Below are positions 1 through 60,159 of a stretch of DNA of 60,159 nucleotides, one piece after another; position 1 is the stretch's first letter, and the number at the start of each line of letters is the position of its first letter. This stretch comes from Thermoplasmata archaeon (GTDB taxonomy: Archaea; Thermoplasmatota; Thermoplasmata; Lutacidiplasmatales; UBA184): assembly GCA_021790425.1 (NCBI GenBank), contig JAJYEA010000008.1, positions 1 to 60,159 on the forward strand, in the 5' to 3' direction. A model generated the notes under the pieces. That model had not been told where the DNA came from. It did not search any database and saw only the letters and a program-made list of their open reading frames with translations. The position numbers and the translations under genes were made by a program.

Positions 1-733
1 TGTCCGATCTCTTCTGGATCGGCATGACCCGGCTGTCCGGGTCCGTCAGGGAGACCTCCTTCTCCCCGGACGCCTTCATCCGGGTGTCGACTTCCTCGTA
101 GAGATGCTTCTTCTCCCGTAGCTTGGCGATCTTCTTCTTCAGGTCCTTGATCCGCTCCGGAGGGAGCCTCTCCTCCTGGCGATCGTTCTTGTCCAGTTCC
201 TGGAGGTAGCGGAGGATCGCCTTGTCCACCGCCCGCATCTGCTCCTTGAGCTTCTCCGGGGTCAGGTGGCGCGAGATCGCGTTCACCGCCTTCAACTTCG
301 TCCCATCGATCCCCACGAGCTTGTCGTCCAGGAGCCCCATCTCCCGGTAGAGCTTCACCATCTCACGGAAGACCTGGCGGAGGGGGTCGGCGTTCTGGGA
401 CCGGAAATCGGCGATGGTCTTGAAGTCCGGGGCCAGCTTCTTCAGCAACCACACGAGTTCGATGTTCCGGTGGCACTCCCGCTCCAGTCGGCGACTGGAG
501 CGGATCGTGTTGAGATACCCGTAGAGGTAGAGCTTCAGAAGGTCGCGGGGATCGTAGGCGGGTCGCCCCATCTCCGGGGGCTCCGCATGAACGAACCCCA
601 GCCTACCCATGTTCAGGCCATCCACGAAGGCGTCGATGAAACGGACGGCGCTGTCGGGCTGGACATAGTCGTCGAGGGTGTCGGGCAACAGGAGGGTCTG
701 GCGGCGGTTCGCTCCCTGTACGTAGTCCGTCAT
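1..733 (-). CDS. IS1182-family transposase, C-terminus beyond the window
   Basis: This is the N-terminal 244 residues of a DDE transposase of the IS1182 type; the reading frame stays open to the window edge. The start MTDYVQG is followed by the DUF772-type N-terminal domain (LLPDTLDDYV, then PEMGRPAYDPRDLLKLYLYG), which is typical of this family. The segment VGIDGTKLKA near residue 136 probably holds the first catalytic Asp of the DDE triad. A charged, probably coiled-coil region follows (KDLKKKIAKLREKKHLYEE). The start codon overlaps the stop of the upstream DUF2080 gene in an ATGA, so the two are probably translationally coupled. No frameshift or stop is seen in the visible part. Confidence 0.88.
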   Translation of the reverse strand, partial: MTDYVQGANRRQTLLLPDTLDDYVQPDSAVRFIDAFVDGLNMGRLGFVHAEPPEMGRPAYDPRDLLKLYLYGYLNTIRSSRRLERECHRNIELVWLLKKLAPDFKTIADFRSQNADPLRQVFREMVKLYREMGLLDDKLVGIDGTKLKAVNAISRHLTPEKLKEQMRAVDKAILRYLQELDKNDRQEERLPPERIKDLKKKIAKLREKKHLYEEVDTRMKASGEKEVSLTDPDSRVMPIQKRSD

Positions 734-930
734 GGACCCTTCCTCCGTCGAATGGGCTTGCCCTGCCATGGGATGTCCGTGAGGAGCAAGTAGGCAGTCT
801 TGCCCAGGAACTCTCGGGGGCAGGTGACCTTCGCCCCCGAACCGTGGGGGACCACCTGCCGCTCGATGTAGCCGGTGATGTTCTCGACGGTGAGGCGGTT
901 CACTCGGTGGAGGTCGACCTTGCGAGCCAT
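730..930 (-). CDS. DUF2080-like transposase-associated small protein
   Basis: This 66-residue protein (MARKVDLHRVNRLTV...) resembles the small DUF2080 proteins that archaeal insertion sequences often carry next to their transposase. The matching part is a beta-rich core of the form VVPHGSGAKVTCPREFLGK, similar to AbrB or SpoVT-like swapped-hairpin folds. Its role in transposition is unknown; DNA binding or regulation is plausible. Start choice: the ATG at 928-930 lies about 28 nt after a TATA-like box at 956-962, fitting a leaderless transcript. An alternative in-frame ATG lies at 940-942. Its stop overlaps the transposase start by four bases. Confidence 0.7.
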   Translation of the reverse strand: MARKVDLHRVNRLTVENITGYIERQVVPHGSGAKVTCPREFLGKTAYLLLTDIPWQGKPIRRRKGP

Positions 931-955
931 AGTGGCTCCCATAGAGCAGTACTAG

Positions 956-962
956 CTATAAG
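956..962 (-). promoter_or_regulatory. TATA-like box of the insertion-sequence operon
   Basis: The minus-strand hexamer CTTATAG is centred about 28 nt before the ATG at 930, the spacing repeatedly seen before other genes in this window. This is inferred from position and composition only. Confidence 0.4.
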
Positions 963-1112
963 CACACCGGTCTGCGGCGGGACATTTCACACGGTCTCTA
1001 TCGCATTCCCCCGCCAGGCATGACTGGGCCTGTCTGCGCAGGGTTTTGGTCGCCCAGGATTTGTGATCGCTAAGGGGCGGGTTCACCCACGCACCTGGTG
1101 TGAGGGATAGCA

Positions 1113-1197
1113 TGCAGGGGGAGGGATTTGAACCCACGAACTCCTTCGAGACCAGACCCTGAATCTGGCGCCTTTGGCCAAGCTGGGCCACCCCTGC
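1113..1197 (-). tRNA. trnL: tRNA-Leu (anticodon CAG)
   Basis: This 85-nt class II tRNA is read from the minus strand. The acceptor strands GCAGGGG and CCCCTGC pair fully, with discriminator A at 1113 and no encoded CCA. The anticodon stem CCAGA/TCTGG encloses loop TTCAGGG, giving anticodon CAG for CUG codons. A long variable arm follows, as expected for leucine. The T loop is TTCAAAT; the T stem has one T-T mismatch by my reading. It starts 10 nt after the uppS stop on the same strand, so it may be read from the uppS transcript or from a promoter inside uppS. Confidence 0.93.
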
Positions 1198-1206
1198 GTT
1201 CTCACC

Positions 1207-2019
1207 CTAGGTACCGTACCGCCGTTGCCTCCGCTGGTAATCGTGAACCGCCCTCAGGAAGTCGATCTTCCTGAGGCCCGGCCAGAGCACGTCCGAGAAA
1301 TAAAGCTCTGCATAGGCTACCTGCCAGAGCAGGAAATTGGAGATGCGCTCCTCCCCGCTGGTACGGAAGACCAGGTCGGGATCGGGAAGGTCGGCGATGT
1401 ACAGGCGAGCCGCGACCATCTTCTCGTCGATGTCCTCCGGCCGCACCTGTCCCGCGGCCACATCGCGGGCGATGGCGCGGATCGCCTGGAGGATCTCCTC
1501 CCGTCCGCCGTACGCCACCGCGATGTTGTAGAAGTAGTTCGAATAGTCCTTCGTCCGCTCCTCGGCGTAGGCGATCGCGTCCTGGACCATGGCGGGAAGC
1601 TTCGCGCGGTCACCGATGGCCCGGACCCGGATGTGGTGCCGATGGACCCGGGGATCGTCCCCGACGCGCCGGAAGGCCTCGTCGAAGATCGCCATCAGCT
1701 TGTCGATCTCGTCCTTGGGGCGGGAGAGGTTCTCGGTGGAGAGGGCGTAGACGGTGAGCACCTTCACGCCCACCTCGAGACACCAGTTCATCAGCTCCTC
1801 CAGCTTCTCCTTGCCCTTGAGGTGCCCTTCCTCGGTGAGGAGGCCGTGCTCCTGGGCGAACCGGCGGTTACCATCCATGATGATGGCGATGTGCTTCGGG
1901 ACCTTGCCTCCCTTCACCTCCCGGAGGAGCCGTTCCTCCAGCACCGCCTGCGCCGAGGAGGCGATCACGTCGCTCAGGCCCGTGCGCCGGGACGGAGGTA
2001 CCTTATCCGCTCTGTCCAT
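1207..2019 (-). CDS. uppS: Cis-prenyltransferase (UPP synthase family)
   Basis: This 270-residue protein is a cis-isoprenyl diphosphate synthase that adds isopentenyl units in cis configuration to make the long polyprenyl (dolichol-type) carrier lipid used in glycosylation. The family motifs are intact: HIAIIMDGNRRFA with the catalytic Asp at about residue 49, STENLSRP, the GDR stretch, AYGGREEI, and the C-terminal DPDLVFRTSGEERISNFLLW region with the diphosphate-binding arginines. The start ATG at 2017-2019 is preferred over upstream extension because the divergent HAD gene begins at 2038; an AT-rich box at 2046-2054 lies about 31 nt upstream. Length matches archaeal homologues. It lies next to a polyprenyl-synthetase fusion gene, which could supply the allylic primer. 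Confidence 0.93.
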   Translation of the reverse strand: MDRADKVPPSRRTGLSDVIASSAQAVLEERLLREVKGGKVPKHIAIIMDGNRRFAQEHGLLTEEGHLKGKEKLEELMNWCLEVGVKVLTVYALSTENLSRPKDEIDKLMAIFDEAFRRVGDDPRVHRHHIRVRAIGDRAKLPAMVQDAIAYAEERTKDYSNYFYNIAVAYGGREEILQAIRAIARDVAAGQVRPEDIDEKMVAARLYIADLPDPDLVFRTSGEERISNFLLWQVAYAELYFSDVLWPGLRKIDFLRAVHDYQRRQRRYGT

Positions 2020-2037
2020 CGTCCAGAACCCGAGAGG

Positions 2038-2673
2038 ATGGGGGCGATTAATAGTTCTCCGGGCGCCCTGGTCCTCTTCGACATCGGCGGGGTCCTGATC
2101 CGGTGGAAGGACGAGCGGACCTTCCGGGAGGTGGCCCGCCGGTCCAGGGTGGACTACGCCCGTGTGGTGTCCGTGATGACCGAATGCCGGGAGGGCCTCC
2201 AGAGCGGGAGGACGACGCCCGCCGAGTTCTGGCACCGGGTCGAGGAGGGGATCGGGGTGCCCCTTCCGGGAGGCCGCGAGCGGCTCTGGGTGGGGGAGAT
2301 GGCCCGCCACGCCGTTCCGATCGCGGCCACGTTCCGGATCGCGAGCCAGCTGAGGGAGCGGGGCGTTCCCACGGGGGTCTTCTCGAACACGGACCCCTCC
2401 CACGTGGTCATCTTCCGCCAGAAGCGCTGGTTCGCGGAGTTCGACCCCTGGGTGCTCTCCTACGAGGCGGGCGCCGCCAAGCCCAGCCCGAGGGCGTTCG
2501 CCTGGGCGGAGCGGATCTCCGGGCGCTCGCGGAAGGAGCTCGTCCTGGTCGATGACCGGGCCGCGAACGTGGAGGCGGCGCGGGCCCGGGGTTGGAGGGC
2601 GGTGCACTACCGCAACGCACGGGAAGCCCGCCGGCTGCTCGCGGCGATGCTACGCAGGGAACCCGGTCAGTAG
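2038..2673 (+). CDS. HAD-superfamily hydrolase (HAD-IA type)
   Basis: This 211-residue HAD phosphatase-fold protein has motif I FDIGGVLI, with the nucleophile Asp but Gly in place of the second Asp, as in several HAD-IA subfamily proteins of the YihX kind. Motif II is FSNTD, the motif III lysine lies in AAKPSPRAF, and motif IV is VLVDDRAANV. A helical cap sits between motifs I and II. The substrate cannot be predicted; small phosphorylated metabolites are usual. It is divergent from uppS (18 bp between start codons) and its last 7 bp overlap the end of the convergent prenyl-synthetase fusion gene. A TATA-like CCTTATCC at 2001-2008 lies upstream, inside uppS. Confidence 0.82.
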   Translation: MGAINSSPGALVLFDIGGVLIRWKDERTFREVARRSRVDYARVVSVMTECREGLQSGRTTPAEFWHRVEEGIGVPLPGGRERLWVGEMARHAVPIAATFRIASQLRERGVPTGVFSNTDPSHVVIFRQKRWFAEFDPWVLSYEAGAAKPSPRAFAWAERISGRSRKELVLVDDRAANVEAARARGWRAVHYRNAREARRLLAAMLRREPGQ

Positions 2674-4958
2674 TGCCGTTCGAGCACGTACCAGCAGAAC
2701 GCGCGGAGCATGACCTTGTGGAGGCTCTCCGGAAGGAGGGGGCTTACCTCCTGCCAGCTGTCCTCCACGAGCCGGTCGGCGGTCTTGAGGCAGTCGTCCA
2801 GCGCGTTCACGCTCACGAGGAGGTGGATGACGTCCCGGACGACGGCCGGGTCCTCGGGCTTGGACCGGATGGTCTCGATCAGCCACTCCCGCTTCGATTG
2901 ATCGAGCCGGTTCAGGGCGAGCGCGATGGGGAGGGTGACCTTCCCGGAGGTGATGTCCTCCCCCACGTTCTTGAGCTTCCCGTGGAACCCGCGCAGGTTG
3001 AGGACGTCGTCGACCATCTGGAAGGCGACCCCCAGGTTCTCGAAGAACCGGCCGAGGGCGTCCTCTTGCGGCACCGTCCCGTCCGCTGCGACCACGCCCA
3101 TCCGGGCGAGCACTCCCGCCGGTGCCCCGGTCTTCAACCGGTACATCCCGGCGATGCGCCGCTCGAGGGGTCCCGAGACCCCGGAGGCGACCGCCTCGTC
3201 GACCAGCTCGTCGAAACCGTGGATGTCGAGGGCCTGCCCTGCGTGGCCGGCCCGCATGCCCTCGAAGTAGAGCCGGATCAGGCGGAGCTTCTTCTTGTCG
3301 GAGACGTCCTCGTGCTCCGTGATCGATCCCTCGGCGAGGAAGTAGGCGGCCGTCCCCGAGTTGATGGCGGTCGCCTCCCCGTAGATAACGTGCGCCGTGG
3401 GACCCCCCCGTCGGACGAGGGAGCGGTCCTCCACATCGTCCACCATGAGCGATCCGCTGTGGATGAGCTCCGGCAGGGAGAGCCAGCGGAGATACTTGCG
3501 GCTGTCCGCCCCCAGTGCCTCGCAGCAGGCGAGGGCCGCATACGACCGCCATGCCTTTCCTCCCCGGTCGGTGATTGTCCGGATGGGGGCGATAAGCGAG
3601 GAGGCGATCTCCTGCTCGTCGAGCCCCTCGAGGAGGTGGCCATGGCGGGGGTCGGCGAAGAGGTCCAACGCCTCCTCCCGCGTCGGGTGAAGGGGGAGCA
3701 GGGAGGCCACGGACTTCCGGACCTGTCGGCTGACCGCCTTGAAGAAATCGTCCAGGGTGTCGTTGACCGTGTGACCGCTCCGTTCGAAGTAGGCGAGCCC
3801 CTTGGCGGGCTTCCCGTCGAGCGTCCCCGTCACCCGGCCCTGCCCCTCCCAGAACGAGGGTTTCGAGGTGACCGTGATGAACTCCTGGTCGTCCACCGTG
3901 GCCTCGAGGTCCAGATCGATGCCCAGGGCCGGGGCCTTGAGCGTTCCGGCCGCGGGATAGTGCTCGAACGTGCGACTGCTCGTCCACCATCGTGTCGGCG
4001 CCAGGGAGAAGTCCCGGGAGTACTGGGCCTCCCCCTCCGGGGAGACGCGGACCACCGTGGACCCCACGTCCTTGCCGGTGGCGATGTCCTGCATCCAGAA
4101 CAGGCTCACGTCCGTCCCATCCTCGAGCTGGACCGCGAGCCAGTTCCACGCGATGTCCCTCTGGGTGGGGGACATGTGACTGTCCTGGGTGGCATGACCG
4201 CCGAACTCGTGGTCGTACCAGCCGGAGCCCGTGACGGCGAACCGCTCGCCCCCGATGACCACCTCTCCGGTGACCTCGGTCCTCGGCACGAAGTAGTAGA
4301 ACATCGCCTCCCCCTCCTTCCCGACGACGTGGCCCCGGTCCCCGTGCCGCTGCGGTTTCTTCCGGAGCTCGAAGGTAAGGTCCATTCCGGCCTTCTCCCC
4401 CTCGATGTGGGTCCGGTAGACCCCCGGGGAGACCTTCTCGAACGTGCTCCCCCCGAGGTCCAGATGGAGCCGGTCGGTGCCTACGTGGACGGGTCCCTCG
4501 ATCTCCCGGTCGGGACGGGGGAAGGAGCCGCGCCGGAGGGATTCGATCAGGGCCCGCCGGATGCGCGGGTCCTTGGTGCCCTGTCCCTTCTCCAGGCGCT
4601 CGAGGGCGGCCGGCAGGATGGTCTTCTCGAGCCGGGATTCGAAGAGGCAGTTCTTCTTCTCCACGTCCGTCAGCGACCAGGTCAGGAAGTGGGCGTGGCG
4701 GGGTTGTCGGGTCCGCTGGTCCACCCCGGTGACGATGCGGAAGAACGAGCCGAAGAGCGAGAACGGTCGCCCGGCGGTGTCCTTCACGTGGGCATGGAAG
4801 TACCACCACTCGACCGAGGAGGACGCATGCGGGAGGTCCTGGGTCTCAAGGTCGATCTCCCCCTGAGGCCAGTCCGCTGGGTCCCCCGTCGGCGTCCCCA
4901 TCGAATCACCGCCCGAGGCGGTGTCGACAGAGAGCTGTACTTTCACATGCGTCATCAT
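2667..4958 (-). CDS. Fusion of CrtC/AttH lipocalin-like domain with polyprenyl synthetase
   Basis: This 763-residue protein has two unrelated parts. Residues about 45-400 match the AttH/CrtC (hydroxyneurosporene synthase, carotenoid 1,2-hydratase-like) lipocalin fold: VEWWYFHAH near residue 49 and the hallmark WYDHEFGG at 247-254. Residues about 430-763 form an all-helical trans-polyprenyl synthetase: GGKAWR (466-471), first Asp-rich motif DDVED at 507-511 followed by RRG, KTG near 609, GKVTLPIAL near 672. The second Asp-rich motif reads DDVLN at 650-654, with Asn in the last position. The parts could make a prenyl diphosphate and then hydrate or cyclise an isoprenoid chain. Equally, this could be a prenyl-synthetase-like terpene synthase. 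Product unknown. A second in-frame ATG follows the first directly. It sits next to uppS and HAD. Confidence 0.85.
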   Translation of the reverse strand: MMTHVKVQLSVDTASGGDSMGTPTGDPADWPQGEIDLETQDLPHASSSVEWWYFHAHVKDTAGRPFSLFGSFFRIVTGVDQRTRQPRHAHFLTWSLTDVEKKNCLFESRLEKTILPAALERLEKGQGTKDPRIRRALIESLRRGSFPRPDREIEGPVHVGTDRLHLDLGGSTFEKVSPGVYRTHIEGEKAGMDLTFELRKKPQRHGDRGHVVGKEGEAMFYYFVPRTEVTGEVVIGGERFAVTGSGWYDHEFGGHATQDSHMSPTQRDIAWNWLAVQLEDGTDVSLFWMQDIATGKDVGSTVVRVSPEGEAQYSRDFSLAPTRWWTSSRTFEHYPAAGTLKAPALGIDLDLEATVDDQEFITVTSKPSFWEGQGRVTGTLDGKPAKGLAYFERSGHTVNDTLDDFFKAVSRQVRKSVASLLPLHPTREEALDLFADPRHGHLLEGLDEQEIASSLIAPIRTITDRGGKAWRSYAALACCEALGADSRKYLRWLSLPELIHSGSLMVDDVEDRSLVRRGGPTAHVIYGEATAINSGTAAYFLAEGSITEHEDVSDKKKLRLIRLYFEGMRAGHAGQALDIHGFDELVDEAVASGVSGPLERRIAGMYRLKTGAPAGVLARMGVVAADGTVPQEDALGRFFENLGVAFQMVDDVLNLRGFHGKLKNVGEDITSGKVTLPIALALNRLDQSKREWLIETIRSKPEDPAVVRDVIHLLVSVNALDDCLKTADRLVEDSWQEVSPLLPESLHKVMLRAFCWYVLERHY

Positions 4959-5122
4959 AGCATCTTCCGATTATAACGCTGGTCCCCCTGGGGATGCTTT
5001 GGACAATGCCCGGTGTCGATTTCGTGCGACGGCGTCCGGGGTCCCGCCCTTTCGATGGGAGGCCTCATATCCTTCCCCCGTCCTGAGCCGCGCGAGGCCA
5101 GGCGGGCTCGGAGTCTTCTCTC

Positions 5123-5953
5123 ATGGCAAAGACGGTCGACATCGCGATCCTCTCGATCGAGGGGACCAACTGCGACGAGGAGCTGGCGAGCGGGTTCCAG
5201 CGCCTGGGGGCCCACGCCGAGGTCGTGGACGTCCAGCAGTTCCGGGCTCCGGCCCGGGAGGCGGGTTACCGCCGGCGGCTCTCCGATTATCAGGTCGTGA
5301 TGTTCCCCGGGGGCTTCTCCGGAGGGGACTACGTGCGCGCCGGCGCGATCATGGCCGCGCGGGTACGGAGCACGATCGGCAAGGACCTCCGGGACTTCCT
5401 CCGGACGTCAGGAAACGTCGTGGGAGGGATCTGCAACGGGTTCCAGGTGCTGGTCGAGCTCGGGCTTCTTCCCGGTCGGGACGACGGCGTGCTGACCGCC
5501 CCCCAGGCCGTCCTCGCCCCCAACGCGTCCGCCCGGTTCGAGTGCCGTCCCACCTACTGCCGGTGGGATGGCGGCAACTTCCGCCCCTTCCAGGGGGTGG
5601 ACCGCGGCCGGGTCTTCCAGTTCCCTTCGGCCCACGGCGAGGGACGCCTCGTGCTCTCCGGTGCCCGTGGGGCCACCCTGCGGGACCTCGAGAACAACGG
5701 TCAGATCCTCTTCCGGTGGACGGACCCCGAGGGACGTCGCGCGGGATATCCCTGGAACCCGAACGGGAGCGAGGGGGACGTCGCCGGGATCACGAACCGG
5801 GAGGGGAACGTCTTCGGGCTCATGCCCCACCCCGAGCGGGCCGTCGACCGGGTGCAGTACCCGGACTGGACCCGGAGCGGGCCGACGCCCGCCGAGGGTG
5901 ACGGGCGCTTCTTCCTGGGATCGATCCTGCGCTACGCGGCGCGGTACGCGTAG
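5123..5953 (+). CDS. purQ: Phosphoribosylformylglycinamidine synthase I (glutaminase subunit)
   Basis: PurQ is the glutamine amidotransferase subunit that feeds ammonia to PurL in the fourth step of purine synthesis. At 276 residues it is the full archaeal length. The class I triad is present: Cys104 in GGICNGFQVL and His236/Glu238 in MPHPERAVD. The oxyanion strand is FPGGFSGGDYVRAG, a PurQ hallmark. No purL or purS is adjacent; the only other purine gene in the window is the purN-purM fusion. The start ATG is followed by a typical first strand (VDIAILSIEGTNCDEE). The next gene starts 2 nt after its stop, suggesting co-transcription. Confidence 0.95.
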   Translation: MAKTVDIAILSIEGTNCDEELASGFQRLGAHAEVVDVQQFRAPAREAGYRRRLSDYQVVMFPGGFSGGDYVRAGAIMAARVRSTIGKDLRDFLRTSGNVVGGICNGFQVLVELGLLPGRDDGVLTAPQAVLAPNASARFECRPTYCRWDGGNFRPFQGVDRGRVFQFPSAHGEGRLVLSGARGATLRDLENNGQILFRWTDPEGRRAGYPWNPNGSEGDVAGITNREGNVFGLMPHPERAVDRVQYPDWTRSGPTPAEGDGRFFLGSILRYAARYA

Positions 5954-5955
5954 CG

Positions 5956-6951
5956 ATGCCCGGCGCGGCGGGAGGGGCTCCGGCGGTGGAGATCCTCTCG
6001 CTGCCCGACCTCGGGCCGGAGCACGAGGTCTCGATCGCGGTGCTCCGCGCCAACGCGTTCTCCGATCTTGACGGGACGGCCCTGCTCCGGAAGAAGATCG
6101 CCCAGGGCATCCCGTACGCCCCCTACGGTGGCCTCTACGCCGTCCAAGGGGACGAGGTGGTCTCGATGATCGAGGTGCCCCGCCTCCGCTTCACCCGGCC
6201 GCGGGGGATTGAGCTCATGGGCGGGCTCGCCTACGTGTGCACGTTGCCCCGCGTGGCGCGCCAGGGACTGGCCGGCGCGCTCATCCAGGAGTTCTTCCGC
6301 CGTGAGGAATCCGCCGGGATCCGGCGGGTGTTCCTGTGGACGGGCCGCCATCTCGTCGCCCACTCCCTCTACGTACGCCTGGGATTCGTGGACGTCTTCG
6401 AGACGCCGGTCTTCTCCCGCGAGGTGGGAGAGCCCTCCCCGATGCCCTCGGGATACGCCTCCCGCCCGGCGGAGCAGGGGGACCTCGCGCCGCTCGAAAG
6501 GCTCCGGGCCGAGGCCTTCGCCCGTTCGGTCGGCTTCGTCGAGCGCTTCCCCGGCTTCCTCCGGTCCTGGGTCGGGTCGGGCCTGGTGACCTTGCCCGAG
6601 ATCCTCGTGCTGGAGCGGGGAGGCGAGCGGGCCGGGTACGCGCTGCTCCGGGAAGCGTGGCCGCCTGGGGCACGCCAATGCTTCGAGATGGTGGTCTCCT
6701 CCCCGGAAGACCGGTCACCCCTCCTGGCCGCGGTGGAGGCCCGCTCGCGGCATGCGTGGCTCTCCCTCCTCGCCAACCCGAGGGCCGGGTGGAGCGCCCT
6801 CCTCGCTTCCGCCGGGTACCGGGGTTCCGAGGACCGTTGGGGCGTGCTCATGGCGAAGGACCTTCGGCGTCCGAAGAGCGTGGCCGAGCTCCGCGAGGAA
6901 CTGGGCTGCGATCGCCCGGATTTCGTGGCCCAGCAGCTCGACACCTTCTGA
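5956..6951 (+). CDS. Tandem GNAT-type acetyltransferase
   Basis: This 331-residue protein has a complete GNAT domain at about residues 15-150, with the acetyl-CoA loop region around VCTLPRVARQGLAGALIQEF and the typical LYVRLGF strand-helix. A second, less conserved GNAT-like half spans about 165-300 (RPAEQGDLAPLERLRAEAF). The double layout resembles the Eis or N-myristoyltransferase-like arrangement. The substrate is unknown. It begins 2 nt after purQ and is probably in the same transcript. The very high Ala/Arg/Gly content is normal for this genome. Whether the second half binds acetyl-CoA is unclear, since its phosphate-loop motif is weak. Confidence 0.75.
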   Translation: MPGAAGGAPAVEILSLPDLGPEHEVSIAVLRANAFSDLDGTALLRKKIAQGIPYAPYGGLYAVQGDEVVSMIEVPRLRFTRPRGIELMGGLAYVCTLPRVARQGLAGALIQEFFRREESAGIRRVFLWTGRHLVAHSLYVRLGFVDVFETPVFSREVGEPSPMPSGYASRPAEQGDLAPLERLRAEAFARSVGFVERFPGFLRSWVGSGLVTLPEILVLERGGERAGYALLREAWPPGARQCFEMVVSSPEDRSPLLAAVEARSRHAWLSLLANPRAGWSALLASAGYRGSEDRWGVLMAKDLRRPKSVAELREELGCDRPDFVAQQLDTF

Positions 6952-7023
6952 GAACCGCCAACCGGGCTCCGGCGTGGCGCGGTACGTCGGCAGCGTTATC
7001 AGCCCGGATAGATATGGGATGGC

Positions 7024-7296
7024 ATGTCTCAGCCCCAGCTCGCGCGTTGCCCGTACTGCCAGCAACCGACCCTTGTGACGGGTATCTTTTGCGCGTACTG
7101 TGGGCGACAGCTCGTCGCGCAACCCCCCCGCTACGCGGCCCCACCCCCGGCGGCCTATCCCGCACGGGGACCGCCGCCCGCGGCCGCCCCCGGGAGCCGC
7201 CCTCCGATCGTCTGTTCCTACTGCGGCGTCGCCAACGACCCGTGGCTCACGCACTGCAAGTCGTGCCAGCGCCCGCTCGCCTCGACCTCCCAGTAG
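7024..7296 (+). CDS. Small double zinc-ribbon protein
   Basis: This 90-residue protein has two four-cysteine zinc ribbons. The first is CPYC...CAYC near the N-terminus, the second CSYC...CKSC near the C-terminus, joined by a flexible Pro/Ala-rich linker of about 35 residues. No enzymatic motif is seen. Such proteins are common in archaea and often act as adaptors or nucleic-acid-binding modules, but no function can be assigned. A TTATC box at 6996-7000 lies about 26 nt before the ATG, supporting this start and an independent leaderless transcript. It converges with the DUF1905 gene, whose stop lies 21 nt away. Confidence 0.75.
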   Translation: MSQPQLARCPYCQQPTLVTGIFCAYCGRQLVAQPPRYAAPPPAAYPARGPPPAAAPGSRPPIVCSYCGVANDPWLTHCKSCQRPLASTSQ

Positions 7297-7317
7297 CGCC
7301 GTCGACCGCGCGGTGGG

Positions 7318-7788
7318 CTAGCGGGGGGACTTTCCCTCTCGGAGCAGGGCCCGGCTCTTCTCGGCCCGCCGCTCGCGGGTCTCCGGGGCCTGAGCGGCCG
7401 CGACCCATTCGGCGAAGGCCTTGCGGTGCGAGGGCGCGAGCGCTTGGAAGTTCTTCCGCGCGCGGACGTCCCTCGACAGGGCGGACCGGAGCTCTGCCGG
7501 CAGCGCGATCCGGACCGGGGAACGATCGAGGGCGATCTCGATCTCCACCCGGTCTCCGGAGGACTTCTGGATCCTCTCGCGGGTCGCGCTGTTCACGACC
7601 AGGAAGAAGACCCCTTCCCCCTGGGGCATGAGCGAGGAGGCGAAGGGGACCCCGTCGATGCTTCCCTTCACCCGCTGGTGCGAGCGGTGGCCCTCGCGCT
7701 CCGAGAGCTTCCGAGGGATCGGGGCAAAGGTCCACGTCCCGACCCCCTCGGGTCGAACGAGCGTGGTGGAGAATCGGACAGGCGCCAT
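7318..7788 (-). CDS. DUF1905/YdeI (OmdA)-type protein
   Basis: This 156-residue protein combines a DUF1905 beta-barrel (residues about 5-100: VKGSIDGVPF, then GEGVFFLVVNSATRERI) with the C-terminal YdeI/OmpD-associated helical tail (FQALAPSHRKAFAEWV, then ETRERRAEKSRALLREGK). The family is widespread in bacteria and some archaea; members have been linked to bacteriocin protection, but the biochemical role is unknown. The start ATG at 7786-7788 gives the usual family N-terminus. It is a single gene between a convergent zinc-ribbon gene and the aminopeptidase gene on the same strand (99 bp upstream). Transfer from bacteria is plausible but cannot be tested here. Confidence 0.83.
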   Translation of the reverse strand: MAPVRFSTTLVRPEGVGTWTFAPIPRKLSEREGHRSHQRVKGSIDGVPFASSLMPQGEGVFFLVVNSATRERIQKSSGDRVEIEIALDRSPVRIALPAELRSALSRDVRARKNFQALAPSHRKAFAEWVAAAQAPETRERRAEKSRALLREGKSPR

Positions 7789-7887
7789 GGGAGGGTCATT
7801 CCCCCGGGGGATGTACGCTCTTGCCCGACCCCATCCCGTCCCCCGACGTGGTTCTTCCCCTAGGGAAGAGCGCGCGGTGCAACGGGC

Positions 7888-10302
7888 CTAGAGCCGCCGG
7901 CGGAGCCGCTCGTAGACGCCGAGGAGCTCGAGCCCCTTGGCCTTCCCGGCCTCTCCCCCGACGATGGTCTTCTTCTCGAGGAACGCCCGGACCTCGGCCT
8001 CCATGCCGAGCCCGGCCCGCGGAAGGTAGTACTGGACGAGCAGCGAGAGGAGCGAAGACCCCTTCGTCACCGCGGTGAGCTGGTCGAGGTTCTGGGTGAA
8101 CCATCCCCACATCACCTTGCGGCCGGCCGGCGTCCGGGTGGCCAAGGCCATCGCGACCTGGATGAGGGTGAGCCCCTTGCCCAACCCCGTCTGGGGGTCG
8201 AGGGCCAGGTTGATCGACCGTTCGAGGAGCGCGGCGTCGGTGAAGCCCGAAAGGGCCAAGGCCATCCGCTGCGCCTCCTGCTCGGAAGGAGCGTTGAGGA
8301 AGCGGTCGACGATCTCGCGGTGCTCCGCCTCGCCCCCGTTCCGGGCGCGGGCGATGGCGATCGCGGCCTTGAGGTCGGGGTCCGCCGAGTCGTACCCTGA
8401 CCAGCGGGCGGCCATCTCCTTCCCGAACGCTTCGTCCGCGTAGACGCGCAGGTTCGCGAGGCGCTCGCGCAGGGTCTTCGTCGGGTCGGATTCCCCGTGG
8501 TGCGGGGTCAGGCCGACCCGGTCGAGCTGATGGCGGGCGAACGCCGCGATCGCCTCCATCTCCTTGCCCGGGCCCGGAACGATGGGGAGTAGGTTGGTCA
8601 ACTCCGTCGCGGCCTCCATCGCGACCAGCCAGCTCGAGTCCGATGCCGCACGGTGGATGAGGGCGAGGTAGGACTCGACCGAGGCATCCCCCGTGAGCAG
8701 GGACGCATAGGCATCCTGCAGGAGCCCCCACCGGTCCTTCTCCTCCAGCTTGGCGAAGTGCTCGAGGAGGTCCTCCTGGAGCTTGCCGGCGTAGTGCACG
8801 CGATAGAACCCGCTGCGGCCGACGTTGGCCACGATCGGGCCTTCCCCCTCCGGGAGCGGGATCGCGTGGGACCGTCCCTCGAGGAGCACCCGGTGGTTCC
8901 GCGAGCCGCGCTTCACCGTGACGGGGATCGGCCACGGGGCCGCCTCCTCCGTCCCGTCCAGGAGGAAGCGCTCCTGCCGGAGATGGAGTTCATGTCCCTT
9001 GGCCTCGAGCGTGACCCGCGGGTAGCCTGCCCGCTTGATCCACCCGTCCATGATCTTCTCCACGGGCACGCCCGTGACCTCCTCGATGGCATGCCAGAGG
9101 TCCGAGCCGCTCGCGTTGCCGAACTGGAACCGGTTGAGGTAGGTGGCGACGCCGCGGCGGAACTCCTCCTCCCCGACGTAGGCCTCGATCATCTTGAGCA
9201 CGGCCGAGCCCTTCTGGTAGGTGATGTCGTCGAACGCCTCGTCGATGTCGGCGGGCCGCTCCACCTTGGACTCGATGGCATGGGTCGTGCGGAGCGCGTC
9301 CCAGAGCAGGGCCCGGGCGACGTCGTCCGCCAGGAAGCTGTTCCACGTCTCCCACTCGGGGTGGAGGAAGTCGACCGCCTTGTGGGTCATGAACGTCGCG
9401 AAGCTCTCGTTGAGCCAGATGTCGTTCCACCAGGCCATGGTGACGAGGTCTCCGAACCACTGGTGCGCCACCTCGTGCGCGAGCACGTCCACGACGGTCT
9501 TCTTGGCGGACGCGCTGGCGTGCTCGTCCACGAGCAGGGCGAGCTCCCGGAACGTGATCGCCCCCCAGTTCTCCATGCCGCCGACCCAGGTGTCGGGCAC
9601 GGCGATCAGGTGGAGCTTCGGGAGCGGGTAGGGAATGCCGAAGTAGTCCTCGAAGAACCGGACCGTGCGTCCCCCGTGGTCGAGGGCGTATCCCGTCATC
9701 GCCCGCTTCTCCTCCGGGGCCGCGACGATGACCCGGAGATTGCCGTCCTTCCGCTCGAACTCCCCGAAGTTCCCGATCCCGAGGTAGAGCAGGTAGGTGG
9801 ACATGCGCGGCGTCGCCTGGAACCGGAAGACCTTCTTCCCGTCGGCCCGGCTGTCCACGTGGTCGATGGGGGTGTTGAAGATCATGCCGAGGCCGTCCTC
9901 CACGGCGACGTCCACGCGGAAGACCGCCTTGTAGGCCGGGTGGTCGATGCACGGGAAGAGCCGCCGGGCCTGGGTGGCCTCGAACTGGGTCGTCAGGATG
10001 TACCCGCCATCGAAGCGGGAGCGGTAGAGGCCCACGAGCGTGCCATCGGAGACCTTCCCCTCGAAGTCCATCACGAGGGTGGTCTCGCCCGCGGGAACGC
10101 CGTGGATGACGATCTCCTCCTCGGCGGGGACCGCCTCCCAGTGGAGTGACTTCCCTCCGGCCGTGACCGACCGGATCGTGAGATCGAGGGAATTGAACCG
10201 TACGTCCCCCTTGACCCCCTCCAGGGCGGCCGTGACACGCCCCTTGTAGGTCAGGGCGTGAAAGTTGACGTCCAGACTAAGGTCGTACGATTTGACTTCC
10301 AT
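7888..10302 (-). CDS. M1-family aminopeptidase (tricorn-interacting factor F2/F3-like)
   Basis: This 804-residue zinc aminopeptidase trims single amino acids from peptide N-termini, in archaea typically downstream of the proteasome or tricorn protease. The GGMEN substrate-anchoring motif lies at 241-245. The zinc site is HEVAH at 276-280 with the third ligand Glu299 in WLNES, the exact HExxH-x18-E spacing of the family. A catalytic-domain Tyr is expected further on, and the C-terminal helical ERAP1-like domain fills residues about 510-804. No signal peptide is seen, so it is cytoplasmic. The start is supported by a TATA-like TTTATC at 10326-10331, 26-27 nt upstream. Length matches Thermoplasma and Sulfolobus homologues. 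Confidence 0.95.
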   Translation of the reverse strand: MEVKSYDLSLDVNFHALTYKGRVTAALEGVKGDVRFNSLDLTIRSVTAGGKSLHWEAVPAEEEIVIHGVPAGETTLVMDFEGKVSDGTLVGLYRSRFDGGYILTTQFEATQARRLFPCIDHPAYKAVFRVDVAVEDGLGMIFNTPIDHVDSRADGKKVFRFQATPRMSTYLLYLGIGNFGEFERKDGNLRVIVAAPEEKRAMTGYALDHGGRTVRFFEDYFGIPYPLPKLHLIAVPDTWVGGMENWGAITFRELALLVDEHASASAKKTVVDVLAHEVAHQWFGDLVTMAWWNDIWLNESFATFMTHKAVDFLHPEWETWNSFLADDVARALLWDALRTTHAIESKVERPADIDEAFDDITYQKGSAVLKMIEAYVGEEEFRRGVATYLNRFQFGNASGSDLWHAIEEVTGVPVEKIMDGWIKRAGYPRVTLEAKGHELHLRQERFLLDGTEEAAPWPIPVTVKRGSRNHRVLLEGRSHAIPLPEGEGPIVANVGRSGFYRVHYAGKLQEDLLEHFAKLEEKDRWGLLQDAYASLLTGDASVESYLALIHRAASDSSWLVAMEAATELTNLLPIVPGPGKEMEAIAAFARHQLDRVGLTPHHGESDPTKTLRERLANLRVYADEAFGKEMAARWSGYDSADPDLKAAIAIARARNGGEAEHREIVDRFLNAPSEQEAQRMALALSGFTDAALLERSINLALDPQTGLGKGLTLIQVAMALATRTPAGRKVMWGWFTQNLDQLTAVTKGSSLLSLLVQYYLPRAGLGMEAEVRAFLEKKTIVGGEAGKAKGLELLGVYERLRRRL

Positions 10303-10325
10303 GGGGGTCCGCAGGCCACCTCCCG

Positions 10326-10331
10326 GATAAA
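10326..10331 (-). promoter_or_regulatory. TATA-like box of the M1 aminopeptidase gene
   Basis: Minus-strand TTTATC is centred 26-27 nt before the aminopeptidase ATG, the spacing expected when transcription starts at the start codon. It is the only AT-rich patch in an otherwise GC-rich spacer. Confidence 0.5.
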
Positions 10332-10411
10332 GGTCACTCCGTGAAGCCGAGAGGTGGCCCGGGACGCGCGCGAAGAGGTATTAGGGGTACCGAGTTCCGT
10401 CGGGCGGAGCG

Positions 10412-11686
10412 ATGAAGGCATCCACGGCGAAGAGCGCCGCTCTCTCCCGCCAGGCCCGTCGGCTCATGCCGGGCGGGGTGTCGAGCCCGGTCCGTTCGTA
10501 TCCCCCGTACCCCCGATGCATCGCGCGGGGGAACGGGGCGTACCTTTGGGACGTGGACGGGACGCGCTACGTCGACCTCTGCCTCGGGTTCGGCCCCCTG
10601 CTCCTCGGCCACGCGCACCCCGCGGTGACCCGCGCCGTGCGCGCGCAGGCCGGGAAAGGCACCGTCTACGGCGCGCCGTGCGAGGACGAGCCGTGGGTCG
10701 CCCGGCGCCTCCGGTCGCTCTACCCCTCCCTCGAGAGGGTCCGCTTCGTCTCGACCGGTGGCGAGGCCATCACGTCCGTGCTCCGTCTGGCCCGCGGGTT
10801 CACGGGGAAGCCCGGGGTCATCAAGATCGACGGCGGGTTCCATGGTTCCGTCGACCAGCTCCTGGTCAAGGCCGGGAGCGGGGCCGCCACCTTCCCGAGC
10901 TCGTCGGGCGTCGTGGCCTCCCGGGACCTCCCGACCTACCTCGCCCCCTTCAACGACGCGACCGCGATCCGGTCGCTGCTCGAGGACCATGAGGACATCG
11001 GCCTCGTCCTCCTCGAACCCGCCCTCGGCAACATGGGCCTCCTCCTGCCGGAGGCGGGGTACCTGCGCGAGCTCCGCCGCATCACGCGGAAGGCGGGGGT
11101 CCTGCTCGCGTTCGACGAGGTGATCACCGGGTTCCGCGTCGCCCTCGGAGGTGCCCAGGAGCGCTGGGAGGTCGTGCCCGACCTCACCGTGCTCGGGAAG
11201 GTGCTCGGCGGGGGGCTTCCCCTTGCCGCGTACGGCGGACGAGAGGAGATCATGTCGCTCGTCGCCCCGGAAGGTCCCGTCTACCAGGCCGGGACGTTCA
11301 GCGGGAATCCCCTCTCGATGGCCGCGTCGCGGGCGGTGCTCGAGACGCTCTCCCGTCCGAAGCTCCGCGACGTCGAGCGCCGGACGCAGGCCTTGGCCCA
11401 GCGTCTCCGGGACACCTTCGCGAGCGCGGGGGTCGAGGCCCAGGTCCCGACGGTGGGGAGCATCCTGTCGATCTTCCTTTCGCCCCGCACCGTCCGGAAC
11501 GCGGACGATGCCCGGGCCAGCGAGGGGAAGCGCTATCTCGAGCTCGCCCGGGGCCTGCTCGAGGGCGGGGTCTTCGTCCCCCAGAGCCCCTTCGAATCCC
11601 TGTTCCTCTCGACGTCCCACGATGACGCGGCGGTCGACCGGGTGGTCGATGCGCTGCGCCTCGCGCTCCGCTCGGGCGGCGCATGA
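10412..11686 (+). CDS. hemL: Glutamate-1-semialdehyde 2,1-aminomutase-like aminotransferase
   Basis: This 424-residue class III PLP enzyme is of the HemL type, which converts glutamate-1-semialdehyde to 5-aminolevulinate for tetrapyrrole synthesis. Visible are the N-terminal LMPGGVSSPVR, typical of HemL, WDVDGTRYVDLCLGFGP, FDEVITGFRV with the PLP-ring Asp at about 235, and the Schiff-base Lys263 in LGKVLGGGLP. The phosphate-binding stretch reads STGGEAITS where HemL usually has SGTEA, so a related aminotransferase with another substrate remains possible. No other haem gene is present in the window. Its last 4 bp overlap the aroD-aroE start (ATGA). Confidence 0.82.
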   Translation: MKASTAKSAALSRQARRLMPGGVSSPVRSYPPYPRCIARGNGAYLWDVDGTRYVDLCLGFGPLLLGHAHPAVTRAVRAQAGKGTVYGAPCEDEPWVARRLRSLYPSLERVRFVSTGGEAITSVLRLARGFTGKPGVIKIDGGFHGSVDQLLVKAGSGAATFPSSSGVVASRDLPTYLAPFNDATAIRSLLEDHEDIGLVLLEPALGNMGLLLPEAGYLRELRRITRKAGVLLAFDEVITGFRVALGGAQERWEVVPDLTVLGKVLGGGLPLAAYGGREEIMSLVAPEGPVYQAGTFSGNPLSMAASRAVLETLSRPKLRDVERRTQALAQRLRDTFASAGVEAQVPTVGSILSIFLSPRTVRNADDARASEGKRYLELARGLLEGGVFVPQSPFESLFLSTSHDDAAVDRVVDALRLALRSGGA

Positions 11687-13242
11687 CCCCCTCCCCCGGC
11701 TCCCCCACGCGGCCGGAACTTGTGGTGACCCTCCCGGGGCGGACCCCCGAGGAGCTGAAGGGGGAGCTCGCGCTCGCCCAGGCCGCGGGGGCCGATCTGG
11801 TCGAGTTCCGTCTCGACCGGATGCGCCGGGAGGACATCCCGCGTCTCGAGATCCTGCACCAGATCCCGATCCTCCACGAGTGGGTGCCGGCCATCGCCAC
11901 GGTGCGCTCCCGGGCCGAGGGAGGGGAGGGGCCGGACGACGTGCCGACCCGTCAAGCCATCGTGGAGGAAGCCCTCCAGGCCGTGCCCTTCACCTGGGTG
12001 GACCTCGAGGTCGCCCGGGACCGCCCGCTCCGCGAGGCCCTCTCCTCGTCGTACGGACGGATGGTGGGCATCATCGGCTCGGCTCACCTGCCGGCCGAGA
12101 CGTCGCCCGAGGCCTTGCTCCGCGCGATGCACGAGGCCACGCAGCTCGGTGACATCGGGAAGGTCGTCCTTCCGGCGCCGGTCCGCAGGGTCACGCACGA
12201 GCTCATCCCCCTCTGCGAGGGGTTCGAGGGGACCCGATACGTACTCCACACCACCGGGCCCTCCGCCCCGCTCCTCCGCGTGATGGCGCGAGAGCTCCGC
12301 ATGGCGCTAGTCTACGCGGGGCTCCCGGAGGGGCATCACCGGGTGGAGCCGGGGCAACCGCCGGCGGACCGGATGCGTCTCTACCTCGACACCCCCGCGC
12401 ACTCCCCGTGGTACGCGGTGCTGGGTCGCCCCGTGACGCACTCCTTGTCGCCCGCGCTGCATCACGGCTTCCTCGAGATCGCGGGGTTGCCTGGCCTCTA
12501 CGTGCCCCTCGAGCTCGCCGACGCGAAGGAGTTCCGCGAGGAGGTACCGCGGCTCTTCGGTCTCGGTGCCCGCGGGTTCAACGTCACCCGCCCGTTCAAG
12601 TCGGACGCGGCCCAGCTCGCGACCGACCGGGACGAGCTCACCGTCGTCACGCGCGTCGCGAACACCCTGCTCCCCCCCGGCGATCGCGGCATCCGCGCCC
12701 GCAACACCGACGTGCAGGGGCTCGAGCGGATCCTGCAAGAGCTCGAGCACGACGGCCGTTGGAAGGAGCCCCGCTTCCTGGTGGTCGGGTCCGGGGGACT
12801 CGCCCGCGCCGCCGTCGCGGCCGGAATGGAGGTGGGTGCGCGGGTGAAGATCACGGCCCGGACGCGGGAGTCCGCCGAGCGCCTCGCCGCCGAGTTCCCT
12901 CCGGAGGCGGTGACCGCCCTGCCCTCCTCCGCGCTCCGCCCGGAGCCTCTGGTCGTCCACACCACCCCGGCGGGTCAGGACGGGACGACGCGCCTCGAGG
13001 TACCGATCGCCGAGGCCCTCGGCCCGGGAACGATCCTGCTCGACGGGATCTACCTGCCGGTGACCCACGAACTGGAGGACCTCGCGAGGTCCCGGCAAGC
13101 GACCTATCTCGACGGGTGGCGTCTGCTCGTCTACCAGGCGGCCCTGAGCTTCCAGGAGTTCACCGGCACGGAGCTCCCGTGGGAGACCGTGCTCCGGGTG
13201 GCCGCGTCCCCGCCCGTCAAGCGGGGTACTTCTTCGTCTTGA
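11683..13242 (+). CDS. aroDE: Bifunctional 3-dehydroquinate dehydratase / shikimate dehydrogenase
   Basis: This 519-residue fusion catalyses the third and fourth steps after DHQ: 3-dehydroquinate to 3-dehydroshikimate to shikimate. Residues about 10-215 are type I dehydroquinase (VEFRLDRM, His135 in SAHL, Schiff-base Lys160 in GDIGKVVL). Residues about 240-505 are AroE (SLSPALHHGF at 254, FNVTRPFK with catalytic Lys306, RNTDVQG at 340, glycine-rich GSGGLARA for NADP). The rest of the pathway lies 27 kb away on the other strand, so this gene completes that operon from a distance. The ATG overlaps the hemL stop. The 3' end overlaps the convergent small gene by 26 bp. Confidence 0.95.
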   Translation: MTPSPGSPTRPELVVTLPGRTPEELKGELALAQAAGADLVEFRLDRMRREDIPRLEILHQIPILHEWVPAIATVRSRAEGGEGPDDVPTRQAIVEEALQAVPFTWVDLEVARDRPLREALSSSYGRMVGIIGSAHLPAETSPEALLRAMHEATQLGDIGKVVLPAPVRRVTHELIPLCEGFEGTRYVLHTTGPSAPLLRVMARELRMALVYAGLPEGHHRVEPGQPPADRMRLYLDTPAHSPWYAVLGRPVTHSLSPALHHGFLEIAGLPGLYVPLELADAKEFREEVPRLFGLGARGFNVTRPFKSDAAQLATDRDELTVVTRVANTLLPPGDRGIRARNTDVQGLERILQELEHDGRWKEPRFLVVGSGGLARAAVAAGMEVGARVKITARTRESAERLAAEFPPEAVTALPSSALRPEPLVVHTTPAGQDGTTRLEVPIAEALGPGTILLDGIYLPVTHELEDLARSRQATYLDGWRLLVYQAALSFQEFTGTELPWETVLRVAASPPVKRGTSSS

Positions 13243-13525
13243 GGTCCGCGGACGGGCCTTCCGGCTCCGCCGGAGGGATCTGCTCGATCCGGATCCCATC
13301 CTCGGTGAGGCGCATCGACCAGGCCTTCGTGACGTCGAACTTCAGGATCGGCGGCTGCGGGGGGACCGGAGGAGGGGCGGGAGCGGGCGGCGGGGTGGCC
13401 TTGGGCGGGTGCCAGTTCGCGAGCAGCGCCTGCAGGAAGGCCTCCCAGCTTTGCTCTCCCTTCGCGGTCTCGAGGGTCTCCTTCAGTCCCTTCGATACCG
13501 AGATGGAGCTCGTGTTCCGTGCCAT
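13217..13525 (-). CDS. Hypothetical protein with proline-rich linker
   Basis: This 102-residue protein is not recognised. Its N-terminus (ARNTSSISVSKGLKETLETA) looks like a short ribbon-helix-helix or antitoxin-like segment. A strongly proline/alanine-rich linker follows, and the C-terminal 40 residues (LKFDVTKAWSMRLTEDGIRI) may form a small beta unit. I chose the ATG at 13523-13525; an in-frame TTG lies two codons upstream. An AT-rich patch near 13553-13558 could be its promoter. It ends inside the 3' end of the convergent aroD-aroE gene. Confidence 0.5.
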   Translation of the reverse strand: MARNTSSISVSKGLKETLETAKGEQSWEAFLQALLANWHPPKATPPPAPAPPPVPPQPPILKFDVTKAWSMRLTEDGIRIEQIPPAEPEGPSADLKTKKYPA

Positions 13526-13570
13526 GGACAATCCAATTGAGGGAGCGGCCGGGACTTAATGGTTTGGGTG

Positions 13571-13608
13571 AAAAAAAAGGGTCGACCGGGGGCGAGGTGC
13601 CCCCGGTC
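13571..13608 (-). terminator. Hairpin plus oligo-T terminator after the 71-residue protein gene
   Basis: On the minus strand a perfect 9-bp stem (GACCGGGGG with CCCCCGGTC, loop of 7 nt) spans 13584-13608. It is followed a few bases later by eight consecutive T residues (13571-13578). It lies 16 bp after the stop of the gene ending at 13625. Archaeal RNA polymerase stops at oligo-T tracts, so termination is likely; the hairpin may add stability. Confidence 0.75.
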
Positions 13609-13624
13609 GGAAAGGTTGGTCCGG

Positions 13625-13840
13625 TCAGACGTTCTTCATCTTGGCCTTGGCCACGTACCCCGCCTTGTCGAGGTAGTACATGGTCCCAGGCTCCCGGGAG
13701 ATCTTCTCTGTGCCGACCTTGGCCTTCTTTCCCTTCGGGTTGGTCTTCATCGGGGACTTCCAGATGAATCCGTCCTTCCCGAGGTAGTAGAGGTAGCCGT
13801 TCTCTCGCTTGATCTGTTCCTTACCGACGCGCGTTCCCAT
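13625..13840 (-). CDS. Small lysine-rich protein with an internal duplication
   Basis: This 71-residue protein has no known function. It is built from two similar units of about 33 residues: VGKEQIKRENGYLYYLGKDG and, further on, VGTEKISREPGTMYYLDKAG, each followed by a short Lys-rich tail. The repeated Y-Y-L-x-K-x-G core looks like a small beta-hairpin module. The high lysine content (about one residue in five) suggests nucleic-acid or membrane-surface binding, which is speculative. A TATA-like TCTAAATT near 13866-13873 is about 30 nt upstream and a strong terminator follows, so it is a compact single-gene unit, possibly highly expressed. Confidence 0.68.
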   Translation of the reverse strand: MGTRVGKEQIKRENGYLYYLGKDGFIWKSPMKTNPKGKKAKVGTEKISREPGTMYYLDKAGYVAKAKMKNV

Positions 13841-14049
13841 CGTGGGTCACCGGCGGTGGGGAAGAATTTAGAGTATTTCAATACGGTGTAACGTCCGGCG
13901 TGCCCCCGGCGAGAACGCGACGGGCCCGCGGCCCGCGGCCGGGGAACGCCTTGTCACCGCCGTGGCGCGGTCGCATTCCCTCGGCGACTTCGGACGCAGG
14001 ACCGCGGTTCGTGACCTTTTTAACCTCCTCTGTTACTCCCGTCGGCCCT

Positions 14050-14799
14050 ATGCCAGCGCAGACGGTTACCAAGGGTGACCTCATACTGCTTGACTACGAT
14101 ATCTGGGCCGAGTCCGGCGAGAAGAGCGAGGTCGTGGACACCACGAGCAAGGAGGTCGCCACCTCCGCTCACTGGGAGGGCCGCAAGGAAGACGAGTTCG
14201 GGCCGATCCCCTACGAGGTCGGGAAGGAGCGCCTTCCCGCCGCGCTGGACAAGCTCCTGGAGGGCGCCGTCGTGGGCGCCGTGGTCGAGAAGGAGATCGC
14301 CGCGGGCGACGCTTTCGGCGACCGGGACGCCAAGCTCATGGGGCACTTCAGCCTCCGCGAGATCGCGCGCCTCCCCGAGATGCGCAAGGAGGGGGCCTCG
14401 CTGGACATCGGCACCACGCTCACGATCGACGGCCGGAAGGGCCGGGTGCTGAGCGTGACGGCGGGCCGGGTCCGGGTCGACTTCAACAACCCCCTCGCGG
14501 GCAAGCGCATCAAGGCGAAGCTCACCGTGAAGGGCAAGATTACCGCCCCCGAGGAGATCGTCCGGTCCATCGTCGAGCTGGAGTACGGCCGGGGGAAGGA
14601 GTTCGGAGTGGAGCACTCGGGGAACCGGGTCACCCTCCGGGTACCCGACCGCGCCAAGTTCGACATGCTCTGGCACGCGACCAAGAGCCGCGTGGTCGAC
14701 GACCTTCGGCGGTTCCTCAAGCCCGAGTCCGTCGAGTTCGTAGAGGAGTACAAGACGCCCGCCGAGCCGGCCAAGGCCGACGAGAAGCAGTCCGAATAG
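14050..14799 (+). CDS. FKBP-type peptidyl-prolyl isomerase, archaeal long form
   Basis: This 249-residue cytoplasmic foldase accelerates cis-trans isomerisation at prolines. The FKBP core starts at VTKGDLILLDYDIWAESG and includes LPAALDKLLEGAVVG and the DAFGDRDAKL stretch. The inserted chaperone (IF) domain runs through about residues 90-150 and the core closes with FNNPLAGKRIKAKLTV. A C-terminal extension of about 90 residues is typical of the archaeal long FKBPs. The ATG at 14050 is chosen over an upstream in-frame codon because the family N-terminus starts here. A TTTTTAAC box at 14017-14024 lies about 30 nt upstream. It converges with a small membrane-protein gene three bases after its stop. 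Confidence 0.9.
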   Translation: MPAQTVTKGDLILLDYDIWAESGEKSEVVDTTSKEVATSAHWEGRKEDEFGPIPYEVGKERLPAALDKLLEGAVVGAVVEKEIAAGDAFGDRDAKLMGHFSLREIARLPEMRKEGASLDIGTTLTIDGRKGRVLSVTAGRVRVDFNNPLAGKRIKAKLTVKGKITAPEEIVRSIVELEYGRGKEFGVEHSGNRVTLRVPDRAKFDMLWHATKSRVVDDLRRFLKPESVEFVEEYKTPAEPAKADEKQSE

Positions 14800-14802
14800 A
14801 CC

Positions 14803-15063
14803 CTACGGCTGGGCGTGGGGGGCCGGCGGGGACGCCGCGGCCCGGGGCATCGTGAGCTTCATGCCCGCGAGCCCGAAGGCGACGAGCGTGATGGTGACGG
14901 CGTAGACCCCGTTGTCGGTCCAGCCGTTGTAGGAGATCCCCCACCACAGGTAGAAGCCGACCCCGAGGATCAGGAGGAACAGGAACGCCCCGAAGGCGAG
15001 CGTCCCGGCCCGCGGCAGCGAGAGGCCCTTCCGGGTGCCTTCCGAGCCCAAGTCGTCCGTCAC
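14803..15063 (-). CDS. Small two-helix membrane protein
   Basis: This 86-residue protein of unknown function has two clear transmembrane helices, AGTLAFGAFLFLLILGVGFY and VYAVTITLVAFGLAG, with short hydrophilic ends. The C-terminal tail is Pro/Ala-rich. I chose the GTG at 15061-15063 because a TATATA box at 15088-15093 is centred about 27 nt before it, the spacing of leaderless archaeal genes, and because residues before it are unlike a protein start. It diverges from the winged-helix/TPR gene at 15136. Confidence 0.68.
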   Translation of the reverse strand: MTDDLGSEGTRKGLSLPRAGTLAFGAFLFLLILGVGFYLWWGISYNGWTDNGVYAVTITLVAFGLAGMKLTMPRAAASPPAPHAQP

Positions 15064-15087
15064 GGCGCGGCCATGAAGTAACCTAAC

Positions 15088-15093
15088 ATATAT
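15088..15093. promoter_or_regulatory. TATA-like box between divergent genes
   Basis: ATATAT lies in the 72-bp gap between the small membrane-protein gene (GTG at 15063, about 27 nt away) and the TPR gene (ATG at 15136, about 46 nt away). Being symmetric it could serve either direction; the spacing favours the minus-strand gene. Confidence 0.45.
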
Positions 15094-15135
15094 CCCTTGC
15101 CTCCCATTGCCCGACCGCGCGGGAGGACACTCAGG

Positions 15136-16677
15136 ATGGCAGTCACCGGGGCTTTGGCCGCCCCCCAGACCACCCCCCCGCTCGCCAGCCTGGGCGAGCG
15201 GGAGCAGCGGGTGCTGTCGTACGCGGCGGCGATGGGGAAGGAGTTCCGGTTCGACGTGCTGGCCCTCGTGACGGAGATGGAGGAGGAGGCGCTGGCGGAG
15301 GTCCTGGAGGGGCTCGTGCACCGCGGGGTCGTGCGGGAACTGGCGGGAGGTGACGTGTACGTGTTCGTGCGGGAGGAGATGCTCGGACAGGCGTACCGGT
15401 CGATCTCGTCGAGCCGGTTGCGGGTGATCCACAAGAAGATCGCGGAAGGGTACGAGAAGGTGTACTCGGCGAACCCGCCGCAGGAGGTGATCGCGGAGAT
15501 GGGGCGCCACTTCCACCTGGGGAAGGTGGCGGACCGGTCGCTGCTGTACAACCGGTATGCGGCGACGCTGGCGCGGGGCTCGTTCTCACCGGAGACGGCG
15601 AAGGCGTACCTGGAACGGGTGGTGGAGGACCTGCGGGGGTTGCCCGGGGACCACCGGACGGAGCAGGCCGACGTCCTCCGGGAGGTCGGGGAGATCCATC
15701 TCTCGATGGGCGAGGCCGTCGAGGCGGATGGGCTCTTCAACCAGTGCCTCTCCCTCCTTCCCCCGGACGAGCCGGTGCTCCGCGCGCTCGTTCTCCTCTC
15801 GCGAGCCGAGACCGCGCGGATGACGGACAAGCTCTCGCTCACCCACCGATGGTGCGACGAGGCCATCGCGCTGCTCGACAAGGCCGGACATCGCCGAGGG
15901 CTGGCGATGGCCCACCGTCTCCTCTCCCGGGCCGCCTTCAAGGAAGGGAGCTACGAGAACGGGAAGAAGGAGATCGAGGCCGCGCTCGCGCTCCTGGATC
16001 CCACGGAGGACACGAAGGAGGTCGCACGGGCCTACATCGACCTGGGGAACGCCTACACCAACCGGATGGACGACGAGGCCCTGGGGCTCGCGGTCGCCGC
16101 CTACCGGAAGGCCATCGCGAGCCTCGCGGCCCTCCAGGACTACCGGGAGCTGTGCCGGGCCCATACCAATCTCGCGGTGGCCATCGGGAACAGCGATCCC
16201 GCGACCGCCGTCGCCGAGCTCCGGGAGGCCCAGGCGGCCGGCCGGAAGGCGGGCGACCGGCGCTCGGTGGGCTGGGCCCAGTTCAACAGCGTCGAGTTCC
16301 TCCTCGAGATGGGGGAGGTCCGCGAAGCGGAGGAGGCGAACGCCCAGGCGGCGGCCGTGCTCGAGAAGATCGACGACCCCATGGGGGTCCAGCAGGTCAC
16401 GCTGAACCGCGCCATCCTCGCCCAGCACCGGGGAGCCCTCGCGGAGGCCGAGAAGATCTTCCGGCAGGCCCTCCACCTGGCCGAGGACCTGGGGTACGAG
16501 AGCCTCGTGGCGGAGATGCACCTGCGGCTCTCCGTCCTCTACCTCGCCATGGGCCGCGAGAAGGACGCGCAGGGAGAGTTCGCCCTCACGGAGTCGCTGG
16601 GAGGCGAGCCGGTCCTCTCGTACGCCCGCCCGCTCTATCGCTCGACGAAGGAACGACTGGGGCGGACGGGCCGCTAA
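15136..16677 (+). CDS. Winged-helix plus TPR protein, paralogue A (STAND-like without ATPase)
   Basis: This 513-residue protein begins with a region of about 170 residues (REQRVLSYAAAMGKEFRFDV, then RLRVIHKKIAEGYEKVY) that matches the winged-helix segment normally found after the NTPase of STAND signalling ATPases. About 330 residues of TPR-like helical repeats follow (AYIDLGNAYTN, AHTNLAVAIGN, AILAQHRGALAEAEKIFRQAL). No P-loop is present, so it looks like the C-terminal half of a STAND protein standing alone. It could be a scaffold or regulator; the partner is unknown. The first 463 bp after the N-terminal tail are almost identical to a paralogue at 17482, whereas the TPR part is strongly diverged. 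A GGGAGGAC sequence lies upstream of the ATG. Confidence 0.8.
   Translation: MAVTGALAAPQTTPPLASLGEREQRVLSYAAAMGKEFRFDVLALVTEMEEEALAEVLEGLVHRGVVRELAGGDVYVFVREEMLGQAYRSISSSRLRVIHKKIAEGYEKVYSANPPQEVIAEMGRHFHLGKVADRSLLYNRYAATLARGSFSPETAKAYLERVVEDLRGLPGDHRTEQADVLREVGEIHLSMGEAVEADGLFNQCLSLLPPDEPVLRALVLLSRAETARMTDKLSLTHRWCDEAIALLDKAGHRRGLAMAHRLLSRAAFKEGSYENGKKEIEAALALLDPTEDTKEVARAYIDLGNAYTNRMDDEALGLAVAAYRKAIASLAALQDYRELCRAHTNLAVAIGNSDPATAVAELREAQAAGRKAGDRRSVGWAQFNSVEFLLEMGEVREAEEANAQAAAVLEKIDDPMGVQQVTLNRAILAQHRGALAEAEKIFRQALHLAEDLGYESLVAEMHLRLSVLYLAMGREKDAQGEFALTESLGGEPVLSYARPLYRSTKERLGRTGR
15195..15657 (+). repeat. 463-bp direct repeat, copy A
   Basis: This block is repeated at 17541-18003 with no gaps and about ten mismatches by eye. 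It encodes the winged-helix part of the first TPR paralogue. Synonymous choices here favour CTG, GTG, GCG and CGG, unlike the CTC, GTC, GCC and CGC preferred in the flanking parts of the same gene. Confidence 0.92.
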
Positions 16678-16693
16678 ACGGAGCAGTTCCCTC

Positions 16694-17425
16694 ATGTCAC
16701 AACCGGTCCGGGGCTCCGCGACGTTCGAGCAGGATGTCCGCTCGATGTTCTCGGCGATCTCCCAACGGTACAGCCTCTTCGACCATGTGTCGACGCTCGG
16801 GGGCGACTTCGTGTGGCGCCCCCGGGCGCTCTGGACCGTGGACCGGATGCTCGGCCGCGCCCCGCAGCGGGTGCTCGACCTGGGATGCGGCCCGGGCGAC
16901 CTCACCTATCTCCTGGCCCATCATTACCCGTCGGCCCGGGTCGTGGGAGCGGACTTCACGAGGGCCATGGTCGTCCTGGGGGAGGGCGCCCGGCACCGCC
17001 GTGCCAGCCGGGAGCGGGTCGGGTTCGGGGTGGCCGACGCGCTCCACCTGCCGTTCCGGACCGCCACGTTCGATCTCGTCACCAGTGCCTTCCTCCTGCG
17101 GAACCTCACCGACCTGTCCGCCGGGTTCCGGGAGATGGCCCGGGTGCTCCGGCCGGGCGGGGTCCTCCTCGCGCTCGACATCACCGAGCCCTCGCCGGCC
17201 GGGTACCGGAACTTCTTCCATGCCTACTTCGACCGCATGATGCCCCTCCTCGGCTCCGCGTTCGGCAACGAGGCCGCCTACCGCTACCTCTCGGATTCGC
17301 TCCGGCACTTCCCCCCGCGCGAGCAGGTGCGGCAGAAGGTCGCCGCCGCCGGGCTCGCGGACGCGCACTGCGACCCCCAGTGGTTCGGCATCGTGACCGG
17401 GTTCCTGGGGCGCAAGCCGGCATGA
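16694..17425 (+). CDS. ubiE: UbiE/MenG-family quinone methyltransferase
   Basis: This 243-residue SAM-dependent C-methyltransferase is of the UbiE/COQ5 type, expected to methylate demethylmenaquinone in the last step of menaquinone synthesis. Motif I is VLDLGCGPGDLTYLL near residue 58; the family-specific opening MFSAISQRYSLFDHVSTLGGD is partly visible, as are the post-I acidic strand GADFT, the DALHLPF motif and the RVLRPGG motif. No other men or ubi gene lies in the window. It sits between the two TPR paralogues on the same strand (16 and 56 bp gaps) and may share their transcript. Quinone identity is inferred from family knowledge only. Confidence 0.85.
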   Translation: MSQPVRGSATFEQDVRSMFSAISQRYSLFDHVSTLGGDFVWRPRALWTVDRMLGRAPQRVLDLGCGPGDLTYLLAHHYPSARVVGADFTRAMVVLGEGARHRRASRERVGFGVADALHLPFRTATFDLVTSAFLLRNLTDLSAGFREMARVLRPGGVLLALDITEPSPAGYRNFFHAYFDRMMPLLGSAFGNEAAYRYLSDSLRHFPPREQVRQKVAAAGLADAHCDPQWFGIVTGFLGRKPA

Positions 17426-17481
17426 GCGCCCGGGCATCGGCCTTTTCCGGGGTCGCGCTCTAGGGAGAGAAGGGACGACCC

Positions 17482-19020
17482 ATGGAGAGAGACGCTCAGC
17501 GGGCGCCGGAAGCTCTCACCGTCTCCCTTGCGAGCCTCAGCGAGCGGGAGCAGCGGGTGCTGTCGTACGCGGCGGCGATGGGGAAGGAGTTCCGGTTCGA
17601 CGTGCTGGCCCTCGTGACGGAGATGGAGGAGGAGGCGCTGGCGGAGGTCCTGGAAGGGCTCGTGCACCGCGGGGTCGTGCGGGAACTGGCGGGAGGTGAC
17701 GTGTACGTGTTCGTGCGGGAGGAGACGCTCGGACAGGCGTACCGGTCGATCTCGTCGAGCCGGTTGCGGGTGATCCACAAGAAGATCGCGGAGGGGTACG
17801 AGAAGGTGTACTCGGCGAACCCGCCGCAGGAGGTGATCGCGGAGATGGGACGCCACTTCCACCTGGGGAAGGTGGCGGAGCGGTCGTTGCTGTACAACCG
17901 GTATGCGGCGACGCTGGCGCGGGGCTCGTTCTCACCGGAGACGGCGAAGGCGTATCTGGAACGGGTAGTGGAGGACCTGCGGGCGTTGCCGGGGGACCAC
18001 CGGTCGGAAGAGGTCGACGTCCTCCGGGAGATCGGTGACCTCTACTTCGACCTCGGCGACGCCACCCGGGCCGACGAGTTCTACGCCCAGGCCCTCTCCA
18101 AGTTACCCGAGGATGAGAAGGTGGTCCGGGCCCTCCTGCTCCTGAACCGGGGGGATGCCGCGCGGGAGACCTTCCGCATCGAGCCGGCGCGTCAGTACGC
18201 CGTGGAGTCGCTCCGTCTGCTCCAGGGCACGAACCAGAAGCGGGGGCTCGCCCTCGCGCACAAGCTCCTCTCCCGCATCCTGTTCATGGAGGACCGTCCG
18301 GACCTTGCCCTCAAGGAGACGGAGAACGCCCTCGCCCTCTTCGATCCCGAAACGGACGCGAAGGACATCGCGCGGAGCTACATCGAGCTCGCCAACGCCG
18401 TGGGGAGCTCGCCCCGCCCCGAGGACCAGGCGCGCCAGGTCGAGGACCTCGAGCGCGCGATCGCGGCGCTCGAGCCCCTCAACGACTACCACGAGCTCTT
18501 CCGCGCCCACAACAACCTGGCGGTGGCGACCGGGAACAACGACCCGCACCGCGCGATCGCGGAGCTCCGCGCCGCTCGGATCTGTGCCGAGAAGGCGGGC
18601 AATCGCCGGAACGTGGGGTGGTCCCTCTTCAACAGCGCGGAGTTCCTCCTCGAGGTCGGGCAGGCCAAGGAGGCCGCTGAGGCGAACGACGCCGCGTACG
18701 AGATCCTGTCCCACCTGGACGATCCGCTCGGGATGCAGCAGATCTGGATGAACCGGGGGATCATCGCCCAGAAGTCCGCCCACTACGAGGAGGCGGAGCG
18801 CGCCTTCCGGGAGGCCCTCGTCCGGGCCCAGGACCTGGGACGTTTCCCCCTCGTCGCGGAGATGCATCTGCGCTTCGCCATCCTCTATCAGGAGTGGAAG
18901 CACTGGGCCGACCGCGACCGGGAGCTCTCGGAGATCCGCGCGATCGGGGAGGACCGCATCCTTCCCGCCGTCCGTCCGCTCTACGACGACCTGCTCAAGA
19001 CCATGCGCGGCGGGCACTGA
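17482..19020 (+). CDS. Winged-helix plus TPR protein, paralogue B (STAND-like without ATPase)
   Basis: This is a 512-residue paralogue of the protein at 15136. Residues about 20-175 are nearly identical to it at protein and DNA level. The remaining TPR-like portion (DLYFDLGDATRADEFYAQAL, AHNNLAVATGNN, NRGIIAQKSAHYEEAERAFR) aligns over its whole length but is clearly diverged. No NTPase motif is present. The pair probably arose by tandem duplication around ubiE, with later gene conversion or selection holding the N-terminal half constant. Different C-terminal halves on a shared head suggest two specificities for different partners, which is an inference. Confidence 0.8.
   Translation: MERDAQRAPEALTVSLASLSEREQRVLSYAAAMGKEFRFDVLALVTEMEEEALAEVLEGLVHRGVVRELAGGDVYVFVREETLGQAYRSISSSRLRVIHKKIAEGYEKVYSANPPQEVIAEMGRHFHLGKVAERSLLYNRYAATLARGSFSPETAKAYLERVVEDLRALPGDHRSEEVDVLREIGDLYFDLGDATRADEFYAQALSKLPEDEKVVRALLLLNRGDAARETFRIEPARQYAVESLRLLQGTNQKRGLALAHKLLSRILFMEDRPDLALKETENALALFDPETDAKDIARSYIELANAVGSSPRPEDQARQVEDLERAIAALEPLNDYHELFRAHNNLAVATGNNDPHRAIAELRAARICAEKAGNRRNVGWSLFNSAEFLLEVGQAKEAAEANDAAYEILSHLDDPLGMQQIWMNRGIIAQKSAHYEEAERAFREALVRAQDLGRFPLVAEMHLRFAILYQEWKHWADRDRELSEIRAIGEDRILPAVRPLYDDLLKTMRGGH
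17541..18003 (+). repeat. 463-bp direct repeat, copy B
   Basis: This is the second copy of the block at 15195-15657, offset by exactly 2346 bp with no indel. Differences are single bases, more than half of them synonymous. Recombination between the two copies would delete ubiE and produce one chimeric gene. Confidence 0.92.
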
Positions 19021-19044
19021 ACTCCCCCGGCCCCTTCCGGCGCT

Positions 19045-19052
19045 CTTTTATG
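19045..19052 (+). promoter_or_regulatory. TATA-like box of the aminotransferase gene
   Basis: CTTTTATG is centred 25-26 nt before the ATG at 19074. It overlaps a possible upstream ATG (19050), which argues for the later start. Confidence 0.5.
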
Positions 19053-19073
19053 GCGGGTGCTTCTGGGCGGTCC

Positions 19074-20177
19074 ATGGCGGCCCGCATCGACCCGTTCGTC
19101 TTCGCCCACGAGCATTTCCACGAAGTGGTCTGGATGAGCCAGAACACGAACCATCTCTTCCCGGCCGACGAGGTCGCGAAGGCGGTGGAGGGCGCGCTCC
19201 GGGAGAAGCGCTACGAGGAGTACCCGTTCGCCCCGGGGCTCGTCGAGCTGAAGGAGCTCCTGCGCCAGGACTTCGGGCTCGATGGGGCCTCGATCGGGAT
19301 CACGGCCGGGGGCACGGAGGCGCTCTACATGATCGCCCGCTCCCTCCTGGGACCCGGGGACGAGGTCGTCGCGAGCGACCCGAGCTACCTCATCATCCAC
19401 AAGTTCGTCGCCCTCGCGGGCGCCCAGACGGTGAACCTCGAGATCTACGCCCCGCCGTGGCGGCTCACCGCGGACCGCATCAACGAGGCGATCACGCCGA
19501 AGACCAAGATGCTTTTGCTCATCGACCCGTTGAACCCGCTCGGGTCGGGATATCCCCCCGAGGAGGTGCGCGCGATCGCCGAGATCGCCCGCGACCGGAA
19601 GCTCCTCCTCCTCGACGACGTGACCTACCGGGACTTCGCCGACCGGCACACACTGGCCCACCCGTACGCGCCCGAGAACACCCTGACGGTGTGGTCGCTC
19701 TCCAAGAACTGCGGGCTGGCGGGGCTCCGCCTCGGCGGGCTCATGGCCGCCCCCGCGCTCTTCGACAAGGTCTGGAAGTACAACACCAACGACCTCGGGG
19801 TCAACGTCCTCGCCCAGTGGGCGGGGCTCGCCGCCATGAAGGCCAAGCCGAAGGCCTTCCCCGAGATCAAGCGACAGACGCACAAGAACCAGGAGCTCAT
19901 CCGCGCCGCGGTCGAGTCGGTCCCGGGGGCCACGCTCCCGGTCTATCCCTCGCAGGGCAACATGTTCGTGATCGACATCTCCGCCACGGGGGTCTCCCCC
20001 GAGGCGGTGCAGGCCGAGCTCCTCTTCGGCCACAAGGTCTTCGTGCGGGCCGGAAACTACCTCTCCCCGAAGTTCGGGAGCCGGTTCGTGCGCGTCTCCT
20101 TCTCCAACCGCCAGCAGGACGCCGAGGCCTTCGTGAAGGCGTTCCCGGCGGTGATGGCGAAGCTCCGCGGTGGATGA
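19074..20177 (+). CDS. PLP-dependent aminotransferase, class I/II
   Basis: This 367-residue fold-type I aminotransferase is probably an aspartate/aromatic-like enzyme of unknown substrate. It shows GITAGGTEALYMIARSLL (cofactor phosphate contact), DPSYL, LIDPLNPLGSGY in place of the common PxNPTG, LLLDDVTYRDF with the Asp and Tyr that hold the PLP ring, and the Schiff-base Lys in SLSKNCGLAGLRLGG. The C-terminal domain ends with an Arg in FVRVSFSN, the usual carboxylate-binding position. Two ATGs are possible; 19074 is favoured because a TATA-like box sits about 26 nt before it. Its stop overlaps the AMMECR1 start (ATGA). Confidence 0.87.
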   Translation: MAARIDPFVFAHEHFHEVVWMSQNTNHLFPADEVAKAVEGALREKRYEEYPFAPGLVELKELLRQDFGLDGASIGITAGGTEALYMIARSLLGPGDEVVASDPSYLIIHKFVALAGAQTVNLEIYAPPWRLTADRINEAITPKTKMLLLIDPLNPLGSGYPPEEVRAIAEIARDRKLLLLDDVTYRDFADRHTLAHPYAPENTLTVWSLSKNCGLAGLRLGGLMAAPALFDKVWKYNTNDLGVNVLAQWAGLAAMKAKPKAFPEIKRQTHKNQELIRAAVESVPGATLPVYPSQGNMFVIDISATGVSPEAVQAELLFGHKVFVRAGNYLSPKFGSRFVRVSFSNRQQDAEAFVKAFPAVMAKLRGG

Positions 20178-20812
20178 ACGCGCTCACCCTCGAGGAGGGT
20201 CGGACCGCGGTGGGCCTCGCCCGGTCCACGCTCGTCCGCTTCCTCGGGACGGACTACGGGGACGCCCTGCTCGAGGCCGTCCGCACGCGGGAGCTCCCTC
20301 CCGTCTTTCACGAGCGGCGGGGGCTCTTCGTCACCCTCTCCACCTTCCCGATGGGGGAGCTCCGCGGATGCATCGGCTTCTCGGAGCCGCACTACCCGCT
20401 CGGCGAAGGGATCGCCCGCGCCGCTTGGCTCGCCGCCCGCGAGGACCCCCGCTTCCCGGCCGTGACGGCCGAGGAGGTCCCCCACCTCCTGATCGAGGTC
20501 TCCGTGCTGAGCCCGCTGGAGCGCATCGTCCACCGGACCCCGGACGATCTCGTGCGGGAGGTCCAGATCGGGCGCGACGGCCTGGTGGTGATCGAGTCCG
20601 GGACGAGCGGGCTGCTCCTGCCGCAGGTCCCGGTCGACGAGGGCTGGACCGTGAAGGAGTTCCTGAGCGGGGTCTGCGTCAAGGCGGGACTCTCGCCCGC
20701 GGCCTGGACCCGCCCGGGCCCCCGCTTCTGGCGCTTCACCTCGGCGATCTTCACCGAGAAGTCCCCCGGGGGCCCCGTGGTCCAGCGGGAGGAGATCGGA
20801 TCCCCTCGGTGA
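20174..20812 (+). CDS. AMMECR1-domain protein
   Basis: This 212-residue protein of the AMMECR1 family is conserved in archaea and eukaryotes. The defining LRGCIGF motif appears as GELRGCIGFSEP near residue 60, followed by ARAAWLAAREDPRFPAVT and, near the end, VDEGWTVKEFL. The fold is alpha/beta; the biochemical function is not established, although the invariant Cys-containing motif suggests a catalytic or binding site. It is translationally coupled to the aminotransferase through a four-base overlap. A minus-strand tRNA gene begins 83 bp after its stop. Confidence 0.9.
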   Translation: MNALTLEEGRTAVGLARSTLVRFLGTDYGDALLEAVRTRELPPVFHERRGLFVTLSTFPMGELRGCIGFSEPHYPLGEGIARAAWLAAREDPRFPAVTAEEVPHLLIEVSVLSPLERIVHRTPDDLVREVQIGRDGLVVIESGTSGLLLPQVPVDEGWTVKEFLSGVCVKAGLSPAAWTRPGPRFWRFTSAIFTEKSPGGPVVQREEIGSPR

Positions 20813-20895
20813 CCGGGAGCCAGGTTGCCCCCCCGCGCGGCCGCTTCTTCCCCAAGAGCATCCGGAGCGGGTGCGGTCGTTACGAGAGGAGGGAG

Positions 20896-21063
20896 TGGGA
20901 GCACGGGGATTTGAACCCCGATATGCGGGTCTCTCCTTGGCGCGCTCCAGTCATTCGTCATCGACCCCGGAGGGTCTCCGCGCTTGTTCGCTTTTCAGCC
21001 CCTCAGGTTGCCCTGGGTGGGCTGACTGGAGCCCGCTGGTCTGCCAAGTTAGCCTATGCTCCC
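20896..21063 (-). tRNA. trnW: tRNA-Trp (anticodon CCA) with a 95-nt intron
   Basis: Read on the minus strand, exon 1 (21063-21026) carries acceptor GGGAGCA, the D arm and anticodon loop CTCCAG with anticodon CCA at 21029-21027. Exon 2 (20930-20896) carries A, CCCGC, the T arm CGGGG-TTCAAAT-CCCCG and acceptor TGCTCCC with discriminator A. No CCA is encoded. The intron lies at the canonical position between nucleotides 37 and 38. All stems pair after its removal. An AT-rich patch (CATTAATC, around 21090-21097) about 30 nt upstream may be the promoter. Confidence 0.93.
20931..21025 (-). other. Intron of tRNA-Trp with bulge-helix-bulge type splice sites
   Basis: A four-base helix can form between CTCC of the anticodon loop (21031-21028) and GGAG near the intron end (20936-20933). 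It is flanked by three-base bulges AGT and AGA, with the cuts after the second base of each, as the archaeal splicing endonuclease requires. The inner helix is weak. The intron also holds ACTGGAG (20951-20945), a perfect complement to the anticodon region CTCCAGT, plus GATGA and CTGA boxes. Confidence 0.85.
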
Positions 21064-21185
21064 TTCGCTGCCCGTGGGGACGCATTCCGATTAATGAAGT
21101 TTCAGCCCCCAGGATGCGCCGTGCCGGAAGGTCCTCTCCCCATAGGCTTATGAGGTTCATCGGGGCGTAGGGCGCCATCCGCAAC

Positions 21186-22802
21186 ATGAGCGACGGCCGG
21201 CTCGACCGCCATCCACTCGAGAGCTTGGGCCGGGGTGCCCTCATCACCTTCGTGGGCCAGCTCGTGCTGATCGGTGCGACCTTCGGGAGCCGCGTGCTCC
21301 TCGTGCGCTCCCTCTCGAACGCCGAGTACGGGGAGATCGCCCTCGGTCTCGCCACGGTCTCGATGATCTCTCCCTTCGCCTCCCTGGGGATCCCCTACGG
21401 CGTGACGCGGCAGATGGCCCACGCCAAGAGCTCGCGGGAGAAGTACGACCTGGCGATCGCCTCTGCGAAGCTCCTGGTCCCGCTCTCGATCCTGGCGGGG
21501 GTCGTCCTCTACTTCGCCGCACCCGCGATGGGCGCGTACATCCACAACCCCGGGATGGATCTCGTCCTCCAGTACATGTCGGTCTACCTCACCCTCGCCA
21601 TGCTCTCCGGGCTCATCGGAGCGATCTTCCAGGGGGAGGAGAACATGGTGCCGAGCACGCTCTTCACCATGATCGTCTCGCCCATCCTGCTGCTCGTCCT
21701 GCTCGTCGGGGCCTTCCGAACGGGGGCCACGCTCTCGGGAGCCCTCCTCGCGTACGTCCTCTCCACGGCAGGCGCGCTGGTCGGCCTGTCGCTCTACGCG
21801 GTCCGCGAGCGTCGGAATCTCCAGGACTCCAGCCGTCTCGAGGTGGCCGAGGGCAGCGCTCCGCGGGACGTGACCCGGGAGCTCTTCCTCTTCTCCGTGA
21901 CGCTCACCATGCTCGGGGTGGCGAGCGTGGTCACGGGGAACGTGGAGCCCCTCGTCCTCGGATACGTCACGGGCTCGACGGGGCCGGTCGGGACGTACAG
22001 CGCCCTGCTAACGATCTCACGGCTTCTCCTGCTGGGGGTGGGGTCGCTGTCCTTCATCGCGCTCCCGGTGGCCTCCCGGCTCCACCGTACCGGGAACCTT
22101 GCCGAACTCGGGCACAGCTACGCAACGATGATCAAGTGGATCCTCGTCTTCTTCGTCCCGCTCTACGCGCTCTTCGTCATCTTCCCGAGCGCTTCGATCA
22201 ACCTGGTCTACGGGCCGGTGACCAACACGGCACCGTACGCGTCGGCGCCCACCGTCCTCCGCATCCTGGCCACCGGGACGATCGCCGCGTGCTTCCTGGG
22301 GCCCGCCCAGTCGGTCCTGACCGGGATCGGCAAGCTCCGCCTCCTCTTCTACGACACGATCACGGCGGCGGCCGTCGATGTGGTGGGCTCGTTCGTCTTC
22401 GTCCCGCTCTGGGGGATCGACGGCGCGGCGCTCGCCTTCACGCTCTCGACGATCACCCTCCCCTTGTTGGCCGTCGTCCAGACCGGCATCTATGCCTCCG
22501 TCCATCCCTTCCGCCGGGAGGTCTTGCAGCCCTTCTTCACCTTCTGGGTCATCGTCTTCATCGGCCTCGCCCTCCCGGCGGCGATCTGGCACTGGCATCC
22601 CGGACCGGTGACGCTCGCGGGGCTCTTCTTCGTCATGATGGGGCTCTACCTCGCCCTCATCCTGGCGACGCGGAGCCTCGTTCCCGAGGACCGTCACCTC
22701 CTCGGGGTGCTGGAGGGCTATCTGGGGCGTCCGATCCCGCCCCTGCGGGCCGTGATCCGACGCTTCACCCGGGAGCCCAGTACGACCGACAAACACTTAT
22801 GA
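21186..22802 (+). CDS. Polysaccharide-type flippase (MOP/MATE superfamily, RfbX-like)
   Basis: This 538-residue integral membrane protein with about 12-14 hydrophobic segments is of the polysaccharide-biosynthesis/MATE-like flippase type. The N-terminal segment ALITFVGQLVLIGATFGSRV and the following SNAEYGEIALGLATV are typical of the family, as is the central VLRILATGTIAACFLGPAQS. It probably flips lipid-linked sugars across the cytoplasmic membrane for glycosylation or surface polymers. The polyprenyl carrier from UppS and the glycosyltransferase at 36056 could belong to the same process, though they are not adjacent. The start ATG is 122 bp from the tRNA-Trp 5' end. A zinc-ribbon gene follows closely. 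Confidence 0.85.
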   Translation: MSDGRLDRHPLESLGRGALITFVGQLVLIGATFGSRVLLVRSLSNAEYGEIALGLATVSMISPFASLGIPYGVTRQMAHAKSSREKYDLAIASAKLLVPLSILAGVVLYFAAPAMGAYIHNPGMDLVLQYMSVYLTLAMLSGLIGAIFQGEENMVPSTLFTMIVSPILLLVLLVGAFRTGATLSGALLAYVLSTAGALVGLSLYAVRERRNLQDSSRLEVAEGSAPRDVTRELFLFSVTLTMLGVASVVTGNVEPLVLGYVTGSTGPVGTYSALLTISRLLLLGVGSLSFIALPVASRLHRTGNLAELGHSYATMIKWILVFFVPLYALFVIFPSASINLVYGPVTNTAPYASAPTVLRILATGTIAACFLGPAQSVLTGIGKLRLLFYDTITAAAVDVVGSFVFVPLWGIDGAALAFTLSTITLPLLAVVQTGIYASVHPFRREVLQPFFTFWVIVFIGLALPAAIWHWHPGPVTLAGLFFVMMGLYLALILATRSLVPEDRHLLGVLEGYLGRPIPPLRAVIRRFTREPSTTDKHL

Positions 22803-22826
22803 GCCCCCGCACCTCTGCGACGTGTC

Positions 22827-23063
22827 GTGTGGGCCGGGCAGGACCGTCGAGCGTTCGGCATCTCGGAGGACCGCTACCAGCGGTGCGTGAGCTGCGACAA
22901 GGAGCTCGTCGTGCTTCCCAACGACCGACGCCGGGGCTACTGCTTCGACTGCCTTTCTCTTCTTGACCAGGGATTGGAGGCGTGTCCTCGGTGCCACGCG
23001 AGCCTGGGTTCCGACAACGGGACCCTCCCGTGTCCCTCCTGCGGCACCTCGTTCCACTCGTGA
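22827..23063 (+). CDS. Small zinc-ribbon protein
   Basis: This 78-residue protein starts at GTG. It has four CxxC pairs: CVSC, CFDC, CPRC and CPSC, forming two zinc ribbons. There is no other domain. A TATA-like CTTATGAG ending the flippase gene lies about 29 nt before the GTG, consistent with a leaderless transcript starting there. The function is unknown; such ribbons often serve as adaptors. It is unlike the double ribbon at 7024 in sequence, lacking the proline linker. Confidence 0.7.
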   Translation: MWAGQDRRAFGISEDRYQRCVSCDKELVVLPNDRRRGYCFDCLSLLDQGLEACPRCHASLGSDNGTLPCPSCGTSFHS

Positions 23064-23133
23064 GCCGTCGGGTCGCCTTCTTCAAGAGATAGATTCTTAT
23101 ATTTCCCTAGGGCTTTCGGCTCTCCCGGCAAGC

Positions 23134-23139
23134 TTTACA
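23134..23139 (+). promoter_or_regulatory. TATA-like box of the HTH-10 regulator gene
   Basis: TTTACA is centred 26-27 nt before the ATG at 23163, supporting that start rather than the in-frame GTG at 23148. Confidence 0.5.
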
Positions 23140-23162
23140 TTCTCTCGGTGGTTAAAAGGTCC

Positions 23163-24554
23163 ATGTCGACGAAGGGCGGCGACAGCCTTCGTTCTCCCGT
23201 ACCCGGCAAGCACCGGGAGGGACGCGCCCGTCGACGCGGGAAGGAGGAGGGAGCCCCGTCGGCTCCCTACCTCCGGGGCATCTCCTGTCGGCTGCGGATC
23301 GAGCTCCCGTCGAAGTCGTGGCTCCACCAGATCACCATGGCACATCCCGGCCAAGAGGTGCGCTTCGTCCATCGGTCGGAGATGCCGGGCGGGATGCGCC
23401 GGGCGGAGCTCCTCGTGCGGTCGCCGGACCCGGCCCCGTGGGTGCGGGACCTCAAGCGCCTCGAATTCACAGTCGACGTCTCGGCCGTGGTCCTCTCGGA
23501 CGGGGAGTCGTTCATCAACTACCTCCACCGCAATCCGGCCCTCGACGCGCTCTTCGCGCAGAAGGGGCTCCTGTGGAAGTTCCCCTTCCCCGTGCAGGAC
23601 GGCAACGCGCTGTGCGAGGTGATCGGCACGTACCCGAACATCCTCCGCACGATCGAGGACCTCGCCGGCCATTCCTTCCGCATCCACCTGGAGTCCGTGG
23701 GTAACCAGACCATCGACGACTTCGAGGCCCCGTCGGAGGGGAGCTCGTCCTCCGGCGTCGTCCAGTACGCCAATCCCCTGGAGGGGATGTACGGTCGCGT
23801 CCTCTCCTTCTCGTCCCCTCCGGAGGGGGGACAGGGCCCTCGCTCCCGTCATGAGCCCACGCCGAGCACCCCTCCCTCGACGACGGAGACCTCCCCATCG
23901 TCCCCGGCGGGTACCGGGCACCTGGTGGTCTGCCGCCTGCGCCTCATGCTCCCGCCCCGCCTCTGGGCGCGGGTCTTCTCCCAGCGCTTCCCGGAGACGT
24001 CCGAGGAGATCGTCGGCCAGCTGGTCATCGACGAGCAACGGACGATGGTCGACGTGCGCCTCCGCTCCTCCACGGTGCGGGACTGGGCGGCGGAGATCCG
24101 CAAGCTTCCCGGGGTGCTGGAGGTGGAGCCGCTCGGGACGGCCGGCTATTCCACCACCCTGCGGGTCACGTTCGCCTCCCATCCTCTCTACCGCCGGTTC
24201 GTGGACCTGAACCTCATGTGGCGCCTCCCCTCCCCCGTGAAGGGCGGTGCGCTCACCATCGTCATGGTGGGGCGCGACGAGAGCATCCGCACGATGATCG
24301 AGGACTGGCAAGGGGCGGGCCTCTCCGCCACGGTGGAGTCGGTGCGCCACCAGGAGGAGGAGCCGCGGGCGATCCTGACCCCCCGCCAGGAGGAGATCTT
24401 CCGCCGGGCGATGAACGCGGGCTACTACGACGTACCCCGGAAGGTGACGTTGAGCCAGCTCGCCGTGTCGATGGGGATGGCCGTCTCCAGCCTCTCCGAG
24501 ATCCTCGCCGTGGTCGAGAAGAAGCTCCTCTACCACGCGGAACAGGGGTCCTGA
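23163..24554 (+). CDS. Bacterio-opsin-activator-type HTH regulator with duplicated sensor region
   Basis: This 463-residue protein ends in an HTH_10 (Bat-type) DNA-binding domain (LTPRQEEIFRRAMNAGYYDV, VTLSQLAVSMGMAVSSLSEI), the archaeal sigma-region-4-like helix-turn-helix. Before it are two similar units of about 150 residues: the first from about 40 (LRIELPSKSWLHQITMAHPG) with LLWKFPFPVQDGNALCEVIG, the second from about 255 (LRLMLPPRLWARVFSQRFPE) with LMWRLPSPVKGGALTIVMVG. They are joined by a Ser/Pro/Thr-rich linker. The N-terminal 35 residues are basic and disordered. The units probably bind a ligand, but which one cannot be told. It is monocistronic by context. Confidence 0.85.
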   Translation: MSTKGGDSLRSPVPGKHREGRARRRGKEEGAPSAPYLRGISCRLRIELPSKSWLHQITMAHPGQEVRFVHRSEMPGGMRRAELLVRSPDPAPWVRDLKRLEFTVDVSAVVLSDGESFINYLHRNPALDALFAQKGLLWKFPFPVQDGNALCEVIGTYPNILRTIEDLAGHSFRIHLESVGNQTIDDFEAPSEGSSSSGVVQYANPLEGMYGRVLSFSSPPEGGQGPRSRHEPTPSTPPSTTETSPSSPAGTGHLVVCRLRLMLPPRLWARVFSQRFPETSEEIVGQLVIDEQRTMVDVRLRSSTVRDWAAEIRKLPGVLEVEPLGTAGYSTTLRVTFASHPLYRRFVDLNLMWRLPSPVKGGALTIVMVGRDESIRTMIEDWQGAGLSATVESVRHQEEEPRAILTPRQEEIFRRAMNAGYYDVPRKVTLSQLAVSMGMAVSSLSEILAVVEKKLLYHAEQGS

Positions 24555-24642
24555 ACCGGTCCTCTTCCCTCCGGCCCCGCCGCGCTTCCACTCCAGCGTC
24601 ACCCTTAAGAGGGGGGCCCCTTTTCCCTCCCCGGGGAAGCCG

Positions 24643-25020
24643 ATGTTCCGCAAGGGCCTCATGAGAAAGCATTCCGGCGAGACGCTCGAGGAAGGATCCT
24701 TTCTCGATCTGGGAACGATGCACTTCGACGACGAGGATTTCATCCTGAGCGGAGCGAAGTCGACCGTACGGGTCGCCGAGCTCTTCCGCTTCGAGGACCT
24801 CCACTCCTTCGCGAAGTACGCGTACAACGGGGACATCCTGATCCTCGACTACACGACCATCGCCACCGACCAGGTCGCCATGCGGCGCCTCGGGACGGAG
24901 CTCAAGAACATCGCGACCGACCTCAAGGGCGATGTGGCCGGCGTGGCCAAGAACATGCTCATGCTGACGCCGAGCGGGGTCCGGATCGACCGGAACAAGC
25001 TCCGGCCCAACATGTTCTGA
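24643..25020 (+). CDS. sepF: Cell division protein SepF
   Basis: SepF anchors FtsZ to the membrane in archaea that divide with FtsZ. This 125-residue protein starts with a basic, amphipathic membrane-targeting segment (MFRKGLMRKH), then a short acidic linker, then the DUF552 core: VAELFRFEDLHSFAKYAYNG, ILILDYTTIATDQVAMRRLG and DLKGDVAGVAKNMLMLTPSG. It is the usual archaeal length and lacks the longer bacterial linker. The leucyl aminopeptidase ATG lies 1 nt after its stop, so the two are probably one transcript; ftsZ is not in the window. A CCTTAAGAG stretch about 36 nt upstream may be the promoter. Confidence 0.9.
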   Translation: MFRKGLMRKHSGETLEEGSFLDLGTMHFDDEDFILSGAKSTVRVAELFRFEDLHSFAKYAYNGDILILDYTTIATDQVAMRRLGTELKNIATDLKGDVAGVAKNMLMLTPSGVRIDRNKLRPNMF

Positions 25021-25021
25021 G

Positions 25022-26560
25022 ATGGACGCCTCCTTCGAGGGTGGCGGAGCACTGGACACCGGGGCCGATGGTGCCCTCTACGCCCTCGTGCTCGCGGGCG
25101 AGAAGGATGTCAAGCTCCCGGCGGTGCTCGCACTTGCCGATCGGGAGACGGGCGGCCTCCTGAGCGCCGCCTGGGCTCGGAAGGAATTCACCGGCAAGAA
25201 GGGCGAGGTCTCGCTCTTCCCGCTCCCCGGCGGTGCGCGCCGGATCGTGGTGGTCGGGCTCGGCAAGGCCGAGAGCTTCTCGCTCGAGGCGGTGCGCCGC
25301 GCGGGCGGTTACCTCGCGAAGCAACTCAAGGGCAAGGGGATCGTCCACCTGGCGGTCGAGCTCCCGTCGTTCACCCGCGGCAAGCTGGACGGGGCCGAGG
25401 CGGCCGCCGCCCTCCTGGACGGGCTCACGCTCGGGGCCTACGAGTTCCGCCGGTACAAGGCCGACAAGCCGGCCGAGGGGATCTCCCAAGTGATCTTCGC
25501 ACGCGGCAAGGGCGCGAAGGCCGCGCCCGCCAGCTTCCGGGCCCTCGTCGACCGGGAACGGAAGGTCCTGGACGCCGTCCTCTGGGCGCGCGACATCGGC
25601 AATCTGCCCGCCGACGTGGCGACCCCGGAGTTCATGGCCCAGCAGGCCCTCGAGCTCGCCAAGGGGCGGCCGCTCAAGGTGACCGTGCTCGACGAGGCCC
25701 GGCTCCGCGAGCTGGGATGCGGTGGCATCCTCGCCGTCGGCCAGGGCTCGCACCACCCTCCCCGGATGGTGCTCATGGAGTATGCCGGGAAGCCCGCCAC
25801 CCGCGGGGGACGCCCGAAGGCCACGGTCGCGATCGTGGGGAAGGGCATCACGTTCGACTCCGGGGGTATCTCCCTGAAACCCGCCCTGAACATGGGCGAG
25901 ATGAAGTTCGACAAGTCCGGCGCGGTGGCCGTCCTCGGCACGATGCGGGCCGTGGCGGACCTCGGCCTCCCGGTCCGGGTCATCGGCGTGATGGGGTTCG
26001 CGGAGAACCTGCCCGGCGGGGGATCCTACCGGCCCGGGGACGTCGTGCGGGCCTTCAACGGGAAGACGATCGAGGTCCTCAACACGGACGCGGAGGGCCG
26101 CGTGGTCCTCTCGGACGCCCTCTCCTACGTCACGAAGACCTACTCCCCGGACGAGGTGGTCGACCTGGCCACCCTGACCGGCGCCTGTGTGGTCGCCCTC
26201 GGGGTGGACACGGCGGGCCTCATGTCCACGAGCGACGCGCTCTCGACCCGTCTGCTGTCGGCTTCGGCGGCGACCGGGGAGCGTCTCTGGCGGATGCCCA
26301 TCACGGAGACCCACCACGAGATGGTGAAGAGCGACATCGCCGACGTCAAGAACTCCGTCGAGATCCCGGTGGCGGGGGCCCTCACGGCCGCCGCGTTCCT
26401 GTCCCAGTTCGTGGGGGACACCCCCTGGGCTCACCTCGACATCGCGGGGACGGCGTATGTCGGCAAGACGGGTGGGAGCTTTGCCGCCCCCTACACCCCT
26501 CCCGGGTACGGCGCGTTCGGGATCCGTCTCCTCTGCCAGTATCTCTCCCGGCGGGCCTAG
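25022..26560 (+). CDS. pepA: Leucyl aminopeptidase (M17, PepA family)
   Basis: This 512-residue cytosolic dizinc aminopeptidase releases N-terminal residues from peptides and forms hexamers in the family. The catalytic domain shows the metal ligands and catalytic Lys in GKGITFDSGGISLKP and MKFDKSGA, and the signature NTDAEGRVVLSDAL with Asp and Glu ligands and the catalytic Arg. The N-terminal Rossmann-like domain (residues about 1-170) is present, so the protein is full length. It follows sepF by 1 nt. Together with the M1 enzyme it points to active peptide recycling or peptide-based growth. Confidence 0.95.
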   Translation: MDASFEGGGALDTGADGALYALVLAGEKDVKLPAVLALADRETGGLLSAAWARKEFTGKKGEVSLFPLPGGARRIVVVGLGKAESFSLEAVRRAGGYLAKQLKGKGIVHLAVELPSFTRGKLDGAEAAAALLDGLTLGAYEFRRYKADKPAEGISQVIFARGKGAKAAPASFRALVDRERKVLDAVLWARDIGNLPADVATPEFMAQQALELAKGRPLKVTVLDEARLRELGCGGILAVGQGSHHPPRMVLMEYAGKPATRGGRPKATVAIVGKGITFDSGGISLKPALNMGEMKFDKSGAVAVLGTMRAVADLGLPVRVIGVMGFAENLPGGGSYRPGDVVRAFNGKTIEVLNTDAEGRVVLSDALSYVTKTYSPDEVVDLATLTGACVVALGVDTAGLMSTSDALSTRLLSASAATGERLWRMPITETHHEMVKSDIADVKNSVEIPVAGALTAAAFLSQFVGDTPWAHLDIAGTAYVGKTGGSFAAPYTPPGYGAFGIRLLCQYLSRRA

Positions 26561-26575
26561 GCCCCGGGTCGCGCC

Positions 26576-27271
26576 CTAGATCTTGGCCTTTCGCGCGGCG
26601 TCCGCGAGCTTCGCCTTGCCGCCCTTGAGCACGGGGGTGCCATGGTACTCCACCACGGCCTCCACGTCGAGCTCGGCGAGCCTCCGGAGGGAGATCAGCG
26701 CGAGGGGCGAGGAGAAGGTGTACTGGGGGGTGCTCACCACGAGCCCGCTCCCCTCGCCGAAGACGGCATCCCCGGCGAAGAGGATCCGTCGCGCGGGGCA
26801 GAAGTAGGAGACGTGTCCCGGGGTATGCCCCGGGGTGTGGACCGCGACCAGGCCTTCGAAGGCATCGATCTCGTCCCCGTCCTTCAGCTTCTCCGTCACC
26901 TCGACGGCATCGCGCGGGGGCATCCCCGGGCCGGTGTACGGGGGGTTCTTCGCGATGAAGGCGGCGTCCAGCCAGTGGGCGAAGATCCTCGCGCCGGTCT
27001 TCTTCGCAAGGGTGGCGAGGTTCCCCGTGTGGTCGAGGTGGAGGTGGGTGATGAGGATCCGCTGGATCGAGGTCAGGGGGATGTGGTGGCCCGCGCAGTA
27101 GCGCTCCACCGCCGCGGCCCCTCCGGGGTAGCCGTCCGAGGCGGGCAGTCCCGTGTCGAGGAGGGTCCACGAACCTCCCTTCGCATCCCGCAGGAGGAGC
27201 ACGTTCGTGGTGAAGTCGTCGCTCGGGTTGATTCCGTCGATCGCATGCACCCCGGGAAGTATCTCGGACAT
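26576..27271 (-). CDS. Metallo-beta-lactamase fold hydrolase
   Basis: This 231-residue MBL-fold protein has the metal-binding HLHLDHTGN near residue 75, a further ligand His in TPGHTPGHVSYF, the Asp in LFAGDAVFGEG and the final His in YHGTPVL. No extra domain is present. The family covers glyoxalase II, lactonases and others, so the substrate is open. It follows the MFS gene on the same strand with a 25-bp gap and is probably the last gene of the nreA-MFS-MBL transcript. It converges with pepA. Confidence 0.85.
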   Translation of the reverse strand: MSEILPGVHAIDGINPSDDFTTNVLLLRDAKGGSWTLLDTGLPASDGYPGGAAAVERYCAGHHIPLTSIQRILITHLHLDHTGNLATLAKKTGARIFAHWLDAAFIAKNPPYTGPGMPPRDAVEVTEKLKDGDEIDAFEGLVAVHTPGHTPGHVSYFCPARRILFAGDAVFGEGSGLVVSTPQYTFSSPLALISLRRLAELDVEAVVEYHGTPVLKGGKAKLADAARKAKI

Positions 27272-27296
27272 GCCAGGGGCAGGGACCGGGGATTCT

Positions 27297-28583
27297 TCAT
27301 GCTGCCGGGTGGGGGGCCACTCCCAGCCGCCAGAGCTCCCGGCCCGCCATCGAGAGGAGCCCGCAGGCGAGAAGGCCCAGGCCCGCGTACTCGAGCGTGG
27401 TCCCGATGCCCACGGCCTCGATGAGGAGCCCCCCGGCGACCTGCGCGATCGGGATCACCCCCCAGCTCAGGAGCCCGTCGAGGGCGAAGTATCGACCTTG
27501 GAACTCCGCCGGGACGAGGAGCTGCGCCGCCGTGAGCCAGGTATTGCCCGCGAACCCGAGGATCAGGTCGAAGAGGAAGATCAGCGGGAAGGCCCAGTAC
27601 GTGTGCACGAGGGCGAGCGCCACGAGGAGCACCCCGGGGGCCACTCCCGCCCCGAGGATCCAAACCTTCCCCACCCACCGGACCGCTCCCGCCCGACCGA
27701 CGAGCAACGATCCGAGCGCTCCCCCCGCGGTGCCGGTCGCCACGAACAGCCCGTACGTGATCGAAGACGCGTGGAGTCCTTCCACCACGTACACGACCAT
27801 GAAGGTTCCGAAGATGGTCGCGAAGAAGTTGAGGAAGAGGGCCGAGATGGAGAGCTGCCAGAGTCCGGGCGCCTTGTGGATCAGCCATCGGAACCCCTCG
27901 ACGATCTCCTGCCCCATGTGCCGCTCCTTCCGCGGGGTCCGGGTGGTCTTCCGATCGGAGGCCCGCAGCGCCCGATACACGGCGAGGATAAGGAGGGCCG
28001 AGATCACGTAGGTGACGGAGTTGAGGGCGATGGAGAGCGTGGCCCCGGCCGCGACCACCAGGATTCCGCCGATGGAGCTCCCGAACAGCGAGACAATGGA
28101 GCGGGTCGCCCGGTTCAGTCCGTTCGCATTGGCGAGGCTCTCCGCGGGCACCAGGGACGGGATGAGGACCTGCTCCGCGGGCTGGAAGAGCATCCCGACG
28201 CCGGCCACCACGAACATCGCGACGATCACGGTGACGAGCCGGAACCCGAAGACGACGAAGGAGACCGCCATCCCCCCCATCGCCCCGGCGCGCAGCACGT
28301 CGGCCAGGACCATGAGCCGTGTCCGGTCGTGGCGGTCGACCCAGACCCCGGAGGGCAGGGTGAACAGGATCGCGCCCGCCATCTCGGCCACCGCCACGTA
28401 GGTGATGGCGAGGGCCGATCCCGTGGTCGAGAAGACGATCCAGTTGATCGCGACGAACGCGATGGCGCTCCCCGCCCGCGACGCGACGCCCGCCAGGTAG
28501 ACGTTGCGAAAGTTGGGAAGGCTGAGCGCGCGGGCGAAACCGTTCCGCCGAGTTCCCGGCGGAGGGGACGCCGCTTCCGTCAC
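27297..28583 (-). CDS. Major facilitator superfamily exporter
   Basis: This 428-residue transporter has about 12 membrane segments, of the EntS/DUF894-like MFS branch often annotated as drug or siderophore exporters. The hallmark loop between helices 2 and 3 reads GVWVDRHDRTRLM. The central basic loop (DRKTTRTPRKERHMG) joins two six-helix halves. I start it at GTG 28583, giving a 19-bp gap to nreA, because an earlier codon would overlap nreA by nearly 100 bp with a sequence unlike a membrane-protein N-terminus. The substrate is unknown. Confidence 0.83.
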   Translation of the reverse strand: MTEAASPPPGTRRNGFARALSLPNFRNVYLAGVASRAGSAIAFVAINWIVFSTTGSALAITYVAVAEMAGAILFTLPSGVWVDRHDRTRLMVLADVLRAGAMGGMAVSFVVFGFRLVTVIVAMFVVAGVGMLFQPAEQVLIPSLVPAESLANANGLNRATRSIVSLFGSSIGGILVVAAGATLSIALNSVTYVISALLILAVYRALRASDRKTTRTPRKERHMGQEIVEGFRWLIHKAPGLWQLSISALFLNFFATIFGTFMVVYVVEGLHASSITYGLFVATGTAGGALGSLLVGRAGAVRWVGKVWILGAGVAPGVLLVALALVHTYWAFPLIFLFDLILGFAGNTWLTAAQLLVPAEFQGRYFALDGLLSWGVIPIAQVAGGLLIEAVGIGTTLEYAGLGLLACGLLSMAGRELWRLGVAPHPAA

Positions 28584-28602
28584 GGGGCTCCGGGGGGGCC
28601 TC

Positions 28603-29901
28603 TCACGATCCCCCGCTCGAGAACTCTTCGAGGCGACGTTGCGTCTTCCATTCCCCAAGCCAGTGGCACTTCCGGAGCCAGCTGGCCAGGGGGATGGCAT
28701 GGGTCGCCCGGATCTTCTGGTGGACGGCCTCGATGGAGTCGAGCCGCTCGGGCCGCTCCTTCAGGGCGGCCCGCACATGCTCCCGGACATTCCAGACCCC
28801 CAGGGGGAGGATCTCGCCGGGGTGCACCTCCCGCAGGATGACCACCCCGGCCTGGCGCTGGAGGCGGAGGAGGTGCTCGGAGATGGCCAGGCGGGCGGCG
28901 TAGTAGCACCCCCCCATCTCGGCGTAGGTGGTCCGGCCGTCGTGGCCCTCCCAGTCCCCGATCATGAGCATGCTGGCCCCGACGGGGTTCCACAGGGTCT
29001 TCGGGAACCAGACCTCGATCGACTCGTAGCGGAAGGACCCCGGGAGGAGGAGGATGAGCCACCGGTTGTCGAGCGCCGTCAGGGTGTAGGCCCAGAACTC
29101 GGAGAACTCCGGGAGGTGACGGACCCGCTCGAGGTTCCCCTTGGACAGGATGTCGTCCACGGCGGTGATTGACCACCGGGTCGGCACGAGGCGCCGGTGC
29201 CCCTTCCGCCCGAGGGTGCCCGTGCTGAAGGCCCGTTCGATGCGGCTCACCGGGAGGTCCCGCTGGTAGAGCTCCCGCACCGCCGTCCCGGCCTTCACGT
29301 GGATGTCGGAGGACTCCTTCTCCATGCGCTGGTCGACCTTGACGTTCCCCACGCGCAGGCTCTCCAAGGGCGCGGTGGGACCATAGGGGGCCACGGTGTC
29401 GGAGAGGGCGATGTGGAAGCGGGGGGTGCGGGTGAAGGTGGCCTCCACGTCGGAGCTCGCCGTGGAGAGGGAGATGAGCTGGAGGTCCTCGAGCTCGCGA
29501 GAAGGGGTGTCCGCGTTGTCGACGTGCGTCCGTTTCGTCCCCCGCACGAGCGAGGTGCGGAACCCGACGATCTCCGGGACCGGCCGTCCCACCCAGAGCT
29601 CCGGGGAGTCGTAGAGCAGCGTGTCCCCTCCCTCGGGCGCCACGAGGGGGCCGATCCGGACCTTGGGCCACCCGAAGCGGCCGACGAAGACCCCGGGCGG
29701 GGTGCTCCCGGGGATCACCCGGCCCGTGAGGGACGCCCGCATCCGGGTGTAGGCGTCGTACTTGACCAGGATGGGACAGACGGGCTTGCCGCACAGGAGC
29801 GCAGCGGACCGGCATCGGAGGCACATGCCGGGGTCCTGCTTCAGCCCCGGGACGGTGAGGACGACCTCGTCCGAGATCATCGGGAAGGTGACGGTCGTCA
29901 T
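28603..29901 (-). CDS. nreA: DNA repair protein NreA
   Basis: NreA is an archaeal protein involved in resistance to DNA damage such as mitomycin C that works with PCNA. This 432-residue copy has the N-terminal cysteine cluster C27, C30, C37, C42 (likely zinc), the family core PPGVFVGRFGWPKVRIGPL, and the Nre_C half with ILLLPGSFRYESIEVWFPK. It ends with QRRLEEF, a PIP-box-like motif for PCNA binding. The ATG at 29899-29901 is preferred since TATA-like ATTATC at 29926-29931 sits 27 nt before it; an earlier in-frame ATG exists at 29922. The MFS and MBL genes follow on the same strand. Confidence 0.93.
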   Translation of the reverse strand: MTTVTFPMISDEVVLTVPGLKQDPGMCLRCRSAALLCGKPVCPILVKYDAYTRMRASLTGRVIPGSTPPGVFVGRFGWPKVRIGPLVAPEGGDTLLYDSPELWVGRPVPEIVGFRTSLVRGTKRTHVDNADTPSRELEDLQLISLSTASSDVEATFTRTPRFHIALSDTVAPYGPTAPLESLRVGNVKVDQRMEKESSDIHVKAGTAVRELYQRDLPVSRIERAFSTGTLGRKGHRRLVPTRWSITAVDDILSKGNLERVRHLPEFSEFWAYTLTALDNRWLILLLPGSFRYESIEVWFPKTLWNPVGASMLMIGDWEGHDGRTTYAEMGGCYYAARLAISEHLLRLQRQAGVVILREVHPGEILPLGVWNVREHVRAALKERPERLDSIEAVHQKIRATHAIPLASWLRKCHWLGEWKTQRRLEEFSSGGS

Positions 29902-29925
29902 CGTCGGTGAAACTCCCCTCATCAA

Positions 29926-29971
29926 GATAATGGTTCTCGGGCGTCCCGACCGGGCGAACGACCCGTTTTAA
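29926..29971. promoter_or_regulatory. Divergent promoter pair between nreA and the PAC2 gene
   Basis: Two TATA-like boxes stand back to back: ATTATC (minus, 29926-29931) about 27 nt before the nreA ATG, and TTTTAA (plus, 29966-29971) about 27 nt before the PAC2 ATG at 29996. The equal spacing makes both starts credible. Confidence 0.55.
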
Positions 29972-29995
29972 GCCCCCGGGGCCTAGGGAGGACCA

Positions 29996-30772
29996 ATGTC
30001 CGATGGGGCGGAGGGAATCCGGGTCGTCGAGACACGGCACCTGCCGATCAAGGACTCCATGGTCGTCGTGGGATTCCCCACGTTCGGGCTCGTCGGCTCC
30101 GTGGCCGCGAACTATCTCGTCCACTCGATGGACATGAAGCTCATCGGGCACATCGTCTCCCGCGATTTCCCGCCCACCGTTGTCATGGAGAACGGGGTCG
30201 TGGAGACTCCCGTCCGGATCTACGCCACGCAGGTGGTCTGCGGTATCGACGGCAAGTGCAACCAGCTCGTGGTCATCATCTCCGACATCCAGCCCTCGCT
30301 CGAGCAGCTGAACCCGATCGCGAACGTGATCCTCGACTGGGCGGAGGAGAAGGAGGCGCTCAACGTGGTCGCCCTGGAGGGGCACCCCTTCAAGGACGAC
30401 TCCCCATCGTCGGAGGCCCGGGTGGTCGCGATGGCCAACCGGAGCGCCATGGGGATCTTCGACAAGTATTCCTTCGCGAAGGCGAGCGGGATGGTGACCG
30501 GGTTCACCGGCGCCCTCTTGCTCGCGAGCGTGGACCGGAAGCTCCCGGTGGTCTGCCTGGTGACCCAGGCCCACAAGGAGTACCCGGACGCGAATGCCTC
30601 CGCGATGCTGCTCGAGGCGATCAACCCCCTGGTCCCGCTGGTCCTCATCGACACCGGCCCGTTGCGGGAGAAGGCGCTCCAGATCGAGCAGGAGATGCGC
30701 AAGAACCTGGACGAGCACCGCACCTCCATCCGAGACCTCGCGAAGGAACCCGGGGGTGAGATGTATCGCTGA
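29996..30772 (+). CDS. PAC2-family (proteasome assembly chaperone-like) protein
   Basis: This 258-residue protein belongs to the archaeal PAC2 family, related to eukaryotic 20S assembly chaperone 2. Typical elements are MVVVGFPTFGLVGSVAANYL near residue 22, the SRDFPP stretch, the central IISDIQPS and the C-terminal LVTQAHKEYPDANASAMLLE. A role in proteasome assembly in archaea is likely but not proven. A TTTTAA box about 27 nt upstream and a GGGAGG run shortly before the ATG support the start. The acetyltransferase gene follows 34 bp later, with a palindrome in the gap. Confidence 0.87.
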   Translation: MSDGAEGIRVVETRHLPIKDSMVVVGFPTFGLVGSVAANYLVHSMDMKLIGHIVSRDFPPTVVMENGVVETPVRIYATQVVCGIDGKCNQLVVIISDIQPSLEQLNPIANVILDWAEEKEALNVVALEGHPFKDDSPSSEARVVAMANRSAMGIFDKYSFAKASGMVTGFTGALLLASVDRKLPVVCLVTQAHKEYPDANASAMLLEAINPLVPLVLIDTGPLREKALQIEQEMRKNLDEHRTSIRDLAKEPGGEMYR

Positions 30773-30782
30773 GACCGCGAAG

Positions 30783-30798
30783 CCCCCGAATTCGGGGG
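30783..30798. repeat. Perfect 16-bp palindrome
   Basis: CCCCCGAATTCGGGGG is a perfect inverted repeat in the 34-bp gap between the PAC2 and acetyltransferase genes. It could be a protein-binding site or a short RNA hairpin; no oligo-T follows, so termination is unlikely. Confidence 0.7.
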
Positions 30799-30806
30799 GC
30801 ACCGTG

Positions 30807-31262
30807 ATGGGCCTCTCCGACAGCTACTTCCTCCGGAACTTCCACCCGATGGACGTGCCGAGGATCGCAGACATCGTCGCGGACGCGCTGCGGGAGCACT
30901 ACGAGCCCTCGCTCTACATCTCCCTCAGCCGGGAATGGCCCGAGGGCTACCTCGTGGCCGTCGACGGGGCGGGGATGGTCCAGGGGTTCCTCCTGGGGGT
31001 CAACCAGACGCCGAGCGAGGGCCGCATCCTCATGTTCGCCGTGGACGCCGTCTGGCGGCGGCGGAGCGTGGGCAGCTCCCTCATGAGCACCTTCTTCCAC
31101 CGGTGCCGGATGCGCGGGCTGCGCCGGGTCACGCTCGAGGTCCGTGTGGGGAACGCCACGGCCATCCGGTTCTACCAGCGCTACGGGTACACGATCACCG
31201 ACCTCTTCCAGGGGTACTACTCCGACGGGGAGAACGGCTACCAGATGGCCCGGTACCTCTGA
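30807..31262 (+). CDS. GNAT acetyltransferase, RimI-like
   Basis: This 151-residue single-domain GNAT is most like RimI/Ard1-type N-alpha-acetyltransferases. It shows LRNFHPMDVPRIADIVADAL at the N-terminus, the acetyl-CoA strand ILMFAVDAVWRRRSVGSSLM, and the RimI-like end LEVRVGNATAIRFYQRYGY followed by YSDGENGYQMAR. The acetyl-CoA loop reads RRRSVGSS, a usable variant of Q/RxxGxG/A. It probably acetylates protein N-termini. It starts at the ATG after an in-frame GTG; its position 34 bp after the PAC2 gene suggests a shared transcript. It is convergent with the methyltransferase gene. Confidence 0.83.
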   Translation: MGLSDSYFLRNFHPMDVPRIADIVADALREHYEPSLYISLSREWPEGYLVAVDGAGMVQGFLLGVNQTPSEGRILMFAVDAVWRRRSVGSSLMSTFFHRCRMRGLRRVTLEVRVGNATAIRFYQRYGYTITDLFQGYYSDGENGYQMARYL

Positions 31263-31301
31263 CCCGGTCCCCGCGCGGTCACGCGCCCGACAGCGCTGTT
31301 C

Positions 31302-32120
31302 CTACGGAGTTGCGGGGGCGTGCCCCGCTCCTTCCTCACCGGGGCGGAGCGTCTTGGGAACGAATCCCAGCGGGTGGGTCTCGCCCGGTTCGCGGAGGTT
31401 GATGGGCTGTCGCCCCACGCCGTCGCAGAACGTCACGAACGCGTTGTTCATCGTGATGTCGTCGCTCAGGAGGACGCCGGAGGGAGGGATGGCCGGCCAC
31501 GTCGTCCGGAGCTCGAAGAGGAGCGAGTCGAAGCAATGGTCGCTGTCGTGGAGGAAGAGGTCGACCTTGCCCAGCTGACGCACCAGCTTGGGCAGGATGC
31601 GCTTCGAGTTGCCCAGATGGATCGTCCATCGGTTCCGGAGCTCGGGGGGGACCAGGATCCCGATCCGCGGATCCTTCCAGTGCCCCATGGGGGGGTACTC
31701 GACCGAGTGGAGATGGCCGCGGCCGTTGTCGGCCAGGGCCTGCAGGAAGAAGGCACTGGAGTAGCCGTTCGCCACTCCCGTCTCCAGGATGATCTCGGGC
31801 TTCAGGAGGCGTGTCATGGCATAGAGGAGCTCCCCCCGGGCCGTCCCGATCCCGAAGACGGACTTGTACAGGAAATCCTGGGGCTTTGCGGAGAGCTGGG
31901 CGATGCGGTCGTAGAGCGCCCGCTTTCCCTGGACCTCGTGGATCAGGCCATCGACGTCGGCCCCGGGGAAATGGGCGGAGAGCGTGGGGGTCGGGTCGCG
32001 CAAGTACCGGTCGTACTCCTGGACCCGGCTCTGGTAGAGCTTCTCCCGGGCGTAGCGCTTCTCGAACTGGTAGGTGTCCCACGCCTGGACGGGGTAGCGG
32101 AAGGCGAGGTACCACCTCAC
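31302..32120 (-). CDS. Class I SAM methyltransferase-like protein (Methyltransf_24 type)
   Basis: This 272-residue protein starts at GTG. A helical N-terminal part (residues about 1-95) precedes a Rossmann-like domain with motif I ILETGVANGYSSAFFLQAL, LHSVEYPP as the acidic strand after it, and DLFLHDSDHCFDSLLFEL, the usual layout of the Methyltransf_24 / cephalosporin-hydroxylase-like group. The substrate is unknown; members often act on sugars or small molecules. It is a single gene convergent with the acetyltransferase and divergent from the DoxX-like gene. Confidence 0.75.
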   Translation of the reverse strand: MRWYLAFRYPVQAWDTYQFEKRYAREKLYQSRVQEYDRYLRDPTPTLSAHFPGADVDGLIHEVQGKRALYDRIAQLSAKPQDFLYKSVFGIGTARGELLYAMTRLLKPEIILETGVANGYSSAFFLQALADNGRGHLHSVEYPPMGHWKDPRIGILVPPELRNRWTIHLGNSKRILPKLVRQLGKVDLFLHDSDHCFDSLLFELRTTWPAIPPSGVLLSDDITMNNAFVTFCDGVGRQPINLREPGETHPLGFVPKTLRPGEEGAGHAPATP

Positions 32121-32267
32121 GGGAACCGCCCTCGGATTTCCAGGACCAGGAGTGACGGGTGCCCCATCGTACGCTTCGCCGGCATCAGCTCTCGGGGGAC
32201 TTAAGCCTGCCCCGGGTTCGAGGCATCCTTAAGCTCCCCGGTTACCTCGCGAAGGGAAACCTGCGCC

Positions 32268-33323
32268 ATGGTGTCCCTTCTCCGAGCAAGCATGATCCAT
32301 CTCCGCGAGCAGTGGAGGGACCACCCCCACGGGGTCGCGATCGACCTGCTCCGCCTCGGGATGGGAATCGTCTGGGCGCTGGACCTCATCTTCATCCTGG
32401 ACCCGGCCAACCAGTACTTCTCCTCCTTCTCGTCCGTGGCCCAGGGATACGCCAGCCAGTCGCTCGGCGGGGGGGCCCTTCCGAACTACGTGGCGGCCCA
32501 CTCCCTCGTCTTCGCCTGGCTCATCGCCCTGGTCACCGCCTACCTGGCGGTGGCCTTCCTGTTCGGTCTCACCACCCGCCTGGCCTGCATCGTGGGCGCT
32601 GCGTCCTCCGTGTTCTTCCTCTGGACCCAGTTCCTCATGACCTTCATGATCCCCGGGGGGACCGACGTCGGCGCCCATCCCTTGTATCTCCTGATCTACC
32701 TCGTGCTCTTCGTCGGGGGAGCCGGGAGGTATCTCGCCGTGGACGCCTTCCTCTGGGAGGGCGGAGGTCCCCGCCTCAAGGCCCTCGTCCGGTGGCTGTT
32801 CACTCCCCCACCCGTTCCCTCCACCGAAAGGGCCGGCACCACCCCCGAGGGCGCGCCGGCCCCTCGTCGCCTCCGCCGGCCGTTCTGGGCCGGAAGTGCG
32901 GCGGCGCTGGTCGTCGGGGTCGTCCTGGTCGTAGCCATGGTGGGGGTCCAGGAGGCCCAGTCCACCCCGTCGAACCCGTATCCGAACTTGGTCGACATCG
33001 TGGGCACCGAGTACACCATCCTGTACCCGGCGAACGCGACAACCGGGGGCTTTGGCCCCTCGCAGCAGTCGGGATGCTTTGGGTGCCACGAGTTCGTCTC
33101 CCCAGGCAACATCACCCTCGAGGAGGAGATGTTGACCAACAAGGGTACGAGTCCCGAGACGATCGACTCCATGACCGTGGCCGCGCCGTTCGTGCTGGTC
33201 AAAGGGCCCTCGCTCCCGATGACGGTACCGGCCCACGGCGGGATGGCGATGTTCCTCGTGACGCTCCAGGCTCCCGCCGCTCCCGGGGAGTACACGCTCG
33301 CCATCACCTTCACGGTCTCCTGA
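32268..33323 (+). CDS. DoxX-like membrane protein with extracytoplasmic CxxCH domain
   Basis: This 351-residue protein has a DoxX/TQO-type membrane domain of four main helices (residues about 25-165: AIDLLRLGMGIVWALDLIF, VAFLFGLTTRLACIVGA, YLLIYLVLFVGGAGRYLAVD). A basic, proline-rich linker and a fifth helix (GSAAALVVGVVLVVAMVGV) follow, then an outer domain of about 110 residues. The outer domain contains a single SGCFGCHEF, a CxxCH motif that could bind haem c or form a disulfide, and ends in an immunoglobulin or cupredoxin-like beta region (VPAHGGMAMFLVTLQAP). It may be a redox protein; the partner is unknown. Two CTTAAG boxes at about 32200 and 32230 lie upstream. Confidence 0.72.
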   Translation: MVSLLRASMIHLREQWRDHPHGVAIDLLRLGMGIVWALDLIFILDPANQYFSSFSSVAQGYASQSLGGGALPNYVAAHSLVFAWLIALVTAYLAVAFLFGLTTRLACIVGAASSVFFLWTQFLMTFMIPGGTDVGAHPLYLLIYLVLFVGGAGRYLAVDAFLWEGGGPRLKALVRWLFTPPPVPSTERAGTTPEGAPAPRRLRRPFWAGSAAALVVGVVLVVAMVGVQEAQSTPSNPYPNLVDIVGTEYTILYPANATTGGFGPSQQSGCFGCHEFVSPGNITLEEEMLTNKGTSPETIDSMTVAAPFVLVKGPSLPMTVPAHGGMAMFLVTLQAPAAPGEYTLAITFTVS

Positions 33324-33403
33324 GCGCGGCACCGGGAACGCCGGTCCCCGTGTCGCAACCCTCGGTGCGGGATCGAACGTGGGCTCAGGCCCGGCCGTGT
33401 GCG

Positions 33404-34339
33404 TCAGGTCGGTGGCGAGCTTGGCGTGGACCGGGTCCCCGGTCCCATGAGCGCCAGCGCTCCCCCGAGGAAGGCCAGCGGGACACCCAGCACGGCGACC
33501 CATGCCACGGTCGTTCCGAGCAGCACGACGACGAAGAGGAGCGTGAAGACGGGGATCGTGGCATTGATCACCGCGGGCACGACCACGGAGAGGCGCCGCG
33601 CGGACTCGAAGAAGAACCAGGGCCCGAGGAAGAAGCTCGTCACGCCGAGCACGACGAGGAGCACCCAACCCCGGGAGTCCAGGGGTCCCGGGAATCCTCC
33701 GATCCCGGTCAGCAGGACCGCCCCGACCGCGGCGATGGCGAAGGCGAGGAGCGAGGCGGAGGCCACCAGATGCTCGGTCGGGGTGGTGCGGGAGAGCCGC
33801 GCCACCAAGAGGAAGTACGCTCCCACCAGGAAGGGGAGCGGGAGCGCCACGAGCCACGCCGTGCCTGAGAGCCCCGTCACTCCCCCTCCCCCCACGATGG
33901 AGAGCGTTCCCCCGAAGGTGGCCACCGCGACCCCTCCCCAGAAGACGGGGCGCATCACCTGCTCCCGGCCCTCGTTCCACAGGACGAGGTTCATCGCGGG
34001 GATCAAGGCCACGTCCCCCAGCAGCGTGAGGATCGCCGTCGTGACGGCTCCGGCGAGCCGGGTGGAGACCACCACGTCCGCCTGCATCGCGACCAACAGC
34101 ACTCCCGCGAGCAAACCCTCGCGGGTGCGGAGGGGAGCGAGGGCATCGGCCCAACCTCCTCCGGTCCGCCGGGCGGCCACCACGAGGAAGGGAAGCCCCC
34201 CGAAGAGGAAGGGGAAGGCGAGCACGGCCCCATCGACGTCGGGGGAGAGCCAGAGGACGAAGGGATAGTAGGTGGCCCAGAGGATTGCCGCCAGGAAGGC
34301 GAGCGTGGCCGCCTCCCTGCGGGAGGAGAAGTTCGTCAC
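33404..34339 (-). CDS. EamA/DMT-family transporter
   Basis: This 311-residue membrane protein with about ten helices is of the drug/metabolite transporter superfamily, made of two EamA repeats. The first begins at EAATLAFLAAILWATYYPFV, the second around VASASLLAFAIAAVGAVLL. The start is GTG. The substrate is unknown; relatives export amino acids or take up metabolites. It follows the purN-purM fusion on the same strand with a 6-bp gap, so it is probably the last gene of the long minus-strand operon that begins with ADH synthase. Confidence 0.82.
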   Translation of the reverse strand: MTNFSSRREAATLAFLAAILWATYYPFVLWLSPDVDGAVLAFPFLFGGLPFLVVAARRTGGGWADALAPLRTREGLLAGVLLVAMQADVVVSTRLAGAVTTAILTLLGDVALIPAMNLVLWNEGREQVMRPVFWGGVAVATFGGTLSIVGGGGVTGLSGTAWLVALPLPFLVGAYFLLVARLSRTTPTEHLVASASLLAFAIAAVGAVLLTGIGGFPGPLDSRGWVLLVVLGVTSFFLGPWFFFESARRLSVVVPAVINATIPVFTLLFVVVLLGTTVAWVAVLGVPLAFLGGALALMGPGTRSTPSSPPT

Positions 34340-34345
34340 GAGCCT

Positions 34346-35992
34346 TCAGTAGCTGGAGTAGCGGACCCCGAGCGACGGCAGCACGACCCCCTTTCCACTG
34401 CCGACGTGACCGATGACCTGGGCATCCCGGGCCCCGTGGGTACGCAGGAGGCGGAGGGCGCTCTCCTCCTCTTCGGCCCGGACGGCCACCACGAAGCCGA
34501 TCCCCATGTTGAAGGTCCGGTAGAGCTCCTCGGGGGAGAGGCCGGAAACGCGGCTCACCCATTCGAAAAGCCCGCGGGGGGGCGGCATCTGGTCGAGGCA
34601 GAATTCGAGGTCCTTCCGGATCCGGAGCAGGTTCTTGGAGAAGGCGCCTCCGGTGATGTTCGCGAGGGCCGTGGGGAGTCCCGCCCGGAGGAGCGGTTCC
34701 ACGAACGGGCCGTAGGTCCGGGTGGGGGCCAAGAGCGCTTCGCCCAGCGGCCGGTCCACACCGGCCACCCTCCCCCGGAGAGGTATCCGACGCTCCTCCA
34801 CCAGTCGACGGACGAGGGTGTAGCCGTTGGTGTGGAACCCGCTCGAGGCGAGCCCGATGAGCACGTCCCCCGGACGGAGCCGGCTCCCGTCGATGGGTTT
34901 GCGCCCCGGGGGGAAGAAGCCGAGGGCGGTGGCCGAAAGATCGTAGGGGGAGGAGAGCAGGTCCGGGACCACGGCGGTCTCCCCGCCCAGGAGGGAGCAT
35001 CCCGCCCGGGAGAGTCCGCGGTTGAGCCCCATCCCGATCCGGGTGAGCACCTTGCCGTCGGGCACTTTGCACGCGATGTAGTCTACGAGGGCGGACGGGA
35101 GGGACCCGGTCGCCAGCAGGTCGTTGACGTTCATCGCGACCATGTCCTCCCCTACCTCCTCCCAGCGACCCAGGGTCTGGGCCAGGAGGACCTTGGTCCC
35201 CACGTTGTCCGTGGTCAGGGCGAGAAGGGAGTCGCCGATGCGGATCACGCCGGCAAAGTACCCCGAGGAGACGATGGGGCGGCCCCGGGTCGCCGGGGCC
35301 CGGTAGCGCACCGCACGCAGGAGGAGCCGGAGAGAATCGCGGACGTGTCGCGTGTCGACCCCCGCGGCGGCATAGTCGAGGGCCTCGGCGTGCCACGGAA
35401 GTGGGAGTTCGCCGGTCGCGAAACGCCGCACGGTGTCCACGAGGAGCTCGCGCTCGACGGGCTTCTGTCGCTCCGAGAGCTCCTCGGCGGTCTCACCCGC
35501 GCGCACGTCCAGGGTGCTTTGCGCGATGGTCGGGCCCCGGTCGACGTCCTTCGTCACCAGGTGAACGGTCGAGCCGGTGGACGGGTCACCGGAGGCCAAG
35601 ACGGCGGCATGGACCTTGGTCCCGTACATCCCGGGTCCCCCGTACTTGGGAAGGAGCGAGGGGTGAAGATTGACGATCCTCCCGGGAAAGGCATCGAGGA
35701 GGGGCCCCCGGAGGATGCGCAGGAATCCTGCTAGGAGGACCAGGTCGCAGCGCGCTGCCTTGAGGTGGGACGCGAGCACCTCCTCCCAGGCCCCGGGGGC
35801 TTGCGGGGACGGGAGGACCACGAGCGTGGGGAGGCCCAGGGATTGCGCCCGCTGGAGCGCCGGCGCCTGGGGGCGGTCCGTGGCCACGAGCACGACGCGC
35901 GCGGGTATCCGACCCGCGGCCGCGGCCTCCGCCACGGCGTACATCGTGGTCCCCTCGCCCGACGCCAGCACACCGACCCGCAACGGTTCCAT
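34346..35992 (-). CDS. purNM: PurN-PurM fusion: GAR formyltransferase plus AIR synthetase
   Basis: This bifunctional 548-residue purine enzyme has PurN at residues about 1-195 (VGVLASGEGTTMYAVAEAA, the catalytic region VNLHPSLLPKYGGPGMYG with His, and DRGPTIAQ with Asp) and PurM from about 200 to the end (LALTTDNVGTKVLLAQTL, VAMNVNDLLATGSLP, SSGFHTNGYTLVR, LANITGGAFSKNLLRI). PurN uses 10-formyl-tetrahydrofolate; PurM closes the imidazole ring with ATP. The two steps are not consecutive, since PurL/PurQ act between them. Vertebrate GART joins PurD-PurM-PurN in a different order. The start at ATG is preferred over an in-frame GTG ten codons earlier. Confidence 0.92.
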   Translation of the reverse strand: MEPLRVGVLASGEGTTMYAVAEAAAAGRIPARVVLVATDRPQAPALQRAQSLGLPTLVVLPSPQAPGAWEEVLASHLKAARCDLVLLAGFLRILRGPLLDAFPGRIVNLHPSLLPKYGGPGMYGTKVHAAVLASGDPSTGSTVHLVTKDVDRGPTIAQSTLDVRAGETAEELSERQKPVERELLVDTVRRFATGELPLPWHAEALDYAAAGVDTRHVRDSLRLLLRAVRYRAPATRGRPIVSSGYFAGVIRIGDSLLALTTDNVGTKVLLAQTLGRWEEVGEDMVAMNVNDLLATGSLPSALVDYIACKVPDGKVLTRIGMGLNRGLSRAGCSLLGGETAVVPDLLSSPYDLSATALGFFPPGRKPIDGSRLRPGDVLIGLASSGFHTNGYTLVRRLVEERRIPLRGRVAGVDRPLGEALLAPTRTYGPFVEPLLRAGLPTALANITGGAFSKNLLRIRKDLEFCLDQMPPPRGLFEWVSRVSGLSPEELYRTFNMGIGFVVAVRAEEEESALRLLRTHGARDAQVIGHVGSGKGVVLPSLGVRYSSY

Positions 35993-36055
35993 CCGTTCGC
36001 CTCGACCCCGGGAGAGGGGCACCCTTGAAGAAGATTGCCGCGGGGGTCGGGAAGG

Positions 36056-37312
36056 TCAGGGACGGGGAGCCTGGCCGGGAGGACTGCCGTTCATCGAGTA
36101 GCTCCGCCCCTTCCAGGGCATCATGCCTCCGGAGAGTCCGTGGCGGAGGTTCCTCAGGAGCATGGCGAAGTAGAAGAGGCACGCGAGGGGGTAGAGCAGG
36201 CCGTATCGCAGGGGGGCGCGCAGGGCGTGTTGGTATCCGACCTGCTTCGCGACCGTGAGGCCGACCAGGGAGAGCCCCACGGTGAGCCAGGGAAGGGCGC
36301 CGCCGGCCAGGAGCGCCACCGCGATCACGAGGAAGGGTGACCAGAAGAGCCCGAAGACGGCCACGAGGAACCCCACCTGCCGCACCGCCGAGAAGTGCGT
36401 CCCATGCAGGTTCTTCGACAGTCCCTCGTACATCTCGCGGGGGCCCTCGTACATCCGCGTCGTGAGCAGGTCCGGGGCCCAGCACACCCAGATCGCGCCC
36501 CCGGTGCGCTTGACCTCCTGGGCCAGACGAACGTCCTCGAGGACGTCCCCGCGGATCCGCTCGTGCCCGCCGCACCGGTCGTATCCTTCCCGGGTCATGA
36601 GGAGGAACTGGCCGTTCGCCATCGCCCGTTTCGAGGTGCGCCGGTTCACGTGCGGGGTGACGAAGTAGAGGAGGACGAGCTGGACGTAGAGCGGGAGCAC
36701 CACGCGCTCCCAGAAGCTCTCCATCACGACCCGCGACGCGAAGGTGACCATCTCGACGCCTCGCCGCTCCTGCTCCCAGGCCGCTGCGCGCAGGGTCGGC
36801 GGCGCGAGACGCGTGTCCGCGTCGAGGAAGAGGAGCAGGTCCCCGGTCGCGTGCTGCTGCCCGATGTGGCAGGCCCAGCTCTTCCCGACCCATCCCGCGG
36901 GTAGCGGGGGCTCATGGATCGTGACGGGTCGGAGGGGATGCTCCGTGGCCACGGACCACGTGCGATCCGTCGAGCCCCCGTCCACCACGATCACCTCTAC
37001 GGAGCCCCCTCGGGCCGCATAATCCTGGGTCCTCAGATCGTCGAGGCACCGGGCCAAGTCCCGCTCCTCGTTCCTCGCGGGAACGATCACCGAGAGCCGG
37101 TGGGGCCGCCGCGGGTCACCGACCTCTCCGACCGTCAGCTCCGGCATCTGGTAGGCGAGGACGACCGGGATCCCGTTTCCGACGAAGATCACCACGAAGT
37201 AGAGAACGGCCAACGCGATCGCCCATGGGGAGACCAGGAGGATCGCCGGGACGTACGGCGTGAGGAGCCCGGCCCCCAACGAAGTTCCCGCCAGTCCGGA
37301 CGCGGCGCGCAC
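36056..37312 (-). CDS. Membrane glycosyltransferase, family 2
   Basis: This 418-residue GT2 enzyme is tethered by an N-terminal helix (IALAVLYFVVIFVGNGIPV) and about three C-terminal helices. The GT-A core shows LSVIVPARNEERDLARCL, VIVVDGGSTDRTW, the DxD-type LFLDADTR and the EDVRLA motif that provides the catalytic base. The C-terminal PWKGRSY resembles the WKGRxY end of carotenoid or hopanoid-associated glycosyltransferases (CruC/HpnB-like), so a lipid or isoprenoid acceptor is possible. The start is GTG, 15 bp after lysC, and it is probably in the same transcript. Confidence 0.83.
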   Translation of the reverse strand: MRAASGLAGTSLGAGLLTPYVPAILLVSPWAIALAVLYFVVIFVGNGIPVVLAYQMPELTVGEVGDPRRPHRLSVIVPARNEERDLARCLDDLRTQDYAARGGSVEVIVVDGGSTDRTWSVATEHPLRPVTIHEPPLPAGWVGKSWACHIGQQHATGDLLLFLDADTRLAPPTLRAAAWEQERRGVEMVTFASRVVMESFWERVVLPLYVQLVLLYFVTPHVNRRTSKRAMANGQFLLMTREGYDRCGGHERIRGDVLEDVRLAQEVKRTGGAIWVCWAPDLLTTRMYEGPREMYEGLSKNLHGTHFSAVRQVGFLVAVFGLFWSPFLVIAVALLAGGALPWLTVGLSLVGLTVAKQVGYQHALRAPLRYGLLYPLACLFYFAMLLRNLRHGLSGGMMPWKGRSYSMNGSPPGQAPRP

Positions 37313-37327
37313 GGTTCCTCCGGGGGT

Positions 37328-38638
37328 CTACCTCGACTCGACGAGGGCGCGGTGCAGGTCGAGCAGGGCGTCCTTCCCGGCCTCGATCGGGACCGCGAGC
37401 GAGAGCGAGCGCGGGCTCGCGCTGAAGCCCTGCGCCGACCGGAGCACGGCCAGGGGCACGCGCCCGAGGTCCTCGATGATCCCGTCGCCGATCGCCGTGA
37501 GGAGCGCGATGGGGAACGGTCCCTCCACGATCACCGCGTGGTCCCCCGACAGGGAACCGAGCACCTCGACCGCCTGGCGCGTGTGGCCGGGCTCGAGCAC
37601 GATGGACAGGAGCGCGGAGGAGGTGAACAGGGTGACCATGTTGATGCGCGCGTGGGCGAGCTCGTCCGAGACCGCGGCCACCACTCCCGGCCGGTTGGCC
37701 CCGTTCGGCACCCGCACTCGTGCGAGATGCAGGGGGCGCAGGAGCGTCACCGCCCGGTGGGGCCGGGCCGGGTCGCTCCGTGAGATCACGGTGGCGGTCT
37801 CGGGATGCTCCAGCGAGCGCACGAGGATCTCCACCCCGGCCTGCCGCGCGGGCTCGATGGTGAGCGGGTGGAGCACGCGGGCACCGAACTGGGCCATCTC
37901 CTCTGCCTCCTCGTAGGAGAGTCGGGCCAGGTGTCGCGCCCCCGGGACGTGGCGCGGATCGGCGCTGAAGACCGCCACGTCCTTCTTCACCAGCTCGACC
38001 CGCGTCGCACCGAGGATCGCCCCGATCGCGGTGGCGGAGTAGTCGGAACCCCCGCGGCCGAGGACGGCGACCCGCCCCTCGAGGCTCCGTCCGAAAAAGC
38101 CGGTCACGACGGGGACCTCGTGGGCGCGGAGCATCCTCCGCAGGGTGGACGCGACGTGCGGGCGCGAGTGGTCGATGAGGATGCAGGAGGCCCCGTAGGC
38201 GTTGTCGGTCATGAGCCCGAGCCGGTCCGCCTCGACCGCCACCGCCGGGATCGATGCTTCCCGGAAGAGCCCGGCGACCCAATGGGCCGCGAGCCGCTCC
38301 CCGAGGCTCAGCAACCGGTCGGCGAGCGGCAGGTCGCCCGGGCGTCCGCGCTCGACCCGTGCGAGGAGGGTCGGAAGGGAGCGGAGGTGCGCCCGCCCCG
38401 CCTCGGGGAGGCGGGGATGGCGGCGCTCGAGCTCCTCGTAGATCTCCCGGTGCACTTGGACCGCCCGCGGGTCCCCGAGGATCTTCAGCAGGAGGTCGGT
38501 CACTCCCTCGCGCGCCGAGACGACGACCACGACGGGCGATCCCTCGGCTTGGAGCTCCCGCACGTGATGGATGACCGCGGGCACCGTCGACAGCGAGGCC
38601 CCGCCGAACTTCACGACGGTCGGTCGGGTCCGGGTCAC
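37328..38638 (-). CDS. lysC: Aspartate kinase
   Basis: This 436-residue enzyme makes aspartyl-4-phosphate, the first step to lysine, threonine and methionine and, here, to the aspartate semialdehyde used by ADH synthase. Motifs are VVKFGGASLST at the N-terminus, FFGRSLEGRVAVLGRGGSDYSA (ATP site), and EMAQFGARVLHPLTIEPA. Two ACT-like regulatory units follow (RVPNGANRPGVVAAVSDELA and the last 70 residues), so feedback inhibition is likely, although the effector cannot be told. The start GTG overlaps the asd stop as GTGA. It directly follows asd in the shikimate operon. Confidence 0.94.
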   Translation of the reverse strand: MTRTRPTVVKFGGASLSTVPAVIHHVRELQAEGSPVVVVVSAREGVTDLLLKILGDPRAVQVHREIYEELERRHPRLPEAGRAHLRSLPTLLARVERGRPGDLPLADRLLSLGERLAAHWVAGLFREASIPAVAVEADRLGLMTDNAYGASCILIDHSRPHVASTLRRMLRAHEVPVVTGFFGRSLEGRVAVLGRGGSDYSATAIGAILGATRVELVKKDVAVFSADPRHVPGARHLARLSYEEAEEMAQFGARVLHPLTIEPARQAGVEILVRSLEHPETATVISRSDPARPHRAVTLLRPLHLARVRVPNGANRPGVVAAVSDELAHARINMVTLFTSSALLSIVLEPGHTRQAVEVLGSLSGDHAVIVEGPFPIALLTAIGDGIIEDLGRVPLAVLRSAQGFSASPRSLSLAVPIEAGKDALLDLHRALVESR

Positions 38639-39714
38639 CGTGTCTTCCTCGGACCCCGGGGAGCGAGATACCCGCGGTGGTAGGCGAGTTCCGCGTTGAT
38701 CACCGAGCCGCCCGCCCCTCCCCGGACCGCATTGTGGGTCAGCACGAAGAAGCGCAGGTACGGGGGTTGCCACCGGATGCGGCCCACGACCGCGGCCATC
38801 CCCCGCGCCCGGGCGGGGGTCCCCGCCCACCGGTCGCGGAGCGGCTGGGGGCGATCCGGTTGCCGGGTCACCAGGATGGGAGGTCGGGGGGCCGTGGGCA
38901 GTCCCTCGCCCCGCAGCGGGTCGAAGTGCTCGAGGGCCCCGACGATCTCCTCCAGAGAGGGGGTCTTCCGCGCCTTGAGGGTCACCGCCTCGAGGTGGCC
39001 GTCCCGTACGGCGACGCGCACGCACTGGGCGAGGAACGGCGCGGCCGCGGACTCCACCCGCTTTCCCCGTCGGGATCCGAGGATGTAGGCGGCCTCCTGT
39101 TCCACCTTCTCCTCCTCCTTCGGGATGTAGGGCACGACGTTGTCGGTGACGGAGAGGGAGGCCACCCCCGGGAACCCGGCACCGGAGAGCGCCTGGTAGG
39201 AGGAGACGGCAATCCACTCCGGCCGAAGGAGAGGGAGGAGGGGGGCGAGCGGCAGCACGAGCCCCGTGGTGGTGCAGTTCGGGTTCGTGACGAGCGGTGC
39301 CCGTGTCCCGGGGCTCGGAAGGAGCCCCAGGTGATCGGCATTGACCTCGGGCACGAGGAGCGGCACGCCGGGCTCCATCCGATGGTCGGCGGTGTTCGTG
39401 AAGACCGCGATCCCCCGGCGCACGCACTCGGTCTCGATGGGCCCCGCGAGCCCCGAGGGGATCGCGCCGAAGACGATCCGCACCCCCAGCTTCTCGAGAC
39501 GCGCCGGCGTGGCTTCCACGATGCGCTCCCCAGCCAGGGCCGATGGAGGCTCCTCCGCCGGATGCCAGGCCTCCTCGAGCGTCTTCCCCGCGGACCGGTC
39601 CGTGCCCACGAGGAGCGGGGTGTCGAACCAAGGGTGGTCCGCCAGCAGTCGCGCGAAGTGCTGGCCGATGTAGCCGCTCGCACCGAGGATGGCACAGGGC
39701 AGTTTGTCGCTCAC
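38635..39714 (-). CDS. asd: Aspartate-semialdehyde dehydrogenase
   Basis: This 359-residue NADPH enzyme converts aspartyl phosphate to aspartate semialdehyde. It has the Rossmann opening CAILGASGYIGQHFARLL, the nucleophile Cys in TNPNCTTTGLVLPL and the C-terminal FFVLTHNAVRGGAGG, and belongs to the archaeal/fungal ASD subgroup by length and by PNCTT. The start is GTG and overlaps the aroC stop (GTGA); its stop overlaps lysC in the same way. Its product is a substrate of ADH synthase, five genes upstream in the same run, which gives a metabolic reason for the linkage. Confidence 0.94.
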   Translation of the reverse strand: MSDKLPCAILGASGYIGQHFARLLADHPWFDTPLLVGTDRSAGKTLEEAWHPAEEPPSALAGERIVEATPARLEKLGVRIVFGAIPSGLAGPIETECVRRGIAVFTNTADHRMEPGVPLLVPEVNADHLGLLPSPGTRAPLVTNPNCTTTGLVLPLAPLLPLLRPEWIAVSSYQALSGAGFPGVASLSVTDNVVPYIPKEEEKVEQEAAYILGSRRGKRVESAAAPFLAQCVRVAVRDGHLEAVTLKARKTPSLEEIVGALEHFDPLRGEGLPTAPRPPILVTRQPDRPQPLRDRWAGTPARARGMAAVVGRIRWQPPYLRFFVLTHNAVRGGAGGSVINAELAYHRGYLAPRGPRKTR

Positions 39715-40796
39715 GGATAGAAACCTCCACGCATCATGAGATCCAGCAGGACCGCGGCGGTGACGCATTCCACGACGACCACCGACCGGGGCACGATGCA
39801 GGGATCATGTCTTCCAGTGACCACGAGCCGGGCTCCCTCGTGACGGGAGAGGTCCACCGTCTCCTGGGACTTCGCGATGGAGGAGGTGGGCTTCACCGCC
39901 ACGCGGAACACGAGCGGCATCCCCGTCGCGAGACCTCCCAGGATCCCGCCGGAATGGTTCGTGCGGGTGCGGACCTTCTCCCCGTCGTAGAAGAAGGGGT
40001 CGTTGTGCTCGCTCCCGCGCATCCGGGCCGCCCGGAAGCCAGCGCCGAACTCGATCGCCTTGACGGCGGGGATCGCGAAGAGGGCGTGCGCGAGCTCGCC
40101 CTCGAGCCCGTCGAAGAAGGGTTCGCCGAGGCCCACGGGGAGACCCGTGGCGAGCGTCTCCACGATCCCGCCCAGGCTGTCCCCTTCCCGCCGGGCCGCT
40201 TCGATGTCCGCCTCCATCGCCTGAGCCGCCTCCGCATCCGGGCACCCGACCTCGTTGCGCGAAGACCCCTCCCGGACCTCGTCCAGCGTCATGGAGTCCC
40301 TGACCTGTCCTTCCCGGGAGCCGATGGCCCGGGTGAAGGAAGCGACCTGGATCCCCTGGGGCTCGAGCATCTGGGCGGCCACCGCCCCGGCGAAGACGAG
40401 GCCCACGGTCATCCTCCCCGAGAAGATGCCGCCCCCGGAGAGGTCTGCCGTGGCACCGTAGCGGACCCTGGCGGGATAGTCCGCATGCCCGGGACGGGGG
40501 GTGTCGCGCATCTGTTCGTAGGGTCCTCGCCGGACATCCTGGTTCGCCACGTGCCCCCGGATCACGGTCCCGTCGGCGCATCCTTCCTGGAGGCCCGAGT
40601 CGATGACCAGCCGGTCTTCCTCCTGGCGCTTCGTCGCGAGGCGCCGCCCCACCGGGCGTCGCCGGTCGAGCGCCTGCTGCACGCGAGCGAGATCGAGCGG
40701 GGTCCCGGCGGGGACCCCTTCGAGGGTAGCCCCCACCTCGGGACCATGGCTCGAGCCGAAGAGGGTGACGCGAAACGCCCTTCCCATGGACATCAT
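39711..40796 (-). CDS. aroC: Chorismate synthase
   Basis: This 361-residue FMN-dependent enzyme removes phosphate from EPSP to give chorismate. The hallmark sequences are present: FGSSHGPEVGATLEGVPAG, the RDTPRPGHADYPARVRYG segment with the FMN/EPSP-binding histidine, FSGRMTVGLVFAGAVA, RTNHSGGILGGLATG, and the C-terminal RHDPCIVPRSVVVVECVTA. I take the first of three closely spaced ATGs since it overlaps the aroA stop as ATGA. The FMN must be reduced; bifunctional reductase activity cannot be judged. Confidence 0.96.
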   Translation of the reverse strand: MMSMGRAFRVTLFGSSHGPEVGATLEGVPAGTPLDLARVQQALDRRRPVGRRLATKRQEEDRLVIDSGLQEGCADGTVIRGHVANQDVRRGPYEQMRDTPRPGHADYPARVRYGATADLSGGGIFSGRMTVGLVFAGAVAAQMLEPQGIQVASFTRAIGSREGQVRDSMTLDEVREGSSRNEVGCPDAEAAQAMEADIEAARREGDSLGGIVETLATGLPVGLGEPFFDGLEGELAHALFAIPAVKAIEFGAGFRAARMRGSEHNDPFFYDGEKVRTRTNHSGGILGGLATGMPLVFRVAVKPTSSIAKSQETVDLSRHEGARLVVTGRHDPCIVPRSVVVVECVTAAVLLDLMMRGGFYP

Positions 40797-42073
40797 CGCC
40801 GGACCTCGGTCGTCATTCCCAGGGAAGAGGCCCATCCCCAGTAGCCGGGAAAAGATTTGCGGACGCACGCCGCATCTCCGATCAGGGACTCGCCCGGCGC
40901 CGCCATGGCGCCCACGCTCGCGCTCATCACGACGCGATGGTCGTCGATCCCCTGCACGTGGATCGCCCGGGGATGGGCGGTCCCTCGGATATCGACCCCC
41001 CCCGGGACGACCCCGGCCCCGGCTCCGAACCCCCGGGCGAGCCGTACCGTGGCCGCCCGTCGGTCGGACTCCTTCCAGGCGACGTGGGGCGCCCCCCGGA
41101 TCCGGGTGGTCCCGCGCGCGAAACTGGCGAGGACCCCCACGAGCGGGTAGAGGTCGGGGGAGGACCCGAGATCCACCTCCGTGGCCGCGAGAGGCCCCCC
41201 TTCCACGGTGGCTCCGTCGGCATGGCGCCGAACGGTGGCCCCCATGGTCTCGAGGTAATCCAAGAGCGCGAGGTCCGCCTGCGGCCACTGCCGGGGGATC
41301 CCACGTACGCGCACGGCCCCGCCGGTGAGCGCGGCCGCGGCCCAGGCGTAGGCCGCCGAGGACGCATCCCCGGGTACCGCGAAGGAGGTGCCCCGGTAGT
41401 GCTGCCCCCCCGGGACCCGTGCCCGGGTCCGATTCACCTCCGCGTCCACGCGATGATGGCGCAGGATCGCCAGGGTGGCCTCCACGTAGTCCCACGAGAC
41501 CGGGTCACCGGAGAGTCGGAGGTCGGACGGGCCCCCGAGCGTGGGGAGGACGAGGAGCAGGGCGGACAGGAACTGGGAGCTCGTGCTCGTGTCCAGGGTC
41601 GCGTTCACGGGACGGAGGGGTCCGTGCATCCAGAAGGGGAGCGATCGACCGGGAGCGAGCCCCTCGATCGTGACGCCGCCCGAACGGAGCACCTCCAGGA
41701 GCTCTCCCAGCGGACGGCGGGCGAGGCCCGGTCGGCCGGTGAAGCGGACGGACCGGTCGAGCGTCGCCGCCAGCGCGGAGAGGAAGCGCAGGGTGGTGCC
41801 CGACTCCCGGCACTCGATCCGGGCCGTGCGCGCATCACGGTCCTTGTCGTGTCGGGGAACCCATGTCCAGGCCGTCGGTCCCTCTTGGAAAGACCCGCCC
41901 AGCGCAGCGAGGCCCCGGGCGGTGGCCCGGGTGTCGTCCGCCCGGAGCGGTCGGTCGATCCGGTACCGTCGTCCCGTGAGGTACCCGGCGACGAGGGCTC
42001 GATGCGTGTAGCTCTTCGACGGGGGCGCGATCACCGTCCCCCGAGCCACCGACGTCCGGACGGCGCGCTTCAC
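40793..42073 (-). CDS. aroA: EPSP synthase (3-phosphoshikimate 1-carboxyvinyltransferase)
   Basis: This 426-residue two-domain enzyme transfers the enolpyruvyl group of PEP to shikimate-3-phosphate. It shows APPSKSYTHRALVAGYL with Lys20 and Arg26, RADDTRA, ESGTTLRFLSALAA (family usually N-S-G-T-T), TSSQFLSALLL, the catalytic Asp region SSPDLYPLVGVLA and WKESDRR. The start is GTG, overlapping the shikimate kinase stop (GTGA). The glyphosate-site residues around the GT of the family motif appear conserved but the class cannot be assigned safely by eye. Confidence 0.94.
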   Translation of the reverse strand: MKRAVRTSVARGTVIAPPSKSYTHRALVAGYLTGRRYRIDRPLRADDTRATARGLAALGGSFQEGPTAWTWVPRHDKDRDARTARIECRESGTTLRFLSALAATLDRSVRFTGRPGLARRPLGELLEVLRSGGVTIEGLAPGRSLPFWMHGPLRPVNATLDTSTSSQFLSALLLVLPTLGGPSDLRLSGDPVSWDYVEATLAILRHHRVDAEVNRTRARVPGGQHYRGTSFAVPGDASSAAYAWAAAALTGGAVRVRGIPRQWPQADLALLDYLETMGATVRRHADGATVEGGPLAATEVDLGSSPDLYPLVGVLASFARGTTRIRGAPHVAWKESDRRAATVRLARGFGAGAGVVPGGVDIRGTAHPRAIHVQGIDDHRVVMSASVGAMAAPGESLIGDAACVRKSFPGYWGWASSLGMTTEVRR

Positions 42074-42951
42074 GCCTCCTCCGGGACGGGACGAGAGAGA
42101 GGGCCCCGCGAGAACCCCAGACGGAAGCGCCGGGCCGGGGCCCGGGGGAAGGTGGCCCCGATCCGGGCCAGGTCGCCCTCCGCCGCGACGACGGCGTAGC
42201 TCGGGCCCATCCCGGAGACCCCCTGGGCCACGGCACCGCGGGCGCGGACCCGCTCCCGCAACGCCTCGTACCGGTACCCCATCACCCGTTCGACCAGGAT
42301 GGAGTTCTCCGTCATCGCCTCCTGCCACCGTCCGTTCTGGGCAAGCTCCGCGGCGGAACTTCCCTCGGGGGCTTCCGAGCGGAACCGCTCGAGGAATCCG
42401 GGGGACGGGGGGTGAAGCACCCTGGGCACGAAGAGGGCCACGCCGAGCCCCTCGGGCATGGGCAGGTGCCGGAGCAGGCGGAAGCGGTCGTTGTCGGTCA
42501 CCACGATCCCACCGACGAGCGAGGCCAGGGCGTCGTCGAAGGCCCCGGTGGCGCTCACCCCGGCGCGCACGGAGGCCTCGGCGGATACCCGCGCGACCTC
42601 GGAGGCGGAGGCCGATCGCCCGAGGGCCCGCGCCACGGCAAGCGCGATCGCGCAGGAGACCGCGGAAGAGCTCTTGAGCCCCCGACCCGCGGGGATCCGG
42701 GAGCGGAGGGACAGCGTGACCCCTCTTCCCGTGTCGGAATCGAACGCGCGGAGCGCGGCAGCGACGGACTCCCGGGTCAGCGGAGTGGCGAGGCAGTGAT
42801 GGTCGATCTCGAGCCCCCGGGAGGCGCCCATAGGGGGGCTGACGTCGACCGTGGCCTCCACGTCCAGGTCGATCCCCACGGCCGCCCCGATCCCGGTGGT
42901 CAGCGCGTTCACCACGGTGATCGCGGCCGTGGCCCGAGCCGTGCCGCGCAT
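42070..42951 (-). CDS. aroK: Archaeal shikimate kinase (GHMP family)
   Basis: This 293-residue GHMP-fold kinase phosphorylates shikimate and replaces the P-loop AroK of bacteria. The ATP-binding motif is IPAGRGLKSSSAVS (Pro87-Ser96 region). The N-terminal ATAAITVVNALTTGIGAAVG and the C-terminal glycine-rich GVSGMGPSYAVV complete the GHMP pattern. It is unrelated to bacterial shikimate kinases, a good archaeal marker. Start ATG lies 11 bp after the DHQ synthase II stop; its stop overlaps aroA. Homoserine kinase is a GHMP relative, but the operon position and the family-specific N-terminus favour shikimate. Confidence 0.93.
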   Translation of the reverse strand: MRGTARATAAITVVNALTTGIGAAVGIDLDVEATVDVSPPMGASRGLEIDHHCLATPLTRESVAAALRAFDSDTGRGVTLSLRSRIPAGRGLKSSSAVSCAIALAVARALGRSASASEVARVSAEASVRAGVSATGAFDDALASLVGGIVVTDNDRFRLLRHLPMPEGLGVALFVPRVLHPPSPGFLERFRSEAPEGSSAAELAQNGRWQEAMTENSILVERVMGYRYEALRERVRARGAVAQGVSGMGPSYAVVAAEGDLARIGATFPRAPARRFRLGFSRGPLSRPVPEEA

Positions 42952-42962
42952 GCGCTCAGGCC

Positions 42963-44000
42963 TCAGAGCTCATCGATGGTCTCCTCGATGGCCGTGCCCA
43001 GATGACGCGCGGCCGGGAGGGACATCCCGTAGACCCGGGTCCCGGGCTCGAGCTCCGTCGTGGCCACCCGGCTCGACTCGCCCGAGAGCCGGACGGTCTC
43101 GGCATCCTGGAGGAAGACCGTGTACGTCCGCGTCCCCCGCCGGGCCTCCACGAGGACCATGGGTCGCCGCTCGGTCTTGATCCGTCCCACCCGGACCGAC
43201 CGGAACGACCCCGAGGGGTCCACCACCAGGACCGAATCCCCAGGACGGAGCTCGCTCAGGTAGCGCGTGGTGCCGTCGGCGAGGAGGGTGTAGGAATGCG
43301 CCGCCCCCGCGTTGACGCGGAAGGGGCGGGGCCGGGTGAAGGCCGAGCCCTCGGCCTCGCTGGCCACATGGAAGAGGAAGGCGGCGGCGCTCCCCACGAG
43401 GAGCCCTTCGGTGGGCAGGAGGAGCGAGGTCGTGTCCACGATGACCCGGTCGCCGAGGCCCGCGGGCTTCAGGCCGTGGACGGCCACCAGTTCCCACGAA
43501 CCGGGCGGGCCGATGACGCGCTCCAGGTATGCCTCGAGCACGTCGAGCAGCTCCGCGCGGTCCAGCTCGACCACCACCGTGTCGGCCCCGTGTTCGAGCG
43601 CGCCGAGGGCGGCGGGGACGTCCGCCGGCCGGTCGGTCACCACCCACACCTGGGCCGTACGTCCCTTCCGGGCCACGGCATTCTCAAGCGGGATGATCCG
43701 GTCGCCGCTCCAGCGCACGAGGGCGACGGAGCCCGGGGCGGTCCGGGCCAGGAGCGACTCCAGTTCCTCGGGGGAGGAGACGTCGGAGGCTTCCGCGACG
43801 AGGGCCGCGTCCGCCACGGGGGTACGGCGCAGCTTGGTGCCGTCCCAGAACAGGGTCTCCTCGCCGGGAGGAGGATCGAAGGAGTCCTCGGGGCGCACCG
43901 CGAACCGCGAGAAGCCGCGCTTCCGTGCGCGGTGGACGAGGGTCCGCCGGTCCTCCGGATCGCGGCCGATGGGAGCGATGACGAGTCGACGGTGCGGCAT
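42963..44000 (-). CDS. aroB': 3-dehydroquinate synthase II (AroB')
   Basis: This 345-residue archaeal-type DHQ synthase oxidatively deaminates and cyclises ADH to 3-dehydroquinate with NAD, independent of the bacterial AroB and DAHP. Signature stretches are SAAAFLFHVASEAEGSAF, FRVNAGAAHSYTLLADGTTR and YLSELRPGDSVLVVDPSG, with IKTERRPMVLVEA. The N-terminal half (LVRWSGDRIIPLENAVA) matches the family. Four bases separate it from the ADH synthase stop. The pair makes the archaeal entry into aromatic amino acid synthesis. Confidence 0.95.
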   Translation of the reverse strand: MPHRRLVIAPIGRDPEDRRTLVHRARKRGFSRFAVRPEDSFDPPPGEETLFWDGTKLRRTPVADAALVAEASDVSSPEELESLLARTAPGSVALVRWSGDRIIPLENAVARKGRTAQVWVVTDRPADVPAALGALEHGADTVVVELDRAELLDVLEAYLERVIGPPGSWELVAVHGLKPAGLGDRVIVDTTSLLLPTEGLLVGSAAAFLFHVASEAEGSAFTRPRPFRVNAGAAHSYTLLADGTTRYLSELRPGDSVLVVDPSGSFRSVRVGRIKTERRPMVLVEARRGTRTYTVFLQDAETVRLSGESSRVATTELEPGTRVYGMSLPAARHLGTAIEETIDEL

Positions 44001-44004
44001 GGCG

Positions 44005-44757
44005 CTAGGGCGCCCCGTGCAGGATCTCCGCGACCTGGCGGGCCAGCGGCTCGACGGGCTCCCGCTGGAAGAGATTGCGGCCGATGCAGATGCCCCCGGC
44101 CCCGACCTCCACGGTCTCCCGGACGAGGGCGAGGAGGCCGGCCGTGTCGTCCAGGCGGGCACCTCCCCCGAGGAGTACAGGGACGGGTGTCGTCCGGACG
44201 AGCTTCCGGTACTCTTCCCGGGAGCCCGGATAGCCGGTCTTCACGATGTCGGCCCCCAGGTCGGCGGTGGCCCGGCAGGCGTGACGGATCTCGTCCCCGG
44301 TGGCCGGCCCTGCCTTCTTGACGTAGGTCATGCACATCAGCGGGACCCCGAGGCTCCGGCACTGGTCCACCATCTCCCCCAGGTCCGCGAGCATGGCCCC
44401 CTCCTCAGGGACCCCGAAGTTCACCTGGACCGAGACGAGGTCCGCACCGAGCGCGATCGCCTCGCGCGCCGAGCCCACGAGCACCTTGTGGTTCGAGGAC
44501 GGGGCGAGGCTGGTGGAGGCGGAGAGATGGACCCCGAGGAGGGTGCCGGGACGGAGCTCCGGAGCGACCTCCCGTACCGCGCCCTTCGTCACCACGATCA
44601 TGTCGGCCCCCGCGTCCTGGAGGCGACGGGCCATCGGCCCCGTCGCCTCGAGGCCGTCGATGGGTCCCATCGACACCGAGTGGTCCATCGGTACGGAGAA
44701 GAGTTTCCTCCCGCCGTCAGGGAAGATGCGTCGCAGGCGCAGTTGCTTGCCGTACAT
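44005..44757 (-). CDS. 2-amino-3,7-dideoxy-D-threo-hept-6-ulosonate (ADH) synthase
   Basis: This 250-residue class I aldolase of the archaeal DhnA group (AroA') joins a deoxy-ketose phosphate and aspartate semialdehyde, the first step of the archaeal shikimate route. It has VPMDHSVSMGPIDGL with Asp25/His26, typical of ADH synthase rather than FBP aldolase, Tyr145 in MTYVKKAG, the Schiff-base Lys173 in ADIVKTGYPG and the phosphate-binding LLGGGARLD and GICIGRNLF. It is the first gene of the minus-strand operon. An AT-rich box around 44795-44801 is about 40 nt upstream and overlaps the box of the divergent CoA-transferase gene. Confidence 0.93.
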   Translation of the reverse strand: MYGKQLRLRRIFPDGGRKLFSVPMDHSVSMGPIDGLEATGPMARRLQDAGADMIVVTKGAVREVAPELRPGTLLGVHLSASTSLAPSSNHKVLVGSAREAIALGADLVSVQVNFGVPEEGAMLADLGEMVDQCRSLGVPLMCMTYVKKAGPATGDEIRHACRATADLGADIVKTGYPGSREEYRKLVRTTPVPVLLGGGARLDDTAGLLALVRETVEVGAGGICIGRNLFQREPVEPLARQVAEILHGAP

Positions 44758-44794
44758 CGGAGACCCAGGGGCCCTCGAAACTACCCGATGGGCG

Positions 44795-44800
44795 TATTTA
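44795..44800 (+). promoter_or_regulatory. TATA-like box of the CoA-transferase gene
   Basis: TATTTA is centred 25-26 nt before the ATG at 44823. The same AT-rich patch read in reverse (CTAAATA) may serve the divergent shikimate operon, about 40 nt from its start. Confidence 0.5.
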
Positions 44801-44822
44801 GCCTTCTCGTTACGGCAAGGTG

Positions 44823-46157
44823 ATGGACTCGCCGGAAACCAAGGCCCCGCGAACCGAGGAGACCCGGCCGCGCCTGGTGCCTCCGTTCGGTCCTTTGCAG
44901 GGCGTCCGCGTGCTCGACACGGGGCGCTTCGTCGCGGGCCCGTGGGCCGCCACGTACCTCGGCGAGTTCGGGGCGGAGGTGATGCACGTCGAGGGACCTC
45001 CCTTCCATCGACCCTTCGCCGACCCCACGCGGACCCTCACCCCGATGATCCCCGAGGGACTCCCCAGAGAGCGGCAGGTCTCCGAGTCCTGGGTCCAGTA
45101 CTCCCGCAACAAGCTCTCCCTGGGGCTCGACCTCAAGCACCCGGAGGGGCGTCGCGTCTTCCTGGACCTGGTCCGGGTATCCGACATCTGGGTCGAGTCC
45201 TCGCGCCCCGGGACGTACGACCGCCTCGGCTTGTCCGATGGCGTCGTGCTCGCCGCGAACCCCCGGATCACGATCGTGCATGTCTCCGGGTTCGGGCAGA
45301 CCGGGGACCCTGAGCGTTTGCGTTCCCCCTCGTACGACCTCATCGCGCAGGCCTACAGCGGGTACCTCTCCCTGCAGGGGAACCCGGACCCCGAGCCGCC
45401 CATGCGGTCGGGGACGGCGCTCAACGACACGGTCACGGGGTTGATGGCGGCGTTGGCCGGCGTCATGGGCTACGTGCAGGCCCAGAGGACGGGACGGGGC
45501 CAGGCGGTCGACGTGGCCCAATACGAGGTCTTCTTCTCGCTCCTCGAGAACATGGCCATCGACTACTTCGTCCGCGGTGCCGTGCGGGGACGCCATGGCC
45601 TCGCCCACGCCCGCCTCCACCCGTACGACGTCTTCCGGGCCCGGGATGGATGGGTCGTGGTGGCCGCGCCCTCGCAGGCGGCCTGGCTCTCCCTCAAGCG
45701 GCTCCTGCGGGATCCGTCCCCCTCGTGGGACGACCCGGAGACGCGTCCCACCCAGCGCCGCGAGGTCGACGCGCGCATCGCGGAGCTCTGCTCCCAGCAC
45801 ACGGTGGCCGAGCTCGAGGCGCTCGGGAGGTCGGCCGACACCGCGATCTCCCGCGTCTACACCATGGCGGACATCGCGGCCGATCCCCACTACCGCGAGC
45901 GGGGGATGTTCTTGGAGTGGGAGGACCCCGTGGCGGGTCCGGTCACGGGCGCGGGTGTCGTCCCGCGGTTCACGGACTCCCCGGGGGGAGTCTGGCGGGG
46001 CGCCCCTTGGCTCGGCCAGGACAACCGCGCGATCCTCACCAAAGTACTGGGATACCCGGAGGAACAGGTGACGGTGCTGCGGGACCAGGGGGTGCTCGGA
46101 GAGGATCCCCCGACCACTCCCTCCCCAACCCGGAAGCACCCCGAGGCGACCCCATGA
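44823..46157 (+). CDS. CoA transferase, CaiB/BaiF (class III) family
   Basis: This 444-residue enzyme should move CoA between carboxylic acids. Family features are GVRVLDTGRFVAGPWAATYL, SRNKLSLGLDLKHPEGR, SGFGQTGD, and Asp202 in GTALNDTVTGLMA, the position of the nucleophilic Asp in formyl-CoA transferase. The later GRGQAVDVAQYE is also typical. The substrate is unknown; relatives act on carnitine, benzylsuccinate, mesaconate, phenyllactate and others. It is coupled by an ATGA overlap to an acyl-CoA dehydrogenase gene, so the pair probably activates and then oxidises one acid. An in-frame GTG lies directly before the ATG. Confidence 0.88.
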   Translation: MDSPETKAPRTEETRPRLVPPFGPLQGVRVLDTGRFVAGPWAATYLGEFGAEVMHVEGPPFHRPFADPTRTLTPMIPEGLPRERQVSESWVQYSRNKLSLGLDLKHPEGRRVFLDLVRVSDIWVESSRPGTYDRLGLSDGVVLAANPRITIVHVSGFGQTGDPERLRSPSYDLIAQAYSGYLSLQGNPDPEPPMRSGTALNDTVTGLMAALAGVMGYVQAQRTGRGQAVDVAQYEVFFSLLENMAIDYFVRGAVRGRHGLAHARLHPYDVFRARDGWVVVAAPSQAAWLSLKRLLRDPSPSWDDPETRPTQRREVDARIAELCSQHTVAELEALGRSADTAISRVYTMADIAADPHYRERGMFLEWEDPVAGPVTGAGVVPRFTDSPGGVWRGAPWLGQDNRAILTKVLGYPEEQVTVLRDQGVLGEDPPTTPSPTRKHPEATP

Positions 46158-47305
46158 CCGCCTGGCCACCGCTCCCCCAGGATTCCCTCGTGCCCGAGAT
46201 CGAGGATGCCGCCCGTCAGCTCCGGCTGGCCGCGCGGTACCGCGCGCTGGACCTCGAGCCGGCCTTCCCGTGGGAAGAGTTCCGGGGCCTCGGCAAGGCC
46301 CGGCTCCTCGGCCTGCGGACCCCCCGGAAGCTCGGGGGCCGGGGCCTCCCGCTCCCCCGGGTCGGGATCGGGCTCTTCCACCTGGGCTACCTCGGCGGAA
46401 CGACCTTTGCCAAGCTCTCCCTGCAGCCCGAGTTCTCGAGCGTGCTCGCCGACCACGGCTCGGAGGAGCTGGTCGACCGCTACTTCCGCAAGATGGTGCG
46501 GGGCGAGTCCCTGGTGGGGAACCACGTCACCGAGCCCGGCGCGGGATCGGACCTGTCGGGCCTGGCCACGGTCGCCGAGCGCTCGCGCGGGGGATACGTC
46601 CTCACGGGCACCAAGACAGAGGCCGCCTTCGCGGAGGATGCGGAGGCCGCCATCGTCTACGCCCGCGTGAAGGAGGGCTCGCGGGTCCAGGAGGCGGTCA
46701 CCGGCTTCCTCGTCCCGCTGGACGCTCCGGGCATCTCCCGATCCGTGATCCCGGACCTCGGGGAGCGCTGGATGCGCCGCGGGACGGTGCGCTACGACCA
46801 CGTGACGATCCCCCGCGGGTTCCGGCTCGGGGAAGAGGGCGAGGCGTTCCGCTATCTCGTCCCCGAACTCCTCCGCGAGCGAGCGTTGCTCGCCTGCATC
46901 TACCTGGGTGTCGCCCGCAAGTCCTGGGAGGAGACCGTGGAGCACACGGGAGGCCGCTCGGCCTTCGGAAGGCCGCTCTCGGCCCAAGAGGCCGTCGCGT
47001 TCCCGTTGGTGGAGGACTGGGCCCGTTGCGACGCGGCCTGGCTCTACGCCCAGCAGGCGCTGGCCGACATGGGGTCCGGGCGGCCCGTGCCGGCCCAGGC
47101 CGCGCTCGCCAAGTGGATGGCCACCGACGCCGCCCTGACCACGCTCGACCACGCGATCCAGTTCCACGGGGGCCGAGGCTACTCCGGGGACCTGCCGCAC
47201 GAGCAGCGCTGGCGCGACGTGCGGAGCGGTGCGATCGCCCACGGCTCCTCCGAGATCATGCATGTGGTCGCAGCCCACACCCTGTGGCCGCGGGCTCGCA
47301 AGTAG
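46154..47305 (+). CDS. Acyl-CoA dehydrogenase family protein
   Basis: This 383-residue flavoprotein shows the acyl-CoA dehydrogenase pattern: VTEPGAGSDLSGLATVAER (FAD/substrate), YVLTGTKTEAAFAEDAEAAI, the helical C-domain ERALLACIYLGVARKSWE with GGRSAFGRPLSAQEAVAF, and FHGGRGYSGDLPHEQRWRD. The segment where medium-chain enzymes have the catalytic Glu (YEGTSE) reads AHGSSE, so that Glu is replaced by His. Some members place the base elsewhere or use other chemistry. The N-terminal domain is shortened. It is paired with the CoA transferase by an ATGA overlap. Confidence 0.85.
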   Translation: MTAWPPLPQDSLVPEIEDAARQLRLAARYRALDLEPAFPWEEFRGLGKARLLGLRTPRKLGGRGLPLPRVGIGLFHLGYLGGTTFAKLSLQPEFSSVLADHGSEELVDRYFRKMVRGESLVGNHVTEPGAGSDLSGLATVAERSRGGYVLTGTKTEAAFAEDAEAAIVYARVKEGSRVQEAVTGFLVPLDAPGISRSVIPDLGERWMRRGTVRYDHVTIPRGFRLGEEGEAFRYLVPELLRERALLACIYLGVARKSWEETVEHTGGRSAFGRPLSAQEAVAFPLVEDWARCDAAWLYAQQALADMGSGRPVPAQAALAKWMATDAALTTLDHAIQFHGGRGYSGDLPHEQRWRDVRSGAIAHGSSEIMHVVAAHTLWPRARK

Positions 47306-47346
47306 TCTTTTTGTCCCGGAGGGGCTATGGCTTTCCGGCTGAGAGG

Positions 47347-47901
47347 ATGGCACGTCTGTACACCCGGGTGGGGGACAAGGGCGAGACGGGCCTCAAGGGC
47401 GGGGTCCGCGTCCCGAAGGACGACCTCCGGATCGCCGCCAACGGGGACCTGGACGAGCTGAACGCGACCCTCGGGGTCGTGCAGGCGATGATGGGTCCCG
47501 AGCTGAAGCCCCTCTCCGACATCCTGGAGCGGGTCCAGCACGAGCTCTTCATCCTCGGCCAGGAGATCACCGAGGCCGGACTTCCCGGCGGAGGGGTCCG
47601 CAAGGTCGAGGTCCGCCACGTCGCCCGCCTCGAGCAGGAGATCGACATGCTCTTCGAGCCCTTCCGCGCGATGAACTTCTTCGTCCTCCCGCGCGGAGGT
47701 CCCATCGGGTCCCATCTCCACCTCGCGCGCACGGTGTCCCGCCGGGCCGAGCGGACCCTGCGCACCCTCCACCGGACGCACCCGCTGGGAGACCCCGCGC
47801 TGGCGTACGTCAACCGGCTGTCCGACCTCCTCTTCGCCATGGCCCTGTCGGTGAACCACCTGCAGGGAGTTCCGGAGATCCACCCGGACTACACGAAGTG
47901 A
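47347..47901 (+). CDS. Cob(I)alamin adenosyltransferase, PduO/MMAB type
   Basis: This 184-residue ATP:cob(I)alamin adenosyltransferase makes coenzyme B12, probably for methylmalonyl-CoA mutase. The N-terminal ATP motif is YTRVGDKGETGLKGG and the core signature is LHLARTVSRRAERTLR; the long four-helix bundle is complete. The product would serve a mutase in propionyl-CoA metabolism, which fits the surrounding acyl-CoA genes, but no mutase is in the window. It starts 41 bp after the acyl-CoA dehydrogenase and ends 5 bp before the GTPase gene. Confidence 0.92.
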   Translation: MARLYTRVGDKGETGLKGGVRVPKDDLRIAANGDLDELNATLGVVQAMMGPELKPLSDILERVQHELFILGQEITEAGLPGGGVRKVEVRHVARLEQEIDMLFEPFRAMNFFVLPRGGPIGSHLHLARTVSRRAERTLRTLHRTHPLGDPALAYVNRLSDLLFAMALSVNHLQGVPEIHPDYTK

Positions 47902-47906
47902 GCCCC

Positions 47907-49103
47907 ATGGACGTGGGACTCGTGGGGAAACCCAACGTTGGGAAGTCGACCCTGTTCAACGCGCTCACGCTGCTGGACGTGCCGGTGGCCCCGTACCCCT
48001 TCACGACGATCGACCCGAACCGGGGGCAGTCCTACGTGCGCGTGCCTTGCCCGCACGGGGAGAAGGGCGGCCCCTGCACCCCGGGGAACGCGCCCTGCGA
48101 CCACGGCACGCGCAAGGTCCCGGTCACGCTCGTGGACGTCGCGGGGCTCGTGCCCGGCGCGCACGAGGGGAAGGGTCTCGGCAACAAGTTCCTGGACGAC
48201 CTGCGCAACGCGCAGGGGTTCCTCCACGTCGTCGACCTGAGCGGGGCCACCTCCCCGGAGGGACAGGGGGTCGCGCTCCACTCGAACCCTCCCGTCGGGG
48301 ACGTCCGCTTCCTGGACGAGGAGCTCGCGCTCTGGGTCGCGGACGTGCTCGGCCGCCAGTGGGACCGGGCCACGAGGGGTCTCGAGCTCTCCCACGGGAA
48401 GCTGGAGGAGTTCCTCGCCTCGCGCGTGACCGGGCTCTCGATGGGCCTCTCGCACGTGCAGGCGGCCCTGCGGGCGACGCCGATGGACCTTGCCCACCCG
48501 TCGCGCTGGACGACCGAGGACCTGGAGCGCCTCGCCCGCACGATGTTGCGCATCGCGAAGCCGAAGGTCATCGTGGCGAACAAGGCCGATCACGCCGAGG
48601 GATCCGATCTGGACGGGCTCCGTTCCGAGCTCGAAGGGACCCGGGTCGAGCCCGCCTCCGCGGAGATCGAGCTCACGCTCCGGCGCGCGAACAAGGCCGG
48701 GCTCGTGGCCTACCAGCCCGGCTCCGAGTCCTTCACCATCCCGGACCCGGTGAGCCTGAGCGCACCCCAGCGGAAGGCCCTCGACGGGATCCACCACTAT
48801 CTCGAACGCTGGCATACCACGGGTGTCCAGGAGAGCCTGGAAGCCCTCTTCTTCGAGGAGATGCGACTGCTCCCGGTCTTCCCCGTCGAGGACGAGGGCC
48901 GGTGGACGGACGGCCAGGACCGCGTGCTCCCGGACGTCTTCCTCGTCCCGGAGGGCACGACCGCGAGGGAGATGGCCTACCGTGTCCACACCGACCTGGG
49001 CGAGGGGTTCATCCGGGCCATCGACGGGCGCACCCACCGTGCCCTGGGGGCCGACCACCCTGTCGAGCGCGGACAAGTGGTGCGGATCGTCTCCCGTAAG
49101 TGA
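47907..49103 (+). CDS. YchF/OBG-family GTPase, archaeal type
   Basis: This 398-residue translation-associated P-loop NTPase has G1 GLVGKPNVGKSTLFNAL, G2/switch PFTTIDPN, G3 DVAGLVPGAHEGKGLGNKF and G4 ANKAD. The archaeal Cys-bearing insert (VPCPHGEKGGPCTPG) follows switch I. A helical insertion and a C-terminal TGS domain (LLPVFPVEDEG, VFLVPEGTTAREMAYRVH) follow. Bacterial YchF prefers ATP; the G4 motif NKAD here would suit GTP. The start ATG at 47907 opens with the G1 strand. This is a housekeeping gene. Confidence 0.92.
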   Translation: MDVGLVGKPNVGKSTLFNALTLLDVPVAPYPFTTIDPNRGQSYVRVPCPHGEKGGPCTPGNAPCDHGTRKVPVTLVDVAGLVPGAHEGKGLGNKFLDDLRNAQGFLHVVDLSGATSPEGQGVALHSNPPVGDVRFLDEELALWVADVLGRQWDRATRGLELSHGKLEEFLASRVTGLSMGLSHVQAALRATPMDLAHPSRWTTEDLERLARTMLRIAKPKVIVANKADHAEGSDLDGLRSELEGTRVEPASAEIELTLRRANKAGLVAYQPGSESFTIPDPVSLSAPQRKALDGIHHYLERWHTTGVQESLEALFFEEMRLLPVFPVEDEGRWTDGQDRVLPDVFLVPEGTTAREMAYRVHTDLGEGFIRAIDGRTHRALGADHPVERGQVVRIVSRK

Positions 49104-49392
49104 GCTGCTCGCGCGGCGCCCCTCCGCCCGTTCCTGCGAAGATCGAGGCATCATTCTGCCCGTTGGGCCGAACACTCCTGCCCGAGCGCTCGTCGGGTCC
49201 TTCTATCGCCCGGCCCCGCAAGGGGACGATCAGTCCATCTGCCCCACTGTGACTGGAGAGCAGGTGGATAGGAGGCCGTGCGTGCGTTCTCGCCGCCGAA
49301 CCGTTCGAGAGCAGTGTTTTGTATGAGCAAGCAATCCCGACGCCGATGCCTCAGTGCCCGCATCGACAGGGCGTCCGGCTCCGGGGCCGCCC

Positions 49393-49986
49393 ATGACGGG
49401 GGCCGTCGTGCTCGCCGCCGGTGCCTCGAGCCGGATGGGCCATCCGAAAGGGCTCTCCATCGAGGCAGAACAACCCTTGATCCTGCGGATGGTGCGTGCC
49501 CTCAAGCAGGAGGATTTCCACCCCCGCGTGGTCGTGCTCGGAGCCCATGCGGCCGAGTATCTCAAGGTCCTTCCCGAGCACGACGTGGTGCCGGTGCTGA
49601 ACGAGCATTGGCTCGAAGGGCGGACAGGGTCCGTCCAGGTCGGCCTCACGCGGGCGAAGGAGGGGGAGGAGGGCGTCCTCCTCTGGCCCGTCGACCATCC
49701 CCTCGTGCGCCCCGGCACGCTGCGCGATCTTGCCCTCACCTCGAAGGCGCGCGGGGCGGCTTGGACCGTCCCGAGCTACCACGGACGGCGCGGGCACCCG
49801 GTGATGCTGGGTTCGCAGGCCGTCCGGGAGGTCCTGACGTACGCCCGGAGCGATCCGCTCCATCGTTTCCCCCACGAGCATCCGCAGGACGTGCTGGAGG
49901 TTCCCGTGGAGGACCCCGGGGTCGCCGACAACCTCGACACCCCGGAGACCCTGGCCTCGGCGCTCGCCCGCGACGGAGGTGCGTGA
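49393..49986 (+). CDS. mocA: MocA/MobA-like molybdopterin nucleotidyltransferase
   Basis: This 197-residue protein probably adds CMP to molybdopterin to form the MCD cofactor of xanthine-oxidase family enzymes. The nucleotide-binding start is VVLAAGASSRMGHPKGL, followed by VVVLGAHAAEYLKVL, LLWPVDHPLV (metal-binding Asp) and YHGRRGHPVMLG, all typical of the MobA/MocA-like family. The gene is immediately followed by xdhC and three molybdenum hydroxylase subunits, which supports CTP and MCD over GTP. The 289 bp before it hold no convincing gene, only a TTTTGTATG box near 49315. Confidence 0.88.
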   Translation: MTGAVVLAAGASSRMGHPKGLSIEAEQPLILRMVRALKQEDFHPRVVVLGAHAAEYLKVLPEHDVVPVLNEHWLEGRTGSVQVGLTRAKEGEEGVLLWPVDHPLVRPGTLRDLALTSKARGAAWTVPSYHGRRGHPVMLGSQAVREVLTYARSDPLHRFPHEHPQDVLEVPVEDPGVADNLDTPETLASALARDGGA

Positions 49987-49991
49987 GGGCC

Positions 49992-50777
49992 ATGGACCGC
50001 GCTGTCCTCCGGGAAGCGGCGCGCCTCTCGGAGCTCCACCACCCGTACGCCCTCGCGCTCCTCGTCGATGCCGAGGGCTCCACTCCCCGGGGACAGGGGG
50101 CCTCCATGCTGGCCCGGGAGGACGGGACCCTGCTCGGCACGGTCGGGGGCGCCGCGCTCGAGGAACGGGTGAAGGAGCTTCTCGCCACCGCCCTCCGCGA
50201 GCATCGCGGGAGCCTGCGCACCTTCGAGCTGCGGGGATGGAAGAAGGGGGCGGTTCCCAGTCGATGCGGGGGCTCGGTGACGATCGCGGTGCGGTACGTC
50301 GAAGGCGGGCCCAACGTCCTGATCTGGGGGGCCGGCCACACGGGAATGGCCCTCTCCCGCGTGCTCACGGCCGTCGGGTATGACCACACGGTGGCGGATG
50401 ACCGTCCTGGCTTTGCGCTTCCCGAGCGATTCCCCGGGGCCCATGCGTGCTGGTCCCTCGACCACTCCGAGCTGGCGCCGCGGCTGTTGCAGAGCGCCGA
50501 GCGCTTCTCCCACGCGTACCTCCTGGGCTACGATGCGGAGAAGGACGAGGATCTCCTCGCCTCCCTCCTCCCGGCCTTCCCGGGCCACGTGGGGCTCATC
50601 GCAAGCCGGACGAAGCGCGGGCTGACGCTGCGCTCGCTCGCACGGCGGGGCCTCTCGAAGGTGGCCCTCCAGCGGCTCCGCTCCCCGGTGGGGATCGAGA
50701 TCGGGGCCGAGACGCCGGAGGAGATCGCCGTGAGCATCACCGCCGAGGTCATCCGGGACGTGCGGGGGGCCGCATGA
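49992..50777 (+). CDS. xdhC: XdhC/CoxI-family molybdenum cofactor maturation protein
   Basis: XdhC proteins bind MCD or MPT, help sulfurate it and insert it into xanthine-oxidase family enzymes. This 261-residue copy has the XdhC N-terminal domain (LLVDAEGSTPRGQGASMLA, TVGGAALEERVKELL, PSRCGGSVTIAVRY) and the Rossmann XdhC_C domain (NVLIWGAGHTGMALSRVL, AHAYLLGYDAEKDEDLL-like region, GLIASRTKRG). An in-frame GTG at 49983 overlaps the mocA stop (GTGA) and may be the true start, adding three residues. Its stop overlaps the iron-sulfur subunit gene (ATGA). Confidence 0.9.
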   Translation: MDRAVLREAARLSELHHPYALALLVDAEGSTPRGQGASMLAREDGTLLGTVGGAALEERVKELLATALREHRGSLRTFELRGWKKGAVPSRCGGSVTIAVRYVEGGPNVLIWGAGHTGMALSRVLTAVGYDHTVADDRPGFALPERFPGAHACWSLDHSELAPRLLQSAERFSHAYLLGYDAEKDEDLLASLLPAFPGHVGLIASRTKRGLTLRSLARRGLSKVALQRLRSPVGIEIGAETPEEIAVSITAEVIRDVRGAA

Positions 50778-51232
50778 AGCTCCGCGTCAACGGGCTGGAG
50801 TACGAGGTCCATCCTCCGCCGGAGCGCCTGCTGGTCGACCTCCTCCGGGAGGACCTCCACCTCACGGGGACGAAACGGGGATGCGAGGACGGTTCCTGCG
50901 GGGCGTGCACCGTGCTCGTGGACCGGGAGCCCCGGCACGCGTGCCTGACGCTCGCCCACATGGTCGAGGGGCGGGACGTCACCACGATCGAGGGGGCCTC
51001 CTCGAGCTTCGGCCTGAGCTCCCTCCAACGCGCGCTCATCGAGAACGGCGGCCTCCAGTGCGGTTTCTGCGCCCCGGGGATGGTCCTCGCGGTCGAGGCG
51101 TGCCTCCTCCGGGGAAAGCCCACCCGAGAGGAGATCCGGGAGGCCATCGCCGGGAACTATTGCCGCTGCACGGGCTATGCCAAGATCGTCGACGCGGCCG
51201 AGAAGGTCGTCCGCGAGCGGTGGGGCCCATGA
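50774..51232 (+). CDS. hcrC: Molybdenum hydroxylase iron-sulfur subunit (4-hydroxybenzoyl-CoA reductase gamma-like)
   Basis: This 152-residue small subunit has two [2Fe-2S] clusters. The plant-ferredoxin-type cluster is held by C37, C42, C45 and C57 (GCEDGSCGACTVLVD); the second by C96, C99, C130 and C132 (QCGFCAPG, NYCRCTGY). It passes electrons between the molybdenum site of the large subunit and the FAD subunit. Length and motif order match the small subunit of 4-hydroxybenzoyl-CoA reductase, but the same fold occurs in CO dehydrogenase and other hydroxylases; the assignment rests on the FAD subunit. Coupled to xdhC and the large subunit by ATGA overlaps. Confidence 0.9.
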   Translation: MKLRVNGLEYEVHPPPERLLVDLLREDLHLTGTKRGCEDGSCGACTVLVDREPRHACLTLAHMVEGRDVTTIEGASSSFGLSSLQRALIENGGLQCGFCAPGMVLAVEACLLRGKPTREEIREAIAGNYCRCTGYAKIVDAAEKVVRERWGP

Positions 51233-53550
51233 CCAAGGTCGGGAACCGGATCCCGCTCGTGGACGCCCCCCTCAAGGTCGCCGGGACGGCGACGTATGCC
51301 GGTGATATCGCTCGGTCGGGCATGCTCGCGGGCAAGATCGTGCGCTCCCCGGAGGCGCACGCCCGGATCCTCTCCATCGACGTCTGGGAGGCCGCCTCCG
51401 AGCCGGGGGTCGCCGCGATCCTCACCGGCGATCGCTACCCCGTCCCATTCGGTGTCCTTCCCATCACCCACGACGAGACGATGCTGGCCGTACGGAAGGT
51501 CCGCTACCGGGGGGAAGGGGTGGTGGCGATCGCGGCGACGAGCATCGAGGCCGCGGAGCGGGCCGCCCGCAAGGTCCGGGTCGAGTACGAGCGCCTGCCC
51601 GAGTACGACGACCCCGAGGTCTCGGCGGGTCCTGTCACGGAGAAGATCCACGAGCGTGCGGTCGGGAACACCAATCTCCAGAAGGAGGTGCAGCAGAGCT
51701 TCGGCCCCGTCGACGAGGCGTTCCGGGATGCCGCTCACATCGTCACGGTCCGCGGACGCTTCGCGGGCGTCACCCATGCCGCGCTCGAACCGCATGCCGT
51801 GGTCGCCGACTTCGCTTCTGACGGGCGACTGACGGTGTGGTCCTCCACCCAGGTGCCCCACTACCTCCACCTCGCGCTCTCCGAGGTGCTCGGGATCCCG
51901 GAGCACCGGGTGCGGGTCGTGAAGCCGACCGTGGGCGGCGGTTTCGGGGGGAAGGGGGACCCCTTCCCCCACGAGCTCGTGGCCGCGGCCCTCTCGATCG
52001 AGGCGCAGCGTCCCGTCCGGATCGTGCTCGGCCGGGAGGAGGTCTTCTACCTGAACCACGGGCGCCACCCGACCCGCAACACCGTCCGCATCGCCGCCGA
52101 CGCGGAGGGGCAACTGCGTGGCCTGGACGTCGACGCCCTCATCGACGGGGGGGCGGCGAGCTCGTTCGGCACGGTGACCACGTACTACAACGGGGTGCTC
52201 TCCGTGGGACCCTACCACATCCCCGCCTTCCGCTATCGCGGCCGGAGGGCGTACACGAACAAGCCCCCGTCGGGGGCCATGCGCGCCCACGGGAGCGTGA
52301 ACACGCGCTATTCCATCGAGGTCGGCATGGACATGCTGGCCGAGGAGCTCCACGTGGACCCCACCGAGCTCCGTCTCCGCAACTTCCTTCCTCCGGACAC
52401 GACCACCCTGAACGGGTTCCGGATCACCTCCAACTCGGTCGCGCGCTGCCTCGGCGCGGCCCGGGCCCGTTCGGAGTGGACCTCGAAGTTCCGCGCGCTC
52501 CCCCTCGGGGAAGGCATCGGGGTGGCCTGCGGCTTCTTCATCTCGGGCTCCAACAGCCCGATCCACTTCACCCCGAAGTTCCCGCAGTCCACGGTGCACC
52601 TCAAGATCGACGTCGACGGGGGCGTCACCGTCCACTCGGGGGCGGCCGACATCGGTCAGGGATCGGACACCGTCCTGGCCCAGATCGTCGCCGATGTGCT
52701 CGGGGTCGGGATCGACCGGGTCCGGGTCGCGGCGGTGGACACGGACACCGCACCCGTCGACCTCGGCAGCTACTCGAGCCGGGTCACCTTCATGATGGGG
52801 AACGCGGCCCGACGGGCCGCGGAGGCGATGCTCGCGCAGCTCCGGAACGCCGCCGCCCAGATCACGGGGCAGCCGGCCGAGAAGTTCGTGGCCGCCGAGG
52901 ATCGTCTCTCCCTCCCCGACCACCCGGAGGTCGCCGTGGCCTACCTCGATGCGGTGCACGCCGCCATGGAGCACACGGGGGCGCTCCAGTCGTCGGGGTC
53001 CTACGAGAGCCCGCGGATCGGCGGGGATTTCAAGGGGGCGAGGGCCGGTACCTCCCCCTCCTACTCGTTCGCCGCCTACGTCGCCCAGGTGAAGGTCGAT
53101 ACCGACCTCGGCCGCATCCGGGTGAAGAACGTCTGGGCCGCCTTCGACTGCGGGCGACCCATCAACCCCCTGCTGGTGGAGGGACAGATCGAGGGATCGA
53201 TCCACATGGGGCTCGGCCAGCTCCTGGGGGAGGAGATGCACTACCGGGGAACGCGGCTCATGAACCCCTCCCTCCTCGAGTACCGTACGATCTCCCCCGA
53301 GGACATGCCGGAGGTCGAGTGCCTCCTGGTGGGGGACGCGGACCCGGAGGGTCCCTTTGGGGCCAAGGAGGCGGGGGAAGGTCCCTTGCCGCCCGTGCTC
53401 CCCGCCGTCGCGAACGCCGTCTACGACGCGATCGGGATCCGGTTCCTGGACCTGCCGTTGACCCCGGACAAGGTCTGGAGGGCGATCGAGGCCCGTCGGA
53501 AGGAGGGAGGGCTGGTGAAGCCCCCGCGGCCGGAGGACCATGATCGCTGA
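51229..53550 (+). CDS. hcrA: Molybdenum hydroxylase large subunit (4-hydroxybenzoyl-CoA reductase alpha-like)
   Basis: This 773-residue catalytic subunit binds the molybdopterin cytosine dinucleotide. It shows LVDAPLKVAGTATYAGDI, ALEPHAVVAD near 185, GGGFGGKGDPFPHE near 236, PSGAMRAHG, HSGAADIGQGSDTVLAQI and the catalytic-Glu loop FGAKEAGEG (Glu at about 717). There is no CODH-type Cys-bearing active loop AYRCSFR; the corresponding place reads PSGAMRAHG. The substrate class is inferred from the accompanying FAD subunit, which carries the HBCR-specific cluster loop. The reaction would be reductive removal of the ring hydroxyl of 4-hydroxybenzoyl-CoA to benzoyl-CoA. Size is close to known alpha subunits. 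Overlaps the FAD subunit gene by 11 bp. Confidence 0.85.
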   Translation: MTKVGNRIPLVDAPLKVAGTATYAGDIARSGMLAGKIVRSPEAHARILSIDVWEAASEPGVAAILTGDRYPVPFGVLPITHDETMLAVRKVRYRGEGVVAIAATSIEAAERAARKVRVEYERLPEYDDPEVSAGPVTEKIHERAVGNTNLQKEVQQSFGPVDEAFRDAAHIVTVRGRFAGVTHAALEPHAVVADFASDGRLTVWSSTQVPHYLHLALSEVLGIPEHRVRVVKPTVGGGFGGKGDPFPHELVAAALSIEAQRPVRIVLGREEVFYLNHGRHPTRNTVRIAADAEGQLRGLDVDALIDGGAASSFGTVTTYYNGVLSVGPYHIPAFRYRGRRAYTNKPPSGAMRAHGSVNTRYSIEVGMDMLAEELHVDPTELRLRNFLPPDTTTLNGFRITSNSVARCLGAARARSEWTSKFRALPLGEGIGVACGFFISGSNSPIHFTPKFPQSTVHLKIDVDGGVTVHSGAADIGQGSDTVLAQIVADVLGVGIDRVRVAAVDTDTAPVDLGSYSSRVTFMMGNAARRAAEAMLAQLRNAAAQITGQPAEKFVAAEDRLSLPDHPEVAVAYLDAVHAAMEHTGALQSSGSYESPRIGGDFKGARAGTSPSYSFAAYVAQVKVDTDLGRIRVKNVWAAFDCGRPINPLLVEGQIEGSIHMGLGQLLGEEMHYRGTRLMNPSLLEYRTISPEDMPEVECLLVGDADPEGPFGAKEAGEGPLPPVLPAVANAVYDAIGIRFLDLPLTPDKVWRAIEARRKEGGLVKPPRPEDHDR

Positions 53551-54529
53551 CGGCTTCTCCCTGCATCAGCCCACCACCACGACGGAGGCGATCGCCCTCG
53601 CCGAGCGCTTCCGTGGGGAGGCCCGCTTCTTCGCCGGAGGGACCGACGTGCTCCCCGGGCTCTTCCAGCGGCGCGAGGCCCCGAAGCATCTCATCGCGCT
53701 GGAACGGATCGGGGAGCTCTCGGAGTTCGCCCCGGACCGGGGCCACATCGGGTCGATGGTGCACCTCGCGGCGCTGGAACGGGATGCGCAGGTGCGTGCC
53801 CGCTTCACGGCGGTGGCGGAGGCCGCGCGCCGGGCCGCCAGCCCCGCCCTCCGCGCGAGCGGCACCGTGGGGGGGAACCTGCTCCTCGACCCCCGCTGCC
53901 TCTTCTACGACCAGACCGCCTTCTGGAGGGACTCCGTGGGAGGTTGCCTCAAGACCGGTGCGGACGTCTGCCGGGTGGTACCCTCGAGCTCGCGATGCTA
54001 CGCCGTCTACTGCGGCGATCTTGCCCCGGCATTCCTCGTCTTGGGCGCGAGCGTGGTGGTCGAGGGTCCGACGGGGCGGCGCACGATCCCCCTCGAGGAC
54101 CTTTACCCCGCATCCGGGGACGGGAAATCTCCCTTCTCCACCGGACGGAGCGATATCGTGGTCGCCGTGGAGCTTCCCTCCGGCCTGAAGGTGCACAGCT
54201 CCTATGCGAAGCTGAGGCCCCGGGGCGCCCCCGACTTCTCGGAGGCTTCGGTCGCCGTGGCCCTCGCCGTGGGAAAGCAGGGGTTGGAGTACTTCCGGGT
54301 GGCCGTGGGAGGGGTGGAGCCCCGTCCCCGCCTCTTCGATGAACTGACCCAACCCTGGATCGGGCGCACCCCCACGGCGGAGCAGGTCCACGAGCTTGCG
54401 GCGGAGATCGTGCGGCGCGTGCGGCCGGTGGCGAACACGTCGCTCTTCACCGACTACCGGAAGCATGTCGTCGCCCACTTCCTCCGGAGGGACATCCACG
54501 CCCTCCTGGAAGCCTCCGCAGCCCACTAG
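53540..54529 (+). CDS. hcrB: FAD subunit with extra [4Fe-4S] loop (4-hydroxybenzoyl-CoA reductase beta-like)
   Basis: This 329-residue FAD-binding subunit of the CO-dehydrogenase/xanthine-dehydrogenase group has FFAGGTDVLPGLFQRR and ASGTVGGNLLLDPR for FAD. Between the two FAD lobes it has C120, C136, C144 and C153, spaced C-x15-C-x7-C-x8-C, exactly the spacing I know for the [4Fe-4S] cluster that is special to 4-hydroxybenzoyl-CoA reductase, and the surrounding text (YDQTAFWRDSVGGCLKTG, CGDLAPAFLVLGA) also resembles that subunit. In the known enzyme the extra cluster lets electrons run from ferredoxin towards the substrate. The gene closes the mocA-xdhC-hcrCAB run. Confidence 0.88.
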   Translation: MIADGFSLHQPTTTTEAIALAERFRGEARFFAGGTDVLPGLFQRREAPKHLIALERIGELSEFAPDRGHIGSMVHLAALERDAQVRARFTAVAEAARRAASPALRASGTVGGNLLLDPRCLFYDQTAFWRDSVGGCLKTGADVCRVVPSSSRCYAVYCGDLAPAFLVLGASVVVEGPTGRRTIPLEDLYPASGDGKSPFSTGRSDIVVAVELPSGLKVHSSYAKLRPRGAPDFSEASVAVALAVGKQGLEYFRVAVGGVEPRPRLFDELTQPWIGRTPTAEQVHELAAEIVRRVRPVANTSLFTDYRKHVVAHFLRRDIHALLEASAAH

Positions 54530-54688
54530 GGGCGGAGGGCCCTGCTGGGGCCGCCGGTCGCGGCGTGGTCAACGATATATCGCGGTCGCGGGTGGTGGGA
54601 GGTCCATGCAGGTCCTGTTCCCCTCTCGCTTCCCGGCACCCTCCGGCCCCTCCGCAGGAGGTGCGATGCCGGCGCGGGGCATCGTAGG

Positions 54689-57352
54689 ATGACGGAGCCC
54701 CTGCCGCCCCGGTTCACCCCGGCGCAACTGGAGCCCCGGTGGCAATCCGAGTGGGAGTCCCACGACGTCTTCCGGGCCCCCAGCGCCCCGCCGTCCGACC
54801 GGGGTCACTTCACGATCGTGCTCCCGCCTCCCAACGTCACGGGGACCCTGACCTTCGGTCACAGCCTCGGCGGGACCTGCATGGACGTGCTCGTCCGGTG
54901 GAACCGCATGAAGGGGGTCCCGACGCTCTGGCTCCCCGGGGTCGACCACGCCGGGCTCGCGACCCAGATGGCGGTGCGCAAGCACCTCGAGAAGAGCGGG
55001 GTCAACCCGACGAAGCTCTCCCCCACCGAGCTCTCCGAGAAGATCGAGGAGTGGCGGCAGGACAAGGAGTCCTACATCCGTCGCCAGCTGACGGCCCACG
55101 GGTTCTCGCTCGACTGGTCCCGCTACGTCTACACCCTGGACCCGCGCTACAGCGGCGCGGTACGGGAGGCCTTTCTCCGCCTCTACCGCGAAGGGGTGGT
55201 CTACCGGGCCGAGCGCATGGTGAACTGGGACCCGAAGGCGCTCACCGCCCTCTCCGACCTCGAGGTCATCCCGACCGAGAACCACGGGAACCTCTGGTAC
55301 ATCCGCTACCCCGGGACCGACGGCAGCGCGGGGATCACGGTGGCCACGACGCGCCCCGAGACGATGTTCGGGGACGTGGCCGTGGCCGTGAACCCGGGCG
55401 ACGAGCGCCATGCGGCGCTCCTCGGGAGCCAGGTCCGGATCCCTCTCACCGACCGCACGATCCCGGTGGTCGCCGACACCGCGGTCGACCCCGCCTTCGG
55501 GAACGGGGCCCTCAAGATCACTCCCTCCCACGACCCGGTCGACCACGAGGTGGCCCTCCGCCACCCCGAGCTCCCCGCCCGCCGGGATGTCCTGGACGAG
55601 CGGGCGCACCTCGCCGGGGAGTTCGTCCCGCCGGAATACCGGGGGATGGAACGCTTCGCGGCGCGCAAGGCAGTGGTCGCCGCGCTGCGCGGCCAGGGGG
55701 TGCTCGTCAAGGAGGAGCCCTACACGAACAGCGTGGGCTACTCGGAGCGCAGCGACGTGCCGATCGAGCCCCGCCTGTCGACGCAGTGGTTCGTGAACGT
55801 CGAGGAGCTCGGCCGGGCGGCCCTGGCCTCTGTGCGGGAGGGCCGGGTCCAGATCCATCCGGAGAGCTGGACGAAGACCTACTACCACTTCATGGAGAAC
55901 CTGAAGGACTGGTGCATCTCGCGCCAAATCATCTGGGGCCACCCCATTCCGGTCTGGTACTGCTCGGCGTGCGGCGCGCAGGACGCCTACGCCGACATCC
56001 CTGACCGGTGCTCGAAGTGCGGGGGCGGCGACCTCCGGGCCGAGACCGACGTCCTGGACACGTGGTTCTCCTCGTGGCTCTGGCCCTTCGCCACGCTCGG
56101 GTGGCCTGGGTCCTCTCCGGACCTCGCGTCCTACTACCCGGTCTCCGTCCTCGTGACGGGGTCGGACATCCTCTTCTTCTGGGTCGCCCGGATGATCATG
56201 GGAGGCCTCCACTTCACCGGGAAGGAGCCGTTCCGGGATGTCTACCTCCACGGCATCCTCGTCGACAAGCAGGGACGGAAGCTCTCGAAGCACCTCGGGA
56301 ACTCGCCCGACCCGCTGGAGCTGATCGAGCAGTGGGGGGCCGACACGTTCCGCTTTGCCCTGCTCTTCCCGATGCCCGTGGACCACGGCGGGTACTGGGA
56401 CCATCAGAAGATGATGGAGGGGTCGCGGAACTTCCTCACCAAGCTCTGGAACATGGTCCGTTTCCTCACCACCGTTCTTCCCCCGGGGACCCCGCCCGCC
56501 TCCGAGGTTCCGGCCTCCGGCGATGTCTTCGACCGGTGGATCCTGTCGGCCCTCGGCCAGACGCTCTCCGAGGTCGACGCGGCCCTGGCCCAGTACGACT
56601 TCACGCGGGCCGCGACCGTGCTCCACCAGTTCGTCTGGCACGAGGTCGCGGACTGGTACCTCGAGGCCCGGAAGGGCGCCCTCAAGGGCGAGGAGGGGGC
56701 GGACGCCCAGCGGACCGCCGCCGCGGTCGCCCTCTTCGTTATGGATCGTTCCCTGCGGATGTTGCAGCCGATGGCTCCCCACGTCACCGAGGAGCTCTGG
56801 CACGCCCTCCCCCACGAAGGGGACTTCCTCGCCCGGGCGGCGTGGCCCGCCGACCGCCTGCCCGCCGATACGGAGGCCGTGGGGCGCATCGGGATCCTCA
56901 AGGACATCACGCGAGCGGCCCGCACGTTGCGGAAGGACGCGGAGTGTCCCGAGAGCGCCCGCCCCATCCTGACGGTGCGCCCGACCACCGAGAGCGCGAG
57001 GTCCGTTCTCGCATCCGCCGCCGAGCACAAGGGCCTCCTGACCCTCGGACGCTTCGAGTCCCTCCAGATCCGGAACGAGACGGGCACGCCGGAGGGATCC
57101 GTGGCGGCGGTCGTGCCGTCGGCGGAGATATTCCTCCCCCGCCAGGGCACGACGGCGGGGTCCCGCGGAGCCCTCGAGCGGGAGGCGGAGATGCTCCGCC
57201 AGCTCCTCGACAAGACGAGGGCCCGCCTGGACGACCCCGGCTTCCGGTCCCGCGCCCCCGCGGCCATCGTGCAGGAGACCGAGGCGAAGGTGCTCGAGCT
57301 CTCGGAGCGTCTCCGCAAGATCGAGTCCCACCTCTCGGAGGCCCCGGGATGA
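54689..57352 (+). CDS. valS: Valyl-tRNA synthetase, bacterial-type features
   Basis: This 887-residue class I synthetase has PPPNVTGTLTFGHSLGG in place of the usual HIGH region, so the first His is Thr56-adjacent (LTFGH). The editing domain contains TVATTRPETMFGDVAV, the catalytic core WDPKALTALSDLEV and GHPIPVWYCSACG, and the second signature reads KLSKHLGN instead of KMSKS. A C-terminal coiled coil (residues about 825-885: EREAEMLRQLLDKTRARLDD) is present, as in bacterial enzymes. A palindromic CGATATATCG at about 54570 lies 110 nt upstream. It is placed between catabolic genes and coupled to a HAD phosphatase gene by ATGA. Confidence 0.95.
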   Translation: MTEPLPPRFTPAQLEPRWQSEWESHDVFRAPSAPPSDRGHFTIVLPPPNVTGTLTFGHSLGGTCMDVLVRWNRMKGVPTLWLPGVDHAGLATQMAVRKHLEKSGVNPTKLSPTELSEKIEEWRQDKESYIRRQLTAHGFSLDWSRYVYTLDPRYSGAVREAFLRLYREGVVYRAERMVNWDPKALTALSDLEVIPTENHGNLWYIRYPGTDGSAGITVATTRPETMFGDVAVAVNPGDERHAALLGSQVRIPLTDRTIPVVADTAVDPAFGNGALKITPSHDPVDHEVALRHPELPARRDVLDERAHLAGEFVPPEYRGMERFAARKAVVAALRGQGVLVKEEPYTNSVGYSERSDVPIEPRLSTQWFVNVEELGRAALASVREGRVQIHPESWTKTYYHFMENLKDWCISRQIIWGHPIPVWYCSACGAQDAYADIPDRCSKCGGGDLRAETDVLDTWFSSWLWPFATLGWPGSSPDLASYYPVSVLVTGSDILFFWVARMIMGGLHFTGKEPFRDVYLHGILVDKQGRKLSKHLGNSPDPLELIEQWGADTFRFALLFPMPVDHGGYWDHQKMMEGSRNFLTKLWNMVRFLTTVLPPGTPPASEVPASGDVFDRWILSALGQTLSEVDAALAQYDFTRAATVLHQFVWHEVADWYLEARKGALKGEEGADAQRTAAAVALFVMDRSLRMLQPMAPHVTEELWHALPHEGDFLARAAWPADRLPADTEAVGRIGILKDITRAARTLRKDAECPESARPILTVRPTTESARSVLASAAEHKGLLTLGRFESLQIRNETGTPEGSVAAVVPSAEIFLPRQGTTAGSRGALEREAEMLRQLLDKTRARLDDPGFRSRAPAAIVQETEAKVLELSERLRKIESHLSEAPG

Positions 57353-58008
57353 GCGCCCCGCCCATCCGCCTCGTCGCGTTCGACATGGATGGGACGCTCG
57401 TGGACACCGTGAGCTCCTGGGGATACGTCCACCACCATTTCGGGGAGAACAACGACGAGTCCCTCCGGGCGTTCATGAACAACGAGATCGACGACAACGA
57501 GTTCGTGCGTCGCGACGTGGCCCTCTGGCGGCGTCACCTCCCCGAGATCTCCCACGCCGACCTTACCTCCATCCTGTCCTCGGTGCCGCTCATGCCCGGT
57601 GCCGCGGAGCTCATCCGCACGCTCCGGGAGCACGGGATCTCCACCGTGATCGTGAGCGGCGGTCTCGATCATCTCGCCGATCGTGTCCGCGACGAGCTCG
57701 GGATGGACGAGTCCCTGGCGAACGGGTTCGAGACCGACGCCCGCGGGGGCCTAGGGCGGGGGCTCATCCGGGTGCCTGTGAAGCGGAAGGAGGAGGTCCT
57801 CCGCGCCGTCCAGCGTCGCCGCCAGATCCCCCCCGAGGAGACGGCCTCGGTCGGGAACTCCGAGATCGACGTGGGGCTCTTCCGGGCATCCCGGATCCGG
57901 GTCGCCTTCCACCCCCAGGACGAGACGGTGGTGGCGAACGCGACGGACGTGGTCCGCGACAAGGACATGCGCGCCATCATCCCGGTGATCCTCGAGGGAC
58001 GACCATGA
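57349..58008 (+). CDS. SerB-like HAD phosphatase
   Basis: This 219-residue HAD phosphatase of the phosphoserine-phosphatase-like group has motif I FDMDGTLVDTVSSW with both Asp residues, a helical C1 cap, motif II VIVSGGLDHL, the motif III lysine in VPVKRKEEVL and motif IV SVGNSEIDVGLF. It could make serine from phosphoserine or dephosphorylate another small molecule. The start overlaps the valS stop (ATGA), and the MaoC gene follows after 54 bp. It has no obvious tie to the aromatic genes. Confidence 0.85.
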   Translation: MSAPPIRLVAFDMDGTLVDTVSSWGYVHHHFGENNDESLRAFMNNEIDDNEFVRRDVALWRRHLPEISHADLTSILSSVPLMPGAAELIRTLREHGISTVIVSGGLDHLADRVRDELGMDESLANGFETDARGGLGRGLIRVPVKRKEEVLRAVQRRRQIPPEETASVGNSEIDVGLFRASRIRVAFHPQDETVVANATDVVRDKDMRAIIPVILEGRP

Positions 58009-58052
58009 CCCCGCGGGGGGAACCCGGAAGCCGCGCATCGATCCCGGCACGG

Positions 58053-58059
58053 GGAGGTG
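58053..58059 (+). promoter_or_regulatory. Shine-Dalgarno sequence of the MaoC gene
   Basis: GGAGGTG lies 4 nt before the ATG at 58063 and matches the anti-Shine-Dalgarno end of archaeal 16S rRNA. It decides for this ATG over the in-frame GTG at 58057, which lies inside the site. Confidence 0.6.
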
Positions 58060-58062
58060 CCG

Positions 58063-58557
58063 ATGTACCTCGATGACGCGGTCGTCGGCCAGGAGTTCGA
58101 CATCGGGCCCCGGACGATCACCCCGGAGGACCTCCGCGCGTTTGCCACGCTGACCTGGGACCGCAACCCGATCCACGTGGATCCGGAGTTCGCCAAGACC
58201 ACCCCCTTCGGGCGCCCCGTCGCCCACGGGATGCTGACGCTCTCCCTGGCGCTGGGGCTTTGGTCCGACAAGGGGTACACGCGGGAGTCGCTCGTGGCCC
58301 TTGTCGGGCTTTCGGACGTCCGGTTCCTGAAGCCCGTCTACCCGGGAGATGCGATCCGGCTGCTTTCGAAGATCGCGGAGGTCCGGGAGTCCCGGACGCA
58401 TCCCGGCACGGGGTTCGTGACCTACCAGGACCGCGTCGTCAACAATAGTCAGGAAGTGGTGGTCGAATTCCGCCGCACGGTATTGCTTAAGAAGCGCACC
58501 CCGGTGGCGTCCCCGGAGTCGAAAGCACATGAAAGCAGCCACGCGAACGTACCATGA
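58063..58557 (+). CDS. MaoC-family (R)-enoyl-CoA hydratase
   Basis: This 164-residue hot-dog fold hydratase adds water to or removes it from 2-enoyl-CoA thioesters. The catalytic motif is TWDRNPIHVDPEFA with Asp33 and His38, then GRPVAHGMLTLSLALGL, followed by LKPVYPGD. The substrate is unknown; in this locus it could serve ring-derived or ring-cleavage acyl-CoA intermediates. Its 3' end overlaps the next gene by 29 bp in another frame. Confidence 0.88.
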   Translation: MYLDDAVVGQEFDIGPRTITPEDLRAFATLTWDRNPIHVDPEFAKTTPFGRPVAHGMLTLSLALGLWSDKGYTRESLVALVGLSDVRFLKPVYPGDAIRLLSKIAEVRESRTHPGTGFVTYQDRVVNNSQEVVVEFRRTVLLKKRTPVASPESKAHESSHANVP

Positions 58558-59485
58558 CATCCTCTACGAGAAAGGCTGGCACGACCACACCGTCCTGATC
58601 TCCATCAACCGGAAGGACGAGCACAACTCCTACCGTCTCGAGACGCTGAAGGAGCTCATCCAGGCGTTCGACGACGCGATGATGGACGATGAGGTCCAGT
58701 TCATCGTCCTCACCGGGGCCGGCGAGAAGGCCTTCTGCACGGGCGGCAACGTGGACGAGTACGCGAACACGTACGGTCCCAAGCCGAACAGCTGGTGGGG
58801 ATGGGGAGAGATCTACGGCCGCTTCATGACCGTCATCATGCACTGCGGCAAGCCCGTGATCTCCCGCATCAACGGCACGGTGGCCGGCGGAGGGCTCGAG
58901 TTCGTCACGGCGGGCGACCTCGCGATCGCCGCGGACGACGCCCGGTTCCTCTCTCCGGGCCCCCGGGTCGGGATGACCTCGGTGGGCGGGCTCTCCCAGT
59001 GGTTGCCGCTCCACTGCGGGCTCAAGCACACGGCCGAGCTCGTGATGCTCTCGAGCGAGATCACCGCGAAGAAGGCGCACGAGTGGGGGATCGTGAACGA
59101 GACCGTTCCCCGGGCCCAGCTGGACGCCAAGGTCAAGGAGTACCTGGACCGGATGCTCGAGCTCTCGCCGACCAGCCTCCAGTACTTCAAGGTCCACCTC
59201 AACTGGTGGAAGGACCTGGTCTGGTCCCCGACTTGGGAGCACGCGAAGGAGTTCTTCAGCCTCAACGCGGGCTCGATGGAACCGATGGAGGGACTCAACG
59301 CCTTCCTCGAGAAGCGGCCCCGGCGGTACCGGGCGATCCGGAACCGGATGGCCGAGGGGATGGATCCGCACTACCCCTTCGGGCCCTCCTCCACCAAGTG
59401 CCCGAAGTGCTCCGCGGAGTACCTCCCGAGCCAGTCGGTCTTCTGCCTCCAGTGCGGGGCCCGGCTCGCGAAGGCGACCCAATGA
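58529..59485 (+). CDS. oah: Crotonase-fold protein resembling 6-oxocyclohex-1-ene-1-carbonyl-CoA hydrolase, with C-terminal zinc ribbon
   Basis: This 318-residue crotonase has LTGAGEKAFCTGGNVDEYAN, very like the CTGGNxxEYA of Oah/BamA (MenB usually has CSGGDQ). Glu124 in GGGLEF is kept, but the second crotonase Glu is replaced: FLSPGPRVG (residues 140-148), the GP[KR]xG pattern of Oah and MenB. WLPLHCG also matches Oah. It lacks the Oah insertion of about 60 residues. The last 30 residues form a zinc ribbon with C291, C294, C306 and C309, unusual for this fold. Its stop overlaps a Had-like dehydrogenase start. Oah opens the ring to 3-hydroxypimelyl-CoA; DHNA-CoA synthase is the main alternative. 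Confidence 0.72.
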   Translation: MKAATRTYHDILYEKGWHDHTVLISINRKDEHNSYRLETLKELIQAFDDAMMDDEVQFIVLTGAGEKAFCTGGNVDEYANTYGPKPNSWWGWGEIYGRFMTVIMHCGKPVISRINGTVAGGGLEFVTAGDLAIAADDARFLSPGPRVGMTSVGGLSQWLPLHCGLKHTAELVMLSSEITAKKAHEWGIVNETVPRAQLDAKVKEYLDRMLELSPTSLQYFKVHLNWWKDLVWSPTWEHAKEFFSLNAGSMEPMEGLNAFLEKRPRRYRAIRNRMAEGMDPHYPFGPSSTKCPKCSAEYLPSQSVFCLQCGARLAKATQ

Positions 59486-60159
59486 GGGCAGCCCTCTTCC
59501 GGGGGCTTCCCAAGGGTTTCAAGGCCGGTCACGGGTCGCTGGGTCCCGAGCAGCGCCTCTCGATCGAGGACGTTCCTCGGCCGGTCCCCGGGCGAGGAGA
59601 GGTCCTGGTGCGCACGTCGGCCTGCGGCGTCTGCGCGACCGACCTCCACTACCTGCACGGCATCCCGACCTTCCAGACCCCCCCGGTCATCCTGGGGCAC
59701 GAGATCTCGGGGGTCGTGGAGGAGCTCGGACCCGAGTCCGTCGGCGTGAAGGTCGGCGATCCGGTGCTCATCCCTGCTGTCGTCTCGTGCGGCCATTGCC
59801 CGGCCTGCCAGGTGGGCCGGGACAACATCTGCGAGCGCGGCACGATGTTCGGGAACCACCGCGACGGTGGTTTTGCCGAGTACGTCCGCGCACCGGCGAA
59901 CTATGTGGTCCCCGTCCCGTCGCGGATCCCCCTGGTCGACAGCTCCCTGGTGGCCGACGCGCTCTCCACTCCCTTCCACGCGGTCAAGAACCGGGGCCAG
60001 GTGCGCGCCGGCGAAACCGTCGCCGTCTTCGGCTGCGGTGGCGTGGGGCTCAACGCGGTGCAGTCGGCCGTCGCCTTCGGCGCCATGGTGATCGCGGTGG
60101 ACATCGACGACCGCAAGCTCGCCCTGGCGAAGCGCCTCGGCGCGGCGGAGGTCGTCAAT
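59482..60159 (+). CDS. had: Zinc alcohol dehydrogenase resembling 6-hydroxycyclohex-1-ene-1-carbonyl-CoA dehydrogenase (partial)
   Basis: This is the first 226 residues of a medium-chain zinc dehydrogenase; the frame runs off the window end. Catalytic zinc ligands are Cys51 (CGVCATD) and His73/Glu74 (GHE); the structural zinc lobe has C103, C106, C109 and C117. The NAD site begins with FGCGGVGLNAV. The stretch VLIPAVVSCGHCPACQVGRD, followed by MFGNHRDGGF, resembles the Had enzyme of the benzoyl-CoA pathway (PAVIPCG.CPACR and FPGND.HGGF as I recall it) more than ordinary alcohol dehydrogenases. It overlaps the Oah-like gene by ATGA. Had oxidises the ring alcohol that Oah then hydrolyses. Confidence 0.75.
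   Translation, partial: MRAALFRGLPKGFKAGHGSLGPEQRLSIEDVPRPVPGRGEVLVRTSACGVCATDLHYLHGIPTFQTPPVILGHEISGVVEELGPESVGVKVGDPVLIPAVVSCGHCPACQVGRDNICERGTMFGNHRDGGFAEYVRAPANYVVPVPSRIPLVDSSLVADALSTPFHAVKNRGQVRAGETVAVFGCGGVGLNAVQSAVAFGAMVIAVDIDDRKLALAKRLGAAEVVN

What the first reader, a model, noticed from the sequence alone, without database searches (positions are those of the whole stretch)
2667..4958. Lipocalin/CrtC-like domain fused to a polyprenyl synthetase with an altered second Asp motif
One 763-residue frame holds an AttH/CrtC domain (WYDHEFGG) and a prenyl synthetase with an intact first motif DDVED but DDVLN as the second. CrtC acts on finished carotenoid chains, synthetases on diphosphates, so the pairing suggests either channelled isoprenoid hydration or a prenyl-synthetase-like terpene cyclase. 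No carotenoid genes are nearby.
Basis: partly seen in the sequence, partly recalled or inferred. Interest (0 to 1): 0.65.

Follow-up and report, generated by a model that had tools for sequence, protein, structure and literature searches.

The report
Two-in-one isoprenoid chain-making and capping enzyme
One archaeal protein joins an enzyme that builds isoprenoid chains to a domain that, in its known relatives, adds water to the tail of such chains; the same pairing occurs, apparently unstudied, in dozens of unrelated bacteria, often beside sugar-attaching genes.

Summary
A 763-residue minus-strand frame (2667-4958) carries a CrtC/AttH two-barrel lipocalin domain (residues 49-393) and a polyprenyl synthetase domain (455-713). 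It is not an assembly error: at least 80 uninterrupted full-length relatives (43-60% identity) occur in Thermoplasmata, Myxococcota, Bacteroidota and Cyanobacteria, with remoter fusions in Tolypothrix and Streptomyces. The cyclase hint fails: DDxxN is the normal second motif of human-type GGPP synthases, and every residue needed for chain coupling is invariant, including the GGKxxR arginine whose loss turns such synthases into terpene synthases. The putative proton-donating Asp of the lipocalin domain (WYDHEFG) and its Trp pair are also invariant. The fold matches kievitone hydratase, which adds water to a prenyl tail. Best explanation: the synthetase makes a C20 or longer prenyl diphosphate, and the lipocalin domain protonates its far-end double bond so that water adds (or, less likely, a ring closes). 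Glycosyltransferases of four kinds adjoin or are fused to the gene elsewhere, including one Tolypothrix sulfotransferase-glycosyltransferase-CrtC-synthetase chain. The archaeon itself shows no phytoene synthase, P450 or nearby glycosyltransferase, so its end product is unknown. No activity was tested; I found no publication on the fusion.

The parts
2667..4958 (-). Whole fusion gene, 763 aa
   Evidence: Open frame; conserved full length in 80 other loci without stops
3780..4814 (-). CrtC/AttH-type double lipocalin domain, residues 49-393 (Pfam CrtC 4200-4814, Lipocalin_9 3780-4154)
   Evidence: Pfam; AttH and kievitone hydratase by sequence and fold
4800..4811 (-). EWWY, residues 50-53; W51 and W52 invariant
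   Evidence: Alignment A2
4200..4220 (-). WYDHEFG, residues 247-253; D249 is the proposed proton donor
   Evidence: D249 invariant; aligns with WLDREW of AttH and WYDRQWG of kievitone hydratase
4140..4148 (-). WNW, residues 271-273; W271 and W273 invariant, proposed cation-stabilising pair
3630..3755 (-). Helical connection between the domains, residues 402-443
   Evidence: Model secondary structure, high pLDDT
2820..3596 (-). Polyprenyl synthetase domain, residues 455-713
   Evidence: Pfam; fold
3546..3563 (-). GGKAWR, residues 466-471; K468 and R471 invariant, IPP-binding motif
   Evidence: role of the Arg from PMC7484799
3405..3440 (-). First Asp motif DDVED (507-511) and RRG (516-518)
   Evidence: Invariant D507, D508, D511, R516, R517
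3129..3134 (-). KT, residues 609-610; K609 invariant
2997..3011 (-). Second Asp motif DDVLN, residues 650-654; N654 invariant in 81 sequences

Best explanation
A bifunctional isoprenoid enzyme. The C-terminal domain couples IPP to allylic diphosphates and makes a prenyl diphosphate, probably C20 or longer. The N-terminal CrtC/AttH-type lipocalin domain takes the far (omega) end of that chain, or of an alcohol derived from it, into its barrel. Asp249 protonates the terminal isopropylidene double bond, nearby tryptophans stabilise the tertiary cation, and water captures it, giving an omega-tertiary-hydroxy prenyl product. In many bacteria this product is then glycosylated and perhaps exported. 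Shown here: domain composition, conservation, fold, invariant motifs, partner genes elsewhere. Inferred: both activities, order of steps, product, any channelling, and its use in the archaeon.
For: All synthase coupling residues and the lipocalin Asp and Trp residues are invariant in widely separated phyla. Confident two-domain model, pLDDT 89.6, pTM 0.87; N-domain fold matches kievitone hydratase, C-domain matches GGPP synthases. Known chemistry: RgCrtC Asp268 essential (PMC4717167); RgCrtC hydrates C12-C20 terpenes at the terminal double bond (PMC12402844); kievitone hydratase hydrates a prenyl group (PMC5805349). Glycosyltransferase partners: GT28-like gene plus two P450s and a methyltransferase in Spirosoma/Telluribacter, GT28-like in Iningainema, GT-C-like membrane protein in 18 loci, and a single Tolypothrix chain with sulfotransferase, glycosyltransferase, CrtC and synthetase domains next to an ABC exporter.
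Against: No activity tested. RgCrtC's essential His239 and Trp241 could not be placed; the aligned stretch here reads MFYYF, so the hydration site is not identical. AttH, the closest structure, has no known function. RgCrtC converts geranylgeraniol poorly (4%, PMC12402844) and no diphosphate substrate is reported there. The archaeon has no obvious downstream genes. The Streptomyces relative has Glu for Asp249 and the Nitrosomonas one has lost the motif.
Confidence: 0.5

Rival explanations
1. Same architecture, but the lipocalin domain is a proton-initiated cyclase: Asp249 protonates the omega double bond of the prenyl diphosphate and an internal double bond captures the cation, giving a cyclic prenyl diphosphate, as class II cyclases do with another fold.
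For: Identical first step and residues; PMC4717167 draws the analogy of CrtC to squalene-hopene cyclase; PvCPS joins a class II cyclase to a GGPP synthase whose prenyltransferase domain is among the sequence and fold matches; two P450s in the Spirosoma cluster fit a cyclic diterpenoid.
Against: The characterised relatives that I found described (CrtC, kievitone hydratase) hydrate rather than cyclise prenyl chains; I know of no lipocalin-fold class II terpene cyclase.
Confidence: 0.2
2. The protein is a GGPP or longer-chain synthase and the lipocalin domain does no chemistry: it only binds, solubilises or hands over the hydrophobic product.
For: Lipocalin folds often only bind ligands (my knowledge); the Nitrosomonas relative has lost the Asp motif yet keeps a synthase domain; unfused synthase relatives exist in Streptomyces.
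Against: Asp249, His250 and the Trp pair are invariant over 60 aligned members from four phyla, more than binding alone would require.
Confidence: 0.2
3. The synthetase domain is itself a terpene synthase (synthase-like cyclase).
For: One fungal terpene synthase keeps a DDLLN motif (PMC7484799), so the motif alone does not exclude it.
Against: K468, R471, H500, R516, R517 and K609, the IPP- and diphosphate-binding set, are invariant in 81 sequences; loss of the Arg at the R471 position goes with loss of coupling in fungal and insect terpene synthases of this origin (PMC7484799).
Confidence: 0.07
4. A carotenoid pathway enzyme: the synthase supplies GGPP and the lipocalin domain is a true carotenoid 1,2-hydratase.
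For: PF07143 match over cut-off.
Against: No squalene/phytoene synthase in 61 genomes of the family; closest structures are AttH and kievitone hydratase; no carotenoid gene seen among neighbours elsewhere.
Confidence: 0.03

Closest known systems
DDxxN-type geranylgeranyl diphosphate synthase (human GGPS1, fungal GGPPS)
   Same: First motif DDxxD, second motif DDxxN, GGKxxR, RRG, Lys-Thr, GEDxxxGK (PMC4106277, PMC7484799)
   Different: Fused behind a lipocalin domain; family signature GGKxWRSYA; about 25-35% identity only; in profile searches archaeal and bacterial prenyl synthases score equally well
Carotenoid 1,2-hydratase CrtC (RgCrtC)
   Same: PF07143 domain, catalytic Asp position, Trp-x-Trp pair
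   Different: His239/Trp241/Tyr266 not located; no carotenoid pathway; fused to a prenyl synthase
Kievitone hydratase (7a0q, 7a0t)
   Same: Fold (TM 0.78 on the target), WYDxxxG and WxW motifs
   Different: About 14% identity over the structural alignment; a secreted fungal single-domain enzyme acting on prenylated isoflavonoids (PMC5805349)
AttH, Nitrosomonas europaea NE1406 (2ich)
   Same: Best sequence and fold match of the N-domain
   Different: Single domain, function unknown
Bifunctional copalyl diphosphate synthase PvCPS (8v0f, 6v0k)
   Same: A prenyl synthase fused to a domain that acts on the far end of the chain
   Different: Class II cyclase domain of unrelated fold, placed before the synthase; fungal

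Membership tests
trans-isoprenyl diphosphate synthase (PF00348), DDxxN GGPPS type | PF00348 over cut-off, both Asp motifs, GGKxxR, RRG, Lys | tested here: met
   162.4 bits against 27; residues invariant in 81 sequences
trans-isoprenyl diphosphate synthase (PF00348), DDxxN GGPPS type | Forms C20 (or longer) diphosphate | not testable with these tools
   Only small residues before the first motif (G502, S503) suggest it
IDS-like terpene synthase | Loss of the IPP-binding Arg of the GGKxxR/KKxR region and of coupling | tested here: not met
   R471 invariant, 81 of 81; significance from PMC7484799
Carotenoid 1,2-hydratase (CrtC) | PF07143 domain | tested here: met
   87.3 bits against 22.5
Carotenoid 1,2-hydratase (CrtC) | Essential Asp268 | tested here: inconclusive
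   D249 of WYDHEFG is invariant and matches the Asp of AttH and kievitone hydratase; RgCrtC itself was not available to align
Carotenoid 1,2-hydratase (CrtC) | Essential His239, Trp241, Tyr266 | tested here: inconclusive
   Nearest stretches read MFYYF and GWYD; no RgCrtC sequence to align
Carotenoid 1,2-hydratase (CrtC) | Carotenoid substrate / pathway in host | tested here: not met
   No PF00494 in 61 genomes of the family
Prenyl hydratase of the kievitone hydratase fold | Double lipocalin fold with Asp and Trp-x-Trp motifs | tested here: met
   Foldseek E 1.1e-14, TM 0.78 on target; aligned motifs
Prenyl hydratase of the kievitone hydratase fold | Hydration of a prenyl double bond | not testable with these tools
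   Needs enzyme assay
Family 2 encapsulin cargo polyprenyl transferase (NF041169) | Curated score cut-off | tested here: not met
   125.5 bits against 450
Bifunctional class II cyclase-GGPPS (PvCPS type) | Helical class II cyclase domain before the synthase domain | tested here: not met
   Only CrtC and Lipocalin_9 found there; the model is beta-barrel

The most novel reading that the evidence does not exclude
The lipocalin domain is a proton-initiated terpene cyclase of a new fold that cyclises the prenyl diphosphate made by its own synthase domain, so that one protein of Archaea and Bacteria makes a ring-bearing terpenoid diphosphate from C5 units.
Probability: 0.2. Interest if true: 0.85.

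Novelty: new variant of a known kind. Interest (0 to 1): 0.62.

Why it matters
A conserved two-domain isoprenoid enzyme of Thermoplasmata, Myxococcota, Bacteroidota, Cyanobacteria and Actinomycetota is annotated, where annotated records were seen, only as 'polyprenyl synthetase family protein'. If both domains work, it is a one-chain route from C5 units to a tail-modified prenyl lipid, a new source of regioselective terpene hydratases, and a handle on an unknown class of glycosylated, sometimes sulfated and perhaps exported prenyl lipids. Named strains in the set (Spirosoma panaciterrae DSM 21099, Telluribacter humicola KCTC 42819) make it directly testable.

Tried and rejected
Assembly artefact: rejected. 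Carotenoid pathway in the host: rejected. P450 partner in the archaeon: none in 41 genomes. Canonical class I terpene synthase in the host: PF19086 gave nothing, but no control rang either, so uninformative. Conserved operon in Thermoplasmata: neighbours differ even within the genus. Other long CrtC frames in the phylum: the one opened (G311, L127) has a CrtC-like end on a membrane-type protein and no synthase by eye. First neighbour clusters in Myxococcota (DUF2378, glutamine amidotransferase, GST, efflux parts) gave no theme. Nitrosomonas N-domain against the family profile: weak match over 68 columns only. A wrong-frame plasmid query was repeated correctly. Literature searches on the fusion were empty or off topic. 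Deep joins of the tree with the plasmid sequences are long-branch effects and not used.

Full report
CHECK OF THE OBSERVATION. The frame is real: minus strand, 2667-4958, 763 aa. Pfam gives three strong, non-overlapping domains: CrtC 49-253, Lipocalin_9 269-393, polyprenyl_synt 455-713. The quoted motifs are at 247-253 (WYDHEFG), 507-511 (DDVED) and 650-654 (DDVLN). The window is a whole 60-kb contig of a genome 98.56% complete and 0.26% contaminated. Its named close relatives are Thermoplasmata MAGs. The gene lies 2.7 kb from the contig end.

THE FUSION IS NOT AN ARTEFACT. All four same-genus genomes and three of four genomes of a second genus carry it full length at 54-59% identity. The other genera of the family that were searched do not. 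A scan of one genome per prokaryote species found 155 relatives, of which the best 80 were kept. All 80 cover the protein from about residue 30 to 760 or better (43-60% identity), and all are single uninterrupted frames. By record titles they come from Thermoplasmata, Myxococcota/Deltaproteobacteria, Bacteroidota (Spirosoma, Telluribacter, Saprospiraceae, Chitinophagales) and a cyanobacterium (Iningainema tapete). Some MAG titles look unreliable, such as 'Klebsiella pneumoniae' for L055. In a tree the seven Thermoplasmata sequences form one supported clade (99) among mainly myxococcal sequences. One transfer followed by vertical descent would give that, but the direction is not proven. More distant fusions sit on plasmids of Tolypothrix sp. 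PCC 7601 and 7712 (36% identity over 743 columns for PCC 7601) and of Streptomyces canus (31%).

THE SYNTHETASE DOMAIN. In 81 sequences the following are invariant: K468 and R471 of GGKxWR, H500, D507/D508/D511, R516/R517, K609, Q647, D650/D651 and N654. DDxxN is the natural second motif of human GGPP synthase (DDYAN, PMC4106277) and of fungal GGPP synthases (PMC7484799). In the fungal work, an Arg-to-Pro change at the position equivalent to the Arg of the insect KKxR motif abolished coupling and gave terpene synthase activity. Changing the second motif did not, and one natural terpene synthase even keeps DDLLN. I take that Arg to be R471 here, from its GGKxxR context; it is present in every sequence. 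I therefore predict a coupling synthase. The residues just before the first motif are small (G502, S503), which by the usual chain-length rules (my knowledge) argues for C20 or longer. The remote Streptomyces protein has DDVID and the Nitrosomonas one DDVIS, so the third position varies in the wider group. No curated NCBIfam cut-off is reached by the window protein. The genome has two other synthases. One adjoins a gene that reads like geranylgeranyl reductase (my reading of the sequence, not a family search), so this copy is probably not needed for membrane lipids.

THE LIPOCALIN DOMAIN. The AlphaFold model of the whole protein is confident (pLDDT 89.6, pTM 0.87), which also suggests a defined placement of the two domains. 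Foldseek's best matches to the N-domain are AttH (2ich) and kievitone hydratase (7a0q, 7a0t). The best matches to the C-domain are GGPP and other prenyl synthases. Sequence alignments put WYDHEFG on WLDREW (AttH) and WYDRQWG (kievitone hydratase), and WNW on WDW and WTW. In RgCrtC, Asp268 is essential and proposed to protonate the substrate (PMC4717167). W110, W283 and W285 are critical for cation stabilisation, and the enzyme hydrates more than twenty C12-C20 terpenes at the terminal double bond (PMC12402844). Kievitone hydratase makes a tertiary alcohol from a prenyl group (PMC5805349). Here D249, W51, W52, W271 and W273 are invariant. RgCrtC's His239, Trp241 and Tyr266 could not be located with confidence, so I do not file it as CrtC.

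PARTNER GENES. In the archaea the gene stands alone: neighbours differ between species. Elsewhere glycosyltransferases recur. (a) In Spirosoma (two species) and Telluribacter the fusion sits with an LMF1-like membrane protein, an FkbM methyltransferase, a GT28-like glycosyltransferase and two cytochromes P450. The GT28-like gene also adjoins the fusion in Iningainema. (b) Eighteen loci, by title mostly myxococcal or deltaproteobacterial, have a membrane protein of about 600 aa nearby, 12 on the same strand, median distance 13 bp. It has no convincing Pfam match. Its model (pLDDT 89.2) best matches GT-C enzymes (OST, ArnT, PglB, AftB), E down to 5e-5 with modest TM-scores near 0.37. (c) GT2 enzymes lie beside two related Bacteroidota loci, and HMG-CoA reductase beside two others. 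(d) In Tolypothrix one 1509-aa chain holds sulfotransferase, glycosyltransferase, CrtC and synthetase domains and is flanked by ABC exporter genes. The Streptomyces fusion also lies beside ABC transporter genes. No background rate for glycosyltransferase neighbours was measured, so (b) and (c) are suggestive. The association in (a) across two phyla and the physical fusion in (d) weigh most.

MECHANISM. Elongation takes place in the C-domain. Asp249 in the barrel protonates the far-end double bond. Water captures the cation (favoured), or an internal double bond does (alternative). Glycosylation of the resulting alcohol would explain the partners. A tethered arrangement could let a long product reach the barrel, but coordinates and PAE were not available to measure this. 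In the archaeon, which shows no phytoene synthase, P450 or nearby glycosyltransferase, the end product is open.

NOVELTY. Both domains are known kinds. Their fusion as a conserved two-domain family appears undescribed in the searched library, which lacks most subscription papers. I rate it a new variant of a known kind: bifunctional terpenoid enzymes such as PvCPS already join a tail-protonating domain to a GGPP synthase, but with an unrelated fold.

Noticed in passing
L144:12646-17175 (Tolypothrix sp. PCC 7601 plasmid, WP_096622351.1): A single 1509-aa chain with sulfotransferase, glycosyltransferase, CrtC-lipocalin and polyprenyl synthetase domains, flanked by ABC exporter genes.
   Followed up: partly
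L089:7926-17297 and L090, L099: Spirosoma/Telluribacter cluster: fusion, LMF1-like protein, FkbM methyltransferase, GT28-like glycosyltransferase and two P450s; looks like an uncharacterised terpenoid gene cluster.
   Followed up: partly
L040:10304-12103 and 16 relatives (alignment A5): About 600-aa membrane protein without Pfam family whose model resembles GT-C glycosyltransferases (OST, ArnT, PglB, AftB).
   Followed up: partly
L146:6993-11709 (Nitrosomonas stercoris plasmid 1): A remote relative whose N-domain seems to have lost the Asp motif, followed by a flavin monooxygenase-like gene and a carboxyl methyltransferase gene.
   Followed up: partly
L124:925-1992 and L149 (genome G314): N-terminal part of the same fusion family in another Thermoplasmatota family, cut off by the contig end.
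   Followed up: yes
window 1213-1881 (-): UppS-family cis-prenyltransferase close to the fusion, with a HAD-type hydrolase frame convergent to the fusion and overlapping its end by 7 bases (to 2673).
   Followed up: no
window 2-769 (-): IS1182-type transposase frame running off the contig end.
   Followed up: no
window 7318-7788 (-): DUF1905 plus OmdA/YdeI protein in an archaeal contig.
   Followed up: no
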